Shown here piece by piece: positions 1-29,103 of a DNA stretch of 29,103 nt; the stretch's first letter is position 1, and each line of letters begins with the position of its first letter. The stretch covers positions 1-29,103 of IMG/VR virus record IMGVR_UViG_3300042395_000174, one strand, 5' to 3'. This DNA comes from a virus. The position numbers and the translations under genes are program-made. The notes beneath the pieces are model-generated. The model was not told the origin of the DNA. It saw nothing but the letters and a program-made list of their open reading frames with translations, and ran no database searches.

Positions 1-2
1 GG

Positions 3-1943
3 CCCTCCGTGCAGATCGCGCCGACGCTCACGGTCTACTCGGAACTGCCCGTCGGCACGCTCCTCCGCACCGACTTCTCGGGCGGCTCGGTCTACGCCGC
101 CCGCGTGGACAGCACCGGCTACCAGAAGGTCGATTCTGGCTCGGGCACGGTCAACACGTCGTCGTCCAAGCGCGCCCCCTCGCAACTCGTCACCGACGCC
201 GCGAAGAACAAGGCGACGCCGTACATCATCTACTTGGGCAAGGGGAAGGTCGAGGACGCCCACACCTACAAGGAGTGGATCGAGGGCAAGCGCATCGACA
301 ACGCGGAGATCAAGGCGCAGCAGGCGTCCGCACTGGTCGAGATGCTGGCCGAAGCCCTCGGCATCGACCCGCGAGTCGCGGCCCTGTTCACGACGAAGGC
401 GTTGCAGGCGATGCTCGCGCAGACGGGCATCCCCTACATGGGCAGCACCCTTGTCCCGCCCATTACGACGACGGCGCAGTCGCCCCTGCTGAAGAAGAAC
501 CCCGCCAGCCTGCTCGGGGGCTTCCGCTCCAACCCCGAACGCTACCGCGACACTGTGCGCGCCGTGCTGCGGAACCCGCGCCCGACGCTCCGCGACCTAC
601 AGGACGCCGAACTGCTGGAAGCAGCGGGCCTGCCCCTTCACGATGCCGTGCCCCGTCGCCGCAACCCCGATGGCGGGCTGGCCCCCGCGACGGACGCGGA
701 GAGCGGCATCATCAAGGCCGTGGCCGATGCGCTGAAGGCCGCGCTCGGCAGCGGGCCGCAGCCCAGCGGCGGCACGAAGGTCGGATCGTCCATCGACGCC
801 AAGTTGGGCAGCATGTATCAGTCGGGGGGTACGCCGCGCCCCGAAACCTCGGGGAGCCTCGCCCAGTGGCTTCGCTACCTCGTGGCGGCGCGGGCGGCGG
901 GCCTCTGGAAAAACTACATCGACCCCGGTGAGCGCGAGGTCACACGCGGACTCTCTTTCGGGTCCACGCAGGCCAACGACCCGTCGCAGTCCGTCCGCGT
1001 CAACGCCGACGGCCTCACGCAGATCGAGGTGATGAAGGCGGCGGGGTTGATCTCCACGCCCCTCAAGCCCTACGACGCGATGGCGGCGTGGTTGAACAAG
1101 CAGGCGTCGGGCAGCGGGTGGTTCCGCGAGGACGTGGGCCAGCCGTGGCAGGCGTCGAACAACCTCACGCCCCCTCCGTCCTACCCCGGCAAGTTGTCGG
1201 CCTCGGGGAGCAGCGGCGACAGCGACAGCATCCAGCACTGGAACACCTACCAGCGTGCGGAGGGCGGCGGCGCGTGGAAGGGCAAGTTGCCCTATCCGGC
1301 GTGGGCTGCGGAGCCGTGGGCGAACGTCGAGGGCTTCGGCGTGGACTACCACGACCCGACGTACTCCAAGTTCACGGCATCGGAGTGGTCGGCCCCGCTC
1401 TTCGGCTACGCGGGGTTGTCCTACTTCCTTCTGCGGGCGAACACCCGCGATCCCCGCTTCGTGCTTCTGCCGGGATCGAAGTTGAGCAGCGGCCCGATGA
1501 CGCAGTTCAAGAGCGAGGGAGCCATCGTCTTCGTCACGGTGGACGAGAAGCCGCTGAAGGCCGAAGTGGTCAGCGTCGGGCACGGGGACGGGCATCTCAC
1601 GAAGGAGCAGTTGTCCGCGTGGATTCGGGCGCGGCCCGCCTACCCCACGGGGCCGAAGCCCGTCGGCCCCGCGCAGGGCATCGTGCTTCACCGCAACCCG
1701 GCCCCGGCTCCGACGCGGCTCACGATGCGCGAAGTCCACGCCTTCCTGTTCCCCCGCGCCAAGTGGGGGCCGGGAGCGGTGCGAAACTGGCTCGCGCAGC
1801 GTGGCATGGAAGGTCTGCACGTCGCGGCGGCGGGTGGAAACTGGCGCGTCGAGGTCTACGGCTCTGCGGGCTTCTACCCCGGCACGATCCGTCAACGCTC
1901 CGTCGGGGACGGCGTCGTCGCCCTCGTTGGGCGTCCTCTCTAG
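3..1943 (+). CDS. Large phage protein of unknown function, 5' end outside window
   Basis: I do not recognise the main body of this protein. The frame is open from the first complete codon of the window. A GTG at position 9 is the first possible start, but no ribosome-binding site is visible before it, so the gene probably begins upstream. The roughly 640 visible residues are mostly soluble, with Gly/Ser/Pro-rich linkers around residues 240-275 and 385-405 and no membrane segment. The last 68 residues (about 577-644 counted from position 9) form a compact domain that aligns without gaps to the C-terminus of the helicase two genes downstream. Its conserved pattern is HA..F....W, V...L...G, G...R.E, F.PGT.R and G.P. 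The NUDIX gene starts 9 nt after the stop, so the genes are probably co-transcribed. A structural or virion-associated role is possible but is not shown by the sequence. Confidence 0.8.
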   Translation, partial: PSVQIAPTLTVYSELPVGTLLRTDFSGGSVYAARVDSTGYQKVDSGSGTVNTSSSKRAPSQLVTDAAKNKATPYIIYLGKGKVEDAHTYKEWIEGKRIDNAEIKAQQASALVEMLAEALGIDPRVAALFTTKALQAMLAQTGIPYMGSTLVPPITTTAQSPLLKKNPASLLGGFRSNPERYRDTVRAVLRNPRPTLRDLQDAELLEAAGLPLHDAVPRRRNPDGGLAPATDAESGIIKAVADALKAALGSGPQPSGGTKVGSSIDAKLGSMYQSGGTPRPETSGSLAQWLRYLVAARAAGLWKNYIDPGEREVTRGLSFGSTQANDPSQSVRVNADGLTQIEVMKAAGLISTPLKPYDAMAAWLNKQASGSGWFREDVGQPWQASNNLTPPPSYPGKLSASGSSGDSDSIQHWNTYQRAEGGGAWKGKLPYPAWAAEPWANVEGFGVDYHDPTYSKFTASEWSAPLFGYAGLSYFLLRANTRDPRFVLLPGSKLSSGPMTQFKSEGAIVFVTVDEKPLKAEVVSVGHGDGHLTKEQLSAWIRARPAYPTGPKPVGPAQGIVLHRNPAPAPTRLTMREVHAFLFPRAKWGPGAVRNWLAQRGMEGLHVAAAGGNWRVEVYGSAGFYPGTIRQRSVGDGVVALVGRPL

Positions 1944-1952
1944 GAGATCCAC

Positions 1953-2378
1953 ATGAAGATGCGTCGCAACGGCTCGCTGGTCGCAGCCGCCGTACTCGTA
2001 CAAGAGCGCAAGGTTCGCAACGGAACCCGCGCACAGGCTCTCGTTCTGAAGCGGGGCGTCACGGCCCCGTGGCTCCCGAACTACTGGAACCTTCCCGGTG
2101 GCGGCGTCGATCCCGGCGAAACCGCGATGCAGGGCGCAGCGCGTGAGTGCGAGGAGGAGATCAGCCTCGTTCCGCAGGGCTTGCGCCCGCTGGCGACCTA
2201 CCATGACCCCGAAGGCTGGACGCTGGAAACCTTCGTCACCGACCGCTGGAAGGGCGAGCCTGTCGTGACGTGGGAGAGCGACGGCTACGCATGGGTGAGC
2301 CTTGACGACCTTCCGCACATGCGCTTCGTCCCCGGCGTCCGCGAGGTGCTGGAACAGGTGTTCCGCGCATTGAAGTGA
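1953..2378 (+). CDS. NUDIX hydrolase
   Basis: This is a 141-residue protein of typical single-domain NUDIX length. NUDIX enzymes cleave nucleoside diphosphates linked to another group, such as damaged dNTPs, nucleotide sugars or capped RNA ends. The NUDIX box G-x5-E-x7-R-E-x-x-E-E runs over about residues 51-73, starting in a GGGVDPGE segment and continuing through the REC.EEE core. The last conserved glycine of the box is serine here. The metal-binding glutamates are kept, so activity is plausible, but the substrate cannot be read from the sequence. The ATG at 1953 is preceded by AGGAG at good spacing. The gene lies between the unknown large protein and the helicase, all on the plus strand. 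In phages such enzymes commonly act in nucleotide-pool cleansing or signalling. Confidence 0.9.
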   Translation: MKMRRNGSLVAAAVLVQERKVRNGTRAQALVLKRGVTAPWLPNYWNLPGGGVDPGETAMQGAARECEEEISLVPQGLRPLATYHDPEGWTLETFVTDRWKGEPVVTWESDGYAWVSLDDLPHMRFVPGVREVLEQVFRALK

Positions 2379-2398
2379 CGGGTGGTTAGGGTGGGGGC

Positions 2399-4129
2399 AT
2401 GATCCCTGCCCGCCGTACCGCGCCTGCTCATCGCCCCCGTCCTCGCGCTCGGGTCGCACCGAAGGCTCCCCCGCCGGAACTGCGCCCCTTCCAGCGTGAG
2501 GGCGTGGACTTCCTCGCGACGAGCAACTGGCGGGTGCTGCTTGCGGACGCCCCCGGCTGCGGCAAGACGCCGCAAGTCCTCGTGGCGATGCGCGAGAACG
2601 CGAAGACGCTCTGCCCGATGCTCGTCGTCTGCCCGTCGTCCGTGGCGTGGAACTGGCGGCGGGAGGCGACACGCTGGGTGCCCGGCGTGAAGGTGCATGT
2701 CGTGGAAGGGTTCAGCGGGCCGCTGCCTCGCGGCGTCCATCTCACGATCTGCCCGTGGGACGTGCTGGCGGCGCGGCTCCCCGACCTCATGGCGCGGGGC
2801 TTCAAGTGTGTCGTCGCGGACGAAGCCCACTACGCGAAGGCGGGCGTCGAAACGCAGCGCGGGCGAGCGTTGCAGTCGATCTGCGCGACGGCTCCGCACG
2901 TCCTTCTTCTCTCGGGGACGCCGTTGGTGAACAACGCCGACGAACTGAACACCCTGCGCGGGATGTTCGGCTCGGAACCCCCGACGATGCTGCGGCGGCT
3001 GTTGGAGGACGTGGCTCCCGACATCCCCCCGAAGCGGCGCGTCACGCTCAAGACCACCATCCCCGACGACATCCGCGTGGAGTACGACAAGGCCAAGGAA
3101 GAGTTTGGGGAGTGGCTGGACGACTATCTTCCCCGCGTGCTGGACGACGCGGCGGCTGCGGAGAGCGCGGCGTCGAAGGCACTGGCAGCGGAGCCGTTGG
3201 CGAAGGTGGCCTACCTGCGGCGCATCCTCGGGCGCGGGAAGGTGCCGGGAACGGCGGCGTGGACGGCGAGCATGGTCAAGCGGGGCGAACCCGTCGTCGT
3301 GTTCGGCCAGTTTTCCGACGTGCTGGATCTGCTCGGGCAGGCCCTCTCACGACTCGCCATCCCCTTCGTGCGCCTCGACGGGACGGCGAGCCGCCAGCAG
3401 CGGCAGATCGCCATCGACGCCTTCCAAGCCGGAAAGGTGCCCGTTTTCATCGGCAGCATGGCCGCGAAGGAGGGCATCACGCTCACGAAGGCGCGGCACC
3501 TCCTGTTCATGGAGCGGTGGTACACCCCCGCCGCAGAGGAGCAGGCCGAAGACCGCATCCGGCGCATCGGGCAGACGCGCCCGACGACCATGTGGTATCT
3601 GCACGCCGACGACACCATTGACGAGCGCATCAGCGAGATCGTGGACGCGAAGCGCGGCATCGTCGCCGCGAACATCGGGACGGCGACCATCGAACACCTC
3701 GACGCCCCGACGGTCATGGATGCGTGGGAGCGGATGAAGACGCTGAAGGACGGCGTGCCCACCGTCGCGAGCAACCCCGACGCCTCGCTCCCGCTTCCGA
3801 AACTTCCCGACCAGCGCATCGTCCACGCCGTCGTCTTCGACGCGACCCGCTGGCCCATCCCCGACGTGCAGCGTGCGCTGCGGGCTGCGGGCTACCGGCA
3901 GCGCAAACTGGACCGGAAGGGGAACACCGTCCGCATTGAGATCCGCAGCAAGGGCGCGTTCCTCCCCGGCACCCTGCGGACGGCCCGCCTCGCCATTGAC
4001 TTCGGCATGGTCGCCGGGAAGCCCGCCCCGACGCAGCGCGCCCGCTCCGCTGCCTACCGCGCCATGAAGCGGCAGCAGCAGGCGCAGCGGCGCATGGCAT
4101 CGTCGCCGCTTCTGCGCCGCGCACGCTGA
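2399..4129 (+). CDS. SNF2-family DNA helicase/translocase with extra C-terminal domain
   Basis: This 576-residue superfamily 2 ATPase has the SNF2 motif order. Walker A is APGCGKT (residues 51-57, lysine 56), motif II is DEAH (141-144), motif III is LSGTP (171-175), motif V is a GSMAAKEGITL stretch, and motif VI is QAEDRIRRIGQ (382-392). The last motif is typical of SNF2 and SMARCAL1-like annealing or remodelling helicases. The likely job is ATP-driven movement on double-stranded DNA during phage replication or recombination. The first 25 residues are Arg/Pro-rich and probably disordered. After the helicase core comes an unrelated module (about 476-545), homologous to the end of the protein at 3-1943, and then a basic, Gln-rich tail. 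The GTGGGGG before the ATG serves as ribosome-binding site. The helicase call is firm; the cellular role is inferred. Confidence 0.93.
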   Translation: MIPARRTAPAHRPRPRARVAPKAPPPELRPFQREGVDFLATSNWRVLLADAPGCGKTPQVLVAMRENAKTLCPMLVVCPSSVAWNWRREATRWVPGVKVHVVEGFSGPLPRGVHLTICPWDVLAARLPDLMARGFKCVVADEAHYAKAGVETQRGRALQSICATAPHVLLLSGTPLVNNADELNTLRGMFGSEPPTMLRRLLEDVAPDIPPKRRVTLKTTIPDDIRVEYDKAKEEFGEWLDDYLPRVLDDAAAAESAASKALAAEPLAKVAYLRRILGRGKVPGTAAWTASMVKRGEPVVVFGQFSDVLDLLGQALSRLAIPFVRLDGTASRQQRQIAIDAFQAGKVPVFIGSMAAKEGITLTKARHLLFMERWYTPAAEEQAEDRIRRIGQTRPTTMWYLHADDTIDERISEIVDAKRGIVAANIGTATIEHLDAPTVMDAWERMKTLKDGVPTVASNPDASLPLPKLPDQRIVHAVVFDATRWPIPDVQRALRAAGYRQRKLDRKGNTVRIEIRSKGAFLPGTLRTARLAIDFGMVAGKPAPTQRARSAAYRAMKRQQQAQRRMASSPLLRRAR

Positions 4130-4325
4130 CGCAGCGCGTTTTTCGCGTTCACACCCGCGTCATGGGTTCGTCATGCGTAAACCCGCGTAATCACTAGGTT
4201 TCTCCCACTTACGATAATGTATCCTTATCGGAACGCGAGGGGACGCGAGGATGAACGGGGGCCAACGGCCATCCATGCAGGCTTGACGCACGGCGTGGTA
4301 CGATGCACGCCGATAGAGGGCGCAC
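4130..4325 (+). promoter_or_regulatory. 196-nt gap before the tail module: repeats and candidate late promoter
   Basis: No gene is seen here. The gap holds a perfect inverted repeat CGATAA-N7-TTATCG at 4212-4230, in the only AT-rich patch nearby. It also holds two direct copies of ACCCGCGT (4153-4160 and 4181-4188), two copies of CGTCATG (4158-4164 and 4169-4175), and a GGGTT/AACCC inverted pair (4164-4168 and 4180-4184). An extended -10 element, TG-G-TACGAT, lies at 4296-4304, about 21 nt before the ATG at 4326. A TTGACG at 4283-4288 is only 10 nt from this -10, too close to be its -35 box. The likely role is a promoter and operator region for the structural genes that follow. The exact promoter is uncertain. 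Confidence 0.5.
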
Positions 4326-4667
4326 ATGGCTATCTCCACGAACACGCTCGACTCTCAACGGGTGCAGGTTGCCGCCCCCGGCACCTCGGTTGCGGCGAAC
4401 CCGCAGCCTTACGAGAACACGCACACGCTGGTGATCTACAACCGGGGGACGAACACCATCCGCGTGGGCACGGGCACGCCGGGCGGGGCCATCGCCGTCG
4501 GCGGCGGCGCGGAGATCCCCGGTAGCGGTGCGCTCACGCTCGCCATCGGCACCGTGACGAACCGGGCGGGCGGCAACTTCGACGCAGGGCGGCAGATCAT
4601 CGTGGATGCGAGCGGCGGCGCGGGCGACTGCATCATCACCTTTCTGAACTCCATCGGGCCTTCGTAA
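4326..4667 (+). CDS. Small virion-like protein (tail or decoration type)
   Basis: This 113-residue protein is rich in Gly, Thr and Val, with beta-strand-like alternation and no cysteine pair or membrane segment beyond a weak hydrophobic end. The segment around residues 33-60 (HTLVIYNRGTNTIRVG, then a Gly-rich turn) resembles the short beta-sandwich head-decoration or tail-accessory proteins found next to phage fibre genes. That resemblance is from pattern recognition, not from a search. The ATG at 4326 has a GAGGG ribosome-binding site and lies just after the candidate promoter. Its stop overlaps the next start as TAATG, so translation is probably coupled to the fibre-like gene that follows. 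Confidence 0.8.
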   Translation: MAISTNTLDSQRVQVAAPGTSVAANPQPYENTHTLVIYNRGTNTIRVGTGTPGGAIAVGGGAEIPGSGALTLAIGTVTNRAGGNFDAGRQIIVDASGGAGDCIITFLNSIGPS

Positions 4668-5773
4668 TGTCCACGGCGCGGCCCCCGTTCAGCGGGTACA
4701 CGGGCGTCGGCGGGGGCGGTGGCGGCGGCGCACCCGTCAACGCCGAATACCTCGTCCTCGCGCTCGACGGCACGCTCACGAACGAGCGTCGCTTCGTCCC
4801 GGCGGCACGGCTCGCGGCGACGGACGGCGGCGCGGGGGGCGACTACACCCTCGATCTCGCAGCGGTTGCGGGCGTCGCGGGTTCCTACACCTACTCGTCG
4901 CTCACGGTGGACGGCTACGGGCGCGTCACGGCGGCGAGCAGCGGCGTCGCCCCCGTCACCTCGGTCACGGTGGACGCGGGCGAACTGACGAACACGGGCA
5001 CCGCGACTGCCCCCGTGCTGGGGCTGGCGACAACGACGGTTGTCGCGGGTTCCTACACGACGGCAGACATCACCGTGGACGCCTTCGGGCGCATCACCGC
5101 AGCGGCGAACGGCACGGTCCCTGCCGCCTCGGGCTGGACGGACGGCGGCACCGTCGTCTACCTCACGACCTCGACCGATGACGTGAGCATCGGCAGCAAC
5201 ACCCCGGTCACGAACCGCAAGTTGAGCGTCTACAACACCGGGACGGATCTCGGCATCTCCGTCGTCACGCTCGCAAGCACGGACAATGTGCTGGAAACCG
5301 GCGTCACGGCAGAGGCGAACCTTCGCTTCAGCATCAACGGCGCGGGGTCGCACCTGTGGGGGGCAGGCGGGGGCAGCGCGCTCGACGTGCGCCTCTACCG
5401 CTCGGCAACGAAGACCATCACCGTAGACGACGGCGCAGCGGGTCCGGCGGTCTTCTCCGTGCTGGGGCAGACGAGCATTCAGCGCGTGCAGTGGTCCACG
5501 GTCACGACGGCGGCATCGCCCTACGCGGTGACCGCCACCGATATGGTGGTCCTCGCAAACCCCGGTGGGGCGCAGACCGTCACGCTGCCAGCGGCAGCGG
5601 CGGGCCAACTGGGGCGGCAGATCGTCGTCAAGCGCGTCAACACGTCGGTCAACGTCGTCACGGTCAACGCGACCAGCGGCAACATCGACGGCGCGGCCTC
5701 CCTTGCTCTCCCCGCCGGTTCCTACGCATCCATCACCGTCGTCTGTGACGGTACAAACTGGTGGGTCATCTAA
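4667..5773 (+). CDS. Tail-fibre-like protein with two internal repeats
   Basis: This is a 368-residue Gly/Thr/Ala/Val-rich protein. A glycine run (residues 15-21) is followed by two copies of a repeat of the form AGSYT....(L/I)TVD.(Y/F)GR(V/I)TAA..G at about residues 71-93 and 127-149, 56 residues apart. This repeat is common in the shafts of phage tail fibres. The C-terminal third (about 265-368) looks like a compact beta domain ending in GTNWWVI, a type of ending seen in fibre tips. The gene begins at the ATG within TAATG and ends in another TAATG, so it is translationally coupled to both neighbours. The likely role is host-surface contact or baseplate/fibre structure. Which receptor is bound cannot be seen. 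Confidence 0.85.
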   Translation: MSTARPPFSGYTGVGGGGGGGAPVNAEYLVLALDGTLTNERRFVPAARLAATDGGAGGDYTLDLAAVAGVAGSYTYSSLTVDGYGRVTAASSGVAPVTSVTVDAGELTNTGTATAPVLGLATTTVVAGSYTTADITVDAFGRITAAANGTVPAASGWTDGGTVVYLTTSTDDVSIGSNTPVTNRKLSVYNTGTDLGISVVTLASTDNVLETGVTAEANLRFSINGAGSHLWGAGGGSALDVRLYRSATKTITVDDGAAGPAVFSVLGQTSIQRVQWSTVTTAASPYAVTATDMVVLANPGGAQTVTLPAAAAGQLGRQIVVKRVNTSVNVVTVNATSGNIDGAASLALPAGSYASITVVCDGTNWWVI

Positions 5774-6225
5774 TGGCGTACAACACCTTCCCCTCCGTTA
5801 CCCGTGCGGGTGTGCCCAGTGTCGGCAACGACAGCACGCAAGGGTTCGTCGTCGGCTCCCAATGGACCGACACCTCGGCGGCTCCGCGCAAAATCTACCT
5901 TTGCACCGACGCCTCCGCAGGCGCGGCGACGTGGGTCAACGCGGGCGGCGTCACGTCGCACCCCGCGCTCACGACCCTCGGGTGGTCTTCTTCGGGGCAC
6001 ACGGGGACGCAAAACAGCGTGGCCTGCTTCGACGGAGCGGGGGCGGCTCTGAATGTGCAGGCGACTGCGGAGGGCAGCGTGCTGACCTTCACGGGGGGTG
6101 TGCTGACGTTCGCCGTGTTCGCCGCGACGGTTGCCTACGTTTCCGAACGCTCGACGGAAACGTACTACGTTGACACTCTCTCCGATGCGGCTGCGGACTT
6201 CGTCCTCGCCGGGAGCATGATCTGA
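5773..6225 (+). CDS. Probable tail-fibre-associated protein
   Basis: This 150-residue protein starts at the ATG of a TAATG overlap with the fibre-like gene and ends in a TGATG overlap with the next gene. The N-terminal part contains a GSQWTDTSAAPRKIYLCTDA-type segment, a short beta-hairpin pattern widely seen in phage fibre and fibre-tip proteins where W and Y residues flank a surface loop. The rest is hydrophobic beta-like sequence without a recognisable enzyme motif. Its place between the repeat-bearing fibre gene and the paralogous pair supports a structural role at the tail tip. A longer reading beginning at the GTG at 5761 is possible but has no ribosome-binding site. Confidence 0.78.
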   Translation: MAYNTFPSVTRAGVPSVGNDSTQGFVVGSQWTDTSAAPRKIYLCTDASAGAATWVNAGGVTSHPALTTLGWSSSGHTGTQNSVACFDGAGAALNVQATAEGSVLTFTGGVLTFAVFAATVAYVSERSTETYYVDTLSDAAADFVLAGSMI

Positions 6226-7229
6226 TGGCACTCTCTCCGCTCAACTGGCGTCTGCTGCCTCCCTACACGCTGAAGGTGGGCTACACGATCTTCGACTACA
6301 TCGACGCCGTCTACCAGATGGGCATTTCCACGGAGTACGCCGATGGATCGCCCCGAACGCCGGGCACTGGCTCGGCGTGGACGTGGACGCGGGATCAGAC
6401 GCTCGTTCCCGGCAGCACGACGGCGGCTATCGGCATCCCGCCGATCAACTCGCTGGGCATGGCCTACATCGTGGCGGGGGACACCGCTTCACGCAACCCC
6501 GTGATGAACACCGACCAAGCGTACACCATCACGCAGAACGCCCCTATCCTCGGCATGAACAAGAACAGCGGCGTTTACAACTCATGGGTGGCGGCAAACC
6601 CCATGACGAGCGGGCAGTTTTACGGGTTCGTCCGCGCTCCCGCGCTCGGAACCTTCGCAGGTGCGGCGTTCCCCCAACTGCTGATGATGATGGAGTGTGA
6701 GGAAGGCTTTATGGTCGCGTGGAACCGGACGGACGCTGCGGCACAGTCTTCCTTCGGGGGCGGTGCGCTCATCGACCCGCTCTCGGCAGCGGCTCTCAAC
6801 GCAGAGAGCGATGGGCGGCTCTACTCTTACGTCACCTCGGGTGCGTCGAACTTCACCGTTGCCACCTTCCTCGATGGGGGCACAAACGGGAACTGGTTGG
6901 TCGGAAGCACAGGCTCGAACGCTCAACACTTCTTTACCGCCAACATCGGCGCGGTCGCGACAAGCCGCAACACCGCCAAGATCGGGGCTTACTCGGGCAT
7001 CACCAACTCTTTCGTCGCGCCGAACGGCGAGATTCCGCAGATCCCGCTCTCGGCCTACTTCACGCCCAGCGGGCAGTACGCAGGACAACTTCGGGGCATG
7101 AACGTCACCAAAAACTACCTCACGGGCGCAGAGGTTGCCGTGGGCAACGCGGGCGTGCGGACGGTGAAGGGCTACGCGCTTGGCTACTCTACGAACACGC
7201 AGACCCCCGCGCTCCTGTTGACGTACTAG
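6225..7229 (+). CDS. Putative tail/receptor-binding protein, paralogue 1
   Basis: This 334-residue protein is homologous to the product of the next gene. The two share an N-terminal MAL....W pattern, a YADG(S/T)PR block near residue 45, a (S/T)(A/S)WTW block near 58, an ILG/NLGM....G.Y..W.AANP block in the middle, and GGGA...PLS.A.LNAESDGR near residue 190. There is no signal peptide, membrane segment or enzyme motif. It is rich in Asn, Thr and Gly, as expected for an exposed structural protein. It starts within a TGATG overlap with the preceding gene. The position at the end of the fibre genes suggests a tail-tip or receptor-binding role. That is inference, and the family is not one I can name. 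Confidence 0.82.
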   Translation: MALSPLNWRLLPPYTLKVGYTIFDYIDAVYQMGISTEYADGSPRTPGTGSAWTWTRDQTLVPGSTTAAIGIPPINSLGMAYIVAGDTASRNPVMNTDQAYTITQNAPILGMNKNSGVYNSWVAANPMTSGQFYGFVRAPALGTFAGAAFPQLLMMMECEEGFMVAWNRTDAAAQSSFGGGALIDPLSAAALNAESDGRLYSYVTSGASNFTVATFLDGGTNGNWLVGSTGSNAQHFFTANIGAVATSRNTAKIGAYSGITNSFVAPNGEIPQIPLSAYFTPSGQYAGQLRGMNVTKNYLTGAEVAVGNAGVRTVKGYALGYSTNTQTPALLLTY

Positions 7230-7239
7230 GAGGCGAAGC

Positions 7240-8265
7240 ATGGCTCTCCCCACGCTGACATGGCGGGCGTTCACTCCGGTCACGCTCTCCGCGAACACGA
7301 CGGTGGCGATCCTCGACGCGATCTACACCAACGGCACGGCGACGGTGAACTACGCGGACGGCACGCCACGCCCCGTGCCGGGAACTGCGGGCAGCACCTC
7401 GTGGACATGGAACCGCGAAAGCCCTGCGGGCGTCACGGTGTCGGCTTACGGCTCTCCCCCCCAGCCCATCGCTCCCGACGCGATGATCCCCACGACCTAC
7501 ATCGTCGCAGGCGCGAGCGCGCTACCCGGCACCGGGCCGACAATGGCGACGATCAACGGAACGACGCCCGACACCAACGCCATCAACCGACTGAACCTCG
7601 GCATGGTGAAGAACCCCGGCGCGTACACCAACTGGAACGCGGCCAACCCCTTCACGACCGGCAACTTCTCGGGCTACGCGACGGTGTCGCCCGCGACGAC
7701 GGCGATCACCTACGTCACGCTCTATATGTGGGAGTGCCAAGAGGCGTGGATCGCGATGCTGTTCAACGCGGGCGGCACGCAGGGCTACGTCATGGGCGGC
7801 GGTGCGTTCGTCAACCCGCTTTCGACGGCGTCGCTCAACGCGGAGAGCGACGGTCGCTGCTACTCGATCACGACGACGGGGGCGACCTCGTTCGTCGGGA
7901 CTACATGGATCAGCAACGTCAGCGGAAGCGTTGGCCCGTGGCGCGGGACAACCGCCGCTAGTGGCTCGCGGTGGTATCAGTTCGCTCCCGGCACTGGAAC
8001 GCTGCGTAGCCTCAACCGCGTAGCAAGCGGGACGGCAGCGGCTCTCGCCTCGACCTCGACTACGCCTAACGGCGAGTTTCCGTTCATCCCCATGTTCGAC
8101 ATGATCGACACGACGAGCAGCCAATACATGGGCGAAATGCGGCAGATCGGGGTCACACGCGCTGCGCGAACAGGGCAGCGGTGGGCGAACGGGGGCACTA
8201 TCGTCGCCTACATCCTTTCGGCGCAGACCGGAACCGACCGCGAAGCCGCAGCGATGCTCTACTAG
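7240..8265 (+). CDS. Putative tail/receptor-binding protein, paralogue 2
   Basis: This 341-residue protein is the second copy of the tandem pair. It starts at an ATG preceded by AGGAGG, 10 nt after the stop of paralogue 1. It keeps the YADGTPR, SWTW, NLGMVKNPGAYTNWNAANP and GGGAFVNPLSTASLNAESDGR segments of the family. It differs most in the stretch between residues 65 and 105 and in the C-terminal third, where paralogue 1 has a different loop pattern. The pattern of a conserved core with divergent exposed parts fits diversification of a surface-binding protein. The product probably sits with its paralogue on the virion. No catalytic residues are apparent. Confidence 0.82.
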   Translation: MALPTLTWRAFTPVTLSANTTVAILDAIYTNGTATVNYADGTPRPVPGTAGSTSWTWNRESPAGVTVSAYGSPPQPIAPDAMIPTTYIVAGASALPGTGPTMATINGTTPDTNAINRLNLGMVKNPGAYTNWNAANPFTTGNFSGYATVSPATTAITYVTLYMWECQEAWIAMLFNAGGTQGYVMGGGAFVNPLSTASLNAESDGRCYSITTTGATSFVGTTWISNVSGSVGPWRGTTAASGSRWYQFAPGTGTLRSLNRVASGTAAALASTSTTPNGEFPFIPMFDMIDTTSSQYMGEMRQIGVTRAARTGQRWANGGTIVAYILSAQTGTDREAAAMLY

Positions 8266-8274
8266 GAGATCTTC

Positions 8275-8466
8275 GTGACCTACCACGACCACCTCGTCGC
8301 CTACCTTGCCTACTGCCCCGGCACCGCCGTCATCGCAGTCCCGACGGGCAACCTCGCAGCCGCCGGAACCATCCCCGACGTGATCATCGTTGAACACGAC
8401 GCCTACTACAATGAGTACCGCGCAGCCGACGGCTCCGCTCTCGCCCGCGTCGTTTTCCCCGATTAG
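8275..8466 (+). CDS. Small conserved-looking protein ending the tail module
   Basis: This 63-residue protein starts at GTG, preceded by AGGAG nine nt after the stop of paralogue 2. The same AGGAGATC leader context precedes the NUDIX start, which supports this start choice. The sequence is soluble and Tyr/Ala-rich with one cysteine, and I do not recognise it. It is the last plus-strand gene of the block. Its stop is 13 nt from the stop of the converging minus-strand gene. A short CGGC-AGA-GCCG hairpin followed by TTT (8468-8481) in that gap may act as a weak terminator. A chaperone or accessory role for the preceding surface proteins is possible from position only. Confidence 0.72.
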   Translation: MTYHDHLVAYLAYCPGTAVIAVPTGNLAAAGTIPDVIIVEHDAYYNEYRAADGSALARVVFPD

Positions 8467-8479
8467 TCGGCAGAGCCGT

Positions 8480-8848
8480 TTAGGGCGGCGGGGCTGACGC
8501 CGCTGCCGTCGTGGCCGTGATGCCGAAGCCCTTGAAGTAGACCGTCGCCCCCGCGAGCGCGGCGAGTACGACGAACGAGAGAACGAACGTCGTCACCAGC
8601 ACGTTGAGGTGGCGGCGCAGTTCCAGCCGCATCTCGGTGATGTTCGCGTCTACGCGGCCCCCTAGACGGTCCATCGCGGCGACGAAGGCGTCCGTCTGCG
8701 CGGTGCGTTCCTTCTGCTGCTCATGGCGCATCTCTCGCATCTCGCGGAGCCATGCCATCTGCGAGATCCCGTCGTCCAGCGGGGCCGCTGCGGGCGCGGG
8801 AGCGCGTGGGGCGGGCGTGGGGAGCGTGACGACGTTGGGGTCGGGCAT
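8480..8848 (-). CDS. Small membrane protein with Pro/Ala-rich N-terminus and coiled coil
   Basis: This 122-residue protein has three parts. There is a Pro/Ala-rich disordered N-terminus (residues 1-25), a charged helical region with a heptad-like pattern (about 32-80, rich in Arg, Glu, Met and Leu), and one strong membrane segment (about 82-106). A short Ala/Thr/Pro tail follows. It resembles small phage membrane proteins of the holin-partner or spanin type, but it has neither a signal peptide nor a lipobox, so I leave the function open. It lies 33 nt after the DUF2786 gene, at the end of the minus-strand operon. ATG 8848 is chosen. A TTG two codons upstream is possible, and no clear ribosome-binding site decides between them. 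Confidence 0.75.
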   Translation of the reverse strand: MPDPNVVTLPTPAPRAPAPAAAPLDDGISQMAWLREMREMRHEQQKERTAQTDAFVAAMDRLGGRVDANITEMRLELRRHLNVLVTTFVLSFVVLAALAGATVYFKGFGITATTAAASAPPP

Positions 8849-8881
8849 GGTCAAGGCGTACCACGTCGTGCGCGTGGCGGG

Positions 8882-9436
8882 CTACTCGTCCACGTCCTCG
8901 GTGTCCATCGACGCGAGGACGGTGAGAAACTCCTCGCGCACCAGCGACGCGACGACGGTCGCGAGGGCTTCGTCCATCTCTGGTCCCAACTCCTCCAGCA
9001 GATCCTCCAGATCTCGGACGGGGATGGACAGGCGCATCGAGAAGGTGCGGGTGTTGATCGACGTTTCGATGGCCGTGATGTCGCGGACCCGCTCGCGGAG
9101 CGTCATGCCTTCGCGGAGCGAGGTCGCGGCGTCGCGCAGAAACGCCCACACATCGCCCATGAAGCCGGTTGGCTTCGGCGGCTCGGCTTTGCCGCTGGCC
9201 TTGAACCCACTGGCGGCAGGGCGCGGGGGCACACCCCATGCGCCCGCCCACGGGGGCGGTGGGGGCGGGACCGCTTCGGGCGGCTCGGGGGCGTCCAGCG
9301 GGGCGCGGACGTTCGGATACTTCAGCAGCAACTTCTCCAGCACGCTTTTCGCGGCAGCGCGCTCCCCTTCGGTCGCGCCCTTCTCCACCAGCGTCTTCAG
9401 CAGTCGCGCCTTCCGCAGTGCTTCTTCGTCGGTCAT
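8882..9436 (-). CDS. DUF2786-like protein
   Basis: The product has 184 residues. The first 45 (DEEALRKARLLKTLVEKGAT, then ERAAAKSVLEKLLLKYP) match the pattern of DUF2786, a short helical domain often found in phage and plasmid proteins with unknown roles. A proline-rich linker containing a PPPPPP run (about 50-70) follows. The rest is a helical, acidic region ending in a run of Asp/Glu. The start ATG overlaps the stop of the recombinase gene by one nucleotide (TGATG), so the two are translationally coupled. A role alongside DNA metabolism is suggested by the neighbourhood only. Confidence 0.83.
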   Translation of the reverse strand: MTDEEALRKARLLKTLVEKGATEGERAAAKSVLEKLLLKYPNVRAPLDAPEPPEAVPPPPPPWAGAWGVPPRPAASGFKASGKAEPPKPTGFMGDVWAFLRDAATSLREGMTLRERVRDITAIETSINTRTFSMRLSIPVRDLEDLLEELGPEMDEALATVVASLVREEFLTVLASMDTEDVDE

Positions 9437-10224
9437 CACAGTCCCTTCGACTTGCCCACGGTACGCGCAAGGTCGTCGGTGGACGGATGGAGGTAGCGCA
9501 TCGTCGTCGCGACGGCCTCGTGGCCCAGCAGGGCTTGCAGCGAGCGCACGTCCACGCCTTCGGAGAGGAGCGAGGTCGCGTAGGTGTGGCGCAGAACGTG
9601 CGGGGAGAGGTCCGCGATGCCGTGCTTGTCGCGGAGGATGCGCGTCACACGGCGCACGGCAGCGGGGGTGATCGGCCCACCGCGCCCGGCGAACAGGTAG
9701 TCCGCGTCGGCGGGGAGCGCGTCGATGTGGGCGCGGAGGATGGCGGTGCCCGTTTCGCCCAGCGGGACGATGCGCGGTTTGTCGCCTTTGCCTCGGATGC
9801 GGAGAATCAGCCGCTCGCCGCGCTCGGTCACTTCTTCGCGGCGCAGGTTGCACGCCTCGGAGATTCGCAGCCCGCAGCGCGGCAGCAACAGGAGGATGGT
9901 GCGGACAGGCTCGTTCGCTTCGATCTCCACTGCCTCGTAGTAGGCGGCGAGGTCTTCGGGCGACAGGGCTTCACGGGTCGCCCCCTTGCGGCCTCGGATG
10001 CGTGGGAGCAGGGCACGAACCTCTTCCTCGCTCTTCCCCTCGCTCTCCAGCCGATGTCGCACGGCGGCGCGAGCAGGGGCCAGCGTGCCCATCGGACGGC
10101 GTTCGGCCACCAACCCCTTGAGCCAGCCCACGGGGTCATCGCCCGCTTGGGTGGCAAGGTGCTGGTACGTCTTGCGGGTGTTCGGAAGCAGCCCGCGCTC
10201 GGAGAGGTGACGGTCGAAGGTCAT
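9436..10224 (-). CDS. Tyrosine recombinase (XerC/D-like integrase)
   Basis: This 262-residue protein is the size of the short XerC/D-like recombinases. The catalytic set is complete: arginine 120 in CGLRISEA, a lysine in the GKGDKPR beta-hairpin, HVLRH (His209, Arg212), the histidine in LGHEAVATT, and the nucleophile Tyr244 in MRYLHP. The N-terminal about 90 residues form the core-binding SAM-like domain. Such enzymes cut and rejoin DNA at specific sites; here that may mean integration, dimer resolution or inversion. The ATG at 10224 overlaps the stop of the zincin gene as ATGA, which favours it over an upstream ATG. I see no excisionase gene. The one tRNA gene in the window lies 16 kb away, so integration is plausible but not proven. 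Confidence 0.95.
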   Translation of the reverse strand: MTFDRHLSERGLLPNTRKTYQHLATQAGDDPVGWLKGLVAERRPMGTLAPARAAVRHRLESEGKSEEEVRALLPRIRGRKGATREALSPEDLAAYYEAVEIEANEPVRTILLLLPRCGLRISEACNLRREEVTERGERLILRIRGKGDKPRIVPLGETGTAILRAHIDALPADADYLFAGRGGPITPAAVRRVTRILRDKHGIADLSPHVLRHTYATSLLSEGVDVRSLQALLGHEAVATTMRYLHPSTDDLARTVGKSKGL

Positions 10225-10607
10225 CGGTGAAGGTGCCCCGGTCGCGGCCACGTTCCCGGCGCGAGGGTCTGGACGTGGCGGGCGTCGTAGTTCAGCCGGT
10301 CGCCCCAGATCGCCTCGGCCAGTTCGTCGGCGTCGCGTTCGGAATGATCCTCGTGCCCGTGGAACAGGAGGATGCCGTGGGCAAGTTCATGCCGCAGCAG
10401 CGCGTGGATCACGTCGTCCGGCTCGTCCTCGATCTTCGGCGCGACGATGACGTTGGCCTCGTTGGGCGCGACCAAACCGCACATGGCGAAGTTTCGCTCG
10501 TGCGGGAAGTCGCGAGGGTCGCCACGCGACAAGCGGCACCGCAGCCCCGGTGCGTGGGGTGCGATGCCGCTTGCGAGGTCACGGAAGATGGTGCGAGTAC
10601 GCTTCAC
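10221..10607 (-). CDS. Zincin-like metallopeptidase (HExxH protein)
   Basis: This 128-residue protein contains HELAH (His73, Glu74, His77), the zinc-binding and catalytic motif of zincin metallopeptidases. An ERDADELAEAIWG helix (90-102) follows, whose acidic residues could give the third ligand. This arrangement resembles ImmA/IrrE-type and other phage-encoded short zincins that cleave regulatory proteins or have unknown targets. The start is GTG with GGGG just upstream, 13 nt after the ATPase stop. The gene overlaps the recombinase by 4 nt (ATGA). Coupling to a recombinase and an HTH gene would suit a regulatory protease, but that is inference. Confidence 0.85.
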   Translation of the reverse strand: MKRTRTIFRDLASGIAPHAPGLRCRLSRGDPRDFPHERNFAMCGLVAPNEANVIVAPKIEDEPDDVIHALLRHELAHGILLFHGHEDHSERDADELAEAIWGDRLNYDARHVQTLAPGTWPRPGHLHR

Positions 10608-10620
10608 CCCCGCACTATAA

Positions 10621-12366
10621 CTACTTGGCCTCCCCCACGGCGTCGAAGCCCGCGTCGTCGCCCTTCTTCGCCTTCGTTGCCTTCGGCGCGGAGAGGTCGA
10701 TCACCGTCCAGCCCTTCGGGGTGCGACCCGCCGGGGCCACCGGGGAGCAGAGGATGACCTGTCCCGGCGCGTTGCCCAGCGCACGCATCACGGCGGCGAG
10801 CGTTTCGGCGTCGAACGCACGGTCCTCGGGGGTGAGGATGGACAGGTTCGCCTCGTCGTCGTCGGTCACCGCAGCCGCGAGGGCCAGCGTGAGCCGCGCC
10901 CACTCCGCGCCGGAGAGAGCGGTGTGCAGCGCGCCGTCGCGGACGAAGCCAAACTGGCACACGTCCTTCCCGTTCGCGGAGAGGACGAGGTCGAAGGCGT
11001 CCTCGGTGGGCAAGTAGGACTGCACCTTCGCCACAAAGGCAGTGCGGGCACGCTCCAGCACGCCCCCGATGGCGTCCTCGATGGCGGCGTGCAGATCGGT
11101 GTAGAGCCGCTGCCGGGCCGTGAGGTCACGGGCGCGAGCCTTCGCGGCGCGGACGTTCTGCCACGCGGCACGGCTCCCCTCCAGCGCACGCACCTGTTCC
11201 TCCGCAGCGCGGAGCGCGGAGAGCGGGTCGGGGTGCGGAGCGGGGAGAGCGGCGATGCGTTCGTCCTCCGCGACGGCGATGCGGAAGCGGTGGACGGCTT
11301 CCTCTGCGAGCCGCTGGGCCTCGGGCAGCGCAGCGGTGAGGCGAGCCCGCCGCTCGCGGTTCTCCAGCACCGTCACGTCGCCCTTCGCGGCGTTGGCGAG
11401 GGCTTCGGCACGCTGGAACATCAGCCCATGCGCCCCGTGGGGGATCGGGGACGCGCAGACCAGACACTCGGCGGCGTCCTTCGCCGCGTGGAACACCAGC
11501 ATCTGCGTCAGGGCGTCGCGCACACGGGCCACCTCGGCGTTCGGCTGGGCGATGACGTGGTTGTCGGCCACCGTGAGCCGCGTCACCTCGGCGTCGATCT
11601 CGGCGTAGGCTTGCACCTTCGCCTCGGCGTAGCCGCGCAGCGCGGCGACGTTGGGGCGCACCGTCGGGGCCGTCGCCGCCGATGCGGCCACCGCAGCCTC
11701 GCGGACACGCTGCCGCGCACGCTCCATCTCGTCGTCCGTCGGCTCGGCTCCCAGCGTGGCCCCGATCTGCTCGGCCAGCGAGGTCGCGGCCTTCGCGTCG
11801 CTGCTCGCGTTGCGGCTCTGCTTCCCCGCAGCCTCACGGGCATCAAGGAGGATCTGCGCCGGGTAGCCGAACAGGGGGCGGCAGAGGTCGATGTACGCGG
11901 CGTGCAGATCCTCGGGGATCAGCCCCATGACCGTCGCCTCGCTCACGGACGCGCCGATGCGCCCGACGAGCCACGCCCGCACCGTCGCCGGGGCACCCGA
12001 CAACGCCTCGCGAACCTGCCGCACGGGGAACGACGGCTTCAGATCCGCAGGGAGCGTCGTCGTCGCCTCGCGTGCGCCGCCCGTCTTCGCGTTGCGCTCG
12101 CACCGCCACTCGACGGCTCGCCCGTCGGAGAGGGTCGCCTTGCTCCACAAGGCGTCCGCATCAGCGGGGGCGAGGGCGAGGAGGTCGATCCCCTTCGCCA
12201 CCTCGGTGCGCCCGACGACATCGGACGCCCGCCCGTTGAGCGCGAGTTCGACGGCGTTGACGACGCTGGACTTCCCCGATCCGTTGGGTCCGATGATGAG
12301 CGTCAGACGGCCCAGTTCCGTCTTCGCGCCCTTCTTCACGTTGCTCTCGATGTTCTTGACGTACAC
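10621..12366 (-). CDS. Rad50/SbcC/RecN-like ATPase (internal-start product)
   Basis: This 581-residue reading starts at GTG 12366, eight nt after a perfect AAGGAGG, below its own promoter (12404-12432). It is an ABC-type SMC/Rad50-like ATPase. Walker A is GPNGSGKSS (residues 26-34) near the N-terminus. A long helical, Ala/Glu/Arg-rich coiled coil spans about 175-440, with a CLVC (301-304) at its middle that matches the position and form of a Rad50 zinc hook. A C-terminal lobe has an ALSGAEWARLTLALA signature and a hydrophobic Walker B-like strand (NLSILTPEDRAFD) with changed acidic residues. Rad50 and SbcC pair with a Mre11/SbcD nuclease, but no such gene is in the window. It probably acts in DNA end processing or recombination-dependent replication. 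The frame is also open upstream into the methyltransferase. Confidence 0.85.
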   Translation of the reverse strand: MYVKNIESNVKKGAKTELGRLTLIIGPNGSGKSSVVNAVELALNGRASDVVGRTEVAKGIDLLALAPADADALWSKATLSDGRAVEWRCERNAKTGGAREATTTLPADLKPSFPVRQVREALSGAPATVRAWLVGRIGASVSEATVMGLIPEDLHAAYIDLCRPLFGYPAQILLDAREAAGKQSRNASSDAKAATSLAEQIGATLGAEPTDDEMERARQRVREAAVAASAATAPTVRPNVAALRGYAEAKVQAYAEIDAEVTRLTVADNHVIAQPNAEVARVRDALTQMLVFHAAKDAAECLVCASPIPHGAHGLMFQRAEALANAAKGDVTVLENRERRARLTAALPEAQRLAEEAVHRFRIAVAEDERIAALPAPHPDPLSALRAAEEQVRALEGSRAAWQNVRAAKARARDLTARQRLYTDLHAAIEDAIGGVLERARTAFVAKVQSYLPTEDAFDLVLSANGKDVCQFGFVRDGALHTALSGAEWARLTLALAAAVTDDDEANLSILTPEDRAFDAETLAAVMRALGNAPGQVILCSPVAPAGRTPKGWTVIDLSAPKATKAKKGDDAGFDAVGEAK

Positions 12367-13923
12367 GACAGGTGCCTCCTTGCGTGCGGTTGGTGGACTA
12401 GACATCATAGCCGCACCGTTGTCACCCGTCAACGGGGGCGGCGCGTATGCGGTGCGAAACACGGTGAGCGGCGGCGGGGCGGTCTTCGCGAACCCGTCAC
12501 CCTGCGCGGCCCCGATGCGGGCGCGGGCGATGGCGAGGTAGTCCTCGCTCATCTCGATCCCGACGAAGCGCATCCCCTCCGTCACGGCGGCGATGCCCGT
12601 AGACCCGCTCCCCATGAAGGGGTCCAGCACGACGCCGCCTTTGCGCGTGACCAGCCGGACAAGGTGGCGCATCACGGCCACGGGCTTGACCGTGGGGTGA
12701 TGGTTGCGGACCTTGCCGTCCTCGCTCCCCCGCACGGGAAGGTCGCCGCAGCCCTCCTCGCGCTCACCCCGCGACGCCTTCGCGGCGTAGATGAACGGGA
12801 CGAGGTCATCGGCCTCGATGGGGAGGTTGTTGAAGTAGCGGGACGCGCCATCGCCGCCGCTCTGCGCGTCCATCGCGGCCACCGGGCACCCCGGCGCGCA
12901 CCCGTTCTCGCCGCAGTCGGGGCCGTGCGACAGGATGACGTTCGCGGGCCAGCGGCCTCCGTGGTGATTGGTCGGCTGAAACCCTACCTGTTTCTTATAG
13001 ACCTCACGGGCGTTGTTTGTCGGCTGAAAGGGACGCATATGCTCTCCACCGCTCTCGACGCGGCACCCGTCGATGTTCATGGCCCCGGTGCCGTACTTAA
13101 GCACGTTCCCCGCGACGGTGCCGATCAACGGGCGGCGAGCCACGACGACAGGCTCCCATGCGGGCTTGAGCGCGGTCCCCCATCCCCCCCATGCGAGGGC
13201 CTCGGGGTCGGTCACGTTGACTTTCCCACCCGTCCACGCCTGTTCACCGTTTGCCATCGTGCGGGCAGATGCGTCTTGCCATTGGTTGCCGGGAGCGGAG
13301 AGCGTGCCGCTCTCGACGCTCAAGTTGGGGTCAGATGCGGAATACCTTGCGCCCCTGCCCCTCTTCATCCCCTCGATGGAGCGGGACACGGAGAGCGACT
13401 TCGGGAAGCCGCTGCCGTATTGCCATGAGAGGCAGTCACGAATCTCGAATCCGGCGTCCTCGATGGCGACCGTCATGCGGTGGTAGGTGCGGGTGCCGCT
13501 GAAGGCGAGCAGGTAGCCCCCCGGCTTCAGCACCCGCAGCACCTCGCGCCACGTTTCGGGCCGGAAGGCCACGTCGCCGCCGTCCCACTGTTGACCCATG
13601 AACCCGCGTGTGGAACGGGCGTAGACCCCGCTCCCGCCTTCGGGAACGATCACGGGAGCGGAGTTCTCCTTGCCGAACCGCTCCACGACGGACGTGAGAT
13701 GGTAGGGCGGGTCGCACACGACGGCGTCGATGCTGCCCGCTTCCAGCGTCGGCAGCATCGCAAGGCAGTCGCCCAGATGAAGGACTACGTCGGAAGGTCG
13801 CTCGCCGTCGGGGCTACGAGGTCCGGCGTCGTCAGCAGGGCCTCCAGCGTCCGCAGCGCGTCCTCGTCGCTTGGACGCTGCGGGCGTGCCTCGCCCTTCG
13901 CCCAGCGGTAGATCGTGCGCCAC
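10621..13923 (-). CDS. DNA methyltransferase joined in frame to the Rad50-like ATPase
   Basis: A single open frame runs from the methyltransferase into the ATPase. The methyltransferase half (about residues 50-490 from GTG 13923) has GDCLAMLPTL, then DPPY (Asp71-Tyr74), a target-recognition region, and DPFMGSGSTG (434-443) near its end. The DPPY-before-FxGxG order is that of beta-class enzymes making N6-methyladenine or N4-methylcytosine. Residues 490-519 are a proline-rich linker encoded by what looks like a normal promoter and ribosome-binding site, and the ATPase begins at 520. The start is unclear. No ATG, GTG or TTG lies in frame between 13923 and the first conserved motif. GTG 13923 is inside the HTH gene with only a weak GGCGGG before it. 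The ATG at 14061 lies in the -10 box. The fusion may reflect a lost stop codon or a sequence error. Confidence 0.72.
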   Translation of the reverse strand: MAHDLPLGEGRGTPAASKRRGRAADAGGPADDAGPRSPDGERPSDVVLHLGDCLAMLPTLEAGSIDAVVCDPPYHLTSVVERFGKENSAPVIVPEGGSGVYARSTRGFMGQQWDGGDVAFRPETWREVLRVLKPGGYLLAFSGTRTYHRMTVAIEDAGFEIRDCLSWQYGSGFPKSLSVSRSIEGMKRGRGARYSASDPNLSVESGTLSAPGNQWQDASARTMANGEQAWTGGKVNVTDPEALAWGGWGTALKPAWEPVVVARRPLIGTVAGNVLKYGTGAMNIDGCRVESGGEHMRPFQPTNNAREVYKKQVGFQPTNHHGGRWPANVILSHGPDCGENGCAPGCPVAAMDAQSGGDGASRYFNNLPIEADDLVPFIYAAKASRGEREEGCGDLPVRGSEDGKVRNHHPTVKPVAVMRHLVRLVTRKGGVVLDPFMGSGSTGIAAVTEGMRFVGIEMSEDYLAIARARIGAAQGDGFAKTAPPPLTVFRTAYAPPPLTGDNGAAMMSSPPTARKEAPVVYVKNIESNVKKGAKTELGRLTLIIGPNGSGKSSVVNAVELALNGRASDVVGRTEVAKGIDLLALAPADADALWSKATLSDGRAVEWRCERNAKTGGAREATTTLPADLKPSFPVRQVREALSGAPATVRAWLVGRIGASVSEATVMGLIPEDLHAAYIDLCRPLFGYPAQILLDAREAAGKQSRNASSDAKAATSLAEQIGATLGAEPTDDEMERARQRVREAAVAASAATAPTVRPNVAALRGYAEAKVQAYAEIDAEVTRLTVADNHVIAQPNAEVARVRDALTQMLVFHAAKDAAECLVCASPIPHGAHGLMFQRAEALANAAKGDVTVLENRERRARLTAALPEAQRLAEEAVHRFRIAVAEDERIAALPAPHPDPLSALRAAEEQVRALEGSRAAWQNVRAAKARARDLTARQRLYTDLHAAIEDAIGGVLERARTAFVAKVQSYLPTEDAFDLVLSANGKDVCQFGFVRDGALHTALSGAEWARLTLALAAAVTDDDEANLSILTPEDRAFDAETLAAVMRALGNAPGQVILCSPVAPAGRTPKGWTVIDLSAPKATKAKKGDDAGFDAVGEAK
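12404..12432 (-). promoter_or_regulatory. Dyad promoter inside the fused frame, before the ATPase
   Basis: Read on the minus strand, TTGACG (12427-12432) is separated by 17 nt from TATGAT (12404-12409), a near-consensus sigma-70 promoter. The -35 box begins the dyad TTGAC-N4-GACAA. A perfect AAGGAGG (12375-12381) and GTG 12366 follow. The same bases encode in-frame amino acids of the methyltransferase-ATPase linker. Confidence 0.82.
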
Positions 13924-14042
13924 GACACCCGCCCGTCGAGCAAGTCCGCTATCTGCATCGCGGAGTACCCGCGATCCATCAGCGTCGTCACGATCTGCTG
14001 CGCTGGCGGCATCGGCTCTGTTGTCTCGTCCGTTGTTGCCAT
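13785..14042 (-). CDS. Small helix-turn-helix DNA-binding protein
   Basis: This 85-residue protein has a helix-turn-helix at about residues 22-50: GYSAMQIADLL, a turn at DGRVS, then a recognition helix WRTIYRWAKGEARP. This pattern is like small phage and plasmid repressors or Sigma70-region-4-like HTH proteins. The C-terminal part is a short helix and a disordered tail. ATG 14042 follows an AAAAAGGG stretch and sits about 19 nt below the -10 box of its own dyad promoter, so autoregulation is possible. It is the only clear small HTH regulator in the window and a candidate for binding the shared dyad; that is inference. Its 3' half overlaps the uncertain 5' end of the methyltransferase frame. 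Its TAG stop falls just where the methyltransferase homology begins. Confidence 0.82.
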   Translation of the reverse strand: MATTDETTEPMPPAQQIVTTLMDRGYSAMQIADLLDGRVSWRTIYRWAKGEARPQRPSDEDALRTLEALLTTPDLVAPTASDLPT

Positions 14043-14060
14043 CGTCGTACCCTTTTTGCA

Positions 14061-14089
14061 TGGTTAGCCTCTCTGTTGCCTCTCGTCAA
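14061..14089 (-). promoter_or_regulatory. Dyad promoter of the HTH gene
   Basis: On the minus strand TTGACG (14084-14089) is 17 nt from TAACCA (14061-14066). The dyad TTGAC-N4-GGCAA starts at the -35 box. It lies between the end of the polymerase operon and the HTH start at 14042. The -10 is weaker than in the other sites. Confidence 0.75.
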
Positions 14090-14097
14090 CCTTGACC

Positions 14098-14496
14098 CTA
14101 TGCCGTGGCATCCCCGGTCACCAGTTCCCAGCCCGCCTTCCACGAGGTCGGGTCAGCCTGCACGACGCCGATGACCCGGCGCACGCCCACGCTCCCGGCG
14201 AGCAGCACCGGCTTCCCGTTGCGAAGCGCGCACTCCACGATCTGCGCCGTCGCCTTGCCGACGCAGGCACGGGGGCAGATGATCGCGTCGTAGCGGGCAC
14301 GCCCGTTGATGTCCCGGCCCCCCGCCACGTCCTCGGCCCAGCCGTTCCACCCGCCGCAGCGGGCGAAGTTCGCGTGCCAATCGGTCAGCCCGTCTACCAC
14401 CTCGACGCCGGGAGCCTGCGCCTCGATCTCGGCCTTCCACTCGGCCACCTTGTCCGCACTCTCGTCCTTCGCCGTCGCGAGAAAGACCCGCTTCAT
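14098..14496 (-). CDS. Conserved-looking small protein, possibly deoxyribosyltransferase-like fold
   Basis: This 132-residue protein starts at ATG 14496, preceded by AAGGAGG and overlapping the polymerase stop as ATGA. An in-frame ATG five codons upstream lies before the ribosome-binding site and is less likely. It begins with a beta strand, KRVFLATAKDES. A later YDAIICPRACVGKATAQIVECALRNGKPVLL segment alternates a strand, a loop and a helix. That pattern loosely recalls nucleoside 2-deoxyribosyltransferase or DUF4406-type proteins, where a conserved acid is catalytic; I cannot fix such a residue here. The last gene of the polymerase operon, it could work on nucleotides, but the assignment is weak and best read as unknown. 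Confidence 0.78.
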   Translation of the reverse strand: MKRVFLATAKDESADKVAEWKAEIEAQAPGVEVVDGLTDWHANFARCGGWNGWAEDVAGGRDINGRARYDAIICPRACVGKATAQIVECALRNGKPVLLAGSVGVRRVIGVVQADPTSWKAGWELVTGDATA

Positions 14497-17270
14497 CCTA
14501 CCTCCTTCCATGTGAAGCCCACGTCAGCCGTGGCCGTGAACGTGACGCCGGGGAGCGACGGGTCGCTCTGCCGCATGGCGTCCTCGATGATCTGCTGGAC
14601 TTGCCACGGGATCGACCCCTCGGGCACCGTCCACTTCTTCGCCTCGGGGTCGTACACCGCCGTGTCTTGCGGACATTCCACGACGAGCGCGTCGTGCGTC
14701 TGCGTGATGAGGCCCGTCCCCGCGCCCCACTTGTGCAGCGGGATGGCGTCCGCAATCTTGATCATGGCCCGGTTCATCAGCGACGACGCAGCCCCTTGGA
14801 TGGGGAAGTTCACGATCTCGTTCAGATCCTCGCCGTTGAGGCAGTCGCGACGACGGCCCATGACCGGCTCGGAGATGAAGCCCTGCGCCCGAAAGGTCGC
14901 CAGTTCTCGGTCCCAGCCCAGCGGAAACTCCTTCGCGCCCTCCAGCCACGCACTGTGCATGGCGCGAACCTCGCGGAGCGTGAGGCCCAAGTAGACCAAC
15001 TCGCCTTTGTCGTCCTCGGTCAACTGGAGCAGCCGCAGAACCGTTTCGACGGACCCGCCGTATTGCGAAGCGTACTGCACCATCTTCGCGAGGTTTCGCA
15101 TCCGGTAGGCGTCCTCGGTCCACTTGCCCGTCGGCGCGAACAGGAACGGGATGCGACGGTCGCCGGGGCGCGGGTAGCGGTGCCCCTCGGGGAAGCCCTT
15201 CGCCGCCGCGAAGCGGTCCCCGAACACGGCCATCGCCGTCATGGAGTGAGGGTCGGCACCCGCTGCGAAGGCGTCGAGGTACAACTTGCACCCCCAGCGG
15301 GCAGCGGCGATCCGCAACTCCAACTGGTCGGCGTCCGCGCCGACAAGGACGTGCCCCGGCTGCGCTGTGACGAGCGAGCGCAGCCCCTTCGGGAAGTTCT
15401 GCGCGTTGATGGGCTTGGACGACGAGAGCCGCCCCGTCACCGTGACGTGCGCGTTGTAGCCGGGGCGCATCCGGCCATCGGCCCACACGATGCCCCGCTT
15501 GACGTAGCCGCGCTTCTCGCGCTCGCCGCGCTCCTCGTCCGTTTCGTCGTCGTCCCAGCCCACGCCGTCCACGGCGTCGGTCATGGGGCGCAACTTGACG
15601 ATGTACGTCCCCAACTCCTTCTGCGCGCTTCGGTAGTTCCGCAGCGTCTTGAGGAACGTCTTCTGCTGCTCCGTCAGTTTCGGGATCATCAAGCAGCCCC
15701 GAATCACGTCGTCCGACGTGCTTGGGTCGCCGCTCCCGGTGAAGCGGAGGTCGTCGTCAATGGGCGGCTGGAGATCCCACGTCCCGAACAGGAGGCGACG
15801 CAGGGCGTGCGTGCTGCCGGGGTTGAGGTCGGGAAGGCCGGAAGCGTCGCGGAGCGCGGCCCGCAGTTCCAGCACCTCGCGCATCTTCGACTTCTCCTTC
15901 GCGGCGCGGGCGGGCTGATCCACGAACATGCCCACGGTGTGCATGTCGCAGCAGATCCGCTGGATGCGATGGTCGCACGCGAGAAGGTGGTCTTGCCCCC
16001 GCACCCGCGTCGCGTCGTAGAGCGGGGGCAGCACCCGCGCCGTCACGGCCACGTCGAGGGCGCAGTAGCGGTGCAACTCCTCGTCGGTTTCGGAGTCGAA
16101 CGCCAACTTGCGCCCCTCCCTGTCCGTCTTCCACGCATGGATGTCGGTGTACATGGAGCCGACGAACGCGAGGTTGTGGGGCAACTCCGACTCGACCAAA
16201 CGGTGCAGAAGGATGGTGTCGAGCGTAGGCATCGGGTCGATGCCGTACTGCGCCCGCACCACCATGCGGTCATAGGAACCCGCGTTGTGGCCCACCTTCA
16301 CCACCTCGGGGTGCGTGAAGAACGCCCGCAGCACCTCGTGGATGCGGGCTTCGTCGCTCGGCGTGTAGAAGCGGCTCACGCCGTCCTTCGCGAGCAGCCC
16401 GACAAGGTGAACCTCATCGGCGTCCCCGATGCCGATGCACCGGACGTTCGCCGTCAGCGGTTCGATGCCGTCCGTTTCGTAGTCGTAGGCCAGCACCGCG
16501 CCGGGGCGCAGAAGGAACGCCGCCAACTGCTCGGGGGTCGGCTGATAGACGACACTCGGCTCCCGCCATGCCAGTGAGCCTCGGAACCATCGGATGGCGC
16601 GGCCCACGTCGGAGCGGAACGGGACCGTCCACTTCGGCATGTGGGTGACGAAGCCGGGGGAGAGGGTCGGCATCACCTTGACCCGCCCACCCGTGTTCGC
16701 CTCGCTCGCCTCGCTGCCCACCACGCGGAGCGTGTTCGCAGCGGGGTCGTAGTGCAGCCGCCCCTCCATCATGCCGCCCCGCAGATCGAGGATGGACGCC
16801 CCCGCGCCCGTCACCGCTTTCGTCGCGGTACTCCCCATGAGGATGATCTTATCGAAACGGGCCAACTCGGACGCGAGCCGGGGGCGGCAGCAGTCAATGG
16901 GCGACGGCTCCAGCGGCAGGGCGGGGTAGCCGTCCTTCGCACGCTGCGCGTTCTCCCGCCGACGCTCGGCGTTGCGGCTCTGGATCTGCGCCAGCAGCCG
17001 CTTGAGGTCGTTCCCCGGCGGCTGGCACGCCACTGTCGTCGTCCAGAAGGCGTCGCCGCGTCGTAGGCTTTGCGCGGCCAGTGCGCGCATGGCCTCTTGG
17101 TTCGACGGCCCGACGAAGGGACGCCCCTCGCGCACTTCCACGTCGCCGGGACTGTCCCCGACGACGGCGATGCGGGCACCGTCGTTGTCCTCGGCGGGGA
17201 CGGGGCCACCCTGTCGGCACGTCGCCAGCGGGCACACGTCGCAGCGTGCGCCTCGGAAGGATTCCGTCAT
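14493..17270 (-). CDS. Uracil-DNA glycosylase (family 4-like)/family A DNA polymerase fusion
   Basis: This 925-residue protein has three modules. Residues 1-230 match family 4 [4Fe-4S] uracil-DNA glycosylases: Cys10 and Cys13 in CDVCPL, Cys82 in VACQPPGND, Cys127/128 before RPRLASEL, and the motif GDSPGDVEVREGRPFVG (38-54). The usual HPS of the second active-site motif reads LSP within PTLSPGFVTH, so catalysis may be altered. Residues about 255-430 are a 3'-5' exonuclease with DYE (Asp263, Glu265), HNAGSYD and YCALD. The rest is polymerase family A: motif A DADQLELR (Asp646), motif B with RNLAK (Lys729) and QYGG, motif C HDALVVE (His859, Asp860). It is the likely phage replicase. ATG 17270 overlaps the upstream stop as ATGA, which is preferred over an ATG four codons earlier. 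Confidence 0.95.
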   Translation of the reverse strand: MTESFRGARCDVCPLATCRQGGPVPAEDNDGARIAVVGDSPGDVEVREGRPFVGPSNQEAMRALAAQSLRRGDAFWTTTVACQPPGNDLKRLLAQIQSRNAERRRENAQRAKDGYPALPLEPSPIDCCRPRLASELARFDKIILMGSTATKAVTGAGASILDLRGGMMEGRLHYDPAANTLRVVGSEASEANTGGRVKVMPTLSPGFVTHMPKWTVPFRSDVGRAIRWFRGSLAWREPSVVYQPTPEQLAAFLLRPGAVLAYDYETDGIEPLTANVRCIGIGDADEVHLVGLLAKDGVSRFYTPSDEARIHEVLRAFFTHPEVVKVGHNAGSYDRMVVRAQYGIDPMPTLDTILLHRLVESELPHNLAFVGSMYTDIHAWKTDREGRKLAFDSETDEELHRYCALDVAVTARVLPPLYDATRVRGQDHLLACDHRIQRICCDMHTVGMFVDQPARAAKEKSKMREVLELRAALRDASGLPDLNPGSTHALRRLLFGTWDLQPPIDDDLRFTGSGDPSTSDDVIRGCLMIPKLTEQQKTFLKTLRNYRSAQKELGTYIVKLRPMTDAVDGVGWDDDETDEERGEREKRGYVKRGIVWADGRMRPGYNAHVTVTGRLSSSKPINAQNFPKGLRSLVTAQPGHVLVGADADQLELRIAAARWGCKLYLDAFAAGADPHSMTAMAVFGDRFAAAKGFPEGHRYPRPGDRRIPFLFAPTGKWTEDAYRMRNLAKMVQYASQYGGSVETVLRLLQLTEDDKGELVYLGLTLREVRAMHSAWLEGAKEFPLGWDRELATFRAQGFISEPVMGRRRDCLNGEDLNEIVNFPIQGAASSLMNRAMIKIADAIPLHKWGAGTGLITQTHDALVVECPQDTAVYDPEAKKWTVPEGSIPWQVQQIIEDAMRQSDPSLPGVTFTATADVGFTWKEVG

Positions 17271-17572
17271 GCGGTGCCCCACGGGTCGATGCCGTCGTCG
17301 TCCTCATCGCCCCGGTAGTGCATGATGGGCGTGCCGGGTCCGGCGTAGGTGCCGACGACGTTGAACTCGACCCACTCGACGGCGTCCTCCTCCGTCCACT
17401 CGGGGTTCATGGCGAGGAAGGCATTGACCACGGCGTCGTAGTCGTAGACGGCGACCGCGACGTTGTCCCGCAGCCCGATGCCCACGATGGCGGCGTCCAG
17501 CCCGTCCCACAGGACGGCCTCGGGGTTGCCGAACGCGAGCATGGCGCGAAGGGTTTCGTGCGGCGCGCTCAC
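17267..17572 (-). CDS. Conserved small phage protein of unknown function
   Basis: This 101-residue acidic protein starts at GTG in a GTGA overlap with its upstream neighbour and ends in an ATGA overlap with the polymerase. Its pattern (LDAAIVGIG, VAVYDYDAVVNAF, WTEEDAVEWVEFNVVGTYAGPGTPIMHY) is one I know from many small proteins of phages and plasmids with no assigned function. There are no cysteines, membrane segments or enzyme motifs. Tight coupling to the polymerase suggests a role in or near replication, but only by position. Confidence 0.85.
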   Translation of the reverse strand: MSAPHETLRAMLAFGNPEAVLWDGLDAAIVGIGLRDNVAVAVYDYDAVVNAFLAMNPEWTEEDAVEWVEFNVVGTYAGPGTPIMHYRGDEDDDGIDPWGTA

Positions 17573-17925
17573 GGCAGCACCCGCAGGTAGTCGCAGTCGT
17601 CGCCGGTCGCGACGACGCGAGAGTAGGCGCGCACGTCGTCCTCGTAGCGGCGTTCCGCGAGGACGGCCTCGTAGTGCGCGATCTCCTCCTCGGTCACGGC
17701 GTCGATCTCGGACCCGTAAACGAGGACGGCGTAGCGAACCTCGGCCCCCGACTCACGTCGGAGGACGAGGGTGATGTGCGCGGCGTCGGGGGAGTAGTAC
17801 CGCACCGCGCTGATGAGGGCGCGATGGATCGGCTCGCCGTAGGCGTCAAGTCGGCGCGCTGCGACGACGAACGCACGTCGGACGATGTTGGCGTGGGCTT
17901 CATAGGCGATGCGGTACACGGTCAC
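17569..17925 (-). CDS. Small protein of unknown function
   Basis: This 118-residue soluble protein begins at GTG, four nt overlapping the end of its upstream neighbour (GTGA) and with GAGGAG just before it. It ends in a GTGA overlap with the next gene. It contains beta-strand-like blocks (RRAFVVAARRLDAYGEPI, AHITLVLRRESGAEVRYAVLVYG) followed by an acidic helix with EEEIAHYEAVLAERRYEDD. I do not recognise it. It is the second gene of the operon that leads to the polymerase. Confidence 0.82.
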   Translation of the reverse strand: MTVYRIAYEAHANIVRRAFVVAARRLDAYGEPIHRALISAVRYYSPDAAHITLVLRRESGAEVRYAVLVYGSEIDAVTEEEIAHYEAVLAERRYEDDVRAYSRVVATGDDCDYLRVLP

Positions 17926-18149
17926 TCCTCTTCTGCGTTGAGCGCGGCGTCTTCAGCGGCGGCGACGATGCCGTCCAGCACCTTGTCGGCGCGATCCATC
18001 GCGTCGTGCAGATCGGCGTCGAAGCGGTGCGCGAGGTCGCGCATCACGTTGGGTCCGGCTGCGGTGTCTGCGAGCGTCATCACGTTCCGCACGGCGTCGC
18101 GGAGGTCTTCCAGTGCGGCGACGGCGTCGCCGGGGGTCGCGTGGGTCAT
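17922..18149 (-). CDS. Small helical protein of unknown function, first in the polymerase operon
   Basis: This 75-residue protein is almost entirely helical, rich in Ala, Asp and Leu, with an acidic C-terminus (NAEEE). Such short acidic helical proteins are common in phage early operons, but no function can be assigned. The ATG at 18149 has only a weak ribosome-binding site. Its end encodes the GAGGAG that precedes the next GTG, and the two genes overlap by 4 nt. A degraded copy of the dyad seen at other promoters lies about 75 nt upstream (18220-18233), without a good -10 box. Confidence 0.78.
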   Translation of the reverse strand: MTHATPGDAVAALEDLRDAVRNVMTLADTAAGPNVMRDLAHRFDADLHDAMDRADKVLDGIVAAAEDAALNAEEE

Positions 18150-18186
18150 GGTCGTTCACCCGTGGGGTAAGGGTTGGCGCACGAAA

Positions 18187-18213
18187 GGGCGGGCAGTCTT
18201 CGACCACCCGCCC
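18187..18213 (-). terminator. Rho-independent terminator after the ssDNA-binding gene
   Basis: GGGCGGG (18187-18193) pairs with CCCGCCC (18207-18213), and the loop region contains a further GTC/GAC pair. On the minus strand the stem is followed by TTT. It lies 24 nt below the stop of the DUF669-like gene and before the polymerase operon. Confidence 0.7.
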
Positions 18214-18236
18214 CCCGTGTTGCCGTGAGGCGAGGA

Positions 18237-18878
18237 CTACGCGCCCAGAGCCTTCAGCAGATCAGCCGCCGCGACGCCACCCTTCGGGGCACCGCCCAGA
18301 CCGCCGCCCAGACCGCCACCCGCCGGGGTGGTGACCGTCGCGGCCATGCCGCCACCCATGCCGCCGACGGCCTGCGTGTTCGGCATGGTCACCTTCGCGC
18401 CGCCGCCCAGTGCGGAGCCGTTGCTGCCCGCGTTGGCGACCGCGCCCTCGGACTTCTTGCCCTGCTCCCACGCGCCCGGCGAGAGGAACTTCAGCGAGTC
18501 ACGCTGACCCGCGTCCTTGTCGCCCGCCGTGTAGTGGATGGTGACCTCACGGCCCACGAACAGCGCGGGGCTGGCGTTGATGGTGCCCGCCTCGATCTGC
18601 GCCGGGGTGTAGCCCGCCGACTCGAACGCAGCGCGCCAGTAGTAGCGCACGCCGTCGTCAGCGGACTGCGGGATGCCCAGCCACGTCGTGCGGACGACGC
18701 CAGCGTACTCGGGGTCGGTGATCTCGACCTTGAACGCGACCTGCGGGCGACCCGTCGAAGCGACGGTGCCGTCGGCGTCCACGATCTTCCCCTTGTAGTA
18801 GCCCGTGGGCAGGTTGCGTGCGCCGGTTCCAGCGGGCGCGACGCCCGCGAGGTTCACGGAAAAGTTCCACTCGGCCAT
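18237..18878 (-). CDS. DUF669-like protein, candidate ssDNA-binding protein
   Basis: This 213-residue protein begins with an N-terminal beta-rich domain (residues 1-140). It contains a GYYKGKIVDAD strand, VAFKVEITDPEYAGVVRTTWLGIP and YYWRAAFESAGYTPAQI, the arrangement of DUF669 proteins that accompany phage recombinases and are thought to bind single-stranded DNA. The C-terminal 70 residues are Gly/Ala-rich with repeated GGG, resembling the flexible tail of single-stranded-DNA-binding proteins, although the usual acidic tip is absent. ATG 18878 follows AAGGAGG at good spacing. The gene lies downstream of the Sak4-like ATPase, a common pairing in phages, and ends before a terminator. The ssDNA-binding role is inferred from family and context. 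Confidence 0.83.
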   Translation of the reverse strand: MAEWNFSVNLAGVAPAGTGARNLPTGYYKGKIVDADGTVASTGRPQVAFKVEITDPEYAGVVRTTWLGIPQSADDGVRYYWRAAFESAGYTPAQIEAGTINASPALFVGREVTIHYTAGDKDAGQRDSLKFLSPGAWEQGKKSEGAVANAGSNGSALGGGAKVTMPNTQAVGGMGGGMAATVTTPAGGGLGGGLGGAPKGGVAAADLLKALGA

Positions 18879-18910
18879 GATGATTGCCTCCTTGCAGTTT
18901 GATGAACGTC

Positions 18911-18930
18911 CCGGTGCTTACGCCCACCGG
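18911..18930. repeat. Inverted repeat between the Sak4-like and DUF669-like genes
   Basis: CCGGTG (18911-18916) and CACCGG (18925-18930) form a 6-bp perfect inverted repeat with an 8-nt loop, 33 nt upstream of the DUF669-like start. It has no T run. It may be a processing hairpin or an operator. A second, bulged GC-rich hairpin lies at about 18940-18961, just after the stop of the Sak4-like gene. Confidence 0.5.
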
Positions 18931-18968
18931 GGGGAAGCGTGAGGGCGAAACCGCGCCCCCTCGGAAGT

Positions 18969-19862
18969 CTAGAAGAACGTCGCCCAGCGAGTCGCCTTCG
19001 CACGGCGCAGCGCGGCTCGGTCCCATGCGTCGCGGATCGTCCAGCGGGCGTGCCGGGGGTCGATCCCCTTGCCCACGAGGTCGGCGTAGAACGCCTCCAG
19101 AATGGCAGCGTCGCCTTCGGGCGTCCCTGCGAGCAGTTTCCCGGCGACGGCCTCGACCACCTCTTCTTGCCACGCCAGCGACGGCAAGCGGCTGATGGTG
19201 TAGCCGTTGAGGCGCAGAATCTCGCCAAGGTTGAGCGGCGCGGGGCTAGGCGTCCCGGCGTCGCGGTCCTTGCCGGTCCACTCGATGCCGCCGTCGCAGC
19301 GGTAGACCGCGCCCCACGGGCGTCGGGCAGCGTCGAACGTCGCCCGCAGCACAAGGTCAGCCATCGCGGGCAACTGCTCGGGAAGGTCACCGGAGAGTTT
19401 CGGGCCACCGCGCACGCGGGTGCCGTCCGGCTTCGTCATGGGCAACTGCTCCCAGCAGTTCACGACGACGTGGATGCCCGCGTAGCGAGCGGCGGCGCGG
19501 AAGTCCAAGACGTACTCGCGCAACTTGCCCCACAACTTGTAGCCGGAAAACTTGTTCTCCAGCAGGTTGAAGGTGTGTTCGGCCATGAACGAGAAGTCAT
19601 CGACCACGACGGCATCGACGGTCTTCGCCTTCGCCGCCGCCTCGATGGCCTTCGTCGCCGCGTCGATGGTCGCGCAGTCGTAGACCTTCGGGTTGTAGCC
19701 GCAGAGGGCGGGGAGCGGCTTCAGCGCGCCGGGGGCCGCGAGGAAGAGCGCATTAGGGAAACTGTAGCCTTGGTCGGTCGTCTTTCCGACGCCGCTGCGC
19801 CCGTAGGTCACGACGAACGCTGGCCCGCCGGGGTCGGCGGGGTTCTTTGCTTGGGTGGTCAC
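18969..19862 (-). CDS. Sak4-like RecA-family ATPase (single-strand annealing/recombinase)
   Basis: This 297-residue protein has Walker A GRSGVGKTT (residues 21-29) close to its N-terminus and a Walker B strand VDAVVVDDFSF near residue 95. This is the layout of phage Sak4-type RecA-core ATPases, which help strand annealing and exchange together with a phage ssDNA-binding protein. The length fits that family. Start GTG 19862 is preceded by GGAGG at 4-nt spacing. An ATG further upstream would lie near the -10 box and is rejected. The gene has its own dyad promoter (19883-19911) and is followed by the DUF669-like gene. A role in recombination-dependent replication is well supported by the neighbourhood. 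Confidence 0.88.
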   Translation of the reverse strand: MTTQAKNPADPGGPAFVVTYGRSGVGKTTDQGYSFPNALFLAAPGALKPLPALCGYNPKVYDCATIDAATKAIEAAAKAKTVDAVVVDDFSFMAEHTFNLLENKFSGYKLWGKLREYVLDFRAAARYAGIHVVVNCWEQLPMTKPDGTRVRGGPKLSGDLPEQLPAMADLVLRATFDAARRPWGAVYRCDGGIEWTGKDRDAGTPSPAPLNLGEILRLNGYTISRLPSLAWQEEVVEAVAGKLLAGTPEGDAAILEAFYADLVGKGIDPRHARWTIRDAWDRAALRRAKATRWATFF

Positions 19863-19882
19863 GTTGCCTCCGTGATGCTTTC

Positions 19883-19911
19883 CATGTAGTACCCGCTTTG
19901 CCACCTGTCAA
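19883..19911 (-). promoter_or_regulatory. Dyad promoter of the Sak4-like gene
   Basis: On the minus strand consensus TTGACA (19906-19911) is followed after 17 nt by TACATG (19883-19888). The dyad TTGAC-N4-GGCAA starts at the -35 box. The GTG start is 21 nt beyond the -10 box. Confidence 0.78.
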
Positions 19912-19932
19912 CGGGGCGCGGGCCTTTTTCTT

Positions 19933-20769
19933 TCAGCCCTGCTCGGGGGGCGTCGCCCACTCGCACCGCGCATACATCGGGCACGCGCCGTAGCGGGTCC
20001 AGCAAGTGTGTTCGCTCGGATGCGCGGGCCACTCGCTCACCGCGAGGTTCCGCGCCTCCAACTCCTGCAAGCGACGCCACGCCTCGCGGATCGCCTCGGG
20101 GAACTTTCGGAGCAGCCCCGGCACCGGGGCCAACTGCGGACGGGCGAAGGTGATGTCCTTCACGTCGGTCTGAATGAGGTTGCACACGACGCCGCCGAAC
20201 TGGTCGCCGTAGGCGAGCCGCCCGGCCCAGCGGTAGGCGAGGAACTGGCCCGACACCGCATACCACCGGGGGTGCGACGTGGTGATGCGCCCGGTCGTCT
20301 TGTGGTCAACGAAGTAGACGCGCCCGTCGCGCCCGCGCCACACCAAGTCCACGCGCATCGTCAGCGGTGCGCCGTCGAACTCCAGTGCGAAGACCTCCTC
20401 GACGTGAAGGATCTCGGGACGCTCGGCGGCGTAGCGGGTGACGTAGCCACGCACGATGTCGCGAGCCAGCCCCGCGAACTCGCGCCACGCGGGACCGTCC
20501 TTCTTCGCCGCGAGCGCGGTGACGGCGTCCAGCGGCTCGTAGTAGGCGGCGGGGTCACGGCCCTGCTGGTCTTCGCGCATCCGTGCGTAGTGATGCGCCA
20601 GCCCGACGTGAACCATGCTCCCCAAGGCGAGCGCACGCCCGCTCTCGGAGTCGTCGTGCTTCTCCCCCTTGTGGGAGTACGCATAGAGTTGAGGGCACCG
20701 GAGGAAAGTTTCGTAGCGGTGCCAGCCGAACGGGGACGGCCCCGTGTCGAGCAGAAGAGGTTGGGTCAT
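19933..20769 (-). CDS. PD-(D/E)XK nuclease, Cas4/RecB-like with Fe-S cysteines
   Basis: This 278-residue nuclease has Cys25 in a FLRCP motif near the start, His54 in GSMVHVGL, Asp141 in MRVDLVW, and the DHK core (Asp155-Lys157) of the DHKTT motif. Cysteines 256, 263 and 269 lie near the end. The single N-terminal and triple C-terminal cysteines match the Fe-S cluster of Cas4- and AddB-like exonucleases. The enzyme probably resects DNA ends, providing single strands for the neighbouring Sak4-like recombinase. The start is ATG 20769 with GCGAGG upstream. No clear promoter is visible in the 126-nt gap before it, which is taken up by two hairpins. Confidence 0.92.
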   Translation of the reverse strand: MTQPLLLDTGPSPFGWHRYETFLRCPQLYAYSHKGEKHDDSESGRALALGSMVHVGLAHHYARMREDQQGRDPAAYYEPLDAVTALAAKKDGPAWREFAGLARDIVRGYVTRYAAERPEILHVEEVFALEFDGAPLTMRVDLVWRGRDGRVYFVDHKTTGRITTSHPRWYAVSGQFLAYRWAGRLAYGDQFGGVVCNLIQTDVKDITFARPQLAPVPGLLRKFPEAIREAWRRLQELEARNLAVSEWPAHPSEHTCWTRYGACPMYARCEWATPPEQG

Positions 20770-20832
20770 TCGCGTTGCCTCGCGTGCTGGAGTACCTATG
20801 CGCCGGAGGCGGGGACGGCCACCAAAATCGAA

Positions 20833-20868
20833 CCCGCCGCCCGGTCAGAACATGACCGCGACGGCGGG
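20833..20868 (-). terminator. Hairpin terminator after the DUF2325 gene
   Basis: CCCGCCG (20833-20839) pairs with CGGCGGG (20862-20868), and GGTCA (20843-20847) pairs with TGACC (20853-20857) inside it, a long nested stem. On the minus strand it is followed by TTCGATTTT. It lies 27 nt below the DUF2325 stop. Confidence 0.68.
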
Positions 20869-20873
20869 CCGAT

Positions 20874-20889
20874 GGCGCGCTAGCGCGCC
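20874..20889. repeat. 16-bp perfect palindrome just after the DUF2325 stop
   Basis: GGCGCGCTAGCGCGCC at 20874-20889 is a perfect palindrome with no loop. It stands between the stop at 20896 and the nested hairpin. It may strengthen termination or be a protein site. Confidence 0.6.
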
Positions 20890-20895
20890 GTCCCG

Positions 20896-21933
20896 TCAGA
20901 TCGTGAGCGAGGACGTGATGACGATGCGGCGGCGCAGGTTGACCTTGCCGTCGTCGCTCACGGTGACGCTCTCCACGCCCTCGGCGCGCATCGCCTCCAG
21001 CAACAGGCGCAACGCCTCCAGCGTGTCCTTCGCGGCCTCGCCGGGGAGCAGCGCGGCGACGGGAGCGGGCGACGGGGGCGCGGGAGCCTCGGGGACCGGG
21101 GCAACGTGCGAGACATCGAACTCGCTGCCCACCTTTGCGGGCACGGGGGCCGTGAGCGGGAACTGCCCGACGGCAGCGCGCCAGCCACCCGCCCGCGTGT
21201 GCGCCGTGCCCGGCGCACGGGTCGGGCTGGCGTCCTCTGCGGTGGGGACGACGCCCAGCGTGGCGCACACGGACTCGTAGAGGGCGCGGTTCACGATGCG
21301 CGTCGCCGCCGCGCCCTGCCCCGCCTTGATGCCCAACGCGAGCCGGGCGGCGCGGACGGGCTGGAAGAGGGCCGTCGCGTTGTGGTCGGTCTTCTCCGCG
21401 ATCTCGGCCACGGTGAACCACGGGTTCGCGGCGACGAGCGGCAGCACGCTCTGATAGACCTTGTCCTCGGTGGGCTTCAGACGCAGGGGGGCGGGGGGAA
21501 CGGTGACGACGGGGACGCGCATGAGGGACTCCTGTTCAGCGGGTTGATCGAGCGGGGGAAGGTCGAGAATGACGGACGCGGGGAGCGACATGATCGCGGC
21601 TTGCGTCACGTCGATGGGCTGCGGCTTGCCCTCGGCCACGAGAGTCAGAGCCGGGAAGCCCTGCCTCTCCAGCACCGGGGACATCGCGGCCTTGCGGTGG
21701 GGTCCGCACACGAGCGGGACACCCGCCTCGCGTGCGCGCTCCATCGCGGGCTTCGACAGTTTGTGGGAGCAGTTGTCCGTCGCGACGACGACGACGCCGC
21801 AGCCAGCCGGGATGCTGCCCAAGTGCGAGGTCGTGGGCCACCACCACGCCACCTCAATGCCGTGAGCGAGGAGCGTCGTGTCCATCTGCCGCCGCCACGT
21901 CGTGCGGGAGCCGACGAGTAGAGCCGCGATCAT
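20896..21933 (-). CDS. DUF2325 protein with winged-helix-like middle domain
   Basis: This 345-residue protein starts at ATG 21933 in a 4-nt overlap with its upstream neighbour. The frame is open 200 codons further upstream, but that part is Arg/Pro-rich shadow sequence. Residues 1-85 (MIAALLVGSR, LLAHGIEVAWWWP, CGVVVVATDNCSHKL, REAGVPLVCGP) follow the DUF2325 pattern, a Rossmann-like small domain with an invariant D.CSH-type motif and no known activity. Residues about 155-205 look like a winged helix (PWFTVAEIAEKTDHNATALFQPVRAARLALGI). Pro/Ala-rich linkers join these to an amphipathic C-terminal helix (about 300-345). The fusion suggests a sensor or DNA-binding regulator, an inference. A terminator follows the gene. 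Confidence 0.8.
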   Translation of the reverse strand: MIAALLVGSRTTWRRQMDTTLLAHGIEVAWWWPTTSHLGSIPAGCGVVVVATDNCSHKLSKPAMERAREAGVPLVCGPHRKAAMSPVLERQGFPALTLVAEGKPQPIDVTQAAIMSLPASVILDLPPLDQPAEQESLMRVPVVTVPPAPLRLKPTEDKVYQSVLPLVAANPWFTVAEIAEKTDHNATALFQPVRAARLALGIKAGQGAAATRIVNRALYESVCATLGVVPTAEDASPTRAPGTAHTRAGGWRAAVGQFPLTAPVPAKVGSEFDVSHVAPVPEAPAPPSPAPVAALLPGEAAKDTLEALRLLLEAMRAEGVESVTVSDDGKVNLRRRIVITSSLTI

Positions 21934-22442
21934 TCGACACCCCACGGGAGCGTGATGTCGTGCGTGATGAGGTCTTTCGCGATGTGCTTCATGCGGGCCG
22001 CGAGCGCGTCGATGCACGCGAACATGAAGGTCGTCGCCACCTCGCGCTTCGTGTCGGCGGGCATCCCCGTCGCCCACAGAGCCGTGTGCTGCTCCAGCAG
22101 ATCGTAGAGGGCGATCATGCCGCCGTCGTCGTGGGCAACGTCGGCGAACGTCGCGGCGTCCTCCGCGAACCTTTCGCGGACGGCGTTGCGCGACGTGGAC
22201 GCGGCGACCCGGTGTTCCGTCGAGCCGACGGGCACGGCGATGCGCTGCACCGCTTCGCGGGCGAAGCCCTGCATCGTCCACCCGCCGTGCGGGAGGTCGC
22301 CGGGACGAAGCGCGTAGGCGGCAGCGGTCGCCTTGCGGGACCGGATCTTCTCGTAGCCGACGAGCGCGTAGACTTCCGTGCATCCCGTCGGCACGGGTGC
22401 GCCGGGGGCGAGGAGGATGTGTTCGATGTAGTTGCGGCTCAT
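21930..22442 (-). CDS. Phage protein of unknown function
   Basis: This 170-residue soluble protein is not recognised. It starts at an ATG with a 4-nt overlap with the upstream small gene and ends in ATGA with the DUF2325 gene. The sequence has an N-terminal alpha/beta part (EHILLAPGAPVPTGCTEVYALVGYE) and a C-terminal helical part with a DDGGMIALYDLLEQH segment and a hydrophobic helix (TFMFACIDALAARMKHI). A single cysteine in each half gives no clear metal site. The tight overlaps on both sides imply that the three products are made together. Confidence 0.78.
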   Translation of the reverse strand: MSRNYIEHILLAPGAPVPTGCTEVYALVGYEKIRSRKATAAAYALRPGDLPHGGWTMQGFAREAVQRIAVPVGSTEHRVAASTSRNAVRERFAEDAATFADVAHDDGGMIALYDLLEQHTALWATGMPADTKREVATTFMFACIDALAARMKHIAKDLITHDITLPWGVE

Positions 22443-22651
22443 GCGATCCCCACGGGTGCGGGGCGACGGGCATCGGCTTCCGCGAGCGCGTCAGCCAGCG
22501 CACGGAGCGCGTCGGGGATCGTGGCGCGGCCAATGACGTGTCCGGCGTAGCCGGGGATGGTCGCCGCGAGGGTCACACCGTGGGCGGTGTAGTCGATGCT
22601 GATGGCCGCATCGTGGGGGGTGCGCCTTCGGGCGCGGGGGGTGCTGGACAT
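22439..22651 (-). CDS. Small basic protein of unknown function
   Basis: This 70-residue protein starts at ATG 22651, seven to eight nt after AAGGAGG. An in-frame ATG upstream lies before this ribosome-binding site and is rejected. The N-terminus is Arg-rich (TPRARRRTP), followed by a beta-hairpin-like ISIDYTAHGVTLAATIPGYAGHVIG and an Ala-rich helix. It is the first gene of an operon with the DUF2325 protein and begins below a clear promoter. No function can be assigned. Confidence 0.75.
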   Translation of the reverse strand: MSSTPRARRRTPHDAAISIDYTAHGVTLAATIPGYAGHVIGRATIPDALRALADALAEADARRPAPVGIA

Positions 22652-22680
22652 GGGAGCCGCCTCCTTGGTGCGGCCCATTC

Positions 22681-22708
22681 ATCATAGCACCCGTTTGCCA
22701 CGGGTCAA
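22681..22708 (-). promoter_or_regulatory. Dyad promoter of the DUF2325 operon
   Basis: On the minus strand TTGACC (22703-22708) is followed after 16 nt by TATGAT (22681-22686). The dyad TTGAC-N4-GGCAA begins at the -35 box. AAGGAGG and ATG 22651 follow at normal leader distance. Confidence 0.83.
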
Positions 22709-22756
22709 GGGGCGTCGGGCAGAATAGTGCTAGCGGGACAGGTCGGCGCGAATCAG

Positions 22757-22784
22757 AAGGGGGAGGGCTTTCGCCCTCCCCCTT
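22757..22784 (-). terminator. 12-bp stem terminator
   Basis: AAGGGGGAGGGC (22757-22768) pairs perfectly with GCCCTCCCCCTT (22773-22784) around a TTTC loop. It lies 49 nt below the stop of the 84-residue gene at 22833 and ahead of the next dyad promoter, so it should separate the two transcripts. The flanking T run is short on the minus strand. Confidence 0.78.
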
Positions 22785-22832
22785 CACCCTACCAGCAGCA
22801 CACCACGTCGTCGGACCACCGACAGAACGAGT

Positions 22833-23087
22833 CTAGCGTGGACGCCGCATGTAGGCCAGCGTCAGACGAAGACTCGCGTCGTGAACGGTTTCGTGCGCGG
22901 TGATCTCCTCGTCCGGTGTCATGGCGACCCACTCGCCGGATGAGAGCCGCCCCGTCACCCCGATGGCCGTGCCTTCCTTTGTGCGCCACGCTCGCAGCGT
23001 GCCGGGCACAAGGTCGAAGTCAGCGAGGTCATCGGGCGGGTCGTTCGCGTCAGTGGGCGGTGGGTCCAGTTTCAGTGCAGCAGCCAT
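22833..23087 (-). CDS. Small protein of unknown function under a dyad promoter
   Basis: This 84-residue acidic protein starts at ATG 23087 preceded by AAGGAGG. Its N-terminus is Asp/Pro-rich (LDPPPTDANDPPDDLADFD). A beta-rich centre follows (LRAWRTKEGTAIGVTGRLSSGEWVAMT), then a helix ending in a basic tail. No family is recognised. It is transcribed alone: a dyad promoter lies 25 nt upstream and a terminator follows. A monocistronic gene under the shared operator could be a phage regulatory or host-takeover protein, but that is speculation from its position. Confidence 0.82.
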   Translation of the reverse strand: MAAALKLDPPPTDANDPPDDLADFDLVPGTLRAWRTKEGTAIGVTGRLSSGEWVAMTPDEEITAHETVHDASLRLTLAYMRRPR

Positions 23088-23111
23088 CGGGTGCCTCCTT
23101 GTGGCCTCCAG

Positions 23112-23140
23112 AGACTAGTCCCCGCGTTGCCATTCGGCAA
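23112..23140 (-). promoter_or_regulatory. Dyad promoter of the 84-residue gene
   Basis: On the minus strand TTGCCG (23135-23140) is 17 nt from TAGTCT (23112-23117). TTGCC-N4-GGCAA here is a perfect palindrome, the most symmetric of the five. The core promoter boxes are the weakest, apart from the AAGGAGG that follows. Confidence 0.7.
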
Positions 23141-23157
23141 GGTGCCGCCTATGCCCG

Positions 23158-23694
23158 TCAGTCGTTCGTGTGCGCCCCGCAGCCACAAGTACGGCGTCCG
23201 TTCAACAGGTGGCCGTGCGCGACACGATGAAGCGTGAGGTTCGGGATCTGCGCCGTCTTGACCATCGCCGGGAGGTCGGCATGGTCGTCGTAAAGGTGGA
23301 TGTCGTCCTCGTCGTCGGCAAGGTCGCGGATGAGCCGCAGTTTCACGTCGGGGATGCGCTCCCCGGCCCGCCGGAACCGGGGCACCGGGATCGTCCCCTC
23401 CAGAACCGCCAGACCGGGAGCCACGTCGGGGTCGTTGGCGTGAGCGTCCAGCCACTCGTCCACGGCTTCGGGCGCACGCCCGCTGAACAGGACATGCCGC
23501 CCCGGCGTGCGGGCCATCAACTCCCACATCGCCGGGAAGGGCGCAGTCTCCGCGAGAGCGATGCGCGCATACCGCACGTCCCGCCACCACGCCGATCCGT
23601 CAACCTCGGGGTGCTGGCGAGCCAGCCGCTCCACGACTTCGTTGGAGGCGGCGAGGGTGTCGTCAAAGTCCCAGAGGTTGAGCCGCGTCGTCAT
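23158..23694 (-). CDS. HAD-superfamily hydrolase (phosphatase-like)
   Basis: This 178-residue protein has the haloacid dehalogenase motifs. These are DFDDT (Asp9, Asp11, Thr13) as nucleophile motif I, LFSGR (Ser71) as motif II, Lys118 in DVKLRLI, and YDDHAD (Asp136, Asp137) as motif IV. The enzyme is probably a metal-dependent phosphatase on a small phosphorylated molecule or nucleic-acid end. The small size and cap region resemble HAD phosphatases of phages that act on nucleotides or DNA/RNA ends. The C-terminus has a short CGCGAH segment that could bind metal. ATG 23694 overlaps the upstream stop as ATGA. Confidence 0.88.
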   Translation of the reverse strand: MTTRLNLWDFDDTLAASNEVVERLARQHPEVDGSAWWRDVRYARIALAETAPFPAMWELMARTPGRHVLFSGRAPEAVDEWLDAHANDPDVAPGLAVLEGTIPVPRFRRAGERIPDVKLRLIRDLADDEDDIHLYDDHADLPAMVKTAQIPNLTLHRVAHGHLLNGRRTCGCGAHTND

Positions 23695-24257
23695 GGCTCG
23701 GTCTGCATCTCCCACCACGCCTTGCTCCAGACCCACCCGCTCCACGCCGCGACGGCGAGGGCCGCAGCCTGCGTAGCGTACCCCAATGCCTTCTCGTCCT
23801 TCTTCTTCAGCCGGTGCCCGGCGTAGAAGATGACGGGAGCGCAGACCAAGAACGCCGCCAGCCGAAGGGGCTGAACCTGCGTGCGCTCTACGTCGTAGGA
23901 CACGCAGAGGTAGGGCTTGCCGTCCACGCGAGTCTTGCTGACGGCTCCCGCATCGGGGAGCCTCTGCCCGGTCACGCCGGGGTAGCCGTAGGCTGGCACT
24001 TGTCCTCCCGCTTCAAGGATCGCGGCGACCGCATCCCGCCGCGACGTAGCCCCTGCGGGATCATTCCCGCTAGCCAGCACGTCGCACGTCAAGCGTCCGA
24101 TCCAAAACCACACGTCTTCTTGTCCGCGCCGCAACGCGGCAGCATCCCCGCGACGGCGCGCACGCTCCCGTGCTGCAACCGCGCCCCGAAGGCGAAGTGT
24201 CCACGCCGGAAGCCGATCCGCATGTTCTTCGGGGGGTAGGCCATAGGGCGCGGGCAT
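23691..24257 (-). CDS. Membrane-associated protein of unknown function
   Basis: This 188-residue protein has a basic N-terminal helical half (about residues 12-75, many Arg and Ala) and two hydrophobic segments near the end, about 131-147 (LRLAAFLVCAPVIFYAG) and 158-177. Charged residues, KKKDEK, lie between them. I do not recognise a family. It begins at ATG 24257 without a strong ribosome-binding site, and a downstream start is possible. The overlap of the next gene's ATG with its stop links it to the HAD phosphatase. It is divergent from the lysis cassette, the 204-nt gap between them being non-coding. Confidence 0.7.
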   Translation of the reverse strand: MPAPYGLPPEEHADRLPAWTLRLRGAVAARERARRRGDAAALRRGQEDVWFWIGRLTCDVLASGNDPAGATSRRDAVAAILEAGGQVPAYGYPGVTGQRLPDAGAVSKTRVDGKPYLCVSYDVERTQVQPLRLAAFLVCAPVIFYAGHRLKKKDEKALGYATQAAALAVAAWSGWVWSKAWWEMQTEP

Positions 24258-24461
24258 GACCGCACACTATCGGGGAATGGCCCTCGGCGGTGGGGCGTGT
24301 GGCCCTCGGCGTTGGGCATAGCGGGCGACGTACCGCAAAGAGGCGACTACCACCGGGACATGGCCGACTGCACCACCCGCCTCGGAGACAGCGCAGATCC
24401 CTGCGCGGTTGTGCCGGGAGCAGTGCTGCGCTTCGCCTTCGACACCCCAAAGGAGGCACCC
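24258..24461. promoter_or_regulatory. 204-nt divergent gap with a tandem 12-bp repeat
   Basis: This gap separates the minus-strand membrane protein from the plus-strand lysis genes. It contains two copies of TGGCCCTCGGCG (24278-24289 and 24300-24311), 22 bp apart. The 22-bp units are otherwise imperfect copies. No convincing -35/-10 pair is seen for either strand. GATAGT at about 24267 is a candidate -10 for the minus-strand gene. The frame of the next gene is open from 24297, so part of this stretch would be coding if an upstream start were used, but AGGAGG at 24451 favours GTG 24462. Confidence 0.5.
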
Positions 24462-24995
24462 GTGGAACCCACCGCACCCATCGCCGCCGCGCCTGTGGCC
24501 GCTGTACCCGTCGCACCTGTGGCTGCTGCCCCTGTGGTCGTTGCTCCCGTTGACCCGGCGACGCTGACCGCGACGACGGCCCCGGCCCCTGCGGCCCCGA
24601 CGCCCGCCGACATCGGCGCACTGGCCCAGCAGGGTGGCGGTGGCATGACGGGCATCATCCTCGCAGTCATCGCGGTCGCCGGGGGCGGCGCGGCCATGAA
24701 GTTCTACTCCCAGCGCAGCGAGCAGCAGTACGAACTCGCCAAGGAGAAGATGAAGATGGAGCAGGCGGCGCAGGGCTTGAACGGTGCCCAGCCCCCGCCT
24801 TGCCAGACCGCGAACGCCGCCATCGAGCAGCGGATCGCCGCGCTCACCGCTCGCGTCGAAGCCGCCGAAGCGAAGGCCGCTGCGGCAGAGAAGAAGAGCG
24901 CGAGCCTGTCGGCTGACTTTGACGCCGAAGCACTGGAGCGGAAGGTCAAGCGGCTGGAGAAGAACGTGAAAGAGATGCTGGAGGACAAGGTCTGA
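24462..24995 (+). CDS. Membrane protein with Pro/Ala/Val-rich N-tail and coiled coil
   Basis: This 177-residue protein begins at GTG 24462, preceded by AAAGGAGG. The first residues, (M)EPTAP, match those of the next gene (MEPTP), which supports this start. An ATG at 24360 in the same frame has a poor ribosome-binding site. Residues 1-50 are almost only Ala, Pro, Val and Thr; 63-79 form a membrane segment (GIILAVIAVAGGGAAMK). About 85-177 are a strongly charged helix with heptad repeats, likely a coiled coil. The layout suits a phage envelope protein working with the holin, possibly a spanin- or antiholin-like partner, but there is no homologue I can name. Confidence 0.78.
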   Translation: MEPTAPIAAAPVAAVPVAPVAAAPVVVAPVDPATLTATTAPAPAAPTPADIGALAQQGGGGMTGIILAVIAVAGGGAAMKFYSQRSEQQYELAKEKMKMEQAAQGLNGAQPPPCQTANAAIEQRIAALTARVEAAEAKAAAAEKKSASLSADFDAEALERKVKRLEKNVKEMLEDKV

Positions 24996-25558
24996 TGGAA
25001 CCCACCCCAACCGTGCCCACGCAAGCCGTACCCGTTACGGCTCCCGTGGATGCTGCACCCGCCGCCGACGCTGCCCCCACTGCTCCTGTGGCTGCTGACG
25101 CCCCCGCACCCGACGTGGCAAGCCCTGCGGCTGCGGACGATGCTCCTGTTGACGCAGTGGACGCCGACGCTGGTGTTCAGCCTGTTGTAGTCGCGGTCCC
25201 GCACCACGCCCCGGCGCGCACCTACCCGTCGCTCTACGACTCGACCTTGACGACGATCCTCGCCATCGTCCTCGGCATGAGCATCATCGGCGGCATCCAG
25301 TTTGCGGTGAACCGGATGTTCAAGAACGCGAAGGACGAGTACGCCGCGCTCACGCAGTTCGTCGTGAGCATGGTCGCGCTCGTCGTCGGGGCCTACCTCG
25401 TGGATCTGGTGATCAGCGGCCCCGACACGTCGCTGCTCTCCGCGAGCGAGAAGGCCACGATCCTCGACTTCGTGAAGGCGAACGTCGCCCTCGTCTTCGG
25501 CTACTACTTCGGGTCGCGCAGCCGTACCCCGCCCCCTTCTTCCACCCCCTCGGAGTGA
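24995..25558 (+). CDS. Holin-like membrane protein
   Basis: This 187-residue protein has an unusually long Ala/Pro/Val/Asp-rich N-terminal tail (1-75). Two or three hydrophobic segments follow: about 85-105 (TTILAIVLGMSIIGGIQFA), 121-140 (QFVVSMVALVVGAYLVDLVI), and a weaker one at 158-173. A polar C-terminal tail, SRSRTPPPSSTPSE, ends the protein. The membrane-segment count, position directly upstream of the endolysin and short charged end are typical of holins, which form holes in the host membrane to trigger lysis. The start ATG overlaps the previous stop as TGATG. The long disordered N-tail is not typical and may be a regulatory extension. The holin call is inference from context and topology. 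Confidence 0.75.
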   Translation: MEPTPTVPTQAVPVTAPVDAAPAADAAPTAPVAADAPAPDVASPAAADDAPVDAVDADAGVQPVVVAVPHHAPARTYPSLYDSTLTTILAIVLGMSIIGGIQFAVNRMFKNAKDEYAALTQFVVSMVALVVGAYLVDLVISGPDTSLLSASEKATILDFVKANVALVFGYYFGSRSRTPPPSSTPSE

Positions 25559-25560
25559 CC

Positions 25561-26265
25561 ATGACCCCCACGGCCTCGCAGAAGCACGTCATCGACTGCG
25601 TCCTCTCGATCTTTGAGACAGGGCGCGTCCCCACCGCTGCCTCCTACGCTACCTGCACCATCCTCCCCGACGGGGCGGGGATCTCCTACGGGAAGCACCA
25701 ATGCACCGACCGCGCCGGGAGCCTCGACGCGGTGGTCAAGCGGTACATCGAACTCGGGGGCGCGCACGCGGCGGCGTTGCAGGGGATGCTCCCGCTGCTC
25801 GCCAGCAACGCCAGCACGAAAGAGCCGCCGAAGGGTCCGCACTCTGCGCCGGTCGCCGCGCTCATGCAGACGTTGCGGACGGCGGGTGCCGACCCGCTCA
25901 TGCAGCGGGCGCAAGACGAAGTGTTCGACCGCGATTACTTCGCCCCGGCAGTGAACCTCGCGCAGCAGATCGGGCTGAAGACGGCTCTCGGGCTGCTCGT
26001 GGTCTACGACTCGTGCATCCACAGTGGCCCCGGCGGGGTGACGATGATCCGGCAAAAGTTCGCGGAGAAGTCGCCCGCGAACGGCGGCGACGAGAAGGCG
26101 TGGGTGCTGGCCTACATCCGCACCCGCCGCAACTGGCTGGCGACGCACTCCATGACGGTGCTGCACGCGACGGTCTACCGGATGGACGCACTGAAGGCCA
26201 TCGCGGACGCGGGCAACTGGGACTTGGCGACACCGCTCACCGTGCGTGGTCAGCGCATCGCGTGA
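25561..26265 (+). CDS. Endolysin-like glycoside hydrolase, GH46 chitosanase-like
   Basis: This 234-residue protein resembles the chitosanase (GH46-type) fold used by some phage lysins. Near the start is SIFETG with Glu19, in the place of the chitosanase catalytic glutamate. Asp37 follows 18 residues later, immediately before GAGISYGKHQ, a block I associate with this family; the characterised chitosanase has the same 18-residue spacing. Later VYDSCIHSGPGG and FRQ/RQKF-like helices fit the family. It probably cuts the host cell wall after holin action, although true chitosanase activity cannot be excluded. There is no signal peptide. ATG 25561 is preferred for its GGAG; a GTG at 25555 overlapping the holin stop is possible. 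The stop overlaps the next GTG. Confidence 0.82.
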   Translation: MTPTASQKHVIDCVLSIFETGRVPTAASYATCTILPDGAGISYGKHQCTDRAGSLDAVVKRYIELGGAHAAALQGMLPLLASNASTKEPPKGPHSAPVAALMQTLRTAGADPLMQRAQDEVFDRDYFAPAVNLAQQIGLKTALGLLVVYDSCIHSGPGGVTMIRQKFAEKSPANGGDEKAWVLAYIRTRRNWLATHSMTVLHATVYRMDALKAIADAGNWDLATPLTVRGQRIA

Positions 26266-26648
26266 TCTACATCGTACCTGTTGCCTTCGCCCTCTCGACC
26301 CCTGCGTGGGGTCTAGAGGACTGCGGGCTGCTGCCCGGCGAACGCTGGTGGGTCGTCACAGGCGGGCTGCTCGTCGCGGACGATGGCCGGGTCGTGGACG
26401 CGGCAGGGTGCATCATCCCCGCCGGGGTGACGCTCTCTCTCCGCGTTGAGAACGTGGCCCCGCCGACGGTGCTGACCATCACGCCGCCGTGCGGCGAAGC
26501 GGAAACGGCGTTCATCGCCCGCGAAGGCGCGAAGGCCCGCGACTACCTAGAGAGCCGGGGCGTTCGCGACATTGAGATCATCGTCGCGGCGTGCGCGGCG
26601 GTGCCCATCATCACGGCGACGATCAAGGGTGGGGACGGCGGGACTTGA
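26262..26648 (+). CDS. Small secreted protein ending the lysis cassette
   Basis: This 128-residue protein begins with GTG in a GTGA overlap with the endolysin stop. Residues 1-17 (a hydrophobic VIYIVPVAFALSTPAWG run) form a likely signal peptide with a cleavage site after the AWG. No lipobox is seen, since the first cysteine (Cys21) follows LED. Four cysteines (21, 50, 77 and one near 109) could make two disulfides in the periplasm or outside the cell. The end carries an amphipathic helix. A spanin or cell-surface accessory protein is suggested by position. Its last seven codons and stop lie within the tRNA gene on the other strand, the TGA falling in the T arm. Confidence 0.75.
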   Translation: MIYIVPVAFALSTPAWGLEDCGLLPGERWWVVTGGLLVADDGRVVDAAGCIIPAGVTLSLRVENVAPPTVLTITPPCGEAETAFIAREGAKARDYLESRGVRDIEIIVAACAAVPIITATIKGGDGGT

Positions 26649-26712
26649 ACCCGCACTCCGTGTCGGAACCCGCTTTTGAGGCGGGCGCGTCTACCATTCC
26701 AGCCACGTCCCC
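26630..26712 (-). tRNA. tRNA-Leu(CAA)
   Basis: On the minus strand the acceptor GGGGACG (26706-26712) pairs with CGTCCCC (26631-26637), followed by the discriminator A (26630). The D arm contains GGAATGGTAGACGC. The anticodon stem CCCGC/GCGGG encloses CTCAAAA, giving anticodon CAA. A TCCG-ACA-CGGA variable arm marks a class II tRNA, and the T arm GCGGG-TTCAAGT-CCCGC is perfect. It reads the leucine codon TTG, used often in these genes despite the high GC. The CCA end is not encoded. The gene lies 7 nt below the stop of the 66-residue gene, so it is probably processed from that operon's transcript. Confidence 0.95.
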
Positions 26713-26719
26713 GTGAGGG

Positions 26720-26920
26720 CTACCCGCGCAGCCACGCCGCCAGACGGGCGAAGAAGCCCGCCGCCGGGACGGGCGCAACGAGGTGCGGGTACTTCAGCGA
26801 CCGCTCGCGGATGCGCTCGACTTCGTTGTCGGTGAGCAGCCAGTGTTCGATCCCGCCCGTGCGGGTGCGGATCGCGAGTTGCCAGTAGGCACCGGACTTC
26901 GTGAGGATAGAGAGGTTCAT
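26720..26920 (-). CDS. Small protein of unknown function
   Basis: This 66-residue protein starts at ATG 26920, overlapping its upstream neighbour by 4 nt. It is a compact alpha/beta protein (SGAYWQLAIRTRTGGIEHWLLTD, then a helix NEVERIRERSLKYP), ending in a hydrophobic/basic AGFFARLAAWLRG. No family is recognised. A longer reading exists in the same frame, but it only covers Arg-rich shadow sequence. It is the last protein gene of the small-gene operon before the tRNA. Confidence 0.78.
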   Translation of the reverse strand: MNLSILTKSGAYWQLAIRTRTGGIEHWLLTDNEVERIRERSLKYPHLVAPVPAAGFFARLAAWLRG

Positions 26921-27171
26921 CGTGATGCTCGTTTCGTGACGGCGTGCGCTCGGATCGCTTGTGCCAGTTCTGTCCCGGTGGCGCACGCGGGGGTGAAGGT
27001 GGACTTCATGGTATCGGTGCCGAACACCGCGCCCGTCACCAGCACGCACCGTGAACAAGAAGCGGAAGCAGCGTGTGCGGTGAGAGCGCGGTGCAGATCG
27101 GCATCTTGCTCCCACGGCCACACGAGGTCATGGCCGTTGTCGCCGGGGAGCGTCAGAAAGAGAAGGGTCAT
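26917..27171 (-). CDS. Small protein of unknown function
   Basis: This 84-residue protein starts at ATG 27171 with a hydrophobic strand (MTLLFLTLPGDNGHDLVW). It has a CSRC pair in its centre (residues 39-42) and another cysteine at 63, which may bind metal. The start is 18 nt from the stop of the coiled-coil gene. A TTGACA immediately upstream of the ATG resembles a -35 box but no -10 is placed where it would serve this gene. The function is unknown. Confidence 0.72.
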   Translation of the reverse strand: MTLLFLTLPGDNGHDLVWPWEQDADLHRALTAHAASASCSRCVLVTGAVFGTDTMKSTFTPACATGTELAQAIRAHAVTKRASR

Positions 27172-27189
27172 GCCCTGTCAACTATCGCG

Positions 27190-27480
27190 CTATGGTACGA
27201 GCCGCTGCGGCACGGACGCCTTCGCTGCGATGGACCGGGCGGCGGCGGCGCGCTCTCCGTCCCGACGGCCCACGCCGGGGGTGAGGCCCAGTGCCACGTC
27301 GATGTCGTGGAGTTCATCCGTCATCTCGATCACCGCTTGGCCGTGCCGCGTGATCTGCTCGCGCAGGTTCCCGATGGTGTGGTCGCGCTCCGCGATGTCG
27401 TCGCGCAGCCGGTCGATGACTTCCAGCAGCGCGGCGCGTACTGCTTGGTGCTTCTTCTGCACCTTCTTCGGCGTGGTCAT
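27190..27480 (-). CDS. Small coiled-coil protein of unknown function
   Basis: This 96-residue protein begins at ATG 27480 in a 4-nt overlap. After a Lys-rich start (TTPKKVQKKH) it has a long helix with heptad spacing (about residues 12-65, AALLEVIDRLRDDIAERDHTI through MTDELHDIDVALG), consistent with a coiled coil. The C-terminus is Arg/Ala-rich. Such small coiled-coil proteins occur in phage early operons and sometimes bind host proteins, but there is no evidence for a partner. Confidence 0.75.
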   Translation of the reverse strand: MTTPKKVQKKHQAVRAALLEVIDRLRDDIAERDHTIGNLREQITRHGQAVIEMTDELHDIDVALGLTPGVGRRDGERAAAARSIAAKASVPQRLVP

Positions 27481-27800
27481 GCTCCGATCTCCGTGTGCAT
27501 GTAGGAGGCGAGCGCGCCAAACACGCGCTCGTCGTCCACGCGCTCGGCCTTGCCGTTCTGCTGGAGCGCGGCGTAGAGGCCGCGAGCGAACGCGAGACTG
27601 TGGCCCCTGCACGTCCCCGGCATGTCGAGGACCGTGCAGAGGTCGCTGCCGGGGTCCGCGACGTGATCCGTCACGTCGCACCCGATGAAGTCGCGGTCCA
27701 CCTTCAGCACGGTGAGCGTCACGGCGGTCTTGCCGTTGCGGTGCGTGTAGAAGATGCTGCTCTCGTCCTCTCGGACGCTGAAGAGTCGCGGGGGGTTCAT
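27477..27800 (-). CDS. Small protein of unknown function
   Basis: This 107-residue protein starts at ATG 27800 preceded by GGGGAG. It has a beta-rich first half (MNPPRLFSVREDESSIFYTHRNGKTAVTLTVLKVDRDFIGCDV in outline) and a helical second half (HSLAFARGLYAALQQNGKAERVDDERVFGALASYM). Three cysteines are widely spaced, at about 42, 55 and 65. The gene is linked to both neighbours by 4-nt overlaps. I see no known motif. Confidence 0.77.
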   Translation of the reverse strand: MNPPRLFSVREDESSIFYTHRNGKTAVTLTVLKVDRDFIGCDVTDHVADPGSDLCTVLDMPGTCRGHSLAFARGLYAALQQNGKAERVDDERVFGALASYMHTEIGA

Positions 27801-28141
27801 TCGCTGCTCCCCGTGTCCACGGGCGTCGGGGCGTCGGACTCCACGCCCCAACCGCTGACGAAGGCGGGGCTGATGGGGTTGCTCTCGGTCCACTGCGTCA
27901 CCACGTCCGCAGGGGCACTGACGGTTTCGATGTCCGCGAGGAAGTCGTCGCCGGGGAGCGCGAGCAGTACGCCCATGCCCTTGTCGGTCGCGACGGCGAC
28001 GAGAAACTGGAAGTCGGGGGCCTTCGCGCCGATGAGTCCGCTCTGCGCGGTGAGTTTCGCAAGGTGTTCGCGGATCGTCGCGGCGGCACCGCGCAGCCGC
28101 TCGGCGGGAGTGAGGTCATGGGGGATGAGGTCAGTGATCAC
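27797..28141 (-). CDS. Small protein of unknown function
   Basis: This 114-residue protein starts at GTG 28141 in a GTGA overlap with its upstream gene. It has an N-terminal helix (LTPAERLRGAAATIREHLAKLTAQS). A beta-rich part (FQFLVAVATDKGMGVLLALPG) and an acidic loop follow. The pattern resembles a small globular alpha/beta protein, but no family is known to me. The end is rich in Ser, Thr and Pro. Confidence 0.77.
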   Translation of the reverse strand: MITDLIPHDLTPAERLRGAAATIREHLAKLTAQSGLIGAKAPDFQFLVAVATDKGMGVLLALPGDDFLADIETVSAPADVVTQWTESNPISPAFVSGWGVESDAPTPVDTGSSE

Positions 28142-28503
28142 GGCTTCTCCTTGATGTCGGCAGGGTACGAGGGCCACTTGCCCTCTTCGATGTAGGCGGC
28201 GGCGTCGTTGAAGGCGTCGGCGCGGTAGTGCTGGCCCGTGCCCTCGCAAACCTTCCCGGCGCGGCGCAGTTCCGACACGACGCCCAGCAGGGCGGTGCGA
28301 ACGTCGTCCGCGCTGCTATGCGGGTGGGGGCAGTCGGCGCGAGGGACGTTCTCGGCGTCGGGCAGCGCGCACACGGCGCGGCAGAACGTCTGCCCGCCCC
28401 ACGTCAGCACCATCTCCATCGCGGGGTCGCCCTCCAGCGTGGTGATGTGCAGATCGGCGCGCAGCCCGTCCAGCACCAGTTTCGTCACCTCTTGCGGCGT
28501 CAT
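28138..28503 (-). CDS. Small protein of unknown function with several cysteines
   Basis: This 121-residue protein begins at ATG 28503, overlapping its upstream gene by 4 nt. An in-frame ATG 13 codons earlier is less likely because it would lie inside that gene without a ribosome-binding site. Four to five cysteines (FCRAVCALP and the CPHPHSS and KVCEG segments) and two histidines could make a zinc site, but the spacing fits no finger class I know. The C-terminal part is an ordinary amphipathic helix with an acidic end. Confidence 0.75.
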   Translation of the reverse strand: MTPQEVTKLVLDGLRADLHITTLEGDPAMEMVLTWGGQTFCRAVCALPDAENVPRADCPHPHSSADDVRTALLGVVSELRRAGKVCEGTGQHYRADAFNDAAAYIEEGKWPSYPADIKEKP

Positions 28504-28763
28504 GTGTCCCCCAGCGGCTTCGGGTGCGTGATGTGGTCCCACAGGGCTTGCGCCTCGGCGGCGGGCATGGACGGGTAGCGCGAAGCCATGCCCAGCGAGG
28601 TCGGGTTGACGCTCCGAAAGGAACCCCCCGTGCGCTCGGCATCGGCCTTCAGCACGGCGTCGATGTCAGCCGCCGACTTCCCGGCAGCGGCTCCGACGGC
28701 GATGAGGGCACGCTCGGCCACGGTGTAGTTCCGGCGCAGACTCACACGGATGGCGCGCTTCAT
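28500..28763 (-). CDS. Small helical protein of unknown function
   Basis: This 87-residue basic protein starts at ATG 28763, four nt overlapping the gene before it. The N-terminal half (MKRAIRVSLRRNYTVAERALIAV) is a strongly basic helix, and the second (GKSAADIDAVLKADAERTGGSFRSVNPTSLGMASRYP in outline) is a mixed helical region. It may be a nucleic-acid-binding or host-interacting protein, by charge alone. No further motif is seen. Confidence 0.74.
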   Translation of the reverse strand: MKRAIRVSLRRNYTVAERALIAVGAAAGKSAADIDAVLKADAERTGGSFRSVNPTSLGMASRYPSMPAAEAQALWDHITHPKPLGDT

Positions 28764-28996
28764 TCCTCACCTTCCCCGTCGCCGCTGGCGCGGTTCAGAA
28801 TCCAGCCGTCCAGTGCGTCGTCTTCGTCTGCCTCCGACACTTCGGCTTCCAGCCACTCGACGCTCTCCTCCTCCACTTCGTCCTCTTCGACGGTGATGGC
28901 GATGCGGCGTGCGGCCTCTTCCGTGTCTGCGATGACGTAGACGGCGTAGCGGACGACTTTGTCCAGTTCGACCCGCCAATACTTCTTCGCGCTCAT
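28760..28996 (-). CDS. Small acidic protein of unknown function
   Basis: This 78-residue protein starts at ATG 28996 in a 4-nt overlap with the partial upstream gene. The first 30 residues (SAKKYWRVELDKVVRYAVYVIAD) form a beta-rich part. The remainder is very acidic (EEDEVEEESVEWLEAEVSEADEDDALDG). The strongly acidic C-terminus could mimic DNA or bind a basic host protein, a common strategy of small phage proteins, but nothing here proves it. Confidence 0.78.
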   Translation of the reverse strand: MSAKKYWRVELDKVVRYAVYVIADTEEAARRIAITVEEDEVEEESVEWLEAEVSEADEDDALDGWILNRASGDGEGEE

Positions 28997-29103
28997 TCTT
29001 CGTCCTCCTCGATCTCCTCGATCTCCTCGGGATCGCCGTCCGGCGTGATGGAGTCCCACTCTTGGCACGTTTCGTGACCCCAATCCTTCAGCGCGATCTT
29101 CCA
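28993..29103 (-). CDS. Acidic protein, partial at the right edge
   Basis: Thirty-six C-terminal residues of a gene that starts beyond the window. The end is very acidic, with a tandem EEIEEIEEDEE built from two copies of GAGATCGAG, and the visible part has one cysteine (TCQEW). Its stop overlaps the ATG at 28996. The function is unknown. The gene continues the small-gene operon upstream. Confidence 0.72.
   Translation of the reverse strand, partial: WKIALKDWGHETCQEWDSITPDGDPEEIEEIEEDEE

Follow-up and report, generated by a model that had tools for sequence, protein, structure and literature searches.

Orphan DNA methyltransferases (MTases) of phages that carry the PF01555 domain and match phrog_67, such as those of Rhodobacter phage RcRhea and Caulobacter phage DMCA, have a DPPY motif placed before motif I. 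ATPases of the Rad50/SbcC and SMC type (PF13476, PF02463, phrog_77) combine an N-terminal Walker A motif, a long helical middle with a CxxC apex and a C-terminal LSG signature. In the 29,103-base IMG/VR virus contig analysed here over its whole length (the window, 68% G+C), a domain of each kind was found in one open frame of the minus strand, which runs from 14061 to 10621 through 1146 codons with no stop. The phage is temperate-looking. Besides a tyrosine integrase (9436-10251), the window encodes a family A DNA polymerase (14493-17282) whose N-terminal part is a uracil-DNA-glycosylase domain, a helicase of the SNF2 type (2399-4129), a Sak4-like protein and an exonuclease of the PD-(D/E)XK kind. 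Among cultured phages, nothing matched at the nucleotide level, and neither the ATPase nor the small HTH protein encoded upstream of it had a protein match. All features of the junction described below lie on the minus strand.

The MTase region (12433-13788) was identified by residues 91-534 of the open frame, which match phage DNA methyltransferases of phrog_67 and PF01555 (E 2.8e-28, 99.8 bits against a curated cut-off of 26.7). The catalytic CDPPYH and motif I DPFMGSGSTG are both present in the translation, in the same order as in the phage orphan MTases, and the long frame is intact with coding codon usage. Enzymes of the RcRhea and DMCA type are 42-44% identical to it over 92-98% of the MTase query. 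The ends differ. Among the IMG/VR homologues examined, a canonical start codon closely precedes LHLGDC in nearly all and a stop follows shortly past the ARIxxA end in most, whereas the MTase of the window has neither. Its homology extends from about 13788 to about 12504 and is followed by 24 stop-free codons, and most homologues end within about 20 codons past the region where it runs on.

The ATPase (10621-12366, 581 aa, GTG start) shares the Rad50/SMC architecture. The open frame is a P-loop ATPase from about residue 568 and matches AAA_23 and SMC_N from about residue 579, and PDB chains of Rad50 and SMC proteins gave weak matches. Walker A (GPNGSGKSS), the apex (CLVC) and the ABC signature (LSGAEWARLT, with LSGAEWARL conserved in the alignment) follow the head-coil-coil-head layout, and a structural model of low confidence (pLDDT 54, too poor for a fold search) places helices to either side of the apex. 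It differs from the described enzymes in its small size and in the Walker B motif, where the acidic pair is replaced (ILTPED instead of an LDE-type motif). An hhhhDE motif was absent from all three phages that carry this ATPase, which read SILTPED, SVLTPED or AVLTPED in an alignment judged by eye. No Mre11/SbcD-like partner was found among the window proteins scanned, which comprised some of the ORFs of a fragmentary genome.

Upstream of the MTase lies a gene for a small HTH protein of 85 aa (13785-14042), with an ATG start preceded by AAAAAGGG and a TAG stop at 13787-13785. Its match to HTH_23 (E 2e-4) is below the Pfam cut-off. The gene is preceded by a predicted promoter/operator, TTGACG-17-TAACCA (14061-14089), which contains TTGAC-N4-GGCAA and has homologous sites in the two related loci, L003 (at 5045) and L004 (at 2621). 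This site belongs to a promoter family, TTGAC-N4-G[AG]CAA with a CTATNAT-like -10 box, which was found at 19 sites in four related contigs against 0-0.1 expected in each. In the three contigs with gene calls, 16/17 of these sites lie just upstream of the start of a same-strand gene, the HTH gene and the ATPase gene included. A near-palindrome, TTGMC-N4-GGCAA, covers the -35 box and hints at an operator.

The sequence-only reading had described the MTase frame as open into a Rad50-like ATPase across a promoter, a Shine-Dalgarno sequence and a GTG start, and this description holds, with both domains matched and all three signals present. The promoter TTGACG-17-TATGAT (12404-12432) is a member of the same family, is conserved in L003 and L004 and is the sole sigma-70-like match in 4 kb (0.1 expected). 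The Shine-Dalgarno AAGGAGG (12375-12381) stands 8 nt before the GTG at 12366 and is conserved in all three phages. The coordinates given in that reading were right overall, except that its MTase start at 13923 is a GTG inside the HTH gene and belongs to another frame.

Scans of viral contigs with the ATPase recovered only three distinct loci (the window phage, L003 and L004), and two genome scans for further relatives recovered none. Identity of the ATPase to that of the window is 72% in L004 and 68-69% in L003, and the HTH protein is 82-84% identical in the two. A distant HTH relative, L094, has different surroundings and is not informative. In L004 the HTH gene ends in TAG and is followed by 13 nt, the promoter TTGACA-17-TATGAA, AAGGAGG and the ATPase with an ATG start (GTG in the window and in L003), with no MTase between. 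In L003 the same slot is occupied by an MTase of a different family (DPPW; best match phrog_359, not phrog_67), and here too no stop separates the MTase frame from the ATPase. All three phages have 66 nt from the -35 box to the start codon of the ATPase, without indels. The absence of the MTase in L004, its replacement in L003 and the constant 66 nt together make the ATPase an independent gene, and the MTase a replaceable cassette that sits between the stop of the HTH gene and the promoter of the ATPase.

The 66-nt linker from the -35 box to the start codon (12367-12432) was compared as coding sequence. The same bases serve as promoter, Shine-Dalgarno and, by accident or not, as a peptide linker. 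Differences between the window and L003 are distributed over codon positions 1/2/3 as 4/8/5 in the linker and as 31/21/77 in the first 200 codons of the ATPase (Fisher p = 0.02). Pooled over the three pairs of phages, which are not independent of each other, the value is 0.0008. The codon-usage score is -6.0 for the linker, +8 for the stretch just upstream and +34 for the start of the ATPase. With no third-position bias and with non-coding codon usage, the linker evolves as regulatory DNA and not as a protein linker.

At 68% GC, an open linker is not in itself improbable: in L004, without any MTase, no stop closes the ATPase frame over the 39 codons upstream of its ATG. For an inserted MTase without a stop, one phase is closed at once by the TGA of TTGAC, a second is closed after two codons in the window phage though not in L003, and the third is open. 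Each insertion has a chance of about 1 in 3 of landing in the open phase. What matters, rather than the open linker, is that the MTase has no stop and stands in a phase not closed by the TTGAC box.

The start of the MTase is odd. No ATG, GTG or TTG was found near the expected start in the window phage or in L003. In both, homology begins at a GTA that overlaps the TAG of the HTH gene in the -1 phase, as GTAG (13785-13788 in the window, 5320-5323 in L003), and where a homologue of the L003 enzyme aligns to its first residues, the homologue's own start lies just ahead of them. The first in-frame ATG downstream is at 13758, and this codon and the GTG at 5362 in L003 are canonical starts that would give shortened enzymes. 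Two upstream candidates were rejected. The GTG at 13923 is very unlikely, as the region upstream of 13788 is coding in the HTH frame (codon-usage score +20) and non-coding in the MTase frame (-20), and the ATG at 14061 falls on the -10 region of the promoter of the HTH gene, in a non-coding frame.

Overlaps of 4 nt were counted at 46/183 same-strand junctions in these genomes, all of them ATGA or GTGA, with a gene caller that accepted only ATG, GTG and TTG starts. The -1 geometry of the GTAG overlap is shared with these ATGA/GTGA overlaps of phage operons, although GTA takes the place of ATG or GTG. GTAG thus has the geometry of translational coupling, but with a codon that is non-canonical. 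A real gene without an ATG, GTG or TTG start has a precedent in GC-rich bacteria, the GTC start codon of Streptomyces sigR, which was proven by protein data (PMC5472188). A non-canonical start of the MTase is thus possible; in sigR, however, the start was shown on the protein, while GTA or GTC in the window MTase is assigned by position. No precedent for GUAG re-initiation was found in the literature. A programmed -1 frameshift from the HTH gene into the MTase is also possible as read from the sequence, with the reservation that no slippery X XXY YYZ heptamer stands in frame before the stop in the HTH gene of any of the three phages and that the RNA structure at the junction is weak (z -1.9). 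With codons chosen at random, the -1 frame over the HTH gene would stay open in 25-32% of cases. Possible routes to the MTase are a -1 frameshift from the HTH gene, non-canonical re-initiation from GUA or GUC at GUAG, or a shortened start at ATG 13758.

The arrangement is best explained, with a probability of roughly 0.6, by an independent ATPase gene upstream of which MTase cassettes were inserted, the fusion being a possible side product. The ancestor would have resembled L004, with a small HTH gene, a 13-nt spacer and then the ATPase with its own promoter, Shine-Dalgarno and start. MTase cassettes of different subfamilies would have entered the 13-nt spacer in different phages, and in the window phage and L003 the inserted MTase would have come to stand without a stop before the ATPase promoter, in a phase left open by the TTGAC box. 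Ribosomes on the MTase frame would then cross the promoter, the Shine-Dalgarno and the GTG into the ATPase and produce a fusion of about 1050-1055 residues (predicted frame 10621-13788, if translated from the start of homology), and the internal promoter and Shine-Dalgarno would give the free ATPase of 581 residues. Both products had been suggested in the sequence-only reading, and both are retained as predictions, the promoter, Shine-Dalgarno and start of the ATPase all looking functional. We infer that the direction was insertion rather than loss. The fusion is probably tolerated without a selected role, the fused frame being a probable by-product of inserting genes into GC-rich DNA. Several points count against the insertion of cassettes, among them the coincidence of phases given below. 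Both cassettes are without a canonical start and stop, which plain gene insertion does not explain. The collections searched hold only three distinct loci, and the polarity is not rooted, so that L004 could instead have lost an MTase.

Alternatively, the fusion would be a selected module, in which a start-less and stop-less slot between HTH and ATPase accepts different MTase domains in frame and the internal promoter makes free ATPase in addition. The MTase would then be made by -1 frameshifting or GUAG re-initiation, fused to the ATPase and perhaps also to the HTH protein, and the fusion would tether the ATPase to methylated or MTase-bound DNA. In its favour, two MTases of different families share their phases at both ends and lack a canonical start and stop, and in both the homology starts at the GTA that forms part of GTAG. 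For two MTases to agree in phase at the 5' and the 3' end has a chance of about 1 in 81 if phases are random and independent, and the arrangement may therefore not be accidental, a suggestive but not decisive figure. A selected fusion is nevertheless unlikely in our view, given a linker that lacks codon-position bias and coding codon usage, HTH genes that lack an in-frame heptamer, a weakly folded junction, a -1 frame that could be open by chance and, in L004, a relative with none of the arrangement. That the MTase is instead a decaying remnant, no longer made after loss of its start and stop, with only the HTH protein and the ATPase expressed, would agree with the missing canonical start at the expected place and the missing stop. 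It is very improbable for a long intact frame that retains DPPY, motif I and coding codon usage; L003 shows the same state, and decay of its different MTase would also have had to leave an open frame.

Loss of a stop codon had been the explanation favoured in the sequence-only reading, according to which two separate genes were joined in this way. The separate origin of the genes is borne out; the loss of the stop is not. That two long-established neighbours recently lost the one stop codon between them would fit the open frame, the intact appearance of both genes, the signals kept by the ATPase and the MTase homologues that mostly end soon after the run-on. It is quite unlikely all the same, because no relative with the order HTH, MTase, stop, ATPase was found among the three distinct loci: L003 is open with another MTase and L004 has no MTase. 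The insertion of a cassette beside an independent gene is more likely than the loss of one stop codon. A sequencing or assembly artefact could be suspected in a metagenomic contig, and is excluded almost completely by a second assembly from another dataset (IMGVR_UViG_3300042289_000474), in which stretches of 13.7-16.5 kb that include the junction show 100% identity to the window and only 1 base in 16.8 kb is different, and by the equally open frame of L003. The combination of a stop codon in relatives and a base error in this contig, named in the sequence-only reading as the case against itself, thus did not occur.

The locus is a phage gene joined to its neighbour across a working-looking promoter, and nothing indicates selection of the joined protein. 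Where two genes exist, gene callers will report a single protein of 1000 residues or a false GTG start. The repetition of a start-less and stop-less arrangement in both MTases is odd and a real puzzle. Should it be more than an accident, the implication would be an unusual translation start in GC-rich phages, together with a site into which MTases are plugged.

The Rad50-like ATPase (10621-12366, minus strand) was found to carry a CxxC apex, and its Walker B motif, in which the acidic pair is replaced to give ILTPED, was conserved across the window phage and the two related phage loci, L003 and L004. Judged from this motif, hydrolysis may be weak or absent. Between the integrase and ATPase genes lies the gene of a small conserved protein (10221-10607, minus strand) with a zinc-protease-like HExxH motif, HELAH, for which a family match was sought and none was found.

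DNA polymerase A (14493-17282, minus strand) is a single protein that also includes a 3'-5' exonuclease and, at its N terminus, a domain of the uracil-DNA-glycosylase family; it has 86% identity to its L003 counterpart. The replication block included the gene of a protein with a weak DUF2325 match (20896-21933, minus strand), scoring under the Pfam cut-off.

A phage-wide promoter/operator family, TTG[AC]C-N4-G[AG]CAA with a -10 element CTATNAT, was identified 5' of many genes, with window sites at 12432, 14089, 19911, 22708 and 23140 (all minus strand); one, at 23140, was a perfect palindrome (TTGCC-GAAT-GGCAA). The family was also present in L003, L004 and two further contigs (L007 and L107). 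A repressor, perhaps the conserved HTH protein, may bind these sites.
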